Assembly (NCBI GenBank): GCA_945881865.1
Contig: CAMCVK010000002.1
Coordinates: 62,001-126,000, forward strand
Origin: Fimbriimonas ginsengisoli Gsoil 348
Lineage (GTDB): Bacteria; Armatimonadota; Fimbriimonadia; Fimbriimonadales; Fimbriimonadaceae
DNA: 64,000 nt
Reading direction: 5' to 3'
The notes under the pieces were generated by a model. The model worked only from the letters and a program-made list of their open reading frames with translations. It was not told the origin of the DNA and made no database searches. The position numbers and the translations under genes are program-made. Positions 1 to 64,000 of this stretch are shown one piece after another; within the stretch, counting starts at the first letter, position 1, and each line of letters begins with the position of its first letter.

Positions 1-1105
1 GGAAGTCTCGGAACGCGCGGCGATCCGCCGGAAGCTTTGGCTCATTCTTAGCCAGATTCGTGCCCCCCAACAAGAACGAGTACTGGATCTCGTACTGCTG
101 AGGAGTTCCGGATCGCCAGGCCGAAGGCACCGTGCCTTGTTCCACCAACTTGCGGGCCAGCATGAAGGTGAGGTGCGTCGGGTACGGTCCGTCGTTCCAA
201 AGGCTCTGCGAAAAGTAGTCAGCCCGCTCGGTTTCGCGGATGCCGCCGCTCTGCTGAAGGCCCGGGTCGAACATCCATCCCACCCAAAACCAAGGCAGGC
301 GAAGGTCGGCCATCTTGGTTTCATCCGAAGCCGCAACGACCGAAATGGGATACCCAAGGTCCTTCACGGCCTGACCATCGGCAAGTCGGCCGATCTCGCC
401 GATATCCCAAATCGGATTCTGACCCTTAAAGTGGACCCGTAGGCCAGTGCGCAAAAAGTGCTGGTACCGAAGCATCGAACGGGCCTTGAGCACAGAAAGC
501 GACTGCGCGGTCGTTTGCATTCCCAGGCCGGCCATCCGGTCATCCAGCCGCCTCAGGTTCGCGTCGGTGGGGTCGGCAAGATACTCGTCGTCCAGGCTTG
601 GGTCGAACGGCACGCCGATATCGGGGCACCAATCGGCCAAGGTAGCATGCGCTCGCCCTCGGAAGCTATCTTCGCTAAGCGGATTCAGGACGATGCCAAT
701 TGGCAGTTCGAATAGATCAACCGCCAAAATTTCTTTTCGCGCGGCTTCCGCTTCCGCGAGGCTTCGGATTGGCTTGCCGCAAAGCAATGGAACCCACTTG
801 GGCAAGCCGCGGAGGAAAGATACGTCTCTCGCCGCCGCTGTTGCACCGGGCAAAGGAGCTCCGCGAGGTTGAAAGGGACGATCTACCGAGAGTCTCGGCC
901 GCGAGAGTAGATATTGAACGATATCTGCCGCGTCGGAAAAATGACGCCCGGTTCGGCGTTTCACCATGGCTTCGGGAAAGCCGCCCATCTCGATTCCGTC
1001 CGGCGAGTGGCACGAGGCACACGAGTTGCCCCCGTCGTCGGGCCGACGCCAGTGCTCAATTCCGCCGACCGGAAACAGAACCAAGGCCGCGAGAACCGGG
1101 TTCAA
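1..1105 (-). CDS. c-type cytochrome domain protein, partial (C-terminus beyond window)
   Basis: Probably an exported haem protein; 368 residues are visible and the reading frame stays open to base 1. A short hydrophobic N-terminus (residues 1-15) is followed at residues 29-33 by a single haem-binding CASCH motif in the context DDGGNSCASCHS. The rest is rich in W, R and D and contains no second CxxCH that I can see. The start is TTG at 1105-1103. Its bases overlap the TGA of the upstream propeller gene, and GGAAG lies about 10 bases before it, so the two genes are translationally coupled. The enzyme class is unknown. A substrate-oxidising or periplasmic electron-transfer role together with the propeller is inference. 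Confidence 0.75.
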   Translation of the reverse strand, partial: MNPVLAALVLFPVGGIEHWRRPDDGGNSCASCHSPDGIEMGGFPEAMVKRRTGRHFSDAADIVQYLLSRPRLSVDRPFQPRGAPLPGATAAARDVSFLRGLPKWVPLLCGKPIRSLAEAEAARKEILAVDLFELPIGIVLNPLSEDSFRGRAHATLADWCPDIGVPFDPSLDDEYLADPTDANLRRLDDRMAGLGMQTTAQSLSVLKARSMLRYQHFLRTGLRVHFKGQNPIWDIGEIGRLADGQAVKDLGYPISVVAASDETKMADLRLPWFWVGWMFDPGLQQSGGIRETERADYFSQSLWNDGPYPTHLTFMLARKLVEQGTVPSAWRSGTPQQYEIQYSFLLGGTNLAKNEPKLPADRRAFRDF

Positions 1106-2595
1106 CGCGGCTTGCTTCCGACGGCATACAACGTGGCGTTATTGATCGCGTAGATCTTTCCGTCGGGCCCGATGAACGTCGGCGCATAGGCCTGTCCGAT
1201 GCCGTCCGTCAAACGGATCTTTTCGCTCAGCGTATTGGTCACCAAATCCCATCGGTAGAGGATGCCGTCTTCGCAGTTTGCGATGATGCTCTTGCCCGGG
1301 ATGTCGATTGCGCCCGAGTTGATGCACCACTCGCGCACGGCATTCGGGTGGTTGGGGAAATCCATATCGCGGGTCGGTCCGAGCTGGGTCGCGATCTCCT
1401 TCATCGTCATGATCTGGCTCCGTGATTCAAGCGCGGCCTCATTCGGATCAAGAAGGGCGATTCGGTTGGCACCGTCTCCGCCGCCGCCCGCGTAGTTGTT
1501 GTACTTGGTGAACAGCAGGTACCGCGAGTTACCCTTGTAGCGCGGGAAGAGGTTGCGAGGAACGATCGTCGGAGTGTTGTCCCATCCAAAAGCCCCGGAA
1601 GTCTTCTGCTTCGTCAAGTCGCCGCTGAAGTGAAGCAGCCATCCTCGGTAGCCGTTGTTTCCGTCGCTGTTCGCAAGAACACCGTAGTAGACGTCGCCGT
1701 CTGGTCCTTGAACCGGCGAGGACGTTCCGTCGGAGTCAATGGTCGCCGGCTGGTTCGACTTAGGATCAAAGAGATCGGTCGAGTATCGGCGGCTAAGGTC
1801 AGACGTTCGCAGACCCAGCAATTTGCCGCGTCCGTAGTTCCCGGTGGCGACCGTCACATAAACCACGATGCCGGAACCGATGCTGATCATCGGCGCGCAG
1901 TTCTGCTTCACGATTCGGTACGACGCATCTCCCGCCATGCTGGCCACCGACCGGTAGATCGCCGTGCCGTCGGGCCGAATCTTCGCCATGCCGCTCTCCA
2001 GCTTCAGCGGGGTGTCACCCAAGACCTGGTAGCCGAAGTAAACGCTGCCGTCAAGGCCGGTCGTGATGGGCGTGCAAATCTTGACATTGGCTTCGTACTT
2101 TGCCTTCGATCGGGCAAACTCTGCGTCGCCGTAAAAGCAGACGGTCTTAATCGTGCCGGTGGCCTCGTCGGGCTTGCTGCGGAAGGTCACGCGTCCGCCC
2201 GATTCCGGGATGGCGACGCGGTTGTCGGTCGTCAACGTCGGGCCAAAGCTTGGAACCCAGCCGTACGGCGGAAGCGTGTATCCAGAAATAATCGTCCAAA
2301 TGAGTCGGCCGTTCAGTCCAAGTCGGCCCTCGACCTTAAAATTATCGTCGAATCCTCGCTTAACGGGAATAATCACCGTGTTGTTGGCCGTGACCGATGG
2401 CTCGCCGTAGTGGGCGAGAAGGTCGTCTCCGCTGTACCGCGGATTCTGATCGACCTTTGTCTTCCAAACAATTTTATCGAAAGCTCGGGTGGCAACGTTC
2501 GACTGGGCCGTATGGTGCGGATTTCCGCCGTAGCCGTACCAAGTTTGCGAAATCGGCTGAAGAGCGAGAGTTACGAGCAAAGGAATCAACGGCAC
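1102..2595 (-). CDS. exported PQQ-like / WD-type beta-propeller protein
   Basis: A 497-residue protein with a hydrophobic N-terminus (MPLIPLLVTLALQ) and repeated blade-like segments such as DGSVYFGYQ, DGDVYYGVL, DGILYRWDL and DGKIYAINN. These are typical of PQQ-dehydrogenase-like or outer-membrane-assembly-type propellers. It probably acts in the periplasm or on the surface, as a binding scaffold or a quinoprotein-like enzyme. No catalytic residue can be assigned. Start GTG at 2595 is preferred because a -10 TATACT ends six bases before it. Its stop overlaps the start of the cytochrome gene, so the two probably work together. The exact substrate is unknown. Confidence 0.7.
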   Translation of the reverse strand: MPLIPLLVTLALQPISQTWYGYGGNPHHTAQSNVATRAFDKIVWKTKVDQNPRYSGDDLLAHYGEPSVTANNTVIIPVKRGFDDNFKVEGRLGLNGRLIWTIISGYTLPPYGWVPSFGPTLTTDNRVAIPESGGRVTFRSKPDEATGTIKTVCFYGDAEFARSKAKYEANVKICTPITTGLDGSVYFGYQVLGDTPLKLESGMAKIRPDGTAIYRSVASMAGDASYRIVKQNCAPMISIGSGIVVYVTVATGNYGRGKLLGLRTSDLSRRYSTDLFDPKSNQPATIDSDGTSSPVQGPDGDVYYGVLANSDGNNGYRGWLLHFSGDLTKQKTSGAFGWDNTPTIVPRNLFPRYKGNSRYLLFTKYNNYAGGGGDGANRIALLDPNEAALESRSQIMTMKEIATQLGPTRDMDFPNHPNAVREWCINSGAIDIPGKSIIANCEDGILYRWDLVTNTLSEKIRLTDGIGQAYAPTFIGPDGKIYAINNATLYAVGSKPR

Positions 2596-2601
2596 GGGCC
2601 C

Positions 2602-2630
2602 AGTATACGAGTCTTAAATTTTTCCGACAA
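2602..2630 (-). promoter_or_regulatory. sigma70-type promoter giving a leaderless propeller mRNA
   Basis: On the minus strand TTGTCG (2630-2625) is followed after 17 bases by TATACT (2607-2602). The GTG start at 2595 begins six bases beyond the -10 box, so transcription should begin at or next to the start codon and leave no room for a Shine-Dalgarno site. Confidence 0.6.
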
Positions 2631-2658
2631 GCAGATTTGAAACCGGGTAGAAAAGTCT

Positions 2659-3546
2659 ATGCGCCGATCACGCGCCGGGTTTGCGCTGGCATTTCTCTCG
2701 CCTGCCCTCATCCTCTACGGCGTTTTCGTTCTTTGGCCACTGGTGCAAAGCGTGCAACTTTCCTTTTACCGGTGGCGGGGAGTTTCGGTTCGGCGTAAGT
2801 TTGTTGGCTTCGACAACTTTCGGGAAGCGTTTCAGGATTCCATCGTGGGCCAGAGCTGGCTCCATGCCGCGTCGCTGGTGTTCATCGCGGGGGCCGTCAC
2901 GATCGCCCTCGCGCTTCTCATCGCGCACCTCGTCGAAGGACAATCGCGGGTGGCCGATTTGGCGCGCCGGGTCATGCTCATTCCCCACGTGATCTCGCTC
3001 GTCGCGGTCGGATTGATCTGGAGCTTCCTGCTTAACCCGACGTTTGGGCTCGTGAACGCGACGCTGAAGGCGGTGAATCTCGGCGGGCTCGTTCAACCCT
3101 GGTTGGCGAAGCCAGTCCCGGCCTTTCTCGCGGTCGTGGCCGCGTTCGTTTGGTACGCGATCGGCTTCTTCATCCTGCTTTTCACAGCCGGGATGCGGCA
3201 AATTCCGGAAGAGGTTCGCGAAGCTTCCGGCCTAGACGGTGCCTCAGGATGGCGGGCGTTTAGCCGCATCACGTGGCCACTCCTTTGGTCGGTGAAACGC
3301 ATCGCGGTCACCTACGTCGTCATCTGGATTCTAAATCTGTTCTCGCTGGTGAAGTTGCTTACCGAGGGTGGACCTGACCGCGCCACCGAGCTGCCCCTCA
3401 CCTACCTCTATGAGCAGATGATGGGGAACGGAAAGTTCGGCTACGCCTCGGCGCTGGCGGTGATCAACATCATCTTGGCCTTCGCCGCATCTGGATTCGT
3501 GCTTTGGATATTCCGCCGCGACCCGACCTCAGGGAGGGCGAAATGA
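2659..3546 (+). CDS. CUT1-family sugar ABC transporter permease (MalF/UgpA type)
   Basis: A 295-residue integral membrane protein, one of two permease subunits of a carbohydrate importer. It has about six hydrophobic helices. The conserved cytoplasmic EAA loop lies near residues 184-200 (EVREASGLDGASGWRAF), where the ATPase docks. The N-terminus (LSPALILYGVFVLWP) is typical of MalF-like subunits lacking the large periplasmic loop. The stop overlaps the next permease by four bases (ATGA). No binding protein or ATPase adjoins the pair, so those must be encoded elsewhere. The substrate is unknown. It is followed by amidohydrolase genes, but a functional link is unproven. Confidence 0.9.
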   Translation: MRRSRAGFALAFLSPALILYGVFVLWPLVQSVQLSFYRWRGVSVRRKFVGFDNFREAFQDSIVGQSWLHAASLVFIAGAVTIALALLIAHLVEGQSRVADLARRVMLIPHVISLVAVGLIWSFLLNPTFGLVNATLKAVNLGGLVQPWLAKPVPAFLAVVAAFVWYAIGFFILLFTAGMRQIPEEVREASGLDGASGWRAFSRITWPLLWSVKRIAVTYVVIWILNLFSLVKLLTEGGPDRATELPLTYLYEQMMGNGKFGYASALAVINIILAFAASGFVLWIFRRDPTSGRAK

Positions 3547-4361
3547 AGTCGTTTCTCACCAAGTCGTTCCTCTGGGTGTACATCCTCAGCATTCTCGTGC
3601 CGGTCGGCTGGGTCGTCATGAGCTCGCTAAAGACCGGGGCCGACATCTTCGGCAACCCTTGGGCGCCCTCCGCCGTGCCGCAGTTTAAGAACTACGCCGA
3701 GGCTTGGAGCGAGGCGCAAATTGGCACCTACTTCTGGAATAGCGTGCTGGTCTCGGGTGTCACGCTCGCCGTGCTACTGCCAATCTCGGCAATGGCCGCG
3801 TACGTGTTTGCCAAGGTGCCGTTTCCGGGTCGCCGCGCGGTCTACACCGTGGTTCTTGGCGGCATGATGTTCCCGAATTTCTTGGTCATTGTCCCGCTGT
3901 TTCTACTGATGCGGGACCTCCACATGCTCGACACGCTGTGGGGGCTCATCGTCATTTTCGTGGCGTTTTCCCTATCGTTCAGCATCTTCGTGCTGACGGG
4001 GTTCTTCGAAAGCGTGCCCGACGAACTCGCGGAAGCCGGCGTGCTGGACGGTGCGAGCGAGGCCGGAATCTTCTGGAGGATCATGCTCCCGGTGGTTCGT
4101 CCGGGCCTGTTAGTGGTGGGCATTTTGAATCTGATCGGACTCTGGAATGAATACAGCCTTTCCCTCGTCCTGATCCAATCGCCCGAGAACCGCACGCTTC
4201 CGATTGGGCTGGCAAACCTGACGATGGTTCAGCACTACCAAAGCAATTGGGGCGCACTCTTTGCCGCCGTAACGATGACGATGCTGCCGATGGTGGCGGT
4301 CTACCTTCTGTTCCGCCGCCGCCTGGAAAGCGCGATGCTCGCCGGGGCGCTCAAGGGTTGA
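3543..4361 (+). CDS. CUT1-family sugar ABC transporter permease (MalG/UgpE type)
   Basis: A 272-residue second permease subunit with about six membrane helices. The EAA loop is near residues 160-178 (ELAEAGVLDGASEAGIFW). Start ATG at 3543 is chosen because it overlaps the upstream stop as ATGA and follows a purine-rich AGGGAGGGCG site. An upstream in-frame ATG at 3504 would add 13 residues unlike the family. The MalG-typical segment MSSLKTGADIF follows helix 1. It pairs with the MalF-type protein just upstream. Confidence 0.9.
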   Translation: MKSFLTKSFLWVYILSILVPVGWVVMSSLKTGADIFGNPWAPSAVPQFKNYAEAWSEAQIGTYFWNSVLVSGVTLAVLLPISAMAAYVFAKVPFPGRRAVYTVVLGGMMFPNFLVIVPLFLLMRDLHMLDTLWGLIVIFVAFSLSFSIFVLTGFFESVPDELAEAGVLDGASEAGIFWRIMLPVVRPGLLVVGILNLIGLWNEYSLSLVLIQSPENRTLPIGLANLTMVQHYQSNWGALFAAVTMTMLPMVAVYLLFRRRLESAMLAGALKG

Positions 4362-4461
4362 CGTCGTTCTCGAGCAAGAATCTGCACCCATTTCCACAAG
4401 ATTCGGGCTAAGATGGTGCCATTCGCTCGCCCGTCGTTGGGGATGGACGGCGCGCTTATCC

Positions 4462-5766
4462 ATGACACCGCTCCTTTTACTCTCGGCCTATATGGCGGCA
4501 ACGCCACCTCTCGTCATTGTCGGAGCCCGCATCGAAGTTGGCAACGGGCGCATTATTCCGGTCGGTTCCATCCTGATTCAGGACGGCAAGATAACCAGCG
4601 TCGGAGAAAACCTTGAAGTTCCGTCCGGCGCGACCTCGATTGACGGCAAAGGGCTCACCGTTTACCCGGGCTTCATCGATGCCTACTCCACTTCTGGCCT
4701 GAAGCTGCCCACGCCGCGCGTGAGCGGCACGCCAATTCCGGACACCCGAACCGCCGCGCCCGCCTCCATGTGGAAGCCAAACCGGCGAGGCATTCGCGGA
4801 GACGTCAAAGCGGCGAAAGTGCTCGACCTGAAAGGGCCGTTCAACGAAAAGTATAAGGACGGCATCACCTACGGCGTGCTCTCCGGGGGAGACGGCACGC
4901 TCGCCGGTTCAGCGACGCTCATTTCGTTCGCCGCCGAAGCCAGCGTTGTGCAGCCGGAAGTCGCCAGCGAGATCGTTTTTCGGGGCGGACGTCCCGGCGC
5001 GGGGATGACGGAGATGGGCGGTGGCCAAGGCCGACCTCCCGCCACCACGACTGAGCCGACGTATGCCTACCCTCAGACTCTGATGGGCATCACCGCGCTC
5101 ATGCGACAAACCTTGTACGACGCAAAGTCTTACGCCGAGAAAACGAATCCGAAGGAAGACGTGACCTACGAAGGGCTCAGGCCGCTCGTAACCGGAAAGA
5201 TCCCGGCTCTTTACACATTGAGCAGCGGTCGCGAGATTGCCCGGGCGGCGCGATTTGCAGAAGAGTTTCAGTTCAAGTTCATCGTGAACGGTGCCGTCGA
5301 TGCCTACCGGATGACGGAAACGCTGAAAAAGCACTCCGCTCCCGTCATCCTGAACCTTGACATTACCGACGAGCCAACCCGAAAGGTTGCCGACGGCCGG
5401 GATGTGACGCCGCAAGCGGTGTTGGACGATCGCTGGAATACTTGGAAAGAGCGCAGCCAGAACGCCAAATTCTTGTACGATGCAGGGGTTCCGCTGGCCG
5501 TTCGCGGCAGCCTGGGAACAAAGGGCTACCTCGCGGGGGTTCGCAAGCTCATCGAATTCGGCCTGCCGCGCGAAGCGGCCCTGAAGGCCATGACCAGCGG
5601 GGCGGCGTCCATTTTTGGCGTTTCCGACCGACTGGGAACCATCGAATCCGGCAAGATCGCGAACCTTGTCATCATGAGCGGCGACTTCGCCAACGAGGAG
5701 TCGACCGTTATCTCCGTCGTGGTTGACGGCAAGTCCATCGTGCTGGGAGCCAACGCGCCTAAATGA
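4462..5766 (+). CDS. amidohydrolase-fold protein lacking metal ligands (probable pseudoenzyme)
   Basis: A 434-residue protein of the metal-dependent amidohydrolase superfamily. The N-terminal beta-sandwich part is clear (VIVGARIEVGNGRIIPVGS ... YPGFIDAYST). The C-terminal part SGAASIFGVSDRLGTIESGKIANLVI is typical of imidazolonepropionase/dihydroorotase-like members. The usual HxH after PGFID is replaced by YST, and the HxDG-type aspartate region reads VRGSLGTKG. I find no substitute ligands, so hydrolase activity is doubtful. A hydrophobic N-terminus suggests export. The stop overlaps the next amidohydrolase gene (ATGA), so the two products may form a complex. A non-catalytic partner role is inference. 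Confidence 0.8.
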   Translation: MTPLLLLSAYMAATPPLVIVGARIEVGNGRIIPVGSILIQDGKITSVGENLEVPSGATSIDGKGLTVYPGFIDAYSTSGLKLPTPRVSGTPIPDTRTAAPASMWKPNRRGIRGDVKAAKVLDLKGPFNEKYKDGITYGVLSGGDGTLAGSATLISFAAEASVVQPEVASEIVFRGGRPGAGMTEMGGGQGRPPATTTEPTYAYPQTLMGITALMRQTLYDAKSYAEKTNPKEDVTYEGLRPLVTGKIPALYTLSSGREIARAARFAEEFQFKFIVNGAVDAYRMTETLKKHSAPVILNLDITDEPTRKVADGRDVTPQAVLDDRWNTWKERSQNAKFLYDAGVPLAVRGSLGTKGYLAGVRKLIEFGLPREAALKAMTSGAASIFGVSDRLGTIESGKIANLVIMSGDFANEESTVISVVVDGKSIVLGANAPK

Positions 5767-8408
5767 AAAATCTAACCCTCTTCTCGGCCGGCCTCCTCGT
5801 CCTCGCCGCTTCCTCCGCCTCGGCGCAGCTCGCACCACCCGCGGCACCGGCAAAGCCTGTTTTGACCCCGGATCCAAGCTGGCCCATCGAAACGGTATCG
5901 GACCGCAAGGCGAAGATCAAAACCAACGGTGACGTGTTCATTAAAGGCGGCCGGATCCTCACCGCCTCGAAAGGCACCATCGAAAAAGGCAACATCCTGG
6001 TTCGAAAGGGCAAAATCGTCGCGATCGGTGACGTAGCCGAGCCAGCTGGCATCACCGTCATCGACGCGACCGGAAAGGTCGTTGCGCCAGGAATCGTCGA
6101 TTCGCATATCCACCGAGGCTCGGATGTGACGAACGAAGGTTCGGATTCGATCGTTGCCGAGAGCCGCATTCTGGACGTGCTGAACCCAGACCTGAAAAAC
6201 GTTTGGCAGGCGGTTGCCAGTGGCGAAACGACCGGCATGTTGCTGCACGGGAGCGCAAACACCGTCGGCGCCGAGAGCCAGGTCATCAAGCTGAAGTACG
6301 GCCGATTGCCGGACGACATGCTGATTCCGGACGCGCCGCGCCAGATCAAATTTGCGCTCGGCGAGAACGTCACGCGGTCCGGTGGCACCAACCCGACCCG
6401 CTTCCCACGCACCCGAATGGGCGTTGAGGCAACCTATCGGCGCGCCTTCACCCAGGCCAAGGATTACATCAAGAAATGGGACGACTTTGAAGCCGGGCGA
6501 ACAAAAGTTAAGCCCGAAGTCGACCTTCGACTCCAAACTTTAGCAGACATTCTGAAGCGAAAAGTGTGGATTCAGTGCCACGGATACCGGGCCGACGAGC
6601 ACCTGATGCTGGTTCGCCTCAGCCAGGAGTTCGGGTTCAAGATCGGCGCGTTGCAGCATGCCGTCGAAACTTACAAGATTGCCCCGGAGCTCGCGAAAGC
6701 GGGCGTCGGCGTTTCCATCTTCGACGAGTGGGCGGCCAAACTCGAAATCTACGACGGCATTTCCGCTTATGCGTCGGCCGTCCTTCATCCGGCCGGGGTC
6801 CTCACCTCCTACCACACCGACGGAACCAGCGGAACCACCGCCATCAACATCAACGCGGCGAAAGCCATGCGCAACGGAGGCCTGACCGAAGAAGAAGCCC
6901 TCCGACTGATCACGCTGAACCCGGCGAAGCAGTTGGGAATCGACCACCGCGTCGGTAGCCTAGACGTCGGCAAGGATGCTGACATCGTGGTTTGGAACGG
7001 CCACCCGCTCAGCGTCTACGCCAAGGTGAACACCACGCTCATCGACGGTGAAGTGTTCTTCCAGGAACGCGATGCGTTCAATCTCAAGTCGGCAAGCACG
7101 TTCAAAACGAAGCTGGACAAGTTCACCTACGTCCCGAACACGCCGGTTCCGCCGAAGGCGCGGGCGTACGTGATCATCGGCGCCACGGTGCATACCGTTA
7201 ACGGAAGCCCGATCGAGAACGGGATGGTCCTTGTCCGCGACGGCAAAATCGCCCGGGTCGGCTCCAACTTCCCGGTCGACAAAGACGCCGCTATCGTGAA
7301 TGCAAAGGGCATGCATGTCTATCCTGGCTTCATTGACGCGGGGACTTCGATGGGCCTCACCGAGTTTGGCCAAGTCGGCCAGGCGACCGATGCCAACGAA
7401 CTCGGCAGCTACCAGCCCGACCTCATCACGGCGACCGCCGTAAACGTGCAATCGGAGCACATTCCGGTGGCGCGCGTTCAGGGCGTCACCACCGTGTTTA
7501 CGGCTCCAACCGGCGGCATCGTCTCCGGCTTCGGTTCGGTTCTCAATCTCCTCGGCGGAACGCGGGAAGAGATGACTCTGCTCCCTAAGGCGGCATTGGT
7601 CATCAACTGGCCCGGCGGGCGTGGTTCGTTCGACTTTGATTTCGGCAGCGAAGACGAGAAGATCATCGACGACGACGGAGATGAGGATATGGCCGGAGCC
7701 CAGGCACAAGCTGCCGCCCTCACCGGGGCCGCGAAGGACTTGGACGACTACTTCGAGAAAGCCGCTAAGTACGGACGCGCCCACACCGAGAACGATGCCG
7801 CGCTCGAGGCGATGCAGCCGCTCTTCCGGGGCGAGGCAACCGTGTTCATTCGGGCGCGCAACGCCGCCGCGATCCGCGAGGCCGTCGCATTCATCAAGAA
7901 GCGAAAGCTGAAAGCAGTTCTCGTGGGCGCCCCTGACGCCTGGAAAGAAGCGAAGCTCCTCGCCGATGCGAAGATTCCGGTGATCATCGAAACGGCAGGC
8001 AAGGCCCTGCTGACCGCGAACGTCACCGTGAGCGACTGGGATCCGTACGACACGCCGTATGCCCTTCCGGCACTGCTCCAAAAAGCGGGCGTCAAGTTCG
8101 CCTTCATGACGGACGACTACGCCGAGTCGATGAACCTTCCGCGCCGGGCGGCGCAGTCCTGCGCAAATGGGCTTTCCCAAACCGCCCTGCTCCGGGCACT
8201 GACTCAAGATGCCGCCGATATCCTCGGCGTCGGCGACAAGTTGGGCTCAATCTCGCCCGGAAAGATTGCCAATCTGGTGATTTCCGACGGCGATCCGTTC
8301 GAGCAGACCTCGAACATTCGCTACGTGTTCATCAACGGGCAACCGGTTCCGCTTACCAGCAAACATACGAGGCTGAGAGACCAGTACCTGCAACGGTTGA
8401 AGAAGTAG
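5763..8408 (+). CDS. exported tandem amidohydrolase (one active-type and one degenerate domain)
   Basis: An 881-residue protein with a signal peptide (residues 1-21, cleavage after ASSASA). It holds two amidohydrolase domains in one chain. The first (about 55-440) keeps the expected ligands: DSHIH after PGIV, CHGYRADEH, LQHAVE and HTDGTS. The second (about 465-870) has AGTS in place of HxH and a DDYAE in place of the terminal histidine/aspartate site, so it looks inactive. Start ATG at 5763 overlaps the upstream stop. Likely a periplasmic hydrolase of an amide, cyclic amide or peptide-like substrate; the exact substrate is unknown. The last 46 bases are repeated at 9327-9372. Confidence 0.85.
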   Translation: MKNLTLFSAGLLVLAASSASAQLAPPAAPAKPVLTPDPSWPIETVSDRKAKIKTNGDVFIKGGRILTASKGTIEKGNILVRKGKIVAIGDVAEPAGITVIDATGKVVAPGIVDSHIHRGSDVTNEGSDSIVAESRILDVLNPDLKNVWQAVASGETTGMLLHGSANTVGAESQVIKLKYGRLPDDMLIPDAPRQIKFALGENVTRSGGTNPTRFPRTRMGVEATYRRAFTQAKDYIKKWDDFEAGRTKVKPEVDLRLQTLADILKRKVWIQCHGYRADEHLMLVRLSQEFGFKIGALQHAVETYKIAPELAKAGVGVSIFDEWAAKLEIYDGISAYASAVLHPAGVLTSYHTDGTSGTTAININAAKAMRNGGLTEEEALRLITLNPAKQLGIDHRVGSLDVGKDADIVVWNGHPLSVYAKVNTTLIDGEVFFQERDAFNLKSASTFKTKLDKFTYVPNTPVPPKARAYVIIGATVHTVNGSPIENGMVLVRDGKIARVGSNFPVDKDAAIVNAKGMHVYPGFIDAGTSMGLTEFGQVGQATDANELGSYQPDLITATAVNVQSEHIPVARVQGVTTVFTAPTGGIVSGFGSVLNLLGGTREEMTLLPKAALVINWPGGRGSFDFDFGSEDEKIIDDDGDEDMAGAQAQAAALTGAAKDLDDYFEKAAKYGRAHTENDAALEAMQPLFRGEATVFIRARNAAAIREAVAFIKKRKLKAVLVGAPDAWKEAKLLADAKIPVIIETAGKALLTANVTVSDWDPYDTPYALPALLQKAGVKFAFMTDDYAESMNLPRRAAQSCANGLSQTALLRALTQDAADILGVGDKLGSISPGKIANLVISDGDPFEQTSNIRYVFINGQPVPLTSKHTRLRDQYLQRLKK
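8361..8406 (+). repeat. direct repeat, left copy (3' end of the tandem amidohydrolase gene)
   Basis: These 46 bases, coding for the last residues KHTRLRDQYLQRLKK, recur at 9327-9372 with only two substitutions. The copies lie 966 bases apart and enclose the HEPN/MNT toxin-antitoxin genes, as attachment-like or recombination repeats would. Confidence 0.85.
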
Positions 8409-8421
8409 GCATCGCGAAAAG

Positions 8422-8452
8422 TCCCCGGCAATGAAGCCGGGGATTACCTTTT
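8422..8452 (+). terminator. hairpin terminator after the amidohydrolase operon
   Basis: A perfect 8-bp stem TCCCCGGC/GCCGGGGA (8422-8429 with 8436-8443) encloses an AATGAA loop and is followed by TTACCTTTT. Position and orientation fit intrinsic termination after the stop at 8408. Confidence 0.65.
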
Positions 8453-8479
8453 CAACGAATCTTAACAACACGCAGAGCT

Positions 8480-8782
8480 TTAGACGAGCTCATCAATCGG
8501 CACGCCTTCTCGGTCTACGGCCTCGCGGAAGTTGATTGGGAGCCGGCTGTACTCAGAAAAATCTACGACGTAAGGAATTGTGCTCTCCTCCGCCAGCTCT
8601 TGAAGCCGACCAAGCAAGGCAGCGGGTACGCCGACAACGCAAACGTCGATATCGGAGAATTTTCGAGCCCGTCCGTTTACGCGTGAGCCGAATACAAATG
8701 CGGGGGCCTGTGTCTCCCCACGCACCATGTTATGCAGGCGCGCCTGATTCTCGGGCGAAAGGTCAACTTTCGGAGAGGACAT
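8480..8782 (-). CDS. mntA: MntA-type minimal nucleotidyltransferase antitoxin
   Basis: A 100-residue protein with the nucleotidyltransferase signature GSX10DXD at residues 32-46 (GSRVNGRARKFSDID). In characterised MntA-HepT pairs this antitoxin transfers AMP units from ATP to a tyrosine of the HEPN toxin and so silences it. Start ATG at 8782 is preferred because GGAG lies 8 bases upstream. Upstream in-frame ATGs at 8800 and 8818 lie deeper inside hepT and lack a ribosome site. The gene overlaps the 3' end of hepT by 20 bases, so synthesis is coupled. The order is toxin first, antitoxin second, which is common for this family. Confidence 0.85.
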   Translation of the reverse strand: MSSPKVDLSPENQARLHNMVRGETQAPAFVFGSRVNGRARKFSDIDVCVVGVPAALLGRLQELAEESTIPYVVDFSEYSRLPINFREAVDREGVPIDELV

Positions 8783-9134
8783 TTGCAAGTCTCCGTGCAT
8801 CCACGCGAAAGGCGGCAATCACCCCGTACACCTCGCTGGCGACTTCCTCGTTGTAGATATGGGAGGTCAAGTTACGCTTATCGATGTAGTCCAGCCATCG
8901 ATCCGGGCTGTCAATCAGACCCTCGCTGGCCGCCAGACGAATAACTTCTTTCGGGCTATATGCCGTGAGACCCCGGTCCCCCAAAACGCGCCGCATGCTT
9001 TTCCAGCAAGCCTCCAGGGAGTATTCGAATCGCTTGATCCACGCGTCCCGAATTGCCGGAGAAAAGGTCTCTTTCTCCAATTCGTCTAGGGTCGCCAAAG
9101 CTTTTAACAAAGGAGACAGCCACTGTCTCTCCAT
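8763..9134 (-). CDS. hepT: HepT-like HEPN-domain RNase toxin
   Basis: A 123-residue, mostly helical HEPN protein. It carries the RX4HXY motif at residues 87-94 (RNLTSHIY). The arginine and histidine are the expected RNase residues, and Y94 is the expected target of AMP addition by MntA. It resembles the HI0074 'nucleotidyltransferase substrate-binding' family. On the minus strand a TACGCT box lies seven bases before the ATG, consistent with a leaderless transcript. With mntA it forms a two-gene type VII-like toxin-antitoxin cassette lying between the direct repeats at 8361 and 9327. All motif residues are present, so the toxin should be functional. Confidence 0.85.
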   Translation of the reverse strand: MERQWLSPLLKALATLDELEKETFSPAIRDAWIKRFEYSLEACWKSMRRVLGDRGLTAYSPKEVIRLAASEGLIDSPDRWLDYIDKRNLTSHIYNEEVASEVYGVIAAFRVDARRLANVLSES

Positions 9135-9290
9135 GCCATCTAGCGTACCCAGTCAACTTTTTCCCCTCGGAATTTCCCACGTCACCCATGGCGAATTCCT
9201 CGCTAACTCCACGCTGATTCAAAACTGCAGATAGCTTCGGTATTATATGCGCCACTTTGCCTTAGCCTAACCCGCCGCCGGTATCGCACA

Positions 9291-9374
9291 GTGTCCATTA
9301 GCGACCAGACCTTCCTGATGACCCGTAAACATACGAGGCTGCGCGACCAGTACCTGCAACGGTTGAAGAAGTGA
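9291..9374 (+). pseudogene. remnant of an amidohydrolase gene 3' end
   Basis: In frame, this stretch reads VSISDQTFLMT, then RKHTRLRDQYLQRLKK and TGA. It matches the end of the tandem amidohydrolase (VFINGQPVPLTSKHTRLRDQYLQRLKK): near-identical at the end and weakly similar just before it. There is no body of a gene upstream. The original 3' end was probably displaced when the toxin-antitoxin segment arrived, or a second amidohydrolase gene was deleted. From 9135 to 9290 I see nothing else. Confidence 0.65.
9327..9372 (+). repeat. direct repeat, right copy
   Basis: Second copy of the 46-base repeat at 8361-8406, 44 of 46 positions identical, both differences in one short stretch (AGA versus CGC). 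It marks the far side of the HEPN/MNT cassette. Confidence 0.85.
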
Positions 9375-9419
9375 GCGGCTTTGGGCAGTCTCGTGAGGGG
9401 CTGCCCTCCGTCAACCTTG

Positions 9420-9425
9420 TATAAT
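9420..9425 (+). promoter_or_regulatory. -10 box of pyrG
   Basis: A perfect TATAAT lies 63 bases before the pyrG start; no convincing -35 is seen. The leader (about 9432-9488) contains a TTCGCC/GGCGAA inverted repeat near 9445-9456 and then the ribosome site. An attenuation role is possible but not shown. Confidence 0.5.
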
Positions 9426-9431
9426 CTCTAA

Positions 9432-11108
<1,677 letters not shown>

Positions 11109-11111
11109 CCG

Positions 11112-11480
11112 GTGCCAAAACTTATTCGTCCGCTGGTGGAACAGCATATCGAGGCGGCCGCCGACATGCTGAAAATGGCGCCCGAGCGCGACGTGAAGAC
11201 GCTTGAGGACGAAATAGTCGCCGCGCTGGATGGGAATCCGGAGATCGTGGTGAACAAGGCCCGGCGTCTGCGGCGATCCCGGCAAATGCTGGAAATCACC
11301 GCAAACTGGATGGGCCTAGACGCGACCGGACCGGCGATGCAGAAGGCCCTGCTCGAAACTTGGCCACGCGAGCAGGACGACTACGGCGTCTCCAAACGGG
11401 AGGATGCGGCGGAACTGGTTTTCCTCTCCAGCATTTCCGAGACGCACTTCGTCTCCGGCCGCATCCTCTTGATCCTTTAG
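11112..11480 (+). CDS. hypothetical helical protein downstream of pyrG
   Basis: A 122-residue predicted cytoplasmic, mostly helical protein that I do not recognise. It starts with GTG only three bases after the pyrG stop, so the two genes are probably cotranscribed. It has no signal peptide, membrane helix or cysteine motif. The middle is basic (NKARRLRRSRQ) and the end is hydrophobic (SGRILLIL). The 3' end overlaps the convergent VIT/VWA gene by four bases. A coding call is supported by position and tight packing. Confidence 0.6.
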   Translation: MPKLIRPLVEQHIEAAADMLKMAPERDVKTLEDEIVAALDGNPEIVVNKARRLRRSRQMLEITANWMGLDATGPAMQKALLETWPREQDDYGVSKREDAAELVFLSSISETHFVSGRILLIL

Positions 11481-13801
11481 CCCTTGATCGGCCGGATCGA
11501 CGTGATGAACGTGAGCCTTGCCAGCCATTCCAGGTCGGCGGCGTCGATCCGGCCGAAGACCACCTTGAGCCCGGCGTCTTTTCCGGTCACCTCAAGGTTG
11601 GAATCTTTGAGCTCGGCAAGCGTCTTGGCGTCCAACTTGGTGACCAAGACCTGGACTTTCAGCATGCCCTTTTTGCCGCGGAGCCGTCGGTCGATTTTGC
11701 TGGGAATTTCCACCTTTCGCTTCGCGTAATCACCAGTGGCACTCCGTTCGGAAGCTCTAGCCGGAGCCGCCTTTGACACAAGCGCCGGGGCTGAAGCCGG
11801 GACGCCGTTAACAAGACCACCGGAACCACCGGGACCGCCGGGAACACCGGCAAAGCCACCACCGCCGAAGCCTCCTCCACCTGCGGCCGAGCTGAGCCCG
11901 CGAGGCACAACATCTCGCGAGGCCTCCTGATCCGCTACGCCCTCAGGCGTTTCGACCGGAACCTCAACCGTTTGCTGCCGGCCGCCAATGTTCACCACCT
12001 TCGATTCCACCGCGACGAACGACGTGAATTCCGTCATCAGGCCGAACTGCAGGCCGAGATTCTCGATCCGCTTGTCCGCGATGGTCGACGGCTGATCCTG
12101 CTGGATTCCCTTTTCGAAAGTAATCCGCTCGATCGTGTTTCGTGCCCAAAGCGTAGGGATTGCCGGTGCCGAGGCCGATTCGCTTAGGTTCAACGGAACC
12201 GTCTGCGAGTACGGCTTGCCACCCAGGTTGCCGGTGATGATCGCCGAACCCGCGCCGGGCTTTGCGTACCGACCAAACACCACGACCGGCGTGTCATCGA
12301 ACACGTCGGGCAGGTTCAACGGCACCGTCTCGGTGGGATTCACGCCCTCGAACCGGACCTGCACGTCCGTCAGAATCGGCGTTCGCGATCGCTTCAAGAA
12401 TCGCTCCATCGCTCGATCAGCCGACTCGTTCAGCACGACGATCTCCGAAGCGCCGCGTCCCACCGTGGCCATCCCTTCGATGAGATACCGGTTGACCGAG
12501 TTGCCAATGCCGAACGTGAACATTCGCGCGCGGCCGCGATTGTTCTGGATCGCCTTCAGAATGTCGGCTTCGTTCCCGATGTATCCATCGGTGTTGAACA
12601 CAACCAAGCGGATCCGTCGCGGGTCGGCCTGATTCCGCAGCGCCGTGAGAACGCCTTCCTCCACGCTGGTTCCGCCGTTCGCGTCCATGCCTTTCACAAA
12701 AGATTCGGCTTCGGCCAAGGTGGCTTGCGTCACCGCGACTGGCGAATTGAACAGCGAGCGCGTCGTGGTGTTGAATCCCACCACGTTGAACGTATCGTTC
12801 TTTCGCAGGGCCCTCAGCATCTGCAAGGTCAGCTCTTTCGACTTCTCGATGGGGAAACCGCTTTGGCTGCCGCTCTGATCCATGACCAGAATGACCTCGC
12901 GCGGGGCGATTTGCTCGGCGGTAGGCCGAACCGGCGGCAGCACGGAAAGGCAGAAGAAGCCTTTCTTCGCCGGGTCGAAATTCGAAGTCACCGACGAGAC
13001 GATGCCGCCCGCCGCCACCCGGTACTTCAGAATGAAGTCGCGGTTTGGGATCTCCTGCTTGTTCACCAGCTCGATCTTTGCGCCGCCCTTGCCGTCGCGC
13101 TGCGACTTGACTTCGTGGAGTTGCGAGCTCAATTCCTGGATCGGCGCGCCTGCGTTCAGGTTCACGCTAAGGCCGATCGTCTGGCCGCTGCGGACCTTGG
13201 ACGAAACCCGTGGCGGGCTCAACTTATTCGCGTCGGGCGTGTTGGCCAAAAATCGCGGACCGACCACCATCGGGAACGTGAACTCGAACTGGCCGCCGTC
13301 GTACTTGAGCCGCTGGACGTAGCTGATTTCGACCTCGATCGGCTGGCCCGGCATGATGTTTGCCACCGACTGCGTGAAGACATTCGGTCGCTCTTGGTCC
13401 AGCAGGGCGGCGTTTTGCCCGGCGTTCTTGGCTTCTTCGTAAATCTTTCTGGCTTCGTCGCGCCGCTTGATGAGGCCGTTGATCGTGCGGTCGCCGATCT
13501 TCAGCGTCATGCGGTCGACCGCTGCGTTCTCCGGCAGCGGAAAGGTGTAGATCGCCTCGATGGGCTTCGAACTCGGGTTCTTAAACTTTTGCTTTACCGT
13601 GACGCGCGCGCCGAATCCGTCGATGTCGGCGGAAACGTCCGTTCGTTGCAGCGGCATGATGGTCGGTTTTGGCCCACGGATGGTGAACGAGCCGGGCGAC
13701 GGGCCGTCGTCTTCCTTGGCGCCGGCGCGGGGGATCGCGGCAAAGCCAATGAGGGCGCACGCAGGGATGAGGTAGATCAACGAGCCGGTTCTCAGTCGCA
13801 T
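11477..13801 (-). CDS. secreted VIT and von Willebrand A domain protein (inter-alpha-trypsin inhibitor heavy-chain-like)
   Basis: A 774-residue exported protein with a signal peptide (residues 1-28). A VIT domain follows (about 35-165, with YTFPLPENAAVDRMTLKIGDR). The VWA domain (about 295-470) has the MIDAS motif DQSGS near residue 309 and the matching NGGTSVEEG threonine, so a divalent metal site is expected. A glycine-rich linker (about 625-670) leads to a small C-terminal domain. There is no sortase signal or obvious C-terminal membrane anchor, so it is probably periplasmic or released. Such proteins bind other proteins or matrix; the partner is unknown. The gene stands alone, transcribed away from the tRNA gene. 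Confidence 0.85.
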   Translation of the reverse strand: MRLRTGSLIYLIPACALIGFAAIPRAGAKEDDGPSPGSFTIRGPKPTIMPLQRTDVSADIDGFGARVTVKQKFKNPSSKPIEAIYTFPLPENAAVDRMTLKIGDRTINGLIKRRDEARKIYEEAKNAGQNAALLDQERPNVFTQSVANIMPGQPIEVEISYVQRLKYDGGQFEFTFPMVVGPRFLANTPDANKLSPPRVSSKVRSGQTIGLSVNLNAGAPIQELSSQLHEVKSQRDGKGGAKIELVNKQEIPNRDFILKYRVAAGGIVSSVTSNFDPAKKGFFCLSVLPPVRPTAEQIAPREVILVMDQSGSQSGFPIEKSKELTLQMLRALRKNDTFNVVGFNTTTRSLFNSPVAVTQATLAEAESFVKGMDANGGTSVEEGVLTALRNQADPRRIRLVVFNTDGYIGNEADILKAIQNNRGRARMFTFGIGNSVNRYLIEGMATVGRGASEIVVLNESADRAMERFLKRSRTPILTDVQVRFEGVNPTETVPLNLPDVFDDTPVVVFGRYAKPGAGSAIITGNLGGKPYSQTVPLNLSESASAPAIPTLWARNTIERITFEKGIQQDQPSTIADKRIENLGLQFGLMTEFTSFVAVESKVVNIGGRQQTVEVPVETPEGVADQEASRDVVPRGLSSAAGGGGFGGGGFAGVPGGPGGSGGLVNGVPASAPALVSKAAPARASERSATGDYAKRKVEIPSKIDRRLRGKKGMLKVQVLVTKLDAKTLAELKDSNLEVTGKDAGLKVVFGRIDAADLEWLARLTFITSIRPIKG

Positions 13802-13872
13802 GTTTCATGAGTGCCGCGCGGGCCCTTGATCGTTCATGCGGTTTTTGGGTTTAATATATGTTCCGACGACCC

Positions 13873-13948
13873 GGGGGATTAGCTCAGTTGGTAGAGCACT
13901 TCCATGGCATGGAAGGGGTCAGGGGTTCGAGTCCCCTATCCTCCACCA
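13873..13948 (+). tRNA. tRNA-Ala (anticodon GGC)
   Basis: A complete 76-base cloverleaf. The acceptor arm GGGGGAT pairs with ATCCTCC (one G-T pair). The D arm is AGCTCAGTTGGTAGAGCA and the anticodon stem is CTTCC/GGAAG with loop ATGGCAT, giving anticodon GGC (codon GCC). The T arm is GGGGTTCGAGTCCCC, and CCA is encoded. It heads the accessory block that follows. I see no copy of its 3' end downstream that would prove an integration site. Confidence 0.97.
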
Positions 13949-14190
13949 AATTTGAGATCATACGACGGGATTCGCGACCACTACTTTCAGAAGTTGCGCC
14001 ATTGCATCTCGCGCACAGATGGAAGTAAGCGACGACTTAACTTACGACAATGTGTTTGGAACTGACACCTTGGGCCCACTCGCCCGAAGCGTTGACCGAC
14101 TCGGTCGCGTCCTTTAAGAAAATCTGTTTATCTGAAACTGGGCGTTCGGGCCCCGCTGACGCCACCCAGTAGACTTTCAGCAAGAACGCC
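13949..14190 (+). other. spacer between tRNA-Ala and the DUF488 gene
   Basis: No convincing gene, terminator or long repeat is seen in these 242 bases. They should hold the promoter of the DUF488 operon, but no clear -10/-35 pair stands out. Confidence 0.4.
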
Positions 14191-15078
14191 ATGCTAAGTA
14201 GACAAAGAATTGTATTAAGCATGCTTGCCGAAGCGGGGGGATGCCTGAACAAGCTTGACTTGGTCAAGCTTTTGTTCCTTCTGAACGAGGAGCATCCCAC
14301 TTTGCCGAAGTCTGCGATGCTTGAGTTCATCCCCTACCACCGTGGGCCCTACAGCTTCACGCTCGCTCATGACCTCAAGAACTTGGAGCAGTCGGGCCTT
14401 CTGAACCAATCAACACGCAACATCACGCTAACTCCGCTCGGCAAGGCAGCCGCTGCGGATGGTCCCTCCGACCTAGTGCGCCCGGTCCACTCAACGTACA
14501 CGCGCCACGGCCATCTATCTACCGCGGCCCTGATTGATCACGTTTACACGTCGTTTCCTTGGTACACCGTCAATAGCAAGTGGGAGGATCGACGCGCGCA
14601 GACGAGGCATACTGCGGAGATCGCAATCTACACCACGAGCTATGAAGGTGTGCATCTTGATGGCCTCCTAGATAGGCTCATGCGCCATGGCATCCGGAGA
14701 CTCGTTGACGTTCGCGCCAACCCTGTCGCGCGTCGCTTCGGCTTCCACAAATCGACTCTGGCCCGCATCTGCCCCAAAGTTGGAATCGAGTACGTCCACA
14801 TTCCCGAAGTCGGCATCCCAGGCACTTGGCGAACTGATCTCGATACGTTTGACTCATACCAGCGCTTGTTCCATCGATACGAAGCCGAGGTGCTCCCTGG
14901 CCAGCGTAACGCGCTCGATTTTCTTGCGGCACTTATTCGCGAGACGCCCTCCGCGTTGATGTGCAAGGAGGCGAACCCGCTCTGTTGCCATCGAACGACC
15001 CTGGCCCATCAGCTCTCGCGCGAGTTGGCTCTGCCTGTCATCGACTTAGGCTCGGGGGTGAACGGTGGCCTCTTCTGA
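14191..15078 (+). CDS. winged-helix (Panacea/DUF4065-like) and DUF488 fusion protein
   Basis: A 295-residue cytoplasmic protein with two parts. Residues 1-85 look like the helix-turn-helix of Panacea/SocA-like antitoxin domains (LDLVKLLFLLNEEHP, HRGPYSFTLAHDL). Residues about 145-290 are a DUF488 domain with IRRLVDVRANPVARRFGFH and the signature CKEANPLCCHR (C-x-E-x2-P-x2-CHR). DUF488 has been related to rhodanese/cysteine-phosphatase-like folds, so the first cysteine could be nucleophilic. The stop overlaps the next gene by 14 bases, and the two are surely coupled. A role in sensing or processing modified nucleic acids or in biological conflict is inference from the architecture. Confidence 0.75.
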   Translation: MLSRQRIVLSMLAEAGGCLNKLDLVKLLFLLNEEHPTLPKSAMLEFIPYHRGPYSFTLAHDLKNLEQSGLLNQSTRNITLTPLGKAAAADGPSDLVRPVHSTYTRHGHLSTAALIDHVYTSFPWYTVNSKWEDRRAQTRHTAEIAIYTTSYEGVHLDGLLDRLMRHGIRRLVDVRANPVARRFGFHKSTLARICPKVGIEYVHIPEVGIPGTWRTDLDTFDSYQRLFHRYEAEVLPGQRNALDFLAALIRETPSALMCKEANPLCCHRTTLAHQLSRELALPVIDLGSGVNGGLF

Positions 15079-15871
15079 TCGTCGGCGAATCCTCATTACG
15101 GTTCTGACCTATCCCCATCCGTCCAAGAAGTATCAGGAGACGGTCTGCACGGCGGGAATCACCGAGGACGGCCAATGGGTACGCCTGTATCCGCTGCCCC
15201 TCAGATCGTTGCCGAAGGAACAGCAGCTCCGCAAATGGCACTGGGTCGAGTTGGGAACGTTGCCACCAACCAACGATGTCCGCCCCGAGAGTCGACGTCC
15301 ATTGCTTGATAACCTCGTCGTTGGCGCGAGGCTCGACCCTGTCAAGGATCGCGAGGAACGGAGAAAACTCGTTAACTTGCTGCCCCATCGCTCGCTCCTG
15401 GGCTGGGAAGCCGCCTATGACCTGGACAAGACTTCGCTCGGGGTGCTGGTGCCGAAACAGGTTTTGGACGTTGAGCACGAGGCGGAGGATGAGAACTGGA
15501 CAGAGGCAGACAGGTCAGCGCTCTCTCAACTCAACCTCTTCGCCGACACGCCGAGGACGCTACACAAGATTCCGTGCCGCTTCCGCTACGTCTTCAAGGA
15601 TGAAGATGGGCGCGTTCGGCGCCTGACTATTCGCGACTGGGAATTGGGGATGCTGTTCCTGAAGATGCGCGAACAACATGGCGAGACGGAAGCCATCAGG
15701 AAGGTCAAGCAGAAGTATCTAGACCAGATTTGCGCAGCCGATAAGGACACCCGGTTCTTTGTGGGCACGATGTACCCGTACAACCAGTGGATGGTCGTAG
15801 GGACGTTCTGGCCGCCGCGCTCCAATGCTCAGGCGTCAGGTCAAGGTGATCTCTTTGGAAGCGGAGATTAG
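15065..15871 (+). CDS. probable dual-OB-fold protein partnered with DUF488
   Basis: A 268-residue protein starting with GTG inside the end of the DUF488 gene. The N-terminus (RRRILITVLTYPHPSKKYQETVCTAG, given here in part) and the C-terminal RFFVGTMYPYNQWMVVG resemble proteins regularly found next to DUF488 genes. I associate these with two OB-like beta-barrels, from memory and not from a search. Most of the chain is beta-rich and basic, with RFRYVFKDEDGRVRRLTIRDWE in the middle. It has no signal or membrane helix. Nucleic-acid binding is a reasonable guess; an enzymatic role is not evident. Confidence 0.6.
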   Translation: MASSDRRRILITVLTYPHPSKKYQETVCTAGITEDGQWVRLYPLPLRSLPKEQQLRKWHWVELGTLPPTNDVRPESRRPLLDNLVVGARLDPVKDREERRKLVNLLPHRSLLGWEAAYDLDKTSLGVLVPKQVLDVEHEAEDENWTEADRSALSQLNLFADTPRTLHKIPCRFRYVFKDEDGRVRRLTIRDWELGMLFLKMREQHGETEAIRKVKQKYLDQICAADKDTRFFVGTMYPYNQWMVVGTFWPPRSNAQASGQGDLFGSGD

Positions 15872-15976
15872 TGAAACCGTAACCCACGAACCGCGGAAAA
15901 CTTGAAGTCGGGATACAACCGTTCTCGATTAAGCAGCTCGTTTCCTCTGTTCTAGACCGGGTTCAGGATGCCAGGG

Positions 15977-16008
15977 CGCGATTCAAAACACGCACTTTCC
16001 GAATCGCG
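15977..16008. repeat. inverted repeat between the DUF488 operon and the ankyrin gene
   Basis: CGCGATTC (15977-15984) pairs perfectly with GAATCGCG (16001-16008) around a 16-base loop. It lacks a T-run, so it is a weak terminator candidate. The rest of 15872-16058 shows nothing. Confidence 0.4.
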
Positions 16009-16058
16009 TCCAAAAATCTCCATCAGATTACTTTTGCGGTTTCCACTTTTTCAAACTT

Positions 16059-16099
16059 GAGAGGAAGGGCCAAGGATGGCGAGTCCAGCGACGGCTTCC
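16059..16099 (+). repeat. 41-base imperfect direct repeat, copy 1 (3' of the ankyrin gene)
   Basis: Begins GAGAGGAAGGG and matches 17716-17756 at about 31 of 41 positions in the same orientation. The copies lie just outside both ends of the ankyrin gene. Confidence 0.5.
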
Positions 16100-17560
16100 T
16101 CACCGCCTCAGTAGCTCAACCGTGGTCTGTGCCTCCACGAGCGCCTTCTCGGCCACCCCTTCGCCGGGGATGCCGATGTAACCGAGGGCCTTGCCCAACC
16201 CAAGACCAATGAACTTGGATACGGGGTGCGTCCAGGTTTGCAGGTGGTCGTGGGCATGGTCAAATGCCGTCTTCCCCTGCTTATCCTTCAGCGTCCGATC
16301 CGCACCTCCATTTAGCAAAAGCCGCACGCATTCGGGTTCGCCGTGCTGCGCGGCGAGCATCAGCGCCGTTTGCCCGTGCTCATTCAACGCGTTGACGTCG
16401 GCACCGTTCCGAAGGAGCACCTCCACGGACTTCGGAGACCCCCAGTCGCCAAACACCGCTTCATGAAGCGGCCGCTTGCCTCGGGAAAGAAGATTTGGGT
16501 CCGCTCCTGCATCGATCAGCGCTTGGACCGTCTCGGCGACTTGCTTTTCACGCCCGCCGTTTCCATCTCCCTGCCAGCAGGCGTAATGGAGGGGGCTTCC
16601 GTGCGATTCATCAGGCTTGTTCGCGTCCGCGCCAAGCTCGATCAGCGCCCGCACCACTTTCGGATTCATATGAATGCCAGAAGCCATGATGAGCTTCTGT
16701 TGAATCATGGCTTGATCTTCTTTGCCAAGTAAGAACCGAAGAACGGTTAGGTTCTCGGCTTCGATGGCATTGTCAATGGCATCGAAGCCGAAGGTGCCAG
16801 CCCCCGGGCGTACGCCCTGATTCCATAGATACTCGGCGACCTCTACGCTTCCGACGTCGCTAAAGGCATTGATTCCGCCAACCTTGAAACCGGCAGGAAA
16901 GCCCGCTTCCACGATCAACTTAACGCAGTCCAAGCTCCCCGCCGCGGACGCAGCAAACAGCGGGACCGCCTGGTGGCTAAAACCCTCCATGACGTCCCGT
17001 AGCGAAGCAAGAATCTCCTGATCCAGGAGTTCAGTCATGATGTAGGAGCCAGATTCGGGAGGGCGAGCTGGCCCCACCTTGGCGCCGCGCTCGAGCAATA
17101 GCCTAAGTCGAGCGGGGTCGCCGACCGAACAAGCCTCGTACACGCAAGACCTCCCGTTGTTCGCAAACTCGTTAGGATCGCCACCGGCATCGAGGATCAA
17201 GCCTAGGCGCTCTGCATCGCCACCGCCCCAATGGTGGTAGGTGTGATCTGGCTCGAGATCCGCCAGGTTCGCTTCGGTCAGCGGATATCCGGTTCCACCA
17301 CCGGACGCGTACCAAGTTGGGCTCACCTCGCCTTCCGACACCGCGAAAGGGTCGGCACCGTGATCCAGAAGCAGTCGTACGACTTCGGCGGTCGCCTTCG
17401 GCGCAGCGACGGCAACCATGAGCGGAGTGACCTGATCTAGGAACAGACCATGATCCGACTCCGCCGGCATATGGAAGTTCGGATCGACGCCGGCCTCGAG
17501 CAACTGCTTTACGCTGGAGGCATCCCCCATCCGAATGGCTTGGATCAGCTCAACGCTCAT
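16100..17560 (-). CDS. ankyrin-repeat protein
   Basis: A 486-residue cytoplasmic protein made almost wholly of ankyrin repeats. Clear units are TPLMVAVAAPKATAEVVRLL, GSPLHYACWQGDG, RPLHEAVFGDW and GQTALMLAAQHGEPECVRLL, each with the usual LLxxGADPN-type turn. The C-terminus (about 445-486) leaves the repeat pattern and may be a small helical cap. It should act by binding a protein; no enzymatic domain is attached. Start ATG at 17560 has both a GAGGG site and a TACAAT -10 box ending six bases upstream. It sits between the DUF488 pair and the Fic pair and is flanked by a 41-base repeat, suggesting arrival as a unit. Confidence 0.9.
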   Translation of the reverse strand: MSVELIQAIRMGDASSVKQLLEAGVDPNFHMPAESDHGLFLDQVTPLMVAVAAPKATAEVVRLLLDHGADPFAVSEGEVSPTWYASGGGTGYPLTEANLADLEPDHTYHHWGGGDAERLGLILDAGGDPNEFANNGRSCVYEACSVGDPARLRLLLERGAKVGPARPPESGSYIMTELLDQEILASLRDVMEGFSHQAVPLFAASAAGSLDCVKLIVEAGFPAGFKVGGINAFSDVGSVEVAEYLWNQGVRPGAGTFGFDAIDNAIEAENLTVLRFLLGKEDQAMIQQKLIMASGIHMNPKVVRALIELGADANKPDESHGSPLHYACWQGDGNGGREKQVAETVQALIDAGADPNLLSRGKRPLHEAVFGDWGSPKSVEVLLRNGADVNALNEHGQTALMLAAQHGEPECVRLLLNGGADRTLKDKQGKTAFDHAHDHLQTWTHPVSKFIGLGLGKALGYIGIPGEGVAEKALVEAQTTVELLRR

Positions 17561-17698
17561 TCCCTCATTGTATTGGAGATTGACGAATGGTACCGACGCT
17601 CACAGTGCACTTGGACGGAGAAAGCATCGCGAATTTCCTAATCGGTTGTGATGTATGGTATCTTCATTTTACTTCACAATCACACTCAGATACAAACT

Positions 17699-17726
17699 CC
17701 CTTCCTTTCGTTTACGAGAGGAAGGG
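17699..17726. repeat. 12-bp hairpin upstream of the ankyrin gene
   Basis: CCCTTCCTTTCG (17699-17710) pairs with CGAGAGGAAGGG (17715-17726), with one G-T pair and a TTTA loop. Its right arm is the start of repeat copy 2. It may be the edge of a small repeat element. Confidence 0.55.
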
Positions 17727-17756
17727 TCGGGGATGGAGAGTCCGGCGGAGGTCGCC
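17716..17756 (+). repeat. 41-base imperfect direct repeat, copy 2 (5' of the ankyrin gene)
   Basis: Partner of 16059-16099. Both begin with the same 11 bases and share the GATGG and GAGTCC blocks. Confidence 0.5.
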
Positions 17757-17784
17757 CCGGAGCTGCAAAAACGCCGTTCCATCC

Positions 17785-17814
17785 CTGACCACCACTATCT
17801 AGCCGACGTATACT
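17785..17814 (+). promoter_or_regulatory. promoter of the VbhA-like antitoxin gene
   Basis: CTGACC (17785-17790) and TATACT (17809-17814) are 18 bases apart. The -10 box ends two bases before an ATG at 17817 and eight before the in-frame ATG at 17823. The second is therefore the better start, for a leaderless mRNA. Confidence 0.55.
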
Positions 17815-17822
17815 AAATGAGG

Positions 17823-18005
17823 ATGGAAACGTTCGCGAAAGAGAGCAAGCATCTCAGCACCCCGGAGCAGCGCACGGCATCCGCGGTGCGAAGCGTTGTA
17901 GCATCATCCCAAGCCGAGGGAATCACGGTGACGGCAGCTGAGATTCGGCGTCTAGCTGCTGAGCGCGTTCGATCCAATACTCGAACAACGAAGTCAGAGG
18001 TTTGA
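17823..18005 (+). CDS. VbhA-like Fic inhibitor (antitoxin), convergent with the Fic gene
   Basis: A 60-residue helical protein matching the pattern of class I Fic antitoxins. EQRTASAVRSVVASSQAEG contains the inhibitory motif [S/T]xxxE[G/N] as S28-SQA-E32-G33; the glutamate would block ATP binding in the Fic active site. Known VbhA genes precede their toxin on the same strand. Here the gene faces the Fic gene, and the last 83 bases are shared by both strands. Start 17823 is preferred over 17817 from promoter spacing. Some doubt remains because the ORF is short, but motif and neighbour agree. Confidence 0.7.
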   Translation: METFAKESKHLSTPEQRTASAVRSVVASSQAEGITVTAAEIRRLAAERVRSNTRTTKSEV

Positions 18006-18654
18006 AGTCTCCGGCAAAACCTCGCCTCAACGCCGAGTAGTAGGCATTGCGCTTCTGGTCGTTGTCTAGGTCATATTCCGGAGCTGGATAGCCAGCTTGA
18101 AGAACCATCAGGTCGGCCAGCCAACGACCAAGCCGACCATTCCCCTCACGGAAAGGATGGATCAACTGCAATTCAGCGTGCACCACGCTCACCCGATATG
18201 CAACCTCACCAACCGTGGTGGGCTGGCTCTTGCTTAAGGCCGTTTTGTCGGGCCCTTCCGACGGGAATTCTAAGCCGAACGGGATGTTTCCGGAACCAAG
18301 GCATGGCGTGTGCTCTGCCAGCTGTTCCCGCTCAAGCCTCTCCATCTCGGCCAGGATGTTGGGTGCCGGACAGAACATGAAGCCACCTTTGCTCACATTG
18401 ACCGTGCGATACTCTCCCGCCATGTAATAGAAATCCCCGAGCCATTTTCGATGCAATTCACGGATGATGGCCGATGTAAACTTCAGCGAAATCGGCAACT
18501 CAAATGAGTCGACGTACGCGACGGTGAGCAACTCCGTTTCTATCCGCGCGGCATCGACAGGATTGATGATTCCCTGCTTGTTCCGCAGAACTTGGTTCAA
18601 CGAGTTTGGCTCGTATTCACCTCTTTCCTCGGCATACGCGTCGTACCGACTCAT
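17923..18654 (-). CDS. Fic-domain AMP-transferase toxin
   Basis: A 243-residue protein with an intact Fic motif HPFREGNGRLGR at residues 166-177, including the catalytic histidine and the phosphate-binding GNGR. The flap region precedes it (about 80-100, EYRTVNVSKGGFMF). The usual activity is transfer of AMP from ATP to a hydroxyl of a target protein. No inhibitory S/TxxxE helix is present within the protein near its ends, consistent with inhibition by the separate 60-residue protein. The C-terminal 27 codons overlap the antitoxin gene on the opposite strand. The protein sits at the end of the tRNA-linked accessory block. Confidence 0.9.
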   Translation of the reverse strand: MSRYDAYAEERGEYEPNSLNQVLRNKQGIINPVDAARIETELLTVAYVDSFELPISLKFTSAIIRELHRKWLGDFYYMAGEYRTVNVSKGGFMFCPAPNILAEMERLEREQLAEHTPCLGSGNIPFGLEFPSEGPDKTALSKSQPTTVGEVAYRVSVVHAELQLIHPFREGNGRLGRWLADLMVLQAGYPAPEYDLDNDQKRNAYYSALRRGFAGDFKPLTSLFEYWIERAQQLDAESQLPSP

Positions 18655-18895
18655 GGCTTCGCCATTAAGCTGGATTTGGGGAAACCGTCGTTCGGTGCAC
18701 CGATGTGATGCGCTGCACGCGACTTAGCTAGGGACAGGCTTGGACCCCCGACCGAAGTACTCACACATAAATTATGGCCAACAGCAAACACTGCCAATGA
18801 ATCCGAGGTCATGTCTTACTGAATTCGGCCTTAAATTTTCAGTCCTCTGCGACTACCCAAAGGGCACTTTGCCGTGTCAAAATCGCATCGATCAC

Positions 18896-19261
18896 ATGAA
18901 TCCAGGATCGTATTTTGAGATTCCGGTTGCCGACCTAGAGCGCGCGATGGCCTTCTACACCGCTGTCTTCGGCTACGAGTTCACCAGAGAGACCATCCAC
19001 GGCAACGAGATGGCGCTCTTTCCGCTGGACCCGGCCTCGGATGGGATCGGCGGGGCCCTCTCGAAAGGCGAGGTTTACGTTCCGTCGAAGACCGGCACAA
19101 TGATCTACCTCAACGTCACCAGCATCGACGAAACGCTCGAGCGCGTCCTAGAGCAAGGCAGCGAGATCCTTTTCCCAAAGACCAAAGCCGGGGAGTATGG
19201 GTTCGTCGCCGAATTCGAGGACTCTGAAGGCAACCGCATCGCGCTGTTTCAGAGCCTATAA
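18896..19261 (+). CDS. VOC (glyoxalase/bleomycin-resistance) family protein
   Basis: A 121-residue small enzyme- or binding-type protein with the two beta-alpha-beta-beta-beta halves of the vicinal-oxygen-chelate fold (FEIPVADLERAMAFYTAVFG at the start; GEYGFVAEFEDSEGNRIALF at the end). Start ATG at 18896 is chosen because homologous domains begin a few residues before FEIPV. An upstream in-frame ATG (18740) would add 52 residues with no fold. The substrate is unknown. No clear ribosome site is visible. Confidence 0.8.
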   Translation: MNPGSYFEIPVADLERAMAFYTAVFGYEFTRETIHGNEMALFPLDPASDGIGGALSKGEVYVPSKTGTMIYLNVTSIDETLERVLEQGSEILFPKTKAGEYGFVAEFEDSEGNRIALFQSL

Positions 19262-19263
19262 GC

Positions 19264-19518
19264 TCAATCCAAAACCAGATGGACGCGGGCCCGAGGGTAA
19301 TCCTCGTCCGACTCCCCGCGGCGGCCGCCCGACCGCGCGACAAACGAGACCTTGTCGTGCGCACCTAAGTCGAGGTCGAACCAGCAGAGGCCGTCGCGGT
19401 CCGTGTGCTCCGACCCGAGGGTCCCGCCGGCCCAAAAGCCTCCCTTGTAGGCCGTTACTTCGGCATAGTACTCCGGGCGACCGGAGCCATCGACGACGCG
19501 TACTTCGATATGTGGCAT
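19264..19518 (-). CDS. small beta-rich hypothetical protein
   Basis: An 84-residue protein I do not recognise. It reads like one beta-sandwich domain of carboxypeptidase-regulatory type (IEVRVVDGSGRPEYYAEVTAYKG ... HTDRDGLCWFDLD). It has no signal peptide. CATAAT and TACCAT boxes lie 5 and 8 bases before the ATG on the minus strand, supporting a real leaderless gene. It converges tightly with the VOC gene (2-base gap). Confidence 0.55.
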   Translation of the reverse strand: MPHIEVRVVDGSGRPEYYAEVTAYKGGFWAGGTLGSEHTDRDGLCWFDLDLGAHDKVSFVARSGGRRGESDEDYPRARVHLVLD

Positions 19519-19543
19519 TACCTATTATGGTATCGGATGCCGA

Positions 19544-21064
19544 CTAGCCGACGCTTCCCTCAAGCGAGACGCCCAAGAGCTTTTGCGCTTCGATAGCGAA
19601 CTCCATCGGTAGCTCGCGGAAGACATCCTTACAAAAGCCGGAAACGATCATGTTCACGGCATCTTCGGTAGGGATTCCGCGCTGGTTGCAATAGAAGATT
19701 TGGTCTTCGCCAACTTTCGAGGTCGAAGCCTCGTGCTCTACCGTCGCCGTAGGGTTTTTCACCTCAATGTACGGGAAGGTGTGCGCGCCGCAGCGGTCGC
19801 CCATCAGCATGCTGTCGCACTGCGAATAGTTGCGCGCGCCGTCCGCACCGGCGTTGATCTTGACCAATCCCCGGTAGGTGTTCTGCCCGTTTCCGGCCGA
19901 AATCCCTTTCGAAACGATGGTCGACTTCGTGCGCTTACCGATGTGGATCATCTTGGTGCCCGTATCCGCCTGCTGCTTTCCGGCGGTTAGCGCCACGCTA
20001 TAGAACTCGCCAATCGAGTCATCTCCCTGCAAAATCACGCTGGGGTACTTCCAGGTGATCGCGCTGCCGGTCTCCACCTGGGTCCAGGTCACCTTGCTTC
20101 GGGCACCGACGGCGCGGGCCCGCTTCGTTACAAAGTTGAAAATTCCGCCCTTGCCGGTCTTCGGGTCGCCGGGGTACCAGTTCTGAACCGTGCTGTACTT
20201 GATGGTCGCATCGTCTCCGGTCGCAACCAGTTCGACGACGGCGGCGTGCAGCTGATTCTCGTCGCGCATCGGCGCGGTGCAACCTTCCAGGTACGAAACG
20301 TACGAGCCTTCCTCGGCGATGATCAGCGTCCGCTCGAACTGGCCGGTGTTCTGGGCGTTGATTCGGAAGTAGGTGGATAGCTCCATCGGGCAGCGAACGC
20401 CCTTCGGAATGTAGACAAACGATCCATCCGAGAAGACGGCGCTGTTCAGCGTCGCAAAATAGTTGTCACTGTACGGAACCACGCTTCCCAGGTGTTTCTG
20501 CACCAGTTCCGGATGCTCATGCACCGCCTCGGTGATGCTACAGAAGATGATTCCGTGCTTGCGCAACTCTTCCTTAAAGGTCGTGACGACGGAGATCGAG
20601 TCGAAAACGGCGTCCACCGCTATTCGGGGTCGGTCGGCCGCCAGAGCGTCGCCGGCCGAAGCCGCGGCACCTTTCACGTTCAAAATCACCTTCTGCTCTT
20701 CGACCGGGATGCCAAGCTTTTGGAAGGTTTTCAGGATCTCGGGGTCGGCGTCGTCCAGCGAGTTCAGCAGCGGCTTCATCCGCGGCGCGGAGTAGTAGAT
20801 GATCTCCTGCAGGTTCGGCATGGCGTAATGCACGTTCGGCCACGTCGGCAGCGCCATGGTCTGGAGATGGCGATACGCCTTGAGCCGCCAGTCGAGGAGC
20901 CACTGCGGCTCATTCTTTTTGGCCGAAATCCGGCGAACGGTGTCCTCGTTCAGGCCGGGCTCAAATTCCTCGGTTTCTAGGTCAACGCTCCAACCGTGCT
21001 CGTACTCACGGTTGGCAAACTGTTCGAGAAGGGCGGTCGATGGATCGATAACTTGGTCAGACAT
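19544..21064 (-). CDS. sufB: Fe-S cluster assembly scaffold protein SufB
   Basis: A 506-residue core subunit of the SUF iron-sulfur cluster assembly complex in the cytoplasm. Hallmarks are [54 protein letters not shown]-like [10 protein letters not shown] and the C-terminal [20 protein letters not shown]. Length matches long SufB proteins. Start ATG at 21064 (MSDQVID) follows a GGA site; the upstream GTG/ATG at 21088 adds eight unconserved residues. SufC and SufD are not adjacent, which is unusual because suf genes normally cluster; they must be elsewhere. Confidence 0.95.
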
Positions 21065-21149
21065 GGTGGATTTCCGGCCCGCGCCCACCCGGCATCACCG
21101 GCATCGCGCGTTCCGTTCCTTTCTACGTCTATTGTGACCGCCCCGACGT

Positions 21150-23525
21150 CTAATCGTGGTCGTTTTGCTGGCCGGGGTGGAAGCGTCGGACAGTTCCGGG
21201 ATACGGAACATCACCCTTCACGCTGCGCCAGATGTCCTGGTTCAGCGCGATTTCCTGCTCCAGCGTCAGCTGGTCCGGCTCCGAGAAGTCGATCGAAGAC
21301 AGCAACGGCGAGGGCTTTCGCGGCGGGTTTTTCGCCATCATGTCGGTCGCCGGAGTCTTCGCCGCGTACGGCGTGAGGTCCGCCTTCATCTGGAACGAGC
21401 GATACATTGGCGTGGCCGCCGCATCAAACTGCGACATCGGCGAGAGACCGAGGATCAGTTCCATGGTGCGCAGCATCGAGGTCGTCGTGTAATGGGTCGA
21501 ATCGATGGCCGCGCGCCGGGTGTAGGGCGAAACCACCAGGCCGACGGTTCGGTGCGCGTCCACGTGGTCCGGGCCGTTCTGCGCGTCGTCTTCGATGATG
21601 AAGATGGCGAACTTCGACCAGTACGAACTCTTGGAGATCGCCTCGACCAGCTTGCCAATCCCGAGGTCGTTCGAAGCCACGCAAGCTTTCGGCGTGAAGG
21701 CTCCGGGCGAAGTTCCGCTGGTGTGGTCCTCGCTCAGGGCCATCACCATGAAGTTCGGCATCGCCTTCTTGGCTTCAAATTCGCGGAACTCTTTGAGGAA
21801 GATGTCCACGGCGTTAAAGTCGCGCACGTTGGTCGCCCGAGCCCGGTTCCATTCCGGGCTGCTGCGGTCAAGCGTGTGATAGTAGTACGTTTGGTAAGTC
21901 TTTCCGGCGCGGCGAACCTGGTCCCAGATGCGGCCGTTGGGCGTTGCCGAGAGGGTCGACGTCAGTCGCGGCGTGCCCTTTCCGCTGTACTGTTGCGGCC
22001 AAGTCCGCTGCATAAAGTCGGGAACGTAGGCTCCGTTCGTCCAGTGGTGGCCGTCAACCGAGACCTCACCGCTGCAATAAAGGTTGTCCAGCAACACATA
22101 CTGGCGGGCCAGCTCGCGGTGGTTCGGGGCGACGTCTTCGCCAAAGAGCGTCAGCTTCGGCTCGCCGTTTCCGTACTGCTTGCCGTTCTTCTTCAGGTCG
22201 CCGAACACCTGGTCGTAGGTGCGGTTCTCTTTGATGATGTAGAGCACGTGCTCGATCGGCGACTTGTCACCGAGTCGGCTCGGGACCGGGTTCGTGCCCG
22301 GCTTCGGTGCCCGAATCGGCTTCTCGACGATGCCCTCCTTATACGCCGAAACCTTGCGGACCGTCTCGGTCATCTGCACGAGGTTCGCCGGATCGGAGAA
22401 ATCGACCTTCGTGAGCAAACCTTTCAGAAGCGTGACGATATACGGATAGCCCGCCGGGCCGACCGGATCAATCTTGTCGACGTTGGCGTTTGGTCCAGTG
22501 CCGAGGCCCTTTCCGGCCGCGATCAGCAGCTGCTTGTCGCCGGCCAGAACCGCAAGGGCCGTCGGGTAAGCACCCGACGGGATGAAGCCTTCGATCTTCG
22601 AGCGTCCCCGCTTCTCGATATCGATCACGGCAACGCAGTTGTTGTCCGAGTTCGCAACGAAAAGCGACTTGCCGTCTTTGGTCGCGGCCAGCGCGTGGGG
22701 CGTTGATCCGGCCGGAGCGTTCGGCCACGGCCGAGTAATGATGCGCTCCTCGCGGGTCATGCTGTACAGGTCGATCACATCGATGGCGTCATCGTTTCCG
22801 CAGGCAACGAACAACCGGTCACCGACCACCAAGAGATCATTGGGATGTCGACCGACGCTCAATTCTTTGGTAACCGAGAGCGTCTCCCGGCTGATTTCGA
22901 CGACCTTCTCGGCTCCTTGAAGCGAACAGAGCATCTCGTCCTTGTCCTTCCAGCGAAGCTGGTACGGCGAAGATCCGGCCGGCAGCGCGACCTTCATGAG
23001 GGTTTCGCCGTCCCTCAGGCGAACCTTTCGAATCTCGTCGCTCGCCGCAACGGCAACGTAGCCCGATTCTCCGTCGGCATCCAGCAACAGTCCCGCCAGC
23101 CATCCCTTGTTGCGCTCAAGATCCTTCAAAACAACGGTTCGGGCCAACTTACCGACGCCGGAAGAGTCGATATCGACAAAGTGAATCGAATTCGCCGTAC
23201 CGCCGCTAAGCACAACCTGCGAACGTTGCCAAGCCATGCCGATCCAGGCCCGCCCGACGCTGGTGCTCGAAGCAACCGCGCCGGTCTTGGCGTCTACGAT
23301 GGTCAGTTTATGGTCGCCCTGGCCAACGCTCGCAAACGCGATCCACTTGCCGTCGGGGCTGGCAACGCCTCCGGCGGCAAGGTCGCCGATCGCTTGTCGC
23401 TCGCCGGCCGGAGCCAGCGACCAACCGGACGGTAGGTACTTGACTTGGGTGGCGACGCCGGCAACAACGGCGGAGACGAGGAAAAGACCGGCAAGGTAGG
23501 GCAGGATCGTTCGGAATTTACTCAT
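21150..23525 (-). CDS. membrane-anchored beta-propeller and phosphoesterase (AcpA/PLC-like) fusion
   Basis: A 791-residue protein. A membrane helix or uncleaved signal (residues 8-26) leads to a YVTN-like propeller (about 35-400, repeats such as SLFVANSDNNCVAVIDI). A phosphoesterase-family domain (about 425-710) follows, with IKENRTYDQVFGD, DNLYCSGEVSVDGHHWTNGAY and IIEDDAQNGPDHVDAHR. The aspartates and histidines in these blocks are those expected to bind metal in acid phosphatase/phospholipase C-like enzymes. Likely periplasmic, acting on a phosphomonoester or phospholipid. It is cotranscribed with the lipoprotein just upstream. Confidence 0.85.
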   Translation of the reverse strand: MSKFRTILPYLAGLFLVSAVVAGVATQVKYLPSGWSLAPAGERQAIGDLAAGGVASPDGKWIAFASVGQGDHKLTIVDAKTGAVASSTSVGRAWIGMAWQRSQVVLSGGTANSIHFVDIDSSGVGKLARTVVLKDLERNKGWLAGLLLDADGESGYVAVAASDEIRKVRLRDGETLMKVALPAGSSPYQLRWKDKDEMLCSLQGAEKVVEISRETLSVTKELSVGRHPNDLLVVGDRLFVACGNDDAIDVIDLYSMTREERIITRPWPNAPAGSTPHALAATKDGKSLFVANSDNNCVAVIDIEKRGRSKIEGFIPSGAYPTALAVLAGDKQLLIAAGKGLGTGPNANVDKIDPVGPAGYPYIVTLLKGLLTKVDFSDPANLVQMTETVRKVSAYKEGIVEKPIRAPKPGTNPVPSRLGDKSPIEHVLYIIKENRTYDQVFGDLKKNGKQYGNGEPKLTLFGEDVAPNHRELARQYVLLDNLYCSGEVSVDGHHWTNGAYVPDFMQRTWPQQYSGKGTPRLTSTLSATPNGRIWDQVRRAGKTYQTYYYHTLDRSSPEWNRARATNVRDFNAVDIFLKEFREFEAKKAMPNFMVMALSEDHTSGTSPGAFTPKACVASNDLGIGKLVEAISKSSYWSKFAIFIIEDDAQNGPDHVDAHRTVGLVVSPYTRRAAIDSTHYTTTSMLRTMELILGLSPMSQFDAAATPMYRSFQMKADLTPYAAKTPATDMMAKNPPRKPSPLLSSIDFSEPDQLTLEQEIALNQDIWRSVKGDVPYPGTVRRFHPGQQNDHD

Positions 23526-23527
23526 GA

Positions 23528-23893
23528 TTACATTTGCGAGAAATCGGTGGGAGCGGACTCTCCCGGCAGCGTGATTGAAAAATTCAGGTCTTGCCGCTTG
23601 TACGGCATCTCATAGGTTTGGCCGTCAATCGTCGCGGTAATGGCGTTGGCGCCGTTCTGCTTCCAGGTGCCGTTCCGCTCCTTTCCGCCCTGAGTAATCT
23701 TCAGCGTGCCGCCGTCTTGGATGTCGATGGAAACGCCGGAATCCACCTGGCCAATCCAGAGTCCCGAAACGGCGGAGGCCATCTCTTTGTCTGGCGGGGG
23801 AGCCTGGTTACAGCCCGAAAGGCCAGCAGTAACCGCTACGAATAGAGCAAGCTTCAAACCGCGAACAGCAAAACTACGCATTGCTCGTAGCAT
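23528..23893 (-). CDS. small lipoprotein
   Basis: A 121-residue exported lipoprotein with a lipobox LSGC (cysteine near residue 28). It then has a single beta-rich domain with alternating GTWKQNGANAITATIDGQ-type strands, like small calycin- or META-like domains. It lies three bases before the phosphoesterase gene on the same strand and is likely the first gene of that operon. An internal ATG (residue 5) is an alternative start. Function unknown. Confidence 0.7.
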   Translation of the reverse strand: MLRAMRSFAVRGLKLALFVAVTAGLSGCNQAPPPDKEMASAVSGLWIGQVDSGVSIDIQDGGTLKITQGGKERNGTWKQNGANAITATIDGQTYEMPYKRQDLNFSITLPGESAPTDFSQM

Positions 23894-23940
23894 CCGCTAA
23901 GAATGTTAAGATAGCGTTAAGAAAAAGCTTTTGCTAAATT

Positions 23941-23968
23941 TTGCTGGACGTTAACCATCACTTAATAT
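23941..23968 (+). promoter_or_regulatory. promoter of the prepilin-like gene
   Basis: TTGCTG (23941-23946) and TAATAT (23963-23968) lie 16 bases apart. The leader of about 50 bases ends with a strong GAGGAG site (24010-24016), so this gene is not leaderless, unlike many in the window. Confidence 0.45.
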
Positions 23969-24027
23969 TGTCGAGCTAACTTTGACTAGTCGCCCTTTTC
24001 TGGGACCGACGAGGAGTCTTCACAATC

Positions 24028-24966
<939 letters not shown>

Positions 24967-24981
24967 GAACCGAGCCTATCC

Positions 24982-25015
24982 TGGGTCGACTGCTTGCAGT
25001 CGACCCACCTTTTTT
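24982..25015 (+). terminator. strong intrinsic terminator after the prepilin-like gene
   Basis: A perfect 11-bp stem TGGGTCGACTG/CAGTCGACCCA with a CTTG loop (24982-25007) is followed by CCTTTTTT. It lies 16 bases after the stop. Confidence 0.85.
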
Positions 25016-25027
25016 ACCGCCCGATCC

Positions 25028-25840
25028 ATGCGCCCAAGAATCCTCCTCGCCCTCCCGCTCCTGCTCGTCGCCGGTTGCGCCAGCAACCCGAACCCCGCCT
25101 ACTACAACCCGACGATCGCGGCGGATTATCAGGAGTTCTATGACAAGGGTGTTACCGAGAAACCGGCCGCCAACGCCGCCCTCGAACGCGCCCGCAAGGC
25201 CGACCCAGACAACGCCTACACCACTTTTCTCCAGGCGAGTGCTACCGCCGCCGAAGGCGACTTCGACAAAACGCTGACCCTTTTGGAAACGGGCCTGAAG
25301 CAGAAGAAGACCGTCATATACGTAGCCACCCTACCGCCCGATGACCCAATGACGACGCTGAACCGGATCCGCCAGCTTGGGTTCTCCACCGATCGCGCCA
25401 AGGACCTCGGCGACCGCCAGCCCGCATTCTTCTCCGCCGTGCGCCAGACCGGGGAGCGCGTCGCAAAAGCCGAACCCACGACCTCGCTTGGCGTGATGAA
25501 CGGAGTCGGAGTGATTCGGAAGAGTTACCAAACAGAATCCGCCTACTGGAATCTGAAAAAAGACGCCGCGAAGAAAAAGGTGATCGATGCCAAGCTTGCC
25601 GAGTTTTCCAAATGGAGTGACACTCTGAGCGAGAAGCTCGCCGCGACGCTTCGCAACCTCATGAAGGACGCCGCAAAAGAAGCCGGCCTTACGGAAGAAG
25701 AACTCGCCAGCTACGCCAAAGGTGAACCGCTGAAGGACAAAGACAAGCAGGCCAAAGCCGACGCCGCCCGCGAGAAGATGTATGCCGATGAAATCGCTTC
25801 GCTCGTCGAAAACCTGAAGTCGATGCCGGAAATTCGCTAG
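25028..25840 (+). CDS. lipoprotein with TPR-like helical repeats
   Basis: A 270-residue exported lipoprotein. The lipobox is LLVAGC (cysteine near residue 18), then ASNPNPAYYNP. Residues 40-110 look like tetratricopeptide-type helices (NAALERARKADPDNAYTTFLQASATAAEGDF, given in part). The C-terminal half is lysine-rich and helical (KDAAKEAGLTEEELASYAKG). Start ATG at 25028 is required for the signal peptide; upstream in-frame starts lie inside the terminator and prepilin gene. Probably a protein-protein adaptor on the membrane; function unknown. Confidence 0.75.
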   Translation: MRPRILLALPLLLVAGCASNPNPAYYNPTIAADYQEFYDKGVTEKPAANAALERARKADPDNAYTTFLQASATAAEGDFDKTLTLLETGLKQKKTVIYVATLPPDDPMTTLNRIRQLGFSTDRAKDLGDRQPAFFSAVRQTGERVAKAEPTTSLGVMNGVGVIRKSYQTESAYWNLKKDAAKKKVIDAKLAEFSKWSDTLSEKLAATLRNLMKDAAKEAGLTEEELASYAKGEPLKDKDKQAKADAAREKMYADEIASLVENLKSMPEIR

Positions 25841-25873
25841 TAAAACATCTCGCATCGTGATATCGTGTAAGGG

Positions 25874-26599
25874 ATGAAGGTTCGTCCGATTCATGTTTGG
25901 CTTGGCCTCGGGATTGTTGTGTGCCTGGCATGCTACGGTGGCTCGGCAGACACCGGTTTCCAGCCTGGGCCCCGAGTTCGCTTGGCCTACCTCGGATCCC
26001 TGAGCGGCTCCGCGACCCTCTACAAGATCGACGGCAGCAACGAAACGGAATTGGCTACCGTACTGAACAGCTCGACGCCAAGCGAATACACCACGCTTGA
26101 CGGGTTGGGAGGCTTTACCGGTGACTTCAACTTTCAGGTTCGGGTGAACAATCAGCCCGTCGACGTTCCGCGCGTCTTCACGCTCACCGCCGGATCAAGG
26201 AACACCATTGCCGCCGCCAAGCAGTTCCAAGGCTTGGGTGCCACGCGTAACTTCCCGGTGAGCCAGATCGCCGTCCCGGCGGGGTATTTTAACTTTGCCT
26301 TCGCCCACATGGCGACCGGCTACCAAGGAGCGGTTGACGTCTACGTGATTCGCGGGGAAGAAACGCTCCAGACGGCCGGACGTGCGTTTGCCAGCGTCGG
26401 CCAGTTTGGTGGCACGACTTACCGCCTCGGGGACACGCCTGGCAACTCCATCGTGATCTGCCCGGCCGGCACCCGGCAAGCACTACTCACAATTCCGTAT
26501 CCGTCGCCGACTCCCATGGCAAGCCGCCGATTCACCTTGTTCCTCCGCGGAACCGGACCAACGCAGGGCGGCTTTAGCTACCTCATCGTTCAAGACTAG
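25874..26599 (+). CDS. DUF4397-type lipoprotein, paralogue 1 of 3
   Basis: A 241-residue exported lipoprotein (lipobox VCLAC, cysteine near 19) with two beta-sandwich halves of DUF4397 type. The first begins VRLAYLGSLSGSATLYKIDG; the second contains HMATGYQGAVDVYVIRGEETLQTAGRA, given in part. The end is FTLFLRGTGPTQGGFSYL. The three genes in a row share this plan; this one has the most divergent signal peptide. TATCGT lies seven bases before the ATG, suggesting the promoter of the three-gene operon. Likely a surface or periplasmic binding protein. Confidence 0.75.
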   Translation: MKVRPIHVWLGLGIVVCLACYGGSADTGFQPGPRVRLAYLGSLSGSATLYKIDGSNETELATVLNSSTPSEYTTLDGLGGFTGDFNFQVRVNNQPVDVPRVFTLTAGSRNTIAAAKQFQGLGATRNFPVSQIAVPAGYFNFAFAHMATGYQGAVDVYVIRGEETLQTAGRAFASVGQFGGTTYRLGDTPGNSIVICPAGTRQALLTIPYPSPTPMASRRFTLFLRGTGPTQGGFSYLIVQD

Positions 26600-26628
26600 A
26601 CCGAAGCACCTCACCACAGGAAAGCAAA

Positions 26629-27354
26629 ATGAAATTCAAACCCGTTCCGTTTTTTCTCGCACTAGGCATCGCAACCGCCCTCGCCTGTAACGGCGGATCC
26701 GGCTCCACCCCCATTATTGCAGTTGATCCCAAGGTGCGACTGGCGTACCTCGGATCCATCGCTGGAACGGCCGCACTCTATCGGGTAGACGGGACTGCCG
26801 AAACCCTTCTCATCGCTGAAGTCCCATCGTCGGTCGTTAGCGGCTACGTTGAGGCCGGCCCGATCAACAACTACACGCAGCCGTTCCGGCTTCGCGTGAA
26901 GGTGAACAACGATGTCGTGCAAGAAAGAGAGTTCAACCTGACGGCTAATTCCAAAAACACCGTCGCCGCCGCCCGCCAGTTCCAGGGCTTGGCGCGCATT
27001 CAAAACTTTCCGGTGGACCAAAGCCTCGTGGCCCCCAATCGATGGACATTCTCCGTGGGCCACATGGCAACCGGCTATCAAGGAAACGTCGACGTGTACG
27101 TGATTCGCGGCGAAGAAACCTTGCAAACGGCCGGCCGCGCTTTTGCTGGCGTGGCGCCGTTCACCGGGACCACCTACCGCCTGAATGACGTGCCCGGCAA
27201 CCAGATTGCGTTTTGCGCCGCCGGCACACGCCAAAGCTTGCTGACCATCCCGTACCCCACGGAAACAAATGTGCCCGGCCGTAAGTTCACCGTCCTCCTG
27301 CGCGGAACGGGACCGACCCAGGGTGGCTTCAGCACCCTCGTCATTCCCGACTAG
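26629..27354 (+). CDS. DUF4397-type lipoprotein, paralogue 2 of 3
   Basis: 241 residues, lipobox ALAC followed by NGGSGS. It is about as long as its neighbours and shares the VRLAYLGS..., VDVYVIRGEETLQTAGRAFA and FRGTGPTQGGFS-type blocks with paralogue 1. Its signal peptide and ribosome site (CACAGGAAAGCAAA) closely match those of paralogue 3, so the upstream leader was duplicated along with the gene. No enzymatic motif. Confidence 0.75.
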   Translation: MKFKPVPFFLALGIATALACNGGSGSTPIIAVDPKVRLAYLGSIAGTAALYRVDGTAETLLIAEVPSSVVSGYVEAGPINNYTQPFRLRVKVNNDVVQEREFNLTANSKNTVAAARQFQGLARIQNFPVDQSLVAPNRWTFSVGHMATGYQGNVDVYVIRGEETLQTAGRAFAGVAPFTGTTYRLNDVPGNQIAFCAAGTRQSLLTIPYPTETNVPGRKFTVLLRGTGPTQGGFSTLVIPD

Positions 27355-27382
27355 ACCAAAGCGCTTCCCCACAGGTAACCCG

Positions 27383-28111
27383 ATGAAAATCAAGCCGGTT
27401 CCGTTGTTTCTCGCCCTTGGCATCGCTACCGCCCTCGCTTGCGGCGGGGGTAGCGGGCCAGATCCCTCCGACCAATACAAGATCAAGATCCGGATGGTAA
27501 ACCTAGGCCTGTCCGCGAACGCCGCCACGCTGTACCGCCTAGACAGCGATAGCAACGAATCGCTGCTGATTCCACCCGTTGAGACTTCGACGATCAGCCC
27601 GCTCGTCGATGCCAAGCTCATGTCACCACTCAGCCGCTACCTCGCGTACCGGGTGAAAGTTGACGGCGAAACGGTACTCGACGGAAACCATTCGACCTCC
27701 GAGGACACTTGGCATACGCTTGCGGTGGTCCAGCCGTATCCTGGAATGACTGTGGGGCGCGTATTCCCCATCGACCGCACGATTCCGAGCGGGCTCAGTT
27801 GGAACTTCTGTGTTGCTCACATGTCCTCTGGCTATGCCGGAAGCATTGACGTCTTCGTCATCCGCAGCGGACAAACCTTGGCCACCGCCGAGCGCGTGTT
27901 CACCAACATTTCCCAATACTCGGCGAGCCCGTATCAGCTAAACCACATCGGAGGCGTTCAGCTTGCCTTCTGCCCGACTGGCACCCGGCAAAATTACCTT
28001 ACGATTCCTTTCCCTGGGGACGGGACGGCCCCGGATCGCCGGTTCACCGTCTTTTTCCGGGGAACCGGCCCAACCGAGGGCGAGTTTAGCGCCGTTGTCG
28101 CTCGTGACTAG
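27383..28111 (+). CDS. DUF4397-type lipoprotein, paralogue 3 of 3
   Basis: A 242-residue lipoprotein (lipobox ALAC, then GGGSGPDPSD). It keeps the plan of the other two but is the most divergent in the mature part (VRMVNLGLSANAATLYRLD-type start, IDVFVIRSGQTLATAERVF). Start ATG at 27383 follows ACAGG. The stop TAG shares the palindrome CTAG (28108-28111) with the stop of the convergent GH19 gene. Confidence 0.75.
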   Translation: MKIKPVPLFLALGIATALACGGGSGPDPSDQYKIKIRMVNLGLSANAATLYRLDSDSNESLLIPPVETSTISPLVDAKLMSPLSRYLAYRVKVDGETVLDGNHSTSEDTWHTLAVVQPYPGMTVGRVFPIDRTIPSGLSWNFCVAHMSSGYAGSIDVFVIRSGQTLATAERVFTNISQYSASPYQLNHIGGVQLAFCPTGTRQNYLTIPFPGDGTAPDRRFTVFFRGTGPTEGEFSAVVARD

Positions 28112-28974
28112 ACCGACGTTAGCGTGGCGGTAAGGGTGTTCGGGTCCCAGGTGAGTTCGCCGGGGACATCTCCCACCGCCACGATTCCGGTTCCGTTCTT
28201 AATGACGAACGGAAGCGTCGTGATCAGCCCGACCGAATCTTGAACCTCGGCGGTTGTTCCGGCCGCCGAAAGAATCTTGAGGCTTAGCTTGGTAGCGATC
28301 GGTTTGAGCGCGGCGTACATGCGTCCACCCAAAAGGTACGGCTTGGCGGTTGCGGTGAGGTTCGCTCCGTTGACAAACAGGGTCGGGCCAACCGCCGGTG
28401 CCGGTTCGTGCTGGTCCAGAACCAACAGGGCACGCTGGTAATAGGCCACCCGCCGGTCATGATGCAACATTCCGGGGTTAATCAGCTTCGTCACCAACCG
28501 GAAGTCCTTTGCGTCGGCGGCGGCGTTGATGTGGCGAGTGTCCCAGTACCAGCCGGAAACCAGGAACGCGTATTCGGGCGTTTCGGCGAGGGTCGGATTC
28601 CGCTCAAGGTCGCGAGCCGGGTCGCTCGCGAGTCCAAGACCCTTGCTGGCCTGACGGTAGTTCGACCGACCGGTGAGCTGGATCGCGCCGCGCCCCATGA
28701 ATCGCTTGCCGTCACCAACCTGCGTGTTGCCCAGAGTGTTCGCCATGGCGTTCGGCTTCTCGTATCGCTTTTGTGCTGGAGTCGGTCCCCAAAGTTCTCT
28801 CAGGAACTTAAACTCGCCGGATTCATGCGCGATCTGGGCCAGGAAAGCGGCCTCGCGGAGGTAGGTGTCGATCTTGAACCGCGTCATTGCGGATTGAAGG
28901 TGAGGAAGATACAGGGCCCGTTTGGCTGCTGAAAGCGTGGGCATGATTTGTTTCAGTTCGTTGTCGCTAACCAC
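28108..28974 (-). CDS. GH19-type chitinase/lysozyme with C-terminal stalk domain
   Basis: A 288-residue protein. Residues 1-190 form a GH19 catalytic domain with the general acid in AQIAHESGEFKF (near residue 50) and GRGAIQLTGRSNY, as in phage endolysins and chitinases. Residues 195-288 resemble a copper-amine-oxidase N-terminal (stalk) domain (LFVNGANLTATAKPYLLGGR). No signal peptide is seen, so export may depend on another route or the enzyme acts on lysis. Start GTG at 28974 has TACAGT ending six bases upstream (leaderless). Peptidoglycan or chitin cleavage is the likely reaction. Confidence 0.8.
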   Translation of the reverse strand: MVSDNELKQIMPTLSAAKRALYLPHLQSAMTRFKIDTYLREAAFLAQIAHESGEFKFLRELWGPTPAQKRYEKPNAMANTLGNTQVGDGKRFMGRGAIQLTGRSNYRQASKGLGLASDPARDLERNPTLAETPEYAFLVSGWYWDTRHINAAADAKDFRLVTKLINPGMLHHDRRVAYYQRALLVLDQHEPAPAVGPTLFVNGANLTATAKPYLLGGRMYAALKPIATKLSLKILSAAGTTAEVQDSVGLITTLPFVIKNGTGIVAVGDVPGELTWDPNTLTATLTSV

Positions 28975-29010
28975 GATTCAACTGTAAACCTTTTCGGCCA
29001 TCGCGGCAAG

Positions 29011-29130
29011 CCCGAAGGGCTGTAGCCGACGGCTCCGTGCCGTCGCTGTGCCCGCAGAAAAGCCCAGCCACCGAGGCTGGGGCTACACGCTTCGCGTTGG
29101 GTTTCGGTGAACCCGAAGGGCTGTGGCCGA
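29011..29130. repeat. intergenic repeats in the 28975-29222 spacer
   Basis: A 19-base unit starting CCCGAAGGGCTGT occurs at 29011-29029 and 29112-29130 (18 of 19 identical), with GC-rich inverted segments between. It looks like a palindromic intergenic repeat family, not a gene. Confidence 0.55.
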
Positions 29131-29222
29131 GGAGTAGGCGACCGGTAGGGGGTGGCATCGGCGGGAATAAATGCGCCATTTTGTCAGAACCAGCAGGTAT
29201 TTTGACTTCTCGAGCCGATGCT

Positions 29223-29567
29223 ATGAGTTCTGACCGCATGCGAAGAGACGGTGATGAAGCGGCCCTTCGGGCGGAAGCAGACGTCGCCGAAGGTATGTGG
29301 TTCCTGCGTCCTGGCCCTCCATACGATTGGAGTGAGATCGAGGAGTACCTTGCCTTGCCAAGGAGGCGGCCACGGGGAACGCCGCTTCCAACCGAACCGC
29401 CTAGGACGTGCCAGTTCTGCGGGAAGGCAACAAAAATCATCTGGTGGGAAAGCTCGCCCAGAACGTGGGCGGGGAGGTGTGGCCGGGCCGGTGACGTTGA
29501 ATTCTGCCTGACCTGCCGAGCCTGGTATCCCGGATTCGCGCTCGGCTCGGTCCTGATAATCGGCTAA
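29223..29567 (+). CDS. small zinc-ribbon-like hypothetical protein
   Basis: A 114-residue protein. After an acidic, tryptophan-containing N-terminus (FLRPGPPYDWSEIEEYLAL) it has two CxxC pairs about 33 residues apart (CQFC and CLTC). These are expected to bind zinc. Start ATG at 29223 is preferred because the upstream in-frame extension reads through the intergenic repeats. No signal or membrane helix is certain. I do not recognise the family. Confidence 0.55.
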   Translation: MSSDRMRRDGDEAALRAEADVAEGMWFLRPGPPYDWSEIEEYLALPRRRPRGTPLPTEPPRTCQFCGKATKIIWWESSPRTWAGRCGRAGDVEFCLTCRAWYPGFALGSVLIIG

Positions 29568-29672
29568 CTCAGGCGACTTCGGGTTGACCCGGGGTGTTGA
29601 TTCACGAAACTCCGGACTCTGGAAGGGTGCCGTATCCAATTCCTTACGCGGCGCGCGGGATCGAGCGGTCCG

Positions 29673-29756
29673 GTAGCCGCCGGTTGGTTCTTGCCGGCGC
29701 ATCGAATCCGTAGCCGCCGGTTGGTTTTCACCGGCGCGAGGCAAGCAAAGCTTGCC
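29673..29756. repeat. REP-like repeats in a gene-free 383-base gap
   Basis: GTAGCCGCCGGTTGGTT occurs twice exactly (29673-29689, 29710-29726), each followed by a CCGGCGC that can pair back with it. A GGCAAGC/GCTTGCC hairpin (29740-29756) follows. The gap 29568-29950 separates convergent genes; beyond these repeats I see nothing. Confidence 0.6.
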
Positions 29757-29950
29757 TGCAAAAAAGCGGCGGCAGAGCCGCACGCACTCCAAAACATCTT
29801 ACAGGTGTCTCCGAGATGGTTCCCCTTGAAGCGGCTTGCCGCGAAAGGGGGAACCGTGGGGGAGGGGGTTATAAATATTGCAACTGGACTTCGCGACTGC
29901 AGGGTGAGGTTCCCGGAGCACGGCAAGCAGAGCTGGCCAAATGCAAAACC

Positions 29951-30946
29951 TTACGGATTCATGCCATACCGCCAACTCGACGGGTACGCGTCCGCCGGGC
30001 GCGGAGTGACCGTCGGCTCGCCTGCTTTATGCAACAGGCAAACAAACGCGCCGGCGCCAAGGCCCGACTGCGGGAACAACCGGTAGCAAGGCACATCTGA
30101 ATACGGCGACCGAAAATCGCGCAAATGCGGAATCTCCACCGCTCGCAGCTTCGGATAGACCAGCGTCAGCCACTCCACGATCCGCTCGTTCTCCTTGTGG
30201 GAATACGTACACGTCATGTAGGCCAGGTGGCCGCCGGGCCGAACGCAGTGCACGGCGTTTCCGGCAATCCGCCGCTGGCGGCTGTGGTTCATGTCGATCA
30301 TCGTTGTCGTAAAGCAGCCCGGCGCGCTCTCGCCCTTCGCCAAAAGCGACTGCCCCGAGCACGGCGCATCGACGATCACCAGGTCGAACTCCTCGCGAAA
30401 TTCCTTCGCATAAACGCTCGGATCGGCCGACCAAACTGCGCTATTCGTGAGCTGACAACGCTGAAAGTTATCGACCAGCGTGCTGATGCGCTTGCGGATT
30501 ACTTCATTCGCATACAAAAGTTCCGGCTGGAAGGCGCGCCATGCAAACACCGACTTCCCGCCCGGCGAAGCGCACAAATCCAGAACCCGTTTGGGAGCTT
30601 CGCCCACCGCCAACATCGCGCTGGCGGAGAAAACGGAAGAAAAGTCGAGCGAATAAAACGCCCCTTTCGCGTAGAGCGGATGCAGCCCCGGACGGAAATC
30701 CTCTTCGAGTCGCATAATCCAGTCCGGCTGCCAATCCACCGCCCGCAGGCGCGGAAATGTCTTGATCTCCGGCCGCTCTTGCAGCAGAATAATCGCCTTT
30801 TCGCGCGAGATGCCATCAATGAGCGCCTGCGTAAACACGTTGCGCTTGGCTTCATCGGGGAACAATGCCGTGGCCTGACGCAATAATAACGGCGTTAGTT
30901 GCCTGCCTTTGGGCGCCCCGCCCTTCTTTCGTTTCTCTGTTTTCAC
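29951..30946 (-). CDS. RsmB/NSUN-family RNA m5C methyltransferase
   Basis: A 331-residue SAM-dependent cytosine-C5 RNA methyltransferase. The SAM site is VLDLCASPGGKS. The catalytic motifs are DAPCSGQ and MTCTYSHKENE, the latter with the nucleophilic cysteine in TC. The N-terminus is a short basic/helical RNA-binding part rather than a NusB domain. It starts with GTG overlapping the stop of the DUF4832 gene (GTGA) and is therefore the last gene of a glycosidase operon, an unusual setting. The rRNA or tRNA target is not determinable. Confidence 0.9.
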   Translation of the reverse strand: MKTEKRKKGGAPKGRQLTPLLLRQATALFPDEAKRNVFTQALIDGISREKAIILLQERPEIKTFPRLRAVDWQPDWIMRLEEDFRPGLHPLYAKGAFYSLDFSSVFSASAMLAVGEAPKRVLDLCASPGGKSVFAWRAFQPELLYANEVIRKRISTLVDNFQRCQLTNSAVWSADPSVYAKEFREEFDLVIVDAPCSGQSLLAKGESAPGCFTTTMIDMNHSRQRRIAGNAVHCVRPGGHLAYMTCTYSHKENERIVEWLTLVYPKLRAVEIPHLRDFRSPYSDVPCYRLFPQSGLGAGAFVCLLHKAGEPTVTPRPADAYPSSWRYGMNP

Positions 30947-32235
30947 TTGTGGTTACCGGACTTGATGTGTACCTTGGCCAGCTCGGTCCACCCCTTCGTC
31001 ACCGGTAGCGCGTTTGCGAACCGGATCGCCGGGACGTCCTTCCACGGGTCGCGAATGCCCACGGCGAGTCGATAATCCCCCGGCGAAACGTCCGCCCTAA
31101 TCGATGCTTCCAGGTTGAAATCTCCCGGTTGCCAGCGGCGAATGTCTATCTTCGTTCTTTCTAGCGCGACCACGACGCCGTTCGCGTCAAGCAGAGCGAA
31201 CTCCAGCGGCCAAGGGTAGTAGAACGGGGCCACACCTTGGTTCACGCCCTCCAGGTTCACCGGAATCGCCTCACCCGCCATGACTTCGGACGGCGCATCG
31301 ATGCTCTTCCACCGGAACTCGTAGCCCATCTTACGGACCATCTTTTCCGCCCGGGCCAGAGCCTCATCTGAGAGCACCTCTAACGGCGGGCCGTACGGCC
31401 CAACGAACGTGAATCGCGCGCTCTGCAGCCGGTCCCAGGTCATTTGCCAATCTTTGCCCAGCAATCGGTCGGCGGCGCGCGGAATCATCTCGCCGCCGTA
31501 TACGGACGTCTTCCAATTGTCTTGGCGTCCGCTTGCCAGCATTTTCTCTAGCCAAGAGTCTGGGCCGCCTTCCGTATCCTCCGGAAAGTAGTCATCGTGG
31601 AAGCCCAGCCACGCCTGCTTGCCAACGTATCCGGTCGGGTAGCGCGCCATGACCTTCTTGTTTGGAAACGCCCTTCGGTAGGCGTCGACGATACGCTTTT
31701 GCGTGGCCGGCTTGGCAAAGAACGATTCACGCGGCCAGGTATGCCACTCGCCCCAAAAACCCAACGTGCCCATCTGGATGAACGCCACGCGAGGATTCTT
31801 GTCGTATCGCTTGCCCATCGCGGCGATGAGCTTCTCCAACCCGCCAACCACCCGAGGGTCGTCATAGTCTGTCGCAAGGCCCTTGCCCACTTCCTTCGTA
31901 TCGTATGGTCGGAGTTTTAGGCCGTTATCGATGAGCCACTGCGGAAGCCCGGTTGCCTGGTTTGGGTAGTCCAAAAACAGCCGAAAGACGATGTGCTTGT
32001 TCTTTGTCGAACCGGCATTCCAAACTCGGTTCTCCCAGTCGGCGAAGGCAAACTTCCCCTTTGTGGACTCGAGTTGCCGCCAAGAGACGTAAACGAACGT
32101 CATCGACACGGGCAAGGAATACGACTCGTCCGGCTCCGCATAGGCCGCCCAGCCTTTGAGCGGGTTTTCCAGCGGCCCCAGCGCCTGGGGCAACGGCTGC
32201 GGCGCAAGGGGGATGAAGGCGAGGAGGTGCATCAT
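30943..32235 (-). CDS. DUF4832-family glycosidase-like protein
   Basis: A 430-residue exported protein (hydrophobic residues 3-13). A TIM-barrel-like part (about 20-300) contains NPLKGWAAY, FVYVSWRQLE and GTLGFWGEWH, whose acidic residues could be catalytic. A beta-sandwich DUF4832 domain (about 310-425) follows. Family members cluster with polysaccharide-use genes, but their substrate is not established. It overlaps the GH78 gene upstream and the methyltransferase gene downstream by four bases each. Confidence 0.75.
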   Translation of the reverse strand: MMHLLAFIPLAPQPLPQALGPLENPLKGWAAYAEPDESYSLPVSMTFVYVSWRQLESTKGKFAFADWENRVWNAGSTKNKHIVFRLFLDYPNQATGLPQWLIDNGLKLRPYDTKEVGKGLATDYDDPRVVGGLEKLIAAMGKRYDKNPRVAFIQMGTLGFWGEWHTWPRESFFAKPATQKRIVDAYRRAFPNKKVMARYPTGYVGKQAWLGFHDDYFPEDTEGGPDSWLEKMLASGRQDNWKTSVYGGEMIPRAADRLLGKDWQMTWDRLQSARFTFVGPYGPPLEVLSDEALARAEKMVRKMGYEFRWKSIDAPSEVMAGEAIPVNLEGVNQGVAPFYYPWPLEFALLDANGVVVALERTKIDIRRWQPGDFNLEASIRADVSPGDYRLAVGIRDPWKDVPAIRFANALPVTKGWTELAKVHIKSGNHK

Positions 32236-34601
32236 AGTTCCCGGCGGTCGATGGTGTGGGTCGTGCCCGGCGCGAGGGTCTTCGTTTGACCGCCGCTCCC
32301 GATCAGTTCCGTCGGCACGTCGGCGGGAATCGAAAGCTTGATTTGCTTTTCGTCTGCCTCCATGTGGAATGCCCCGCGGGGAACGTAGGCGGTGATTTCA
32401 ACCTGCTTCAGGTCACCTAGTAGTGGCCGCAACGTAGCTGCCCGGTAGCCCGGCTGCGATGGCCGGAGCCCGAGCAAGCCCTGGTACACCGCGACCAGCG
32501 GCGCCACCGCACAGTGCGACATCAGACTCGTCGAGTTTGGCCGGATGTCCCAATGCTCCTGAATCGTCAGGTTGTCTCGCACCGAAGTCATCGTCGCCCA
32601 CCTCTCGCGGAAATCATCGAGAACCGGCTGAATTCGGCCGCCTTCTAGTAGCCCCATCACGTTCCAATACTGGTTTGCTGGATAGCTCTGCCCAACCGTT
32701 TCGCCCGGGTTTTCCAGCAGGTCCAGGCTGGCTTTGTATTCTCGGCCCGGAATCAAGCGGTACAGAATGGACATCGCCAGCGTTCGGTCATCAGTTTGCC
32801 CGGGGCCGCCCGCCGACTTCGGCCCAACATGGGTGTAGAGCAAATTGTACGGATCCCAAAACGCCTTTTCGGCCGCTTGCGCCAGGCGGCGACCCTTTTC
32901 CTCGAGTTGGTCAGCACCGGAAAGGTTCATCGCCCGGGCCATCGGCAGCAGCGCGCTTTGGTACATTCCCACCGCGTACAGATTGAACGCGCACTTTTTA
33001 CTCTTCTGGCCACCCGCTACGAACGCGTCATGGTCAATCCAAACCGTGTTCATTCCGAGGTTGTCCACGCGCAGCAGACCATCTGGGCCCATGATCGAAT
33101 CCAGATAATCCACGAACCTCAGCAGCTTGGACCAATTCTCACGGACGGGCAACTCGTCGCCGGTGTCCATCCAGTAGTGGTAGTGGTCAAAGCAAAAGCC
33201 AATGCTGTGATCGACAATTGGCCCCCACTCGCTCGCCCCAAAACTCCGCTGCCAAAGCCGCTGCGTTCGGTCGTAGCACGGCCACGAATCGGAAAAGACA
33301 CCATCTGTCAGTTGTCCATGCGCATAGGTTCGCAAAAACCGGGCCGACTGCCGCGTCTCCCCAAAAGCGTTTCGAACCACCGTAAGCTGGTGCCCCGCAT
33401 CGCCCGAATACTGCTGCCGCTCGCGTGCCATTCCGTCAACCACAAGGTCTTGCGCGCTGTTTTCCAGCATGTTCAGATTCGCGGTAAAGAGACGCTGTAA
33501 CTCCGGGTCGGAAACCTGAACCTCGGGTTGATGCGGCCAGTCCATCGCTCGTCGCCGAACGCCAACTTCCGTGATTTTCACCGGCGCGGTGTTCTCACGC
33601 ACGTGCAATTGAAGCCAGCGACCCGCCTCGTAATCGAACGTTTCAAACTGGTTTACACCTTCGCGGCAAATGAACCGGCTCCAGGCGAAGAAGTGCGAGT
33701 CCATCAGTTTGTCCCGCGACCCATCGTAGTTTTCGTGAACCATCAGTTCGACGACCGTGCCGGCGCTCGCCTCAACGGTGAACGACGGAAACCCGACCAC
33801 CTCTTTGGGAAGCGTGTACGTGAACACTTCCGCCGTGCGTTTCGAGTCGGGCGTTGCGGGCGCATAGGAACCGGGAGTGCGGAACTCAAACCAGTCCAAC
33901 GGATCGCGCTTCCACTCAATCTTTTCCGTTGTTTCCAGCTTGGCCGCGACAAACGACTCCCGCACCATCGCGATCGACCGCTTTTCGAGGCGCGATTCGT
34001 CCGGATGCGGCATTCGGTCATCTTGTGAGTAGTTTTGATAACTACCGGAATATGCGGCCCGGCTGGGGAACGCGTTGAGCTCTTGCGCGGGTAGCCACTG
34101 CGCGGCATCGAAGCCGACTTGATCCCAACCAACCGGATGGAGCCGTGCGTCGAACTCCTCTTGAAGGGCGCGTAAATACCACCGCTTGTATTGTCCGGGA
34201 CGGTGGGCACGGTCCACCGCGCACCGCCAATTGCGGTTGCTCAGCAGCTTTTCGCCATCCACATCCAGCGAAAATAGAAGACCTGGCCGACCAAACGGCC
34301 AGGTGCCCTCGCCGTGGCCGTAGTGCAATACCTCAACGCCAATCACGTTGTCGCCGGAATGCAACAGCGAGGTGATGTCCACCGGATCGGCCTCGGCGAA
34401 GCGCGGGGCGTGCGGGGCAGGTCCCCATTGAACCCGTTGGCCGTTCACCGTAAGCCGGTAGCGGCTGTCCGCCGCGATCCAACCGACCGCCGCCTTGGGC
34501 GGCTGATGCAAACTCAGCGTTTGGCGAAACAAAACAAATGTGTTTGCCAGGGTTCGCTGGCTGGGGAGCCAAATCCATTTAGCCGGCTGCAAGTCGAGCA
34601 T
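32232..34601 (-). CDS. GH78-like alpha-L-rhamnosidase
   Basis: A 789-residue protein. An N-terminal beta-sandwich (about 1-330; WIAADSRYRLTVNGQRV) leads to an (alpha/alpha)6 barrel (about 370-700). The GH78-type motif DGMARERQQYSGD contains the acidic residues expected for an inverting rhamnosidase. A C-terminal beta domain ends the chain. No clear signal peptide is present, so the enzyme may act on imported oligosaccharides. First gene of the operon; TAATTA lies five bases before its ATG. Related (alpha/alpha)6 families are possible alternatives. Confidence 0.8.
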   Translation of the reverse strand: MLDLQPAKWIWLPSQRTLANTFVLFRQTLSLHQPPKAAVGWIAADSRYRLTVNGQRVQWGPAPHAPRFAEADPVDITSLLHSGDNVIGVEVLHYGHGEGTWPFGRPGLLFSLDVDGEKLLSNRNWRCAVDRAHRPGQYKRWYLRALQEEFDARLHPVGWDQVGFDAAQWLPAQELNAFPSRAAYSGSYQNYSQDDRMPHPDESRLEKRSIAMVRESFVAAKLETTEKIEWKRDPLDWFEFRTPGSYAPATPDSKRTAEVFTYTLPKEVVGFPSFTVEASAGTVVELMVHENYDGSRDKLMDSHFFAWSRFICREGVNQFETFDYEAGRWLQLHVRENTAPVKITEVGVRRRAMDWPHQPEVQVSDPELQRLFTANLNMLENSAQDLVVDGMARERQQYSGDAGHQLTVVRNAFGETRQSARFLRTYAHGQLTDGVFSDSWPCYDRTQRLWQRSFGASEWGPIVDHSIGFCFDHYHYWMDTGDELPVRENWSKLLRFVDYLDSIMGPDGLLRVDNLGMNTVWIDHDAFVAGGQKSKKCAFNLYAVGMYQSALLPMARAMNLSGADQLEEKGRRLAQAAEKAFWDPYNLLYTHVGPKSAGGPGQTDDRTLAMSILYRLIPGREYKASLDLLENPGETVGQSYPANQYWNVMGLLEGGRIQPVLDDFRERWATMTSVRDNLTIQEHWDIRPNSTSLMSHCAVAPLVAVYQGLLGLRPSQPGYRAATLRPLLGDLKQVEITAYVPRGAFHMEADEKQIKLSIPADVPTELIGSGGQTKTLAPGTTHTIDRREL

Positions 34602-34606
34602 CGAGT

Positions 34607-34623
34607 TAATTATTCGCTAAACT
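34607..34623. promoter_or_regulatory. compact divergent promoters of the GH78 and kynureninase genes
   Basis: The two divergent starts are only 32 bases apart. TAATTA (34607-34612) lies five bases before the GH78 ATG on the minus strand, and TAAACT (34618-34623) lies ten bases before the kynureninase TTG on the plus strand. Confidence 0.45.
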
Positions 34624-34633
34624 CTGGGGCATC

Positions 34634-35812
34634 TTGTACGATGCCGCCCGTGAACTAGACCGAAACGACCCGCTCGCCCTGTTCCGCGATCGATTCGAGC
34701 CCTTGGAGCCGGGACTCATCTATCTCGACGGCAATTCTCTGGGCCGAATGCCGCGTCGCGCCGCCGAGGACGTGATCTTGGCGGCAAAGCAGGGTTGGGG
34801 CCAGCGGCTGATTCGCGGATGGAACGACGGCTGGATCGATATGCCTACTCGCCTAGGCCAAAAATTTGCTGGCATCATCGGGTGTGAGCCAGACGAGGTG
34901 GTGGTCTGCGATTCCACCTCCACAAATCTTTTCAAGTTGGCTTCCGCGGCGCTCCGGGACTTGGCGCCCCGGCGGCGGATTGTGAGCGATGCGAGCAACT
35001 TCCCCTCGGACCTCTACATTCTGCAAGGTCTGGGCGAAGTCGTTTTGAGTGATGATCTTGCCACCGACGACGAAACCGCCCTGGTCAGCTTCTCTCACGT
35101 TGCCTTCAAGTCCGGAGCCATCCGATCGTTTGAGAGCGTGACCGCGGTCGCCGGCGATGCTTTTGTCCTAGCCGACATCTCCCATTCCGTCGGCGTCGTT
35201 TCCATGGACATTCACCAGGTGCCGTTGGCGGTCGGGTGTTGCTATAAGCACCTCAACGGCGGACCGGGAGCTCCTGCATTTCTCTACGTGCGAAAGGATG
35301 TACAAGATCGTCTACATAATCCGCTTCAGGGCTGGATTGGGCGGGAAGACCCCTTCTCTTTTCATATAGACTATCAACCAAAGCAGGGCATCGAAAGATG
35401 GCAAGTGAGCACGCCTTCCGTGCTTTCCATGGTGGCGATGGAGGCAGGACTAGACCTCGTTCTGGAAGCAGGAATTGGAGCCATTCGCCGGAAGAGTATA
35501 CAGTTAACCGAATACTTCATCGCCTTAGTGGATGCGTATTTGCCGGAGTTTGTGCTGGCCAGCCCACGAGAACCGGAGCATCGCGGCTCGCATGTTTTGC
35601 TGCGGCATCCGGAGGCTTGGCGGATTACCCGTGCGCTGATTGAGCAAGCAAACGTCATTCCGGACTTCCGAGCCCCGGACGGCGTGCGCTTCGGTTTTGC
35701 GCCGTTGTACAACTCATTTGAAGACGTGGCTGAAGCGGTGCGACGCTTGCAGAACATCATGGAAACGAAGGCTTACGAAGCGTTTGCCGCAGAACGACCG
35801 ACCGTTACTTAA
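34634..35812 (+). CDS. kynU: kynureninase
   Basis: A 392-residue PLP enzyme that cleaves kynurenine (or 3-hydroxykynurenine) to (hydroxy)anthranilate and alanine. Family features: IYLDGNSLGRMP near the start, DSTSTNLFK, ADISHSVGVVSMD and the PLP lysine in GCCYKHLNGGPGAPAF (near residue 205). The start is TTG at 34634, since no in-frame ATG or GTG fits. No other tryptophan-degradation gene is beside it. The 3' end overlaps the convergent flavoprotein gene by eight bases. Confidence 0.93.
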   Translation: MYDAARELDRNDPLALFRDRFEPLEPGLIYLDGNSLGRMPRRAAEDVILAAKQGWGQRLIRGWNDGWIDMPTRLGQKFAGIIGCEPDEVVVCDSTSTNLFKLASAALRDLAPRRRIVSDASNFPSDLYILQGLGEVVLSDDLATDDETALVSFSHVAFKSGAIRSFESVTAVAGDAFVLADISHSVGVVSMDIHQVPLAVGCCYKHLNGGPGAPAFLYVRKDVQDRLHNPLQGWIGREDPFSFHIDYQPKQGIERWQVSTPSVLSMVAMEAGLDLVLEAGIGAIRRKSIQLTEYFIALVDAYLPEFVLASPREPEHRGSHVLLRHPEAWRITRALIEQANVIPDFRAPDGVRFGFAPLYNSFEDVAEAVRRLQNIMETKAYEAFAAERPTVT

Positions 35813-37064
35813 GATGGTCGCCGAGTGCGTATGCTTGTTCACGGATGACCCGCAGCGCGGTAGTTTCCCACAATTCGCCCTTTCTCAGACTCCCCAGCAC
35901 GTAGACGCCGGGTGTTGTCTCTCCGATCGCGTCGGCCGCGACGCCGAGACCAAGCTCGTCTGGGACCAGTAGTCCTTCGGCAACCATCTGATGGATCAGC
36001 GGCGACTTTGCCCTGGCCAGACTTCCTGGACCAGTGCAGTTCACAACGGCGTCGGTTGCCCATTTGATCGTCCCTCTGCCCCCGCGCAGATGGACTTCCA
36101 GACCGCCAACCTCCATCCTCGTCACCCTTCCGGCGACAACTTGCAGTCGTCTATCTTGCTGTGCCTGATCAATAAGCCGATAAAGCTGCGGAGCTACTCT
36201 GTGCCGGTGGATGTCCCAGTAAACCTGCAGGTGGCGCAGGAAACGCCGACGGTCTGCCAGCGAGAGCTGGAGCCATAGCTGTTGCGTCATCAACCTCAAA
36301 CGATCAAACCCGTACTGCCAGGGAGCGTCGCTATCGGTTATGAGCGCACGTAAAACCTTGGTCATCTGGCGCACAGAACGACAATCCAACAACGAAGCCA
36401 GGTCCCGTTCACACTTGCCCAGATCCTCCGCATGTGAGCCGGGAAGAAGCCCGTGCCGCGACACCAGAGAAATATGCAACGACGGAAAGCGAACCAGAGC
36501 GTCCGCCGCAATATCGACGGCAGTAAGTCCAGAACCAATCAGCGTTATGGATCGAAGTTCCGCAAGAGCCTCCGGCTCAATCTGCCAAGGGTTCTCAAAA
36601 TAGTAGGGAATCCCCAAGTCCGAAGGGACGAAACTAGGTGAGGAAGGCGGGAAGTTACCCACCGCCACGACCACCGCATCCGCCGAATCCTGTCCGCCAG
36701 CATGCGACACCCGAAAGCCCGGACGCACCGCCGTCACCGTCTCCGTAACGACCCGAATTGGATTCTCCGCCGTCGCCTGAAACTCCGAGAAGCGAGCCTG
36801 GACGTACTGCCCAAACACCTGCCGCGGAACGAATTCATGCGCATCGTAGCTCGCGCCGAGCCAGTCCACGAAGTCGTGCGGCTGCGGCATCGACAAGCTC
36901 ATCCCCTCCGCCCGCACGTTCAGCAGATGGTTCGGAGACGCCGTCCCATAGGCGGGCCCAAGGCCGAGCCGACCCGGCTCATACAACATCACGTCATGCG
37001 CCGAGGACAGCCGCATCGCGGCCAGAACTCCGCCAACCCCACCTCCGATAACCGCAATTCTCAT
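35805..37064 (-). CDS. FAD/NAD(P)-binding oxidoreductase-like protein
   Basis: A 419-residue cytoplasmic flavoprotein. The N-terminal dinucleotide site is VIGGGVGGVLAAMRL, followed by PNHLLNVRAEGMSL. A second nucleotide site LIGSGLTAVDIA is near residue 175. The C-terminal TTPGVYVLGSLRKGELWETTALRVIR is typical of FAD-NAD(P)-binding family proteins. Its ATG lies one base after the stop of the beta-galactosidase gene with a GGCGGA site, so it is cotranscribed with it. The substrate is unknown. Confidence 0.85.
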   Translation of the reverse strand: MRIAVIGGGVGGVLAAMRLSSAHDVMLYEPGRLGLGPAYGTASPNHLLNVRAEGMSLSMPQPHDFVDWLGASYDAHEFVPRQVFGQYVQARFSEFQATAENPIRVVTETVTAVRPGFRVSHAGGQDSADAVVVAVGNFPPSSPSFVPSDLGIPYYFENPWQIEPEALAELRSITLIGSGLTAVDIAADALVRFPSLHISLVSRHGLLPGSHAEDLGKCERDLASLLDCRSVRQMTKVLRALITDSDAPWQYGFDRLRLMTQQLWLQLSLADRRRFLRHLQVYWDIHRHRVAPQLYRLIDQAQQDRRLQVVAGRVTRMEVGGLEVHLRGGRGTIKWATDAVVNCTGPGSLARAKSPLIHQMVAEGLLVPDELGLGVAADAIGETTPGVYVLGSLRKGELWETTALRVIREQAYALGDHLK

Positions 37065-37065
37065 A

Positions 37066-40881
<3,816 letters not shown>

Positions 40882-41003
40882 TTAGGCGGCTTTCAGTTGC
40901 GCTCTCTGCTTCTCAACGGGGGCCACGCGAACGAGTGACAGAAGAATCGATTGCTTTTTTACGGAACAGCCATAAAAAGACTCAGTGAACTGACGATTGG
41001 CGA

Positions 41004-41009
41004 TATAAT
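41004..41009 (+). promoter_or_regulatory. -10 box for the leaderless Lrp gene
   Basis: A perfect TATAAT ends six bases before the ATG at 41016. No -35 is obvious in the 155-base divergent gap with lacZ. Confidence 0.65.
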
Positions 41010-41015
41010 CTATTC

Positions 41016-41486
41016 ATGGTGCTGGATCCGGTTGATCAGGAAATTTGCCGCCTTCTCCAAGAGAATGGGCGGATGACGTTCGCCGACATCGCCCAGCGCG
41101 TCGGCCTCACCGCCGCTCCCGTGCTCGCCCGGGTGAACAAGCTGGAGGCCGCCGGGGTCATCGGCTCCTACCACGCCGTGCTCGGCCGCGAAAAACTTGG
41201 CTTCGCGATGACGGCGTTTGTGGCCGTCATCCTGAAGTCGCACGGCACCGCCGAGTGCCGAGACTTCGTGGCCGCCATCGTCGAAGTGCCGGAAGTTCTG
41301 GAGTGCCATCACATTGCCGGTGAGGAGGATTACCTGCTGAAGGTCGTCGCCCAATCGCCCAAGGATTACGAGCGGCTTATCAACGACCGGATCACCAACC
41401 TCCCGCAGGTTCGCCGCGTGAAGACGATTCTGGTCCTCTCCTCGGCAAAGGAATCCACGACCGTACCGGTGAAGGTGAACCCATGA
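41016..41486 (+). CDS. Lrp/AsnC-family transcription regulator
   Basis: A 156-residue DNA-binding regulator. An N-terminal helix-turn-helix (DQEICRLLQENGRMTFADIA, given in part) is followed by an RAM ligand-binding domain with GEEDYLLKVVAQSPKDYE. It likely senses an amino acid and controls nearby or distant genes. It faces lacZ divergently and overlaps the MarC gene by four bases. The mRNA should be leaderless. Confidence 0.93.
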   Translation: MVLDPVDQEICRLLQENGRMTFADIAQRVGLTAAPVLARVNKLEAAGVIGSYHAVLGREKLGFAMTAFVAVILKSHGTAECRDFVAAIVEVPEVLECHHIAGEEDYLLKVVAQSPKDYERLINDRITNLPQVRRVKTILVLSSAKESTTVPVKVNP

Positions 41487-42121
41487 GCGGCCTCACCGGC
41501 GCGCCGGGAATGGAGTTCGGCATCGTCGCCTTCTCCTCGCTGTTTGCGATGATGGACCCGATTGCGGCCGCGCCGATCTTCATCTCGATGACCGCGCAAG
41601 CGGCGGAACGCCGGCGACAACTGGCCGTCCGCGCTTCGATCACCGCTGGAATCGCCCTCCTCGTCTTCGCGGTTGCGGGGAGCCAGGTCTTCAGCTTCTT
41701 CCACATCACCGTGCCGGCCTTTCAGATCGCGGGCGGGCTGCTGTTCTTGCTGTCAAGCCTCAAGACCCTGCAGGGCGCAAAGCACGAAGGTGCCGAAGCG
41801 GTCCACGATGCCGACCCAAGCATCGTTCCGCTCGGGATTCCGGTCATTGCTGGCGCGGGGTCTCTCTCGACGGTGATGGTGCTGGCGGCCCAGGCCAGGC
41901 ATCAGGCCGAGCAATTTGCCCTAACGGCGGCCATCGTCGCCAACGTCATCATCTGCCTAGTGATTCTGCTCATCTCGCCCTTCATCGTCAAGCGGCTCGG
42001 CCCTTCGGCGACGGAAGTGATCAGCAAAGTCATGGGTTTGATCACTGCCGTCATCGGAGTTCAGTTCATCATTAACGGACTAACGACCGTGATCCTCGAT
42101 GCCGCAAAAAAAATGGCGTGA
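41483..42121 (+). CDS. MarC-family integral membrane protein
   Basis: A 212-residue protein with about six membrane helices and family motifs MMDPIAAAPIF, IPVIAGAGSLSTVM and MGLITAVIGVQFIINGL. MarC/UPF0056 proteins are poorly characterised membrane proteins; a transport role (including amino-acid export) has been suggested. Coupling to an Lrp-type regulator is consistent with an amino-acid link, but that is inference. Confidence 0.9.
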   Translation: MSGLTGAPGMEFGIVAFSSLFAMMDPIAAAPIFISMTAQAAERRRQLAVRASITAGIALLVFAVAGSQVFSFFHITVPAFQIAGGLLFLLSSLKTLQGAKHEGAEAVHDADPSIVPLGIPVIAGAGSLSTVMVLAAQARHQAEQFALTAAIVANVIICLVILLISPFIVKRLGPSATEVISKVMGLITAVIGVQFIINGLTTVILDAAKKMA

Positions 42122-42127
42122 TAAAAT
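42122..42127 (+). promoter_or_regulatory. -10 box for the zinc-finger membrane protein gene
   Basis: TAAAAT overlaps the last bases of the marC-like gene and ends nine bases before the ATG at 42137; no ribosome site is present. Confidence 0.45.
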
Positions 42128-42136
42128 CCTTTGTTA

Positions 42137-42562
42137 ATGGTCTGTCCCCGGTGCGCAAAGGATAACGCCGAAACGAATCTCTTTTGTGGGTTTTGCGGAC
42201 TCGATCTTGCCCAGGCAAAGGCCGAGGCGACGCCGATCGATGAGCCGGTCTTTTGCTACCGGCACAAGAAGGAACCGACGCTGCTTCGTTGCGGCAAGTG
42301 CGACCGTCCGATCTGCTACAAGTGTGTGATGACCGGCGCGTCCGGCCCGCGCTGCCCGGATTGCGGCCGACAAAAGATTCCGTTTAGTCTCAACGGGACG
42401 CTGGCCAGCGTGCGACTTACCGCCGGCCGGATCATGCGCGGCAACCCCTGGTCCATCGTCATCGCGATCATGGTTGTCGGCTTCGTGTTCAACACGATCC
42501 GAAGTTGCAACTACGAGCGACCCCGAGAACTTCCGACCAGTGCCTCCGACGAAGCGCCGTAA
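42137..42562 (+). CDS. zinc-ribbon and B-box-like zinc-finger membrane protein
   Basis: A 141-residue protein. It has a short zinc ribbon (CPRCAKDNAETNLFCGFCG) and then a B-box-type finger (CYRHKKEPTLLRCGKCDRP, CYKC, CPDCG; residues about 37-77). A single membrane helix (about 100-120, SIVIAIMVVGFVFNTI) and a short polar tail end the chain. Similar fingers precede rhomboid or other membrane domains. Start ATG at 42137 is preferred over TTG at 42131. Function unknown; the fingers face the cytoplasm if the topology is N-in. Confidence 0.75.
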   Translation: MVCPRCAKDNAETNLFCGFCGLDLAQAKAEATPIDEPVFCYRHKKEPTLLRCGKCDRPICYKCVMTGASGPRCPDCGRQKIPFSLNGTLASVRLTAGRIMRGNPWSIVIAIMVVGFVFNTIRSCNYERPRELPTSASDEAP

Positions 42563-42567
42563 CCGCC

Positions 42568-43467
42568 TTACTTTCCGCCGGTCATCACGATGCCCTTCAC
42601 AAAGGACTTCTGACCGATGAAGAACAGAACCACGAGCGGGATCATAACAATCACCGAACCCGCCATCACGAGGTGCCACTGGCTCGCTTGCAGCGAGTTG
42701 TAGGTGCTGAGGCCGAGCTCGTTGGTCTGGAGTTCAGGATCGTTCAGATAGAGCAACGGGCCAAGAAGGTCCTTCCAGTTGTAGATAAAGGCGAAGATTC
42801 CAACCGTCGCGAGTGCCGGGCCGGAGAGCGGAAGGATGATCCGCGAGAAGATCGTCCAGTAGTTTGCGCCGTCCAAAAAGGCGGCTTCGTCCAGTTCACG
42901 CGGGATCCCAAGATAGAACTGGCGGAGCAGGAAGATGTTGAACGCGCCGCCACCGAACCATGCCGGCACCGTCATCGGTAGGAACGAGTTCACCCATCCG
43001 ATTTTCGCGTACAGGATGAACGTCGGGATCATCGTAACGATTCCCGGAAGCATCATCGTGCTGAGCAGCAGCAGGAACAGTCGATCCTTGCCCGCAAAGT
43101 TGATCCGCGCAAAGCCGTAGGCCACCACGCTGGAGCTGAACAAGACGCCCAAGGTGCCGAGCGTCGAAATCACGAACGTGTTCTTCAAGAAGAGCCAGAA
43201 ACTCACGTTCGGATTCGTCCAAACGTAAACGAAGTTCTCAAACGTCGGGTTCTTTGGCCATCCCCAGATCTCGGTTGCGCCAAGCTCCTTGGCGCTCTTG
43301 AAGGCGATCGCCAGCATCACGTAGAACGGAATGACGAAAACTACCGCACCGAAAATCAGTAGCAAGAAGGAGCTGTAGCGCGTCAGAAGCCCGAACAAGG
43401 CAGCGTTTTGCGCGGACTTTTTCGCAGCCGCGTGGTCGAGCGCTCGGGGCGTATTGCGTAGGGCCAT
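42568..43467 (-). CDS. CUT1-family sugar ABC transporter permease (MalG type)
   Basis: A 299-residue membrane subunit with six helices. The EAA loop ELDEAAFLDGANYWTIF is near residue 187. It is the partner of the binding-protein/permease fusion whose gene ends three bases upstream on the same strand. The N-terminal 40 residues are cytoplasmic. No ATPase gene is nearby. Confidence 0.92.
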   Translation of the reverse strand: MALRNTPRALDHAAAKKSAQNAALFGLLTRYSSFLLLIFGAVVFVIPFYVMLAIAFKSAKELGATEIWGWPKNPTFENFVYVWTNPNVSFWLFLKNTFVISTLGTLGVLFSSSVVAYGFARINFAGKDRLFLLLLSTMMLPGIVTMIPTFILYAKIGWVNSFLPMTVPAWFGGGAFNIFLLRQFYLGIPRELDEAAFLDGANYWTIFSRIILPLSGPALATVGIFAFIYNWKDLLGPLLYLNDPELQTNELGLSTYNSLQASQWHLVMAGSVIVMIPLVVLFFIGQKSFVKGIVMTGGK

Positions 43468-43469
43468 GG

Positions 43470-45830
43470 TTACTTATCCGATCCTTCGTAATACACGAAC
43501 TTGTTTCCTTGAAGCTGGATGAAGGTGAAGATGAGGATCACGAAGAACAACACCCAGGCGAGCGCGCTGGCGTATCCCATGCGCAATATCCTAAATGCGT
43601 TGTTATATAGGTGCAGCATGAAGAACATCGTCGCGTTGTTTGGGCCACCCTGCGTCATCTGGAACGCCTGGGTGAACACCTGGAAGCTGCCGATGAACCC
43701 GGTGATGAGCGAGAAGAACAACGCCGGTGAAATCATCGGGATCGTCACGTTTTTGAACTTCCGCCAGGCGTTTGCCCCGTCCAGGGTCGCCGCTTCGTAG
43801 TAATAAGTCGGAACCCCTTGCAGGCTAGCGAGCAAGATGACCATTCCTCCTCCGGCACCAAACAGGCTCATGATGATGAGCGACGGCAGCGCCGTCTTCT
43901 CGTTTTGCAGCCAGTTCACCTGGCCGTTCGCGCCCACCAGCGGTCCGAGCAAAGTCAGCATTCCCGGAATCTTCAGCAACACCGCGTTGAGCAGGCCACC
44001 TTCGGGCTGGAACAGCTTGATCCAGATGAGCGATCCGGCGATCGGACTCGCCATCGCGGGGATGTAGTAGCACGTTCGCCAAAGCGGAATTCCCTTGATG
44101 GGCATGTTCAGCAGCAAAGCCAGGATGAGCGAGATGACGATGCCGGCAGGCACGCTCACCAGCGTGTAAATCAACGTTACGCTCAGCGACTTCCAGAAGA
44201 CCGGATCGACGGTCGCCGCTTCCGTGTAGTTTCCGAACCCGCGCCATCTGGCCGGTTGAATGATGTCCCAGTCGGCGAAGCTCATCAGAAGCGACAGAAT
44301 CATCGGCCCGGCGGTAAAGACGGTAAGGCCGAACAGCCACGGCATGATAAATAGGTAACCGGCCAGGTTCTCCCGCTTTTGGCGCGACGTCCGGCGCTTC
44401 CCAAATTCCGGAGCGTAGATCCAGATTCCGAGGACAACCGCGATCAAAATTCCCAGGATTCCCGCGGCCGTCCAGTTAAAGGGCGGAAGGTCAAGCTCGC
44501 GGCGCAAGACGTCCAACCGGTTCTGGCCGATCTTGTTCGAGCCCGGGAACACCGCGTCGGCTCTTGCGTCTCCGGTGTAGACCAAAGCTTCGGGCTGGCG
44601 GGCCAAGTTGGCCGCCTCGTTGTACAGAATTCCGGTCGGGGGAAAGACGACAAACGGTTCAGCTTGGTCGGTAATGATTCGGTTCGCCGGGACCTGCTGC
44701 TCGGCGGGAGTATTCGGGCCGGGAATCCAAGGCTCCATCAGCGCATACTTTCGAATCGCGGGCTGGGCGATTCCGGCCTTCGCCATGGCCAGCATGCCTT
44801 GTTTGCCCGCCATCCACTCGGAGAGCCGCCAGGCCTCTTTCGGGTGCTTCGTGCTCGACATGATTCCGTAGCCGGAACCGCCGGTCGGGTAGGCGCGGGT
44901 TCCGCCAGCAAACGCCGGCGCAATCGCCACGTCCCATTCGAAACCGCCCTCGCTAACCGGGGATATTTCCTTACGCAGCTGGGGGGTTTCCCAAATGCCA
45001 CTGTGGAACATGGCCACTTTGCCTTGGGTGAACATCTGCCGCGCGTTTGTGCCGGCCTGGTCGAACGAGCTCGGAATAACCTTGTCCTTCAGCGTGAGGT
45101 CCGATACGAACTGGTACGCCTTCATGAGGCGGGGGTCGTCGAACTTCAAAACCTTCGGGTCCTCCGGGTCATCTACATAGCGACCGCCGGTTGAAAAGAA
45201 GAACAGGTCCACGAGCAGGGTGTTCCAGCCCGGAACGTAGCCCCAACGACTCGGCTTCCCCTCTGCATTCAGCTTCTGGAACTTCTTCAGAACGGTGAGG
45301 AAGTCCTTGTCCCCTTTCTCGGGGTGCGGCGTGAAGTCCCAGGTCCAGTCGGGGGATGGGAAAGCAATTCCTTCTTGCTGGAAAAGCGTTTTATTGTAGT
45401 AAACAACCGCGATCGGCGCGATGTCGCGCGGCAAAACGTACAGCGAGTCTTTGATGCTATGCGCTTTGACGATGCTTGGGTAGTAGCCCTTGATGTCGAA
45501 GCCGGGGATGTCGCCGTAAAACTTGTTGAGTTCCAGCAAGGCGCCGCGCCGCGCAAATCGCTGAAAGTTGCCCGGGTCCATCATCACGACGTCTGGAGCC
45601 ACGCCCGCCGCGTATTGGGTCAGAAGTTTGTCGAAGTATTGGGCGAAGTCCGACCGCTCGAACTTCACCTTAACGCCGGGATTCGCCGCCTCGAACTTGG
45701 CAAGCTCTTTCTTGAGAACGTTCGACGATTCGTCACCGTCCCAAACAGTGAAGCGCAAGGTGATGTCTGCGCGGGCCAAGATGGCCGCAAAGAGCATGCC
45801 AAGCAAGAACAGGAAGCGTAGGCTCTTCAT
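43470..45830 (-). CDS. fused sugar-binding protein and MalF-type ABC permease
   Basis: A 786-residue fusion. A signal peptide (residues 1-22) precedes an extracellular solute-binding domain (about 23-440; ITLRFTVWDGDESSNVLKKE, given in part; APDVVMMDPGNFQRF). A membrane helix (about 453-473) links it to a complete MalF-type permease (about 490-786) with EAA loop EAATLDGANAWRKF near 677. The binding domain is thus tethered to its own channel. Start ATG at 45830 is chosen for the signal peptide; the upstream ATG (45860) adds ten residues. Works with the MalG-type protein downstream and a shared ATPase. The neighbouring AraC and PhyH genes suggest an inducible uptake system; the sugar is unknown. 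Confidence 0.9.
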   Translation of the reverse strand: MKSLRFLFLLGMLFAAILARADITLRFTVWDGDESSNVLKKELAKFEAANPGVKVKFERSDFAQYFDKLLTQYAAGVAPDVVMMDPGNFQRFARRGALLELNKFYGDIPGFDIKGYYPSIVKAHSIKDSLYVLPRDIAPIAVVYYNKTLFQQEGIAFPSPDWTWDFTPHPEKGDKDFLTVLKKFQKLNAEGKPSRWGYVPGWNTLLVDLFFFSTGGRYVDDPEDPKVLKFDDPRLMKAYQFVSDLTLKDKVIPSSFDQAGTNARQMFTQGKVAMFHSGIWETPQLRKEISPVSEGGFEWDVAIAPAFAGGTRAYPTGGSGYGIMSSTKHPKEAWRLSEWMAGKQGMLAMAKAGIAQPAIRKYALMEPWIPGPNTPAEQQVPANRIITDQAEPFVVFPPTGILYNEAANLARQPEALVYTGDARADAVFPGSNKIGQNRLDVLRRELDLPPFNWTAAGILGILIAVVLGIWIYAPEFGKRRTSRQKRENLAGYLFIMPWLFGLTVFTAGPMILSLLMSFADWDIIQPARWRGFGNYTEAATVDPVFWKSLSVTLIYTLVSVPAGIVISLILALLLNMPIKGIPLWRTCYYIPAMASPIAGSLIWIKLFQPEGGLLNAVLLKIPGMLTLLGPLVGANGQVNWLQNEKTALPSLIIMSLFGAGGGMVILLASLQGVPTYYYEAATLDGANAWRKFKNVTIPMISPALFFSLITGFIGSFQVFTQAFQMTQGGPNNATMFFMLHLYNNAFRILRMGYASALAWVLFFVILIFTFIQLQGNKFVYYEGSDK

Positions 45831-45851
45831 CGAGTACACGAATAATACTCG
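45831..45851 (-). promoter_or_regulatory. inverted repeat and -10 before the transporter fusion
   Basis: CGAGTA and TACTCG form a 6-bp inverted repeat with a 9-base spacer, directly next to the ATG. Within it, TATTAT lies 11 bases before the start. A repressor or AraC-type protein bound here would cover the promoter. Confidence 0.4.
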
Positions 45852-45888
45852 GCCCGGCACCCTGATTTATCGGACAATCTAGCCGCGC

Positions 45889-46965
45889 CTAATCGTCGTG
45901 GGGTTCTAAATTTGGTTCTTGCGGAGCCATGACGCCCCCGGGCGTCGCCATCATCATTTCCGGAACGAATCCGCTGTCACTCACGGACGTTTCCGGATTG
46001 AGCGCCGCGCACGGCGTTCCAAACTTTGGCTTGGCAAACGGCATGTGCGTATTTCCGCGCGCCAAAATCAGCGCTTCGTTGCCCCCGCCCCAAGACGTAA
46101 AGCTCCGGGCGTTGCAGTAATGGTTCACAAAAGACCGCCGCATGCGCGTCTCGGATCGATTCTTCAGCGAGCGATGGAAGATGTGCCCGCCAAAGAAGGC
46201 GACGTCCCCTGGCTCCATTACCGCCGGAACCTCGCGCGGACCATAGCCGTCGGCGATCTGCTTCAGTGTGTTGCCAGGATCATTATCGTCGTTGCTGTGC
46301 CCGCCTACGCCCTGCACATATTCAATGCCATCAAGCTGGATGTCGCCGTAACCGTAGCCACTCTTCGGCGGATAAATCGGTTCCGCGTTTGCTCCCGGGC
46401 TCATCCAAAGGCAGCCGTTTTCGGTGTCCGCTCGGTCAATTGCAATCCACGCACCCAGCAAACTGTCCGGAAACGTCGGAATGTAATAACTGTCTTGGTG
46501 GAAGCCCTGGCCGTTGGAGCCCGGCCCCTTCATAAACAGCATCGTCTGCATCGCCAAAACATCCGGGCCAGTAAGCGCCTGGACCACATCGAGCACGCGC
46601 GGGTAGAGCATGTATCGCTCCCAAAGAGGAATGCTGAGGTGGCCCATATGGATGCGGTGCAGCATCTGAAGTCGGCTTTCCGGCTCTTCCCCGCCCTTCG
46701 AATGCACCCACGGCGAGACATCGAATTTCTCATCGAGCAAATCTTCGGTGTGCGAGCGAAGCTCGTCGACGTGCTCCGGCAGAACCAGGCCACGAACGAT
46801 CAAAAAGCCATCTCGGCGAAAGCTTCGGTATTGCTCGACCGTTGCCGCGTAGGCCGGTATGGCATCCCAGGGATGGACGTCGGGCTCTTGTTCAACGGGC
46901 AGCGTGGTTGTCATCATGCCGTTATTCTGGGCCAAATCTTGTTTTGTGAACAGTGGCTGAGCCAT
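45889..46965 (-). CDS. phytanoyl-CoA dioxygenase (PhyH) family protein
   Basis: A 358-residue Fe(II)/2-oxoglutarate-dependent oxygenase of the PhyH family. The metal ligands are HxD in GFHQDSYY (near 155-157) and the distal histidine in GGHIFHRS (near 260). An arginine follows for 2-oxoglutarate (RMRRSFVNHY). It hydroxylates an unidentified substrate in the cytoplasm. It is divergent from the AraC regulator with a 22-base gap. An internal ATG-ATG (residues 17-18) is an alternative start and would widen the gap. Confidence 0.88.
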   Translation of the reverse strand: MAQPLFTKQDLAQNNGMMTTTLPVEQEPDVHPWDAIPAYAATVEQYRSFRRDGFLIVRGLVLPEHVDELRSHTEDLLDEKFDVSPWVHSKGGEEPESRLQMLHRIHMGHLSIPLWERYMLYPRVLDVVQALTGPDVLAMQTMLFMKGPGSNGQGFHQDSYYIPTFPDSLLGAWIAIDRADTENGCLWMSPGANAEPIYPPKSGYGYGDIQLDGIEYVQGVGGHSNDDNDPGNTLKQIADGYGPREVPAVMEPGDVAFFGGHIFHRSLKNRSETRMRRSFVNHYCNARSFTSWGGGNEALILARGNTHMPFAKPKFGTPCAALNPETSVSDSGFVPEMMMATPGGVMAPQEPNLEPHDD

Positions 46966-46987
46966 CCATTACTGGTAAAAATCGTGC

Positions 46988-47794
46988 ATGGAGCAAATGG
47001 CGAACATTCCGCTTGGGTCGATGCCCCGGGTCGGTATGGCCTGGAGATCGGTTCACCAAGGTGGCCCGCAGGGCGCACCGGTCCGGCTTGCCTTCACGGT
47101 GGAGAGGTACTGGGGCGTGCACCTTTACCGGTATCGCGCCCCGGTCAAGATTGCGGGGTCACGGTTCCAGATTGAACCTGGAATGGCGGGATTTACCCCG
47201 CCCGGCACCCGAGTGGAATACGAGTTCCGCGGACGTTGCGAGCACGTTTTCGCCCATATCGAATGGCCGAATTCGTCGGACCAGACAGAGCCTCTCCCGT
47301 TACTGTTCTCGGTTGGGACCGAGTTTCCGCTGCTGTGGGAACGGTTGGAAGACGTAGCCCGCTGGTGGCAATCCGACCCGCTGCGTGCTTCCGTTCGCGT
47401 TTGGGATGTGCTACTGGCGCTGGGCAAACTGGCCCGGCTGGGCCCTGAGCCGCCGGAAAGACGGCTGCTAGACCGGGCTTTCGGGGTGATGGATCATCGG
47501 ATGGCCGAGTTCATCGGCGCCGCAGAAATCGCGGATGAGCTGGGTATTTCCACCGGCCAACTTGCCCGGATTTTTCGTGCGGGCGGCCACCCGACGCCTT
47601 CGGCCGCCCTACGACAGCGGCGAGTCGAACGAGCTCGGCACCTTCTCGTAGAAACGACCCTTTCAGTAAAGCAAATCGCCTCCGAGGTCGGCATCCACGA
47701 TCTTCAATACTTCAACAAGCAGATTCGAAGCGCGTTTGGTGCGTCCCCGACGCAGGTGCGCCGGGGACCGATTCCTGCCTTTATGGAGCGGTGA
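46988..47794 (+). CDS. AraC-family transcription regulator
   Basis: A 268-residue regulator. The N-terminal half is a cupin-like ligand domain (VRLAFTVERYWGVHLYRY, FTPPGTRVEYEF). The C-terminal third holds two helix-turn-helix units (IADELGISTGQLARIFR and VKQIASEVGIHDLQYFNKQIR) ending in the family pattern FGASPTQVRR. It probably controls the divergent PhyH gene and the sugar transporter. TAAAAA lies six bases before the ATG. The 3' end overlaps the convergent HAF-repeat gene by 14 bases. Confidence 0.9.
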   Translation: MEQMANIPLGSMPRVGMAWRSVHQGGPQGAPVRLAFTVERYWGVHLYRYRAPVKIAGSRFQIEPGMAGFTPPGTRVEYEFRGRCEHVFAHIEWPNSSDQTEPLPLLFSVGTEFPLLWERLEDVARWWQSDPLRASVRVWDVLLALGKLARLGPEPPERRLLDRAFGVMDHRMAEFIGAAEIADELGISTGQLARIFRAGGHPTPSAALRQRRVERARHLLVETTLSVKQIASEVGIHDLQYFNKQIRSAFGASPTQVRRGPIPAFMER

Positions 47795-49355
47795 CGGTGA
47801 GGGTGAGGTTTCGCTCGAACGGAAGGTGGGTGGCGTTGCCAAGGTATCGCGCTTTCAGCGTGTAGGTACCTGGCTTTACAGACCGCGCGAGTCTGTACTG
47901 GTGCGTTGCGATGCCCCGGCTGTCCGTCTTCGCCCGGGCGAACTCTTTGCCGCCCAGCATGAAGATGATCGTCTGGTTTGGCGTCCAAGCTCCGGTCTTC
48001 GTGTTCTGGAGCGCAGCCCGTAGTGAAACCTGGCCGCCCGGCTTGCCGGTTGCCAACATGGTGTTTACGCGGGTTGGGTACTGGTTCACGCTGACCATTT
48101 TCAGCACGTAGTTTGAGCCGCCAAGAGAACCCATGAACTCCTGCTTCCCTTTGCTTAGGGTCGTCGGGATCTGGTAGGTCGCCTTTGCGGTGCCGGTAGA
48201 GTCCGTGGTACCGGTTCCGGCGCTCTTGCCGTCAACTTGGAAGATGACGCGTCGATTTGCGACCGGCTTACCATTTCGAACTACCTTCGCCTCGATCGGA
48301 ACCTGATCTCCCGGCCAACCAGAGCCAACGTTCATGCTGAGCCGCTCGCCTCGCCGGGTCCATCGAGCGGCTCGCAAGTAATGGGTTCCAGGCTCAAGCG
48401 CATAGCCGACCGCCGTTCCATCTTCCGAAATACCCATCGCGTAGGCAAATCCTGCATCCCCTTTCGGGAGCGGCGTGAAGTCATTTCCTTCGAAAACGCC
48501 CGGGCTGTAGTACTGCGTGTCATTTTCAAGGGATGTGAAGTACCCAACTGCCAACCCGCTATCGTTAATGTCGCTCAAGCTGATGTGACTATTCAAGCCA
48601 CGCTCAATGAGCTTCACGTCGCCGGTTGCGGTCCAGATCGCACCGACGGAAATATGGAACTCGTTTCCATCAACATCCGTTCGCACCACTTGACCAGAGG
48701 CGATGACGCTTCCGATGTTTGAGATTCGGCTCGCGGTGGCATGGCTAAGCTCGCTCACCAGCGGCATGGGCGTTCCTTTCTTCCAGATACAGGGAACTAC
48801 CTCGGAGTTGTTACCCAAGTAGTAGCCAACGATGTCACCGTCATTGTTTACGTCCGAAGCGACTCCGTAACCATTGGGCGTCGCAAGCTCTCGAATGACG
48901 CCTCCCTCCCAAACTACTGGCTTGTTAACGTGATCGACCTGGATATGGCCAACGATCATCGTGCCAGCATCATTGATGGCCAGTGCCAGCCGGTCGTACC
49001 CATCTCCGGCCAGCTCCGTTGGGATACCGTTCTCCCAAGAAACCGCTTTCATGCGGTAGTCGCCGAGGGAGTAGCCATAGCCGATGACCGTACCGGAGTC
49101 GGAAATGTCGACCGCGACGGTGCTTTCGTAGCCGGGCAGCTCGGTTACCGTGTTCCCGGTCCACAGCAGGGCACGCAAGTTATGGTCGGGGCGGCTTTCG
49201 ACTCCCACCGTAACTCCCGCATTGTTCACTCCAAACGCGTAGGCGACGCTGCCTTCGGTGAACTTGGGCAGGAACTCAAGCTGATATTCTGCGTTCGCGG
49301 CGGCGACCGTCGCAAGAAGAGCGATAAGAGAAGAGACTTTCAATCGGGATTGCAT
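47781..49355 (-). CDS. exported HAF-repeat protein with Ig-like domains
   Basis: A 524-residue secreted protein. A signal peptide (1-22, ATVAAANA) is followed by about seven repeats of HAF type (AFGVNNAGVTVG, VDISDSGTVIGYG, SDVNNDGDIVGYY, MGISEDGTAVGYA; about 35-335). Two bacterial Ig-like domains follow (about 340-524, ending in a filamin-like YLGNATHLPFERNLTLTV). Expected to be extracellular, with an adhesive or structural role. A GGAG ribosome site precedes the ATG. It lacks a PEP-CTERM tail. Confidence 0.8.
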   Translation of the reverse strand: MQSRLKVSSLIALLATVAAANAEYQLEFLPKFTEGSVAYAFGVNNAGVTVGVESRPDHNLRALLWTGNTVTELPGYESTVAVDISDSGTVIGYGYSLGDYRMKAVSWENGIPTELAGDGYDRLALAINDAGTMIVGHIQVDHVNKPVVWEGGVIRELATPNGYGVASDVNNDGDIVGYYLGNNSEVVPCIWKKGTPMPLVSELSHATASRISNIGSVIASGQVVRTDVDGNEFHISVGAIWTATGDVKLIERGLNSHISLSDINDSGLAVGYFTSLENDTQYYSPGVFEGNDFTPLPKGDAGFAYAMGISEDGTAVGYALEPGTHYLRAARWTRRGERLSMNVGSGWPGDQVPIEAKVVRNGKPVANRRVIFQVDGKSAGTGTTDSTGTAKATYQIPTTLSKGKQEFMGSLGGSNYVLKMVSVNQYPTRVNTMLATGKPGGQVSLRAALQNTKTGAWTPNQTIIFMLGGKEFARAKTDSRGIATHQYRLARSVKPGTYTLKARYLGNATHLPFERNLTLTVTAP

Positions 49356-49530
49356 ATGATTAACTCCGTTGTTCGTTAGCTGAATACCCTGAACACTTGA
49401 GAAGAGTTTACGTGGTCCTAGACAGCTATGTCATAAAGCCGTGATATTTCCCGACCCTATCCTGGAGCATGTGTCCCTTCTCCGTACCATCTTGGCCGAT
49501 GGATGGAACAGATTGGTGCCAAGATGAAAC

Positions 49531-50259
49531 ATGCCTTCCATTCGATGGCCCGGAGTTGACGATGTTGAAGAGGCCGCGCGCACCGTTGGCCCCAGAATCC
49601 GTGAGTTACGCGAGTCGCGCAGCCTCACGATCCGAGAACTTGCTTGCCGATGCCAGATCAGCCCAACCACATTGATTCGCTTAGAGCAGGGCAACCCGAT
49701 TGCCGAGCGACCTCTCCAAAAGCTGTGCGACGGCCTGCAAACCATTTTGCCCAACTTGCTGGTGAGCACGGAGGGTTGGGACCGCCCGTTCCGCGTCGAC
49801 CGCGCTTCCGATTCACCCTGGCGAATCGCGTTTCGCCGCGAAAAGGCTCCCAGCCATCTGAAGGATTTCGACCCAATCTCGGAAGAAGCCGAGCGTAATC
49901 GACTCGGCTCGGTTGGCTTCGTTACCGGTTTTCTTAGGTCGCTTGACTGCAAACTTCGCCGGGGCAAGTTCGAAGCCGCAATTGTGGAACTGCACGGCAA
50001 CCAGGAGAAGCCGGGTTACCGTCACTCCGGTGAGGAATTCATCTACTGCCTTCAGGGCCGCCTGAAACTAACGATTGCCAAAGAGACGATTATCTTAGAG
50101 CCCGGCGACGCGGTGACATTCCTTCCCCGGTTTCGGCACCGCTACGAGAGCGACATTGCCTCGAAGCCCGGCGTCGCCCCCACGCGCATCCTCATGGTTT
50201 GGCAGGAAGGCGAAGAAGACGAGCTGAGCCGCTTGCACGACGACGAGTGCCTGATTTAG
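49531..50259 (+). CDS. XRE-type regulator with C-terminal cupin
   Basis: A 242-residue transcription factor. The helix-turn-helix (about 20-75; IRELACRCQISPTTLIRLEQG) is followed by a cupin domain (about 140-235) with HSGEEFIYCLQGRLKL and a PRFRHRYES metal-site region. Such regulators sense small molecules and often control amine, sugar or stress genes. The gene converges with the aldo/keto reductase (4-base overlap). The preceding gap 49356-49530 contains nothing else certain. Confidence 0.85.
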   Translation: MPSIRWPGVDDVEEAARTVGPRIRELRESRSLTIRELACRCQISPTTLIRLEQGNPIAERPLQKLCDGLQTILPNLLVSTEGWDRPFRVDRASDSPWRIAFRREKAPSHLKDFDPISEEAERNRLGSVGFVTGFLRSLDCKLRRGKFEAAIVELHGNQEKPGYRHSGEEFIYCLQGRLKLTIAKETIILEPGDAVTFLPRFRHRYESDIASKPGVAPTRILMVWQEGEEDELSRLHDDECLI

Positions 50260-51197
50260 GCGAGAACTTCGAGACGACGCAGCTGAGATTCGGATAGTCG
50301 CAGTCGCGCACCTGCAATCGCTTCCACCGCGCGGGCCGCATCCAGCGTGCCGATGATCGGGAAAACGGCTCCAGGCTGATTCGTAAGATAGGCAATGGCA
50401 ACATCTCCCGCCGTCGCGCCTTCCTCGTCGGCGATCGCGTCGGCAACCTCGAGTCGAGCGCGGTTCGTCGGGCTATCGAACCCAGCCCCGGCTTCACCAC
50501 CCGAGGCAAAGAACCCGTTTGAAGTCGCAGAGAACGGCGACAGGGCCACGCCATTCTCCGAGGCCCAAAGCGCCTCCGCCGGAGAATTCGTCCGGGTGGT
50601 CGGGTCTTCCGTCTCCTTCCAACTCGGCACCCCTAGGCTCCACTGGTTCTGCCAAAAGCTGAATCCTGGCTTTCCGACCGACGTCGCATAGGCGTTTGCG
50701 GCCTGAATGCGCGCCAGCGGCCAGTTGCTCGCCCCGATATACGTGGTTCTGCCGGCCGCAACAAATTCGGCCAGAACGTCAATGATCTCATCCACCGGAA
50801 TCGAAGCCGCGTCGCGATGCGCATAGTAAAGGTCTACCGAGTCCATAGCCAGACGCTCCAGGCTTTGGGCGAAATCTTGCCCTAGGATCTCCGGTGAAAG
50901 GTACCGATCCGGCCGCATATAACTGCCGAAGCCCGGATGCCCGCCCTTCGTGGCGATGAAAATCTCATCGCGTGCCCCGGATAATCGCAGGTACGCCCCG
51001 ACCGTCTCCTCGCTCACCCCTTCCCCGCCCGGAACCCATGCCGCGTAGCAGTGGGCGGTATCTAAGAAGGCTCCGCCTGCATCGAGATATGCCCCGATCA
51101 CGGAAAAGCACTCTTCGGCAGGACGGCGCGTTCCCATGTCGGCGGTGCCGAGCGCAACGACGGACTTGCCCACAAGCTTGGCCGGAATCAATGACAT
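50256..51197 (-). CDS. aldo/keto reductase
   Basis: A 313-residue NADPH-dependent oxidoreductase of the (beta/alpha)8 AKR family. The tetrad is visible: D and Y in FLDTAHCYAAW, K in IATKGGHPG and H in YYAHRD. IGASNWPLARIQ and the C-terminal VFPIIGTLDAARAVEA are also typical. The substrate is unknown. TAATCT lies six bases before the ATG (leaderless), in a 42-base gap shared with the divergent VOC gene. Confidence 0.92.
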   Translation of the reverse strand: MSLIPAKLVGKSVVALGTADMGTRRPAEECFSVIGAYLDAGGAFLDTAHCYAAWVPGGEGVSEETVGAYLRLSGARDEIFIATKGGHPGFGSYMRPDRYLSPEILGQDFAQSLERLAMDSVDLYYAHRDAASIPVDEIIDVLAEFVAAGRTTYIGASNWPLARIQAANAYATSVGKPGFSFWQNQWSLGVPSWKETEDPTTRTNSPAEALWASENGVALSPFSATSNGFFASGGEAGAGFDSPTNRARLEVADAIADEEGATAGDVAIAYLTNQPGAVFPIIGTLDAARAVEAIAGARLRLSESQLRRLEVLA

Positions 51198-51203
51198 TTC
51201 GAA

Positions 51204-51232
51204 AGATTACATCACACATCTCTCGCTATAAT
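51204..51232. promoter_or_regulatory. face-to-face divergent promoters with reciprocal -10/-35 positions
   Basis: On the minus strand TAATCT (51209-51204) ends six bases before the reductase ATG. On the plus strand TATAAT (51227-51232) ends seven bases before the VOC ATG. The boxes are 17 bases apart, so each occupies the -35 position of the other. Confidence 0.6.
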
Positions 51233-51239
51233 GGGTCCG

Positions 51240-51650
51240 ATGATCATGCCCGTGCTCGCCGTCCGCGACCTCGAATCGAGTTTGCCTTTCTACCGAGATC
51301 AACTCGGCTTCCAAGTTCCGATGGTGATGCCGGATGCCGCCGGCGCGCCAAGATTTGCGGTTGCGCAGTGGGGAGAAGGTGTTTCCGTTGGCCTCAGCGC
51401 GCAAGAGACGGAAGGAGCCAAGGGCACCGGCGTCATCTTCATGGTCTACGTGCCGGACGGGACGGAAATCGATGCCTACTACGTCGAAGTCCAAGAGCGA
51501 GGGGTCGCGATCCACGAAGAAATCTCCGACTCCTACTGGGGCGACCGATGCTTCTCGGTCATCGACCCCGATGGCTACGTCTTGATGCTTTGCCAAACGA
51601 AAACCGAGATGACCTACGACGAGATCGTGTCATCCGGCACCCCCGCATAG
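51240..51650 (+). CDS. VOC (glyoxalase-like) family protein
   Basis: A 136-residue vicinal-oxygen-chelate protein (MPVLAVRDLESSLPFYRDQLGF at the start, given in part; CFSVIDPDGYVLMLCQTK at the end). Start ATG at 51240 is preferred because an upstream ATG (51231) overlaps the TATAAT box itself. Could be a glyoxalase-like or resistance-type binding protein; the substrate is unknown. Transcribed away from the aldo/keto reductase. Confidence 0.85.
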   Translation: MIMPVLAVRDLESSLPFYRDQLGFQVPMVMPDAAGAPRFAVAQWGEGVSVGLSAQETEGAKGTGVIFMVYVPDGTEIDAYYVEVQERGVAIHEEISDSYWGDRCFSVIDPDGYVLMLCQTKTEMTYDEIVSSGTPA

Positions 51651-51735
51651 GCCGTGCCGCTGCTCTGAGTTGTTTCAGAACCCCTCTGCGAGCGGAGAGG
51701 GGCAGGGGTGAGGCAAAAGCTACTAAAACCCAAAA

Positions 51736-51772
51736 AAGGGGGAGCCCAGCCATCGTGACTGGGCTCCCCCTT
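51736..51772 (-). terminator. strong terminator of secA
   Basis: A perfect 12-bp stem GGGGGAGCCCAG/CTGGGCTCCCCC, extended to 14 bp by two A-T pairs, with a nine-base loop. On the minus strand it is followed by a T-run, downstream of the secA stop (51803). Confidence 0.85.
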
Positions 51773-51802
51773 CGAGAAGGACTTCTCTCGCCCGAAGGAC
51801 CC

Positions 51803-54800
51803 TTACACCGTGCCGGACTTTCCGAGCGATGAATAGTGGCAAGCCTTGAACTTGAGGCCGCTGCCGCAAGGACAGGTCTCATTTCGACCAACCCGCTTGG
51901 GGTCGATGCCGGCCGGCCACGGAAGGCTGCCCGGCTCGGCAATCTTCTTCGCCACTGCCGTTCCGCCGCCGGTCGATTCGGCCTCGATTTCGGCTTCTAG
52001 GGCCGGCATCTCGTCCGCACCAAAGGTGAGGTTCACCTGCGGCTGCGGACGCCGAATTTCCAGCTTGAAGAGCATCTTTGTCGCGTCCTCGCGGATGTTT
52101 CGCAGCGTGTTCTGGAAGAGGTCGTACGTCTCGCGCTTATACGCAACGAGCGGATCGACCTGGCCGTAACCGCGGAGTCCGATACCCTCGCGAACGTATT
52201 CGACCAACTGCAGGTGCTCCATCCAGCGATCGTTAACCGCCTTCAGCAGCACGTACTTCTCTAGGTCAACCATGCCGTCCCCTGCACGCTCAATCTTGTC
52301 GGCATAGGCCTTATCGGCAACCTCCTGCAAGAAGGCAATGAGCTCCGGACCCGGTTGGAAGCGCTCCAAATCGGCGATGCTGGCATGATCCACCAGCGGC
52401 AGAATCTCGTTCGAGTCCTCGAACAAAACCGAGTGGTCGTAAACCCGCGTGCCGTCGTCCTCGATCATCCAGGCGTTATCCACCAAGTTGATGACCGTCT
52501 CGCGGAGGTACTCGTTCAGCTCGGCCCGGACGTCCTTGCCCAGCAAGACCTCGCGGCGAAGACCGTACACGTGCTCGCGCTGGGCGTTCAAAACGTCGTC
52601 GTATTCGAGAACGCTCTTTCGGGCCTCAAAGAAGTGGTTCTCGATCCGCTCCTGAAGCTGCAAGATCCGCTTGGTGAGGAACTTGGCGTCCACCTGGTCC
52701 ATCGGCGGCCACATCTTCAGCACCGGGTTGTCCATCATGTTCGGATTAAAGATCTTCCAAAGATGGTCTTCCAGCGAAACGTAGAATCGCGATTCGCCCG
52801 GGTCGCCCTGACGTCCGGCGCGTCCTCGAAGCTGGTTGTCAATTCGGCGCGACTCGTGCCGCTCGGTACCGAGGATGAATAGACCGCCAAGATCGCGAAC
52901 GACCTCGGCCGCCTTGCGTCGCTCCTGGTCATCGAGCGGCAACGGAGGCGTGGCGCGCTCGTTTCCGCCGCGTCGGTAGCTGACGAACGTGTCGGCATAC
53001 TCGTCGAGGCCGTCTTCCGCGATCTCGACGGTGGCCCGTGCCAACCGCACCAGATCGTCCTCGATGCGCCCGCCGAGGAGGATGTCAACGCCGCGACCGG
53101 CCATGTTCGTGGCGATCGTAACCTGGCCCTTTCGACCGGCTTCGGCAATGATGAGCGCTTCCTTCTCGTGGAACTTCGCATTCAGAACGTTGTGCGGAAT
53201 GCCGTGCCGAAGTGCTTCCTCCAGAAACGGCAGGTTGTCGCTGGTGAGGCTGAACTGCTCCAAGCACCAGGTCATCCAGTCGCCCTTCAGCACGTCGCCG
53301 CTGAGGTCGATCTTGCTGAGCAGCGAATTCAACGCCATCCGATCAATCTCAGAAAGATCCGTTTCGTAAAGCCGCTTCGAGTCCTTCGCGTTGTCGCCCT
53401 TAATGTCCTTCTTGACTTCGACGCGGTCCCGAAGTCGCCAAGCGATGATCAGCCGCTGAAGCATATCGGCGGTTAGCCGCGCCGAAACCTTCTCGGTCAT
53501 TTCGATGGAGCGGGTTCCCACGAGCACCGGTTGCTGCTTCGTGAACAGTCTCAGAATCTCCCAAACGATTCCGCGGAACTTGGCCTCCTGCGTCTTGTAA
53601 ACGATGTCCGCCTGGTCGGTTCGCTGGCTTGGCCGGTGGGTCGGAATCGAGACAACGTCGAGACCGTAAATCTTTCGGAACTCGTCCTCTTCCGTCTTTG
53701 CGGTTCCGGTCATGCCGGCCAGCCGCTCGTAGAGTCGGAAAAGGTTTTGGAAGGTGATCGTGGCAACCGTTTGGCTCTCGCGCTGAACGGCAACGTTCTC
53801 TTTCGCTTCGAGCGCCTGGTGCAGTCCGTCCGAGAAGCGGCGGCCGAACATCATACGGCCGGTGTTCTCGTCGACGATCACGACTTCGCCTTGGCGAACC
53901 ACGTAATCGACGTTCTTCTCGAACAGCGCGTACGCCTTCGCGCTCGCGTTGACGTGGTGGAAAAGCCGAGGATCGGCGGCGATGTTGTCGATCTCCATCA
54001 GCTCCTCGATGAGGTCCATGCCCTCTTCGGTGAGGCTCGCCGAGTGGTTCTTCTTGTCCGCGATGTAGTGCAGCTCCGGCTGGAGCTTCTTCACGACCTC
54101 GTTGACGCCTTTGTAAACCGAAACGTCCTCGTTCGAAGGTCCGCTAATGATATGCGGCGTTCGGGCTTCGTCGATCAGGATCGAGTCGACCTCGTCAACG
54201 ATCGCGAAGCTAAGCTCACGCATCACGAGCTCTTCTTCGCTAAACGCCATGTTATCGCGAAGGTAGTCGAATCCGAATTCGTGGTTCGTTCCGTAGATGA
54301 TGTCGCAGCCGTAGGCATCGCGCCGGCTGCACGGCACCAAGTTCTGGTAGCGCGGGTCGTTCATCTCGTTCGCGCCCGGTTGGTAAACGTACGAGCCGCC
54401 GTGCTCATCCGACTCTTGGCTTTGGCCCTGGATGATGCCCACCGAGAGGCCCATGAAGTGATAAACCGGGCCCATCCAAACGGCGTCGCGACGGGCGAGG
54501 TAGTCGTTGACGGTAACGAGGTGCGCTCCGCGGCCGTTTAGCGCGTTCAAAACGATGGGCGCAACGGCAACCAGCGTCTTTCCTTCACCGGTCTTCATTT
54601 CCGAGATTCGGCCCTGGTGCAGCACCGCGCCGCCGATCAACTGGACGTCGAACTGGCGCATGCCGAGCACGCGCTTGCTGATTTCGCGAACGGTCGCGAA
54701 GACTTCGGGGAGCATCTTGTCGAGCGACTCGCCGCCCTTTGCACGCACGCGGAACTCGGCCGAAAGCGCCTTGAGCTCGTCATCGCTCTTCTCGGCCACG

Positions 54801-54892
54801 CTGGCTTCGAGGTCGTTGATCTTCTTGAGGATGGGGGCGACGAGCTCTACGTCGCGCTTGCTGGTGTCGAAAAGTTTGCGGAGAAAATTCAT
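51803..54892 (-). CDS. secA: preprotein translocase ATPase SecA
   Basis: A 1029-residue motor of the Sec pathway at the cytoplasmic membrane. Walker A (MKTGEGKTLVAV), the DEAD-like VDEVDSILIDEARTP, YATNMAGRG-type TIATNMAGRGVDILLGG and the C-terminal zinc motif CPCGSGLKFKACH are all present. It is longer than E. coli SecA (901) mainly through an insertion of about 85 residues (about 472-560) in the second nucleotide-binding domain, between SIEMTEKVSARLT and GIPHNVLNAKFHE. Start ATG at 54892 (MNFLRKLF) is chosen by homology; the earlier in-frame start (54925) is unsupported. Confidence 0.97.
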   Translation of the reverse strand: MNFLRKLFDTSKRDVELVAPILKKINDLEASVAEKSDDELKALSAEFRVRAKGGESLDKMLPEVFATVREISKRVLGMRQFDVQLIGGAVLHQGRISEMKTGEGKTLVAVAPIVLNALNGRGAHLVTVNDYLARRDAVWMGPVYHFMGLSVGIIQGQSQESDEHGGSYVYQPGANEMNDPRYQNLVPCSRRDAYGCDIIYGTNHEFGFDYLRDNMAFSEEELVMRELSFAIVDEVDSILIDEARTPHIISGPSNEDVSVYKGVNEVVKKLQPELHYIADKKNHSASLTEEGMDLIEELMEIDNIAADPRLFHHVNASAKAYALFEKNVDYVVRQGEVVIVDENTGRMMFGRRFSDGLHQALEAKENVAVQRESQTVATITFQNLFRLYERLAGMTGTAKTEEDEFRKIYGLDVVSIPTHRPSQRTDQADIVYKTQEAKFRGIVWEILRLFTKQQPVLVGTRSIEMTEKVSARLTADMLQRLIIAWRLRDRVEVKKDIKGDNAKDSKRLYETDLSEIDRMALNSLLSKIDLSGDVLKGDWMTWCLEQFSLTSDNLPFLEEALRHGIPHNVLNAKFHEKEALIIAEAGRKGQVTIATNMAGRGVDILLGGRIEDDLVRLARATVEIAEDGLDEYADTFVSYRRGGNERATPPLPLDDQERRKAAEVVRDLGGLFILGTERHESRRIDNQLRGRAGRQGDPGESRFYVSLEDHLWKIFNPNMMDNPVLKMWPPMDQVDAKFLTKRILQLQERIENHFFEARKSVLEYDDVLNAQREHVYGLRREVLLGKDVRAELNEYLRETVINLVDNAWMIEDDGTRVYDHSVLFEDSNEILPLVDHASIADLERFQPGPELIAFLQEVADKAYADKIERAGDGMVDLEKYVLLKAVNDRWMEHLQLVEYVREGIGLRGYGQVDPLVAYKRETYDLFQNTLRNIREDATKMLFKLEIRRPQPQVNLTFGADEMPALEAEIEAESTGGGTAVAKKIAEPGSLPWPAGIDPKRVGRNETCPCGSGLKFKACHYSSLGKSGTV

Positions 54893-54961
54893 GAGGTTGG
54901 GAATCGAAAGGACGGGCGGGCACAATTGGGCCCGGTGACTCGTAAGCGAGGAGAACTCGCG

Positions 54962-55243
54962 TTACGGTCCGTCGCGATTCCGCTGACTGCTGGTCGGCTC
55001 GGCCGATGCGCCGGTTGCCTGCGCGTCAATGGCTTTTGAGGCAAGGTTCAGGGCCGGCAGAATAGCTGGGCCCGACGAAACTTGCTCCCGCGAAACGATT
55101 GCCAGGAGTTGGATGGCGGCTTCTTCACCTAAAGCGCGCGACATCGCCGCGTGCGTCGGAACTCCACCCATCCAAAGCGCAGCATCCGGCGTGCCGGATC
55201 CTTGCATTAGGATGAGAATAAGTGCGGGAAGGAAATGAAGCAT
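54962..55243 (-). CDS. small exported hypothetical protein
   Basis: A 93-residue protein with a signal-like hydrophobic start (MLHFLPALILILMQ) and a helical mature part (SRALGEEAAIQLLAIVSREQ) with a polar tail. I do not recognise it. It sits 69 bases before secA on the same strand and may share its transcript. Start 55243 is chosen for the signal sequence. Confidence 0.5.
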   Translation of the reverse strand: MLHFLPALILILMQGSGTPDAALWMGGVPTHAAMSRALGEEAAIQLLAIVSREQVSSGPAILPALNLASKAIDAQATGASAEPTSSQRNRDGP

Positions 55244-55311
55244 TCGCCGAGTACCAGAGTATAGACGGTTTACAGAACTCCGTCCCCGGGCTCTGGGTTC
55301 CCAAGACACAC

Positions 55312-55344
55312 AAAAAGACCCTCTCGCCGGGTGGCGAGAGGGTC
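55312..55344 (-). terminator. terminator of the PEP-CTERM gene
   Basis: A perfect 12-bp stem GACCCTCTCGCC/GGCGAGAGGGTC with a GGGT loop (55317-55344) is followed on the minus strand by TTTTT. Its arm is reused as an inverted repeat at 56265-56284. Confidence 0.8.
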
Positions 55345-55352
55345 GGTTGAAG
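55333..55352 (+). repeat. 20-bp inverted repeat, left copy
   Basis: Exact reverse complement of 56265-56284. The pair flanks the PEP-CTERM gene at about 910 bases. Confidence 0.75.
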
Positions 55353-55363
55353 GGGCTGAAGGT

Positions 55364-56140
55364 TCAGGCCTTCTTGCGTCGTCGGAGGAGAGCCATGGCG
55401 CCCATTCCGAGGATAGCCATCGATGCAGGCTCCGGAACCGGCTGCGTGCTCGGCTCACCAGCGATGTAGGCAAGCGTGTTGGAGAAGAGCTCGCGGTAGT
55501 TGCCTTCGGCGTGCTGGAAGTTCGCAACGTTCGGGTAGAGCGTGATGTTGGCAACGTTCTTCTTCTCGTTCACGGCAACCAGCGGGCTGCCGTTGTCCCA
55601 GTAAGCAACTACGTCGGCACCCTTGTCAACGCCGGTCCAGTCTGCGTTGTACGAACTCGACTTGAGCTCCTTGACGCCCTTCATGATCTCGTGGTTTTCG
55701 TTGAACTTACCGAGCGAAACCGACTGGTAAGCGTTGTACTCGGGACCGGTCAGCGGGTTGTAGCCGGAGTCGTTGATGCGACCGCCGAACATGCCAAGCG
55801 CGCTGTACTGACCGATGAAGGTCGACATGGCGATTCGTCCGCCAGCGTCAACGTAGTCGGCGTATCGGTCGCCCGAACCCTCGATCGGCGAGTGGTCGGC
55901 GGTAGCGAGAACGACGTCGTACTTAAGCATTTCCTCGACCGAAGGAAGGTCATCTCGGAGAGCCGAGTTGCTCAAATCAAATCGCGAGTCGCCGCCGAGC
56001 AGATCCTTCAGGGTGTCCTGAGCAAGACCGGCCTCGTTCGGCATCAGATAAAGAACTTTGATGCCCTGGGCGTTGGCGGTGCTCGTCAAGCTAATCGCTA
56101 CGGCGCTGATGGCGAGAAGAAAGAAAGTTTTGAAGTTCAT
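55364..56140 (-). CDS. PEP-CTERM sorted exported protein
   Basis: A 258-residue secreted protein. A signal peptide (1-24) precedes a class-I-glutamine-amidotransferase-like or ThuA-like flavodoxin domain (YDVVLATADHSP; GGRIAMSTFIGQYS). The C-terminal sorting tail has PVPEPAS (near 233), then a hydrophobic stretch and RRRKKA, recognised by exosortase in exopolysaccharide-linked secretion. Start ATG at 56140 gives the signal peptide; the longer frame starts in leader sequence. The setting is repeat-rich on both sides. Function of the mature domain unknown. Confidence 0.85.
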   Translation of the reverse strand: MNFKTFFLLAISAVAISLTSTANAQGIKVLYLMPNEAGLAQDTLKDLLGGDSRFDLSNSALRDDLPSVEEMLKYDVVLATADHSPIEGSGDRYADYVDAGGRIAMSTFIGQYSALGMFGGRINDSGYNPLTGPEYNAYQSVSLGKFNENHEIMKGVKELKSSSYNADWTGVDKGADVVAYWDNGSPLVAVNEKKNVANITLYPNVANFQHAEGNYRELFSNTLAYIAGEPSTQPVPEPASMAILGMGAMALLRRRKKA

Positions 56141-56154
56141 TTTGTTCACTGCTG

Positions 56155-56226
56155 AAGCTCTTGGCCTCGATGAAATAGTAGGCCATTTATAGAAAGCTCC
56201 GCAGTCCCTTCTTCCGGGCGCCAGAT
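56155..56226 (-). repeat. leader repeat next to the PEP-CTERM gene, copy A
   Basis: About 70 bases in the 5' leader of the PEP-CTERM gene, about 70 percent similar to 56312-56386. The shared core includes GATGAAATAGT and CGCAG-CC-TTCTT-type blocks. Confidence 0.6.
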
Positions 56227-56264
56227 TGCCGGGACCGGATTTCCGCGACAAGTAACCTACGCAT

Positions 56265-56284
56265 CTTCAACCGACCCTCTCGCC
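56265..56284 (-). repeat. 20-bp inverted repeat, right copy
   Basis: Exact reverse complement of 55333-55352, placed between leader copies A and A'. Confidence 0.75.
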
Positions 56285-56311
56285 GGTAGGCGAGTCATGT
56301 TCTTTCTTGAT

Positions 56312-56386
56312 GAGGCTCTCGGCCCCGATGAAATAGTGGGCGATCCACGGGAAGCTTCGCAGCCCTTTCTTTTGAGTGCTGCAATT
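56312..56386 (-). repeat. leader repeat, copy A'
   Basis: Second copy of the PEP-CTERM leader. No gene follows it except 13 codons starting at the adjacent ATG. Possibly the trace of a deleted tandem copy. Confidence 0.6.
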
Positions 56387-56403
56387 TGGTTACCGCTTTT
56401 CCG

Positions 56404-56721
56404 CTACTTCGGCGCGCGGCGTGACTCAACGAACATCGTGATTCCGCGGTTTGCCACGATAGAACCGACGACGCTCATCACAAGCAGCGTCAACATGCGG
56501 ATGACGACCCCAAGCGCTTGGATGCCAACATCGTTAAAGTCGAGCGTCTTTCCGGTGGAAATGCCCAAGGCCTTGCGGGCCGGCATATCGAAAAGCTCTT
56601 TTGCCTGAGTGAAAACAAACCAAAGGATCGCTAGGCCGACGATAAAAACAGCAAGCCCTACGAGCGATCCGAGGAGGTCTCGCCGCGCCGGCGTCCGTTT
56701 CTCCTTCATTGGCTCGTCCAC
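56404..56721 (-). CDS. small membrane protein with two to three helices
   Basis: A 105-residue protein. The N-terminus is basic (MKEKRTPARRD after a possible GTG start at 56721; ATG at 56709 is the alternative). Hydrophobic helices lie at about 18-40 (LVGLAVFIVGLAILWFVF) and 70-92 (VVIRMLTLLVMSVVGSIV). Family unknown. It lies 41 bases after the MFS transporter gene and is probably cotranscribed. Confidence 0.65.
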   Translation of the reverse strand: MDEPMKEKRTPARRDLLGSLVGLAVFIVGLAILWFVFTQAKELFDMPARKALGISTGKTLDFNDVGIQALGVVIRMLTLLVMSVVGSIVANRGITMFVESRRAPK

Positions 56722-56762
56722 GGCCTAGTTTGGCGCATTCCCGAGGGCAGAAGTTCTCCTGG

Positions 56763-58025
56763 CTACCCGGTCGGTTCCGGCTGATCGGCTTTTGGAATGC
56801 GAAGGTACACGAAAGTCGCGAAGACGAGCGGCAGGACCAGCGCGCCGCCAAGGAGGTAAGGCCACGCCGGGGCAAGCTGGAAAAGAGGTGTTGCCACGAT
56901 TGGACCAACGAACCGGGCCAACGCGCCTAGTGCCTGCGTCACGCCGAAAACGCCGCCCTGGAGTTCCTTCGGGGCGGTCCGAGAAACCAGTGAGTTCAAG
57001 CTGGGCTGCGCCAAACCGCTTCCCAGACCCTGAAAGACGACCACCACGAGCAGGGCATCCCACCAACGCGCGTACGGCACGAGTGCCAGCGACGGAATCA
57101 AGAGAATAAGCCCGATGCGAAGCAGACTTACCTCGGAAGCTTTCGCTTGCAGCTTGGGTAACAAAACGCCTTGCACCAGAGCGCCGGTGAGCCCGACCAC
57201 GCCAAGCACCCAACTTCCCCGCTCCTTTGCATCGACCGCCGAAAAGTGGAAGATCGATCGCGGGTCGGCTAGCAATCGGAAGAACGTCGTTTGCAGCATC
57301 GCGAACGCGAGGTTGAAAACGAAAAAGATGCCGAGGAGCAACGGCAAGCCAGGCGACGCAAACGAAATCTTGAGGTCCGTCCAGAAGTTGCTCTTCCGGA
57401 TCTCGGCTCCCGGAACCAAGCTCTCGGGCAGAAAGAAGAAGATGTAGCCGAAGTTCACCAGGGCCAGAAACGCACCGACGTAGCCAAGCGCCTCCGGCCG
57501 GTCGCCGGAAAACTTAACCAGCTGACCGCCAAACACCGGGCCCAGAATGAACCCAACCCCCAAGGCCGCCCCTACCATGCCGATGCCGCGCGCGCGATCC
57601 TTGGGCAAAGTGATATCCGCCACGTAGGCGAAGGCAACGCCCAGGTTCGCCGCTGCCAACCCCGTTAGGACGCGCGAGCCAAACGAGATCCAGTAATTAT
57701 CAGCGTGCGCGTAGAGGACGTACGCCAAGACCGAAAGCGCGCTCGTGATCAGGAGCACCGGACGACGCCCTTTACGGTCGGAAAGCTGCCCCAAGATGGG
57801 AGCCCCCAACAGCTGGGCCAAGCTGTACCCCGCCAGCAGCAGGCCCACATAGAAGCCGATGGATTGGTCCGTTGAGGCCTTCTCGGCGGAAATCCCGAGG
57901 GCCTTCGCCGCCAATTGCTCCCCACGAATTTGAAGATCGGGGATGAACATCCCGAAGCCCAACAGGTCCAGAAAGACGGTTAGCAGGATGCCGATAAGGC
58001 GTGGAGAAGCTTTCTCGGGCACCAT
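56763..58025 (-). CDS. MFS transporter (TetA/Bcr-like drug exporter type)
   Basis: A 420-residue, 12-helix major facilitator. Motif A between helices 2 and 3 is GQLSDRKGRRPVL, and motif C-like GVGFILGPVFGGQL in helix 5 marks drug:H+ antiporters. It likely exports a small molecule; specificity unknown. The gene is divergent from the second transporter fusion with a 111-base gap. Confidence 0.9.
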   Translation of the reverse strand: MVPEKASPRLIGILLTVFLDLLGFGMFIPDLQIRGEQLAAKALGISAEKASTDQSIGFYVGLLLAGYSLAQLLGAPILGQLSDRKGRRPVLLITSALSVLAYVLYAHADNYWISFGSRVLTGLAAANLGVAFAYVADITLPKDRARGIGMVGAALGVGFILGPVFGGQLVKFSGDRPEALGYVGAFLALVNFGYIFFFLPESLVPGAEIRKSNFWTDLKISFASPGLPLLLGIFFVFNLAFAMLQTTFFRLLADPRSIFHFSAVDAKERGSWVLGVVGLTGALVQGVLLPKLQAKASEVSLLRIGLILLIPSLALVPYARWWDALLVVVVFQGLGSGLAQPSLNSLVSRTAPKELQGGVFGVTQALGALARFVGPIVATPLFQLAPAWPYLLGGALVLPLVFATFVYLRIPKADQPEPTG

Positions 58026-58082
58026 GGTGAAGCTCTATTGTGGCCGCAAAGCCTGCGATGCCCACAAAAACAGACCTTCAAA

Positions 58083-58125
58083 AATACGTATTCACAGGTT
58101 CAAACGGCATTCCTATACGTATAAT
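58083..58125 (+). promoter_or_regulatory. promoter with two palindromic operator candidates
   Basis: AATACGTATT (58083-58092) and TATACGTATA (58114-58123) share the core ATACGTAT with centres 31 bases apart, about three helical turns. A -35-like TTCACA (58091-58096) lies 17 bases from TATACG (58114), and TATAAT (58120-58125) lies 11 bases before the ATG. A dimeric regulator at both sites would close the promoter. Confidence 0.5.
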
Positions 58126-58136
58126 GTCCAGACAGC

Positions 58137-60566
58137 ATGAAGGTTCAACGATGGCTTCTTGCCGCGCTAGGTTGCGCATTGGCAACCTTGGGCGTGGCCC
58201 AGGCTCCCAAAAAGCGGGACCTCATTATTTGGGGCATCTCCATCGGAGCCGACTCCAAGGGGCAAGATGCCGTCATCCGCGAGTTCGAACGCCGGAATCC
58301 CGAAGTCAACGTTCGCATCCTGAGCATGGGCGCGGGCAGCATGGACCCGCAAAAGCTGATGACCAGCATCGTCGGCAACGTCGCTCCCGATGTCATCAAC
58401 CAAGACCGATTTACGATTAGCGACTGGGCGAGTCGAGGCACCTTTCAGTCCCTGGACGAACTCATCGAGCGCGACAAAGCCGACCCGCTTGCGCCGAAGC
58501 AGAGTCAGTACTACGATGCTCCTTGGAAGGAAGCCACCTACGACGGCAAGGTTTACGCGATCCCAACGAGCGCCGACAACCGCATCCTGTACTGGAACAA
58601 GGCCATCTTCAACGAGAAGGCAAAGGAGTTGCGGGCCGCCGGGCTTGACCCGAACCGTGCCCCGCGAACCTGGAGCGAACTTCTTGCCTATAACAAAGCC
58701 CTGACGGAGTTCAACAAAGACGGCTCCCTCAAGCGCGCCGGGTTCATCCCTAACTTCGGCAACGCTTGGCTGTACATCTACGGATTCATGAACAACGCAG
58801 AGTTCATGAGCGCCGACGGCCGAAAGTGCACGCTGAACACGCCCGCCGCCGAAGAAGCCTTGCAGTACATGATCGACGGCTACGAAGTGGTCGGCGGGTA
58901 CGAGAAGGCGAAATCGTTCGAGAGCGGCTTCCTGGGGAACGAGAACGACGCGTTCGTCATCGGCAAAGTCGCGATGAAGATCGACGGCGACTGGATCCTA
59001 AACGGCCTGTCGCGCTACGCACCGCAGATTCAGCTGGGCGCGGCGCCGCCACCCGTGCCCGATGACCGCTACAACAAAACGGGTCGCTTTGCGAACGAGA
59101 AGGACACCTTTATCACCTGGTTCGGCGGGTTCTCGCTGGCTATTCCGCGCGGGGCGCGGAATGCAGAAGATGGCTGGAAGTACATCAAGTTTGCCACCAG
59201 CACCGAGGGCCGAATGCTGGACTACGCTGCCCAGCGCGAATGGGAGCGACGCCGCGGCCGGGCCTTCATCCCCCGAATGCTTGGTAGCCGGGAAGCGAAC
59301 GAAGAAGCCTTCCGCCGATTCGCCCCCGCCGACAAAAAGTTTGCCGACGCCCTCTCGATGCACATCGAAATGGCCGCGTTTGGCCGGGTGCGGCCAGCCA
59401 CCTTCGTGGGACAAACGCTCTGGTCGGAGCACGTCCGGGCCATGGAATCCGCCCTTTACAAGAAATCGAGCCCGAGGGATGCCCTCGCTGCCTCGGAGAA
59501 AACGGTGCAACGAGAACTGGATGCGTTCTACAACAAAGAAAACTATCCGATCGTCGATCTGTCTATTCCGGCCTACATTGGCCTCGCCGTAGTCGGGCTC
59601 CTTTTAACCGGGGCGGCCATCTACTTCTCGCGGCTAAAACTTGGTCGCTTGGCCCGAGGCGAAGCCATCTGGGCCTACATCTTCATTGCGCCGTGGCTCA
59701 TCGGCTTCCTCGTGCTCACCGTCGGCCCGATGGTGGCGAGCCTCTTCTTTAGCTTTACGCAGTACGACGTCTTGAACGAAGCGCGCTGGGTTGGGCTGAA
59801 AAACTTCCAGGACATGTTCGGCAGCGATCGGGACCTAGTGTTGAAAGCCCTCGGAAACGCGGCTTATCTGGCCGCGGTTGGGGTTCCGCTCGGCTTGGCA
59901 ACCGGCCTCGCGGTCGCCTTGCTCCTCAACACCGCCCAAACCGGCATGCGCATCTACCGAACGTTTTTCTACGTTCCGGCGATCGTGCCTTCGGTTGCCA
60001 GCGCCGTGCTTTGGACGTGGGTTTTGACCCCCGACGCGAACAAAGGACTGATCAACGCCGCCTGGCGCGCGACCCTCACCGACTGGCTGAGCGTTCCGCC
60101 CCCTGCGTGGTTGCAATCCGCCGATTGGTCGAAAAACGCCCTCATTCTTATGGGTCTGTGGGGCGCGGGAAGCGGCATGGTGCTGTGGCTCGCCGGCCTG
60201 AAGGGCGTCTCGGGCAGCTTGTACGAAGCCGCCAGCCTCGACGGTGCGTCGCCCCGTAAGCAGTTCTGGTCGGTTACCTTCCCGATGCTCAGCCCGATCA
60301 TCTTCTTCAACTCGGTGATGGGCTTCATCGGCGCGATGCAGGAGTTCGACCGGATGTACGTTATGAAACCGGCCGGCAACGGCCCGGTCGGCCCAGATGA
60401 CTCGATGCTGACGCCGGTCTACCACCTGTTCCGAAACGGCTTCGCCTTTTTCAAGATGGGCTACGCGTCTTCCCTCGCGTGGATGATCTTCGCCATCATC
60501 CTCGCCCTCACCTTCACCCAGTTCAAACTCGCCCCGCGATGGGTCCACTACGAGGCCGAAAAGTGA
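58137..60566 (+). CDS. fused sugar-binding protein and MalF-type ABC permease (second system)
   Basis: An 809-residue fusion. A signal peptide (1-21, LATLGVAQA) precedes a solute-binding domain (about 25-465; NRILYWNKAIFNEKAK; KVAMKIDGDWILNG). A linking membrane helix (about 478-498) leads to a full MalF permease (about 510-809) with EAA loop EAASLDGASPRKQFW near 696. It is built like 43470-45830 but differs strongly in the binding part, so it serves another substrate. It overlaps its MalG partner by four bases (GTGA). The ATPase is encoded elsewhere. Confidence 0.9.
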   Translation: MKVQRWLLAALGCALATLGVAQAPKKRDLIIWGISIGADSKGQDAVIREFERRNPEVNVRILSMGAGSMDPQKLMTSIVGNVAPDVINQDRFTISDWASRGTFQSLDELIERDKADPLAPKQSQYYDAPWKEATYDGKVYAIPTSADNRILYWNKAIFNEKAKELRAAGLDPNRAPRTWSELLAYNKALTEFNKDGSLKRAGFIPNFGNAWLYIYGFMNNAEFMSADGRKCTLNTPAAEEALQYMIDGYEVVGGYEKAKSFESGFLGNENDAFVIGKVAMKIDGDWILNGLSRYAPQIQLGAAPPPVPDDRYNKTGRFANEKDTFITWFGGFSLAIPRGARNAEDGWKYIKFATSTEGRMLDYAAQREWERRRGRAFIPRMLGSREANEEAFRRFAPADKKFADALSMHIEMAAFGRVRPATFVGQTLWSEHVRAMESALYKKSSPRDALAASEKTVQRELDAFYNKENYPIVDLSIPAYIGLAVVGLLLTGAAIYFSRLKLGRLARGEAIWAYIFIAPWLIGFLVLTVGPMVASLFFSFTQYDVLNEARWVGLKNFQDMFGSDRDLVLKALGNAAYLAAVGVPLGLATGLAVALLLNTAQTGMRIYRTFFYVPAIVPSVASAVLWTWVLTPDANKGLINAAWRATLTDWLSVPPPAWLQSADWSKNALILMGLWGAGSGMVLWLAGLKGVSGSLYEAASLDGASPRKQFWSVTFPMLSPIIFFNSVMGFIGAMQEFDRMYVMKPAGNGPVGPDDSMLTPVYHLFRNGFAFFKMGYASSLAWMIFAIILALTFTQFKLAPRWVHYEAEK

Positions 60567-62299
60567 ATCCCGATCTGATTTTCGCCATCGGCACGGCCCT
60601 AACGTGGTTTGGCTGGTTCTTCGCGCTGGCTTCAGTTTGGAAGCTCGTAGCGGTCTTCAATTCGATCGAATTCGAAAGGCCGCGCGCCATCCGCAGCCTT
60701 GCGATTTCTGCCGCCCTCGCCGGCGCGCTGCTTCTCGTCGGTGGCGGAATGCTGCCTCCGCTGAAGGAAAGTGGCCTGTGGCGGCTGCCATTGTTCTGGC
60801 CGGTGATGCCGTTCTCTGCATGGCTGATCATCCTCGGAGGGATCATGCTTGCGAGCCGACTCTTCGCCGCCTGGATGGCGGCAGATCGAGAAGAACACGA
60901 CCTCAAACTTCGGCAATCGGCCGGGTGGGCACTTTTGATCTTTGCCTCGATCTCGTGGTACGCCAGCGACCAGACCTCAAAGATAACTTCGCTCACCGGC
61001 GGGATTCGATTTGCGCCGTCCGTAGCCGTCGGCCTGCTGCTCTTCCTTGTGGTGGCCGTTGCGGCGATGGCCCTTGCCTCCCGCGCGACGGCCAGCCGGG
61101 GCGTTTCGCGAAACGTGGTAACGCAGATCGCGCTGATCACCGGCTCCATCATCTTCGCCGTTCCGTTCGTCTACGCCCTCTCGACCAGCCTGAAAGAGGA
61201 CCGCGACATGTCTTCGCCAAACGGCATCGTCTGGATTCCGAAGGTCCAAGTCACGGTTCCGTTCCTGGATAAAGAGAATCCGCTGTACGAAACCGCCTAC
61301 CGAAACCAAACGGTTCAGGGCAGTGTCATCCAGCAGGGTGCCGACGGCACCGTGACGGTCGACATCTTCAAGCCGCTCTCCGTGCGCGGCTTAACCTTCA
61401 TCACCCAGCGCGAGAAGTTGAAGGAGATTCCCAAGGACGCGCTCGTTTTCTCTGGAAAGTGGTCCGACGGCCAGACCATTAAGGGATTTGTTGTCACGGA
61501 TCTTGAAGACGGCCGGAAAAAGCTGCGCGTAACCGACCCCGCCGCACTGAAGGACAAGGAAGCCACGTTTGAGCCGGCTCAGTTGGAGCCCGTGCGCGTC
61601 GATGGCGCCCGCTGGCAGAACTACGGTGACGCCCTCAGCTATATGCCGCCCGAAACGAACGGCGGCCTCGTCTACCTAAAGAACACGCTCATCCTCGTCA
61701 TTCTCGGCGTGGTCGGCACGATCATCAGTTCGTCGCTGGTGGCCTACGCGTTTTCGCGCATGCAGTTTCCGGGTCGCAACGCACTGTTCTCGGTGCTCCT
61801 GGCCACGATGATGCTTCCCGGCGCCGTGACGCTGCTACCGCAATTCCTCATCTTCCGGTCGTTGGGCTGGATCGATACGCTTTATCCGCTCTGGGTCCCG
61901 GCCTTCTTCGGGTCGGCTTTCAATATTTTCCTGCTCCGGCAGTTCTTCATGGGCATCCCGATGGAGCTGGAGGATGCGAGCAAAATCGACGGCTGCACCT
62001 ACCTCCGGTCGTTCTGGAGCGTCATGCTGCCGCAGATCAAGCCGGCCCTGGCCGTCATCGCAATTTGGACGTTCATGGGGGCGTGGAACAACTTCATGGG
62101 CCCGCTGATCTACATCAACTCGCCGGAGAACATGCCGCTCAGCTATGCTCTGCAGCTCTTCCAAGGCGACCGAACCGGTGAGCCGGGCCTCCTGATGGCG
62201 TTCTGCGTCATGACCATGCTGCCCGTGCTTGGCGTGTTCTTCTTCCTGCAGAAGTACTTCATCGAGGGCGTCACCCTCAGCGGCTTGGGCGGAAGGTAA
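60563..62299 (+). CDS. enlarged MalG-type ABC permease with extra N-terminal helices and periplasmic insert
   Basis: A 578-residue protein, about twice the usual MalG length. Residues 1-180 add about five membrane helices. The MalG core then begins (FAVPFVYALSTSLKEDRDM, near 200), but a hydrophilic beta-rich insert of about 140 residues (about 220-360; GSVIQQGADGTVTVDIFKPL, FEPAQLEPVRVDGARWQNY) separates helix 1 from helix 2. The rest is normal, with EAA loop ELEDASKIDGCTYLRSF near 467. Start GTG at 60563 overlaps the stop of the fusion gene. The insert should lie outside the membrane, next to the tethered binding domain. Confidence 0.85.
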   Translation: MNPDLIFAIGTALTWFGWFFALASVWKLVAVFNSIEFERPRAIRSLAISAALAGALLLVGGGMLPPLKESGLWRLPLFWPVMPFSAWLIILGGIMLASRLFAAWMAADREEHDLKLRQSAGWALLIFASISWYASDQTSKITSLTGGIRFAPSVAVGLLLFLVVAVAAMALASRATASRGVSRNVVTQIALITGSIIFAVPFVYALSTSLKEDRDMSSPNGIVWIPKVQVTVPFLDKENPLYETAYRNQTVQGSVIQQGADGTVTVDIFKPLSVRGLTFITQREKLKEIPKDALVFSGKWSDGQTIKGFVVTDLEDGRKKLRVTDPAALKDKEATFEPAQLEPVRVDGARWQNYGDALSYMPPETNGGLVYLKNTLILVILGVVGTIISSSLVAYAFSRMQFPGRNALFSVLLATMMLPGAVTLLPQFLIFRSLGWIDTLYPLWVPAFFGSAFNIFLLRQFFMGIPMELEDASKIDGCTYLRSFWSVMLPQIKPALAVIAIWTFMGAWNNFMGPLIYINSPENMPLSYALQLFQGDRTGEPGLLMAFCVMTMLPVLGVFFFLQKYFIEGVTLSGLGGR

Positions 62300-63796
62300 T
62301 CACGGCTTCTTCCGGCCGGGGATGATCGCGAAAAGCCAGCTTGCTACCGCAAGCCAGCTGAACACCGTGATCCAAGGGAAGCCCGCCGGCTTCTCCGGGA
62401 CCACCAGCTGAACCACTAAGGCGTCGGCCACCTTTAGCGGGAGCTCGCCGACCACCCGTCCGCGCGCATCGGTGGCCATCGTCGTACCCATCGAACCCAC
62501 CCGCACGAGCGGCGTGCGGTTTTCAATGGCCCGCCATACGGACCCGGCCCGCAGCTGGTCGATCGCCGTCGTCCCCATAAACCAATCGTCGATGCTCATC
62601 ACCGCGAGCACATTTGCCCCGCGCCGCACGAGCTCCGCCCCCGTGTCGGGGAACAGCCCCTCGAAACACAGCATCGGGCCGACCGTATAGTCGCCCAGCA
62701 AGTACGTTTTGATTCCATCCCGCGACGGGATTAAGTCGCCGCTTGGCAGGTTGAACGAGTCCGGCAGGTACTGACGCAAAGGCACGTACTCGCCGAAGAT
62801 CACGAGGCGGGTTTTGTCGGCGAACTGCCACTTTTTGCCGTCGTAGACGAATGAAGATTGGTACCGTGGCCCGGCTCCGCGAACACCTCCAAAAAGAATG
62901 GGCGTGGACTTCGGCACGGTGAACGGCGGGTTGGGAGGCATTTTCTGCACCTCCGCCATCGCCTCGGGAAGAACAATCAAGTCCGGAACCAAGGCCTGAG
63001 CGGCAATGAGGCGCGGAGCAATCGCACGGCGAAGCCGAGCTAGCTCCGTGCTCTGATCGCTAAAGGCCATGTCAACCCCCGGCTGAATGAGAACAAATCG
63101 TCTCGACTTTCCGGTAATCGGCTGCAGAAAAAGCGCAATGGAGATCACCGGAATCAAGAACGTGGCCACCATCAATGGCGCCAAGCTGCGAACCGACGGA
63201 GCGACCTTCGGCGCGACCAGCAAGCTCGCAACGAGGACGTTGACGCCGACGATCCACGCCGAAACGAGGAAAATTCCGCCGAGACTGGCTGACTGCGCCA
63301 GGGCCGGAACCCTCCAAAGCGGTGTCGCCAGCAATCCCCACGGGAACGCGAGCACCGGAATGAAGCTGCGGAACACTTCCACCCCCGCCCAGACCAGCGG
63401 GATTGCCCAGGGCCGACGGTACTGCCAGCACCGAACCATCATCCACCCGGCCGCACCGAAGTACAGCGAGATGATGATCGTGATGATCACCCAGGGAACG
63501 AGCGATAGAGCCAGGTTTGCGGTCCAACGTTCGATGAACTGAAGCAGCCAGAAAATTTGACCGGCGGTGTAAATTAGCCCGAACTGGATTCCGGCGCGAA
63601 ACCCTGCCCGGCCCGGCGACTTCGCCTGCGCGACCTGATTCGCCAGCGAGGCCAGCCATGGCACCATGGCAACGAACAGCAGCGGCCACGCGTTGAACGG
63701 CGGAAACGCTAGCAGCAGCAAAACCGCTGAGAGGACGGACCAAAGCGGAGCCCAACCCGAGCCCTTCGAGTTGTCCGACTTACGCTTTTTCCGCAA
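62300..63796 (-). CDS. lnt: apolipoprotein N-acyltransferase
   Basis: A 498-residue inner-membrane enzyme that N-acylates lipoproteins. An N-terminal block of about six to seven helices leads to a nitrilase-like domain (about 225-465). The catalytic triad is visible: E in VLPEAMAE, K in ADKTRLVIFGEYVP and C in MLCFEGLFP. A final helix anchors the C-terminus. It overlaps the phosphatase gene upstream by 17 bases and ends next to the convergent permease stop. It fits the several lipoproteins in this window and indicates a diderm-type lipoprotein pathway. Confidence 0.93.
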   Translation of the reverse strand: MRKKRKSDNSKGSGWAPLWSVLSAVLLLLAFPPFNAWPLLFVAMVPWLASLANQVAQAKSPGRAGFRAGIQFGLIYTAGQIFWLLQFIERWTANLALSLVPWVIITIIISLYFGAAGWMMVRCWQYRRPWAIPLVWAGVEVFRSFIPVLAFPWGLLATPLWRVPALAQSASLGGIFLVSAWIVGVNVLVASLLVAPKVAPSVRSLAPLMVATFLIPVISIALFLQPITGKSRRFVLIQPGVDMAFSDQSTELARLRRAIAPRLIAAQALVPDLIVLPEAMAEVQKMPPNPPFTVPKSTPILFGGVRGAGPRYQSSFVYDGKKWQFADKTRLVIFGEYVPLRQYLPDSFNLPSGDLIPSRDGIKTYLLGDYTVGPMLCFEGLFPDTGAELVRRGANVLAVMSIDDWFMGTTAIDQLRAGSVWRAIENRTPLVRVGSMGTTMATDARGRVVGELPLKVADALVVQLVVPEKPAGFPWITVFSWLAVASWLFAIIPGRKKP

Positions 63797-64000
63797 GTGC
63801 TGCCTCGGCCATCAGGTGGTCGGTGTTTGCGTAGCGAATCAACATGAACTGGCCCTCGGGACGGCGCTTAAGCTCCGTGATCGCGGTGTTTTCAAAACGA
63901 AACGCCCGGCTGGTTTCAAACCCACCCTGCAACATACGCGCCAACAACACCCCAAGGGTGCCACCGTGGGAAACAACCAAGACGTTCGCGTCCGTCTCGA
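63780..64000 (-). CDS. histidine phosphatase (phosphoglycerate mutase-like) family protein, partial
   Basis: The C-terminal 73 residues of a protein whose start lies beyond 64000. TDANVLVVSHGGTLGVLL contains the second catalytic histidine of the family (VSHGG). It then ends with FENTAITEL, also typical. It is likely a cytoplasmic phosphatase or mutase acting on a phosphorylated metabolite. It is probably cotranscribed with lnt. Confidence 0.8.
   Translation of the reverse strand, partial: ETDANVLVVSHGGTLGVLLARMLQGGFETSRAFRFENTAITELKRRPEGQFMLIRYANTDHLMAEAALAEKA

Follow-up and report, generated by a model that had tools for sequence, protein, structure and literature searches.

The closest described relative of the locus reported here is the candidate system PDC-M19 of PADLOC. 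PADLOC PDCs are candidates chosen by their association with known defence systems, and most of them are unvalidated experimentally (PMC12988326). The literature searched, as far as it was readable, contained neither the name PDC-M19 nor a mechanism or clamp motifs for it, and the titles and abstracts of the DUF488 literature yielded nothing on the pair of proteins, here called A and B, that make up the system.

Several other proteins and systems bear on it. RapZ, a binder of small RNAs, is in the wider clade that includes DUF488, and for part of that clade DNA-end processing was reportedly predicted by Burroughs and Aravind in 2023. More than one OB fold is found in telomere end-binding proteins and in HIN domains, both of which bind DNA. 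The toxins SocB and RipA have the sliding clamp as their target. To our knowledge, no immune system described so far has clamp docking as a conserved part of its design.

Proteins dock on the bacterial clamp through the motif QL(S/D)LF, since revised to Q-phi-x-[LM]-[FL] and Q-phi-x-[LM]-x-[FL] (PMC9690074, PMC13254535). UmuC (DNA polymerase V) has such a motif internally, at 357-QLNLF-361 (PMC3716654), and Pol III has an internal and a C-terminal clamp motif together. The corresponding PCNA motif is Qxx[IL]xxFF. Finally, an archaeal ParB-fold/DUF488-HTH fusion binds CTP (PMC12704722); it may be a different protein from the ParB-DUF488 proteins that are linked to B.

The gene pair

The window, by which is meant the whole stretch of 64,000 nucleotides that was analysed, comes from a genome of 3.2 Mb. 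It contains genes A and B as intact open reading frames with the 14-base overlap described in the initial annotation (Table 1). Both proteins match PDC-M19 over nearly their full length, A with residues 1-278 (1-284 of the 294 positions in the PDC-M19A model) and B with residues 6-254 (3-264 of 269 in PDC-M19B). The genes are adjacent, and there is no essential difference from the PADLOC entry. The locus is an ordinary member of PDC-M19, catalogued and with its mechanism unexplained. The initial annotation described it as a pair of no established function, which is right in that no mechanism was found, but the pair was already on record.

Table 1 Features of the locus, with positions in the window
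Feature	Position	Strand	Support
tRNA-Ala(GGC)	13873-13948		
Gene A, winged-helix + DUF488 protein, 295 aa, ATG start (PDC-M19A)	14191..15078	+	ORF intact; Pfam DUF488 E 1.8e-24; PADLOC PDC-M19A E 4.4e-78
A residues 1-137, winged-helix domain like DarG C-terminal (DarT-binding) domain	14191..14601	+	AlphaFold2 pLDDT 94.5; 7yk3_B Z 12.9, rmsd 3.1, 131 residues aligned
A residues 143-283, DUF488 domain (PTP/rhodanese-type fold)	14617..15039	+	PF04343; SsoPTP Z 8.4, weak, fold class only
A D173-V-R175, conserved portion of presumed active site	14707..14715	+	D 138/138, R 137/138
A C258-K-E-A-N-P-L-C-C266-H-R268 signature	14962..14994	+	C258, E260, C266, H267, R268 each 137/138 in DUF488 partners of B
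A/B overlap, 14 bases	15065..15078	+	ORF coordinates
Gene B, dual-OB protein, 268 aa, GTG start (PDC-M19B, phrog_25907)	15065..15871	+	ORF intact; PADLOC PDC-M19B E 1.3e-74; phrog_25907 E 5e-45; AlphaFold2 pLDDT 93.2
B residues 1-108, first OB domain	15065..15388	+	RecO N-terminal and telomere-protein OB folds, Z 7.5-7.9 (fold class)
B residues 107-252, second OB domain	15383..15820	+	RADX, RMI1, Teb1C, RPA70 OB folds, Z 6.5-8.0 (fold class)
B internal clamp-binding-like motif Q155-L-N-L-F159	15527..15541	+	Q 96%, L 84%, F 92% over 73 clusters; 66/72 linkers vs shuffle mean 5.7 (shared ancestry ignored)
B C-terminal clamp-binding-like motif Q260-G-D-L-F264	15842..15856	+	54/72 tails vs shuffle mean 6.8, max 16 (shared ancestry ignored); motif ends on the last residue in 36/54 motif-bearing tails

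Protein A

AlphaFold2 models of A and B, both of high confidence, were built from alignments of related loci. The model of A (pLDDT 94.5) is predicted to consist of a winged helix-turn-helix and a domain of the PTP/rhodanese type, as had been expected from the sequence. Among solved structures, residues 1-137 are most similar to the C-terminal domain of DarG in the DarTG complex, with 20% identity, and share the fold through which DarG contacts DarT. Beyond this domain the two systems differ: DUF488 replaces the DarG macrodomain, and the partner B is a dual-OB protein and not an ADP-ribosyltransferase. An identification of A as a complete DarG was rejected (equivalog score 13.5 against a cut-off of 250), the enzymatic domain found being DUF488. 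The helix-turn-helix had initially been described as Panacea-like. That identification has to be abandoned, there being no match to DUF4065 at E<=1 in Pfam or NCBIfam. A SocA-type antitoxin with DUF4065 was rejected on the same grounds in Pfam.

The initial assignment of a DUF488 domain with its cysteine signature intact is correct: PF04343 covers residues 157-273 with 87.1 bits against a curated cut-off of 22.2, and CKEANPLCCHR is present. Comparison of the modelled domain with PTP-fold phosphatases gives Z of about 8, which is weak and indicates the fold class only. The residues of the presumed active site are nearly invariant among the DUF488 partners of B (Table 1). There are small departures in A close to conserved DUF488 loops: S150 (14638-14640) replaces the G of 136 of the 138 partners, and at two positions that are S in most partners the protein has A180 (14728-14730) and H186 (14746-14748).

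Protein B

B has no match at cut-off in Pfam or NCBIfam, and no solved structure was significantly related to it in a sequence search. It is a member of the uncharacterised PHROG 25907. The model (pLDDT 93.2) is predicted to contain two OB folds, in agreement with the initial expectation. They resemble the OB folds of proteins that bind single-stranded DNA, but their Z values (6.5-8) support the fold class only, and are too middling to prove such binding. With the whole protein as query, the first Foldseek matches are telomere end-binding proteins and HIN domains.

The Pfam family DuOB (PF22557) does not match B of the window, and has no match in the source genome or in control genomes. Five of 54 relatives match it weakly (best E 9.7e-5), which agrees with the 'dual-OB' of the initial annotation. 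B had also been described as basic and β-rich; it does have two OB folds and is mildly basic (pI 8.7), but basicity is not a property of the family, in which pI ranges from 5.4 to 9.4. The original three-part reading of the pair, as a winged helix, a thiol-type enzyme and a dual-OB nucleic-acid binder, is backed by fold and by conservation.

Clamp-binding-like motifs in B

In the alignment of B, a nearly invariant Q..LF stands within a poorly conserved loop, and a second copy is found in the tail. The motifs were counted in 72 clusters of B at 70% identity, with the Sulfolobus cluster excluded. The five-residue form is present in 66 of the 72 linkers, compared with a mean of 5.7 and a maximum of 15 in 1000 shuffles that ignore shared ancestry. 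Forms of five to seven residues are present in 54 of the 72 tails (mean 6.8 and maximum 16 in shuffles, shared ancestry again being ignored). The motif as written is absent from 6 linkers and 18 tails. At least one motif is found in 70 clusters and both in 50, and the two clusters with neither show it in shifted versions, for example ELSLF and QEPDLF. Under the stricter published consensus the motif is counted in 22/72 linkers and 14/72 tails, against 1/72 for the remainder of B. Tails of unrelated ORFs carry the motif in 4% of cases. Those of the DUF488 partners do so in 7 of 135, which is background; since A-family tails are not enriched, the C-terminus of A, which ends GGLF, was rejected as a clamp motif.

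The internal motif is located in a loop of the B model, outside regular secondary structure and beside a predicted helix. The tail is flexible in the model (pLDDT 61-70). Tail variants include QLSLF, QMSLF, QYFLDL, QMSLDF and QLEMPL, and thus both the five- and the six-residue forms of the clamp motif. Such swapping fits a clamp pocket better than it fits a structural role. The internal QLNLF of B is identical to residues 357-361 of UmuC; B differs from UmuC and other bacterial clamp clients in having two OB domains alongside its two motifs, and is not a polymerase.

Archaeal members differ in their tails. Natronococcus B has the C-terminal sequence QPGLDSF and Sulfolobales B has NVKLDDFI or NVSFDKFI, all of them PIP-like, and in the tail of Haloquadratum B no PCNA-type-like motif was found. 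PCNA-type-like tails are therefore present in two of the archaeal lineages, in a comparison of three lineages only.

It could be argued that the Q..LF sequences are not clamp motifs, that the internal one serves the structure or the contact with A, that the tail is some other signal, and that the pair acts elsewhere, for example on RNA. The small-RNA binding of RapZ would suit this explanation, as would the 96% conservation of the internal Q, which exceeds that of most short linear motifs, and the position of the motif beside a predicted helix. However, the same motif appears again at the extreme C-terminus, the tail alternates between both known lengths of clamp motif, and PIP-like tails take its place in two archaeal lineages, and we regard this explanation as improbable. 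With at least one motif in 70 of 72 clusters, and with a loop and a flexible tail to carry them in the predicted structure, B is a candidate member of the clamp-binding class. On the strength of these motifs, docking of B on the clamp is likely. As far as the readable literature shows, the two clamp-binding-like motifs of B have not been described before.

Distribution and gene order

A single scan of GTDB genomes with one peptide pattern produced 344 relatives of B, and IMG/VR provided 47 loci. The nearest named relative is from an Armatimonadetes MAG, at 71% identity. B is present in 3 of 61 close relatives and in 18 of 291 genomes of the phylum, and some copies are broken: in one genome (G062; L040, L044) it is in two pieces about 0.8 kb apart, and in another (G105; L043) only a 24-codon remnant is left. 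The module can thus be lost.

B is found on plasmids of Rhizobium, Burkholderia, Pseudomonas, Streptomyces, Arthrobacter and cyanobacteria, and also of Sulfolobales. Neighbours of the pair in viruses include portal, head, integrase and repressor genes, and in Gordonia phages it sits between the immunity repressor and the integrase. In Gordonia phage Eviarto (L016:3027-5274) the pair consists of the convergent genes 42 and 43, at a site typical of accessory cargo. A tree of 79 rows has 31 changes of phylum against a minimum of 16, and it is therefore likely that there has been some degree of horizontal transfer.

A DUF488 gene lies within 1.5 kb of B in 158 of 162 loci, and the other four are fragments or are cut by contig edges. 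The pairing is therefore not due to chance; it is obligate. The layout varies. A winged-helix DUF488 gene is upstream and co-directional in 96 loci, a DUF488 gene without a match to the winged-helix domain is upstream in 21, the DUF488 gene is downstream in 4, and in 37 the genes are convergent, often with overlapping 3' ends. The extra domain of the partner may instead be a Cro/C1-type HTH (Streptomyces) or ParB (archaea). In the latter case, B is near a ParB-DUF488 protein on archaeal plasmids, the ParB domain standing in place of the winged helix of A. No fused A-B protein was found among the 162 loci. From this variation in layout and in extra domains, the constant core is DUF488 plus B.

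In an attempt to add archaeal members, viral sequences were searched with single archaeal proteins and there was no match; a query with an alignment found two phage relatives. In two phage contigs (L179:704-2612 and L180:3944-6040) a distant relative of B is beside a DUF4326 protein, which in L180 has a ParB domain too. The relative in L180 ends QGQLFTT, and the clamp-like tail may reach DUF4326 pairs as well.

Gene order bears on the possibility that the pair is a toxin-antitoxin system like SocAB or RipAB, in which B would occupy the clamp and block replication, and A would neutralise B via its DarG-like winged helix. There is a likeness, in that one partner has, or acts on, a clamp site: the toxins SocB and RipA target the sliding clamp, the N-terminal domain of A resembles the DarT-binding domain of DarG, and the genes overlap in the window. 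There are differences too: B is large and conserved, with two OB domains and two motifs, and A lacks DUF4065 and has an enzyme domain that is conserved. Moreover, 37 of the 158 paired loci are convergent and so not one operon, and in 62 of the 158 the DUF488 partner has no match to the winged-helix model. The many loci without a DarG-like domain, and the nearly invariant catalytic residues of DUF488, weaken the toxin-antitoxin explanation, which we consider quite unlikely.

Genomic neighbourhood

Proteins within 2.5 kb of the pair matched 245 PADLOC models (149 proteins), while those more than 5 kb away matched 53 (also 149 proteins). A single type I methylase model was matched by six near proteins and one far protein. 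Restriction-modification (R-M) genes are thus commoner near the pair than farther out, in line with the defence-island association suggested initially. Since each R-M gene matches many models, the enrichment is moderate evidence that the pair resides in defence islands. With the patchy distribution described above and carriage by plasmids and phages, it also agrees with the island-like occurrence that had been proposed.

The tRNA-Ala noted in the initial annotation is indeed beside the pair, but is a bystander. The window has no repeat of it of at least 12 bases elsewhere, and in 57 loci the tRNAs near the pair are few, with no recurrent one; a tRNA-linked island was rejected on these grounds. 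Comparison with empty sites was also tried. In congeners the window's flanking genes do not stay together, and hence no insertion boundary could be drawn.

Other genes nearby may be mentioned briefly. A Fic-domain gene with an intact HPFREGNGR motif is at 17923-18654 (-), convergent with a 62-aa ORF at 17817-18005 (+) that overlaps it by 83 bases. This ORF matches VbhA, an antitoxin, only weakly (E 0.012, below cut-off); its sequence SSQAEG conforms to the Fic inhibitory motif (S/T)xxxE(G/N). Between the pair and the Fic gene is a 486-aa ankyrin-repeat protein (16100-17560, -). It is weakly similar to ankyrin proteins of phage defence and to effector ankyrins, which probably reflects shared repeats and nothing more.

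Proposed mechanism

The best explanation of these observations is that the pair, PDC-M19 among the PADLOC candidates, forms a two-protein module that moves horizontally. We hypothesise that B is an adaptor, whose two OB domains would bind nucleic acid, with single-stranded DNA or DNA ends as the most probable ligands. The internal QLNLF and the tail QGDLF would dock it on the bacterial sliding clamp, possibly with one motif in each pocket of the dimeric ring. A would bring its DUF488 cysteine-type enzyme to the clamp, and its winged helix, of the type by which DarG grips DarT, would probably hold B, DNA or a regulator. There the enzyme would act on DNA that is exposed at the fork or behind it, the most probable substrates being ends or altered nucleotides of invading replicons. 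Contact between A and B, the chemistry proposed for DUF488 and interference with phages or plasmids are presumed, and an antiphage function is suggested by association only.

The evidence points to DNA at the replication sliding clamp, which is more specific than the 'modified nucleic acid' first suggested; the initial annotation noted neither the clamp nor the two motifs in B. For clamp docking combined with an enzyme acting on DNA, the balance tips slightly in favour. Once antiphage defence is added, the chances fall somewhat short of even. The full proposal, of a widespread mobile defence module in which a dual-OB adaptor, docked on the clamp by two conserved motifs that are PIP-like in archaeal members, carries a thiol enzyme of the DUF488 clade to freshly replicated DNA and thereby lets invading replicons be sensed or processed at their forks, is correspondingly tentative.

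The main rivals are the clamp-poisoning toxin-antitoxin system considered above and a mobile module for DNA repair or damage tolerance. In the latter, the clamp-docked pair would process blocked or modified ends for a plasmid, a phage or the host, like modules of the UmuC/ImuB type. The identity of the internal motif with that of UmuC, the carriage of the pair by plasmids and phages themselves, and the similarity of the OB folds of B to those of RecO, RPA, RMI1 and RADX would all be understandable in a repair module. Less so are the listing of the pair by PADLOC as a defence candidate by association, the greater frequency of R-M genes near it, and its patchy, decaying copies. We consider a repair module rather unlikely.

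Significance

PDC-M19 pairs span bacteria, phages and archaeal plasmids, and no known mechanism was found for them. The clamp motifs give this unexplained system a concrete mechanism that is directly testable. The archaeal members offer a natural test, the docking motif having apparently been exchanged for one of the PCNA type. Should the proposal hold, there would be a direct link between the replication clamp and immunity, or repair borne by replicons.
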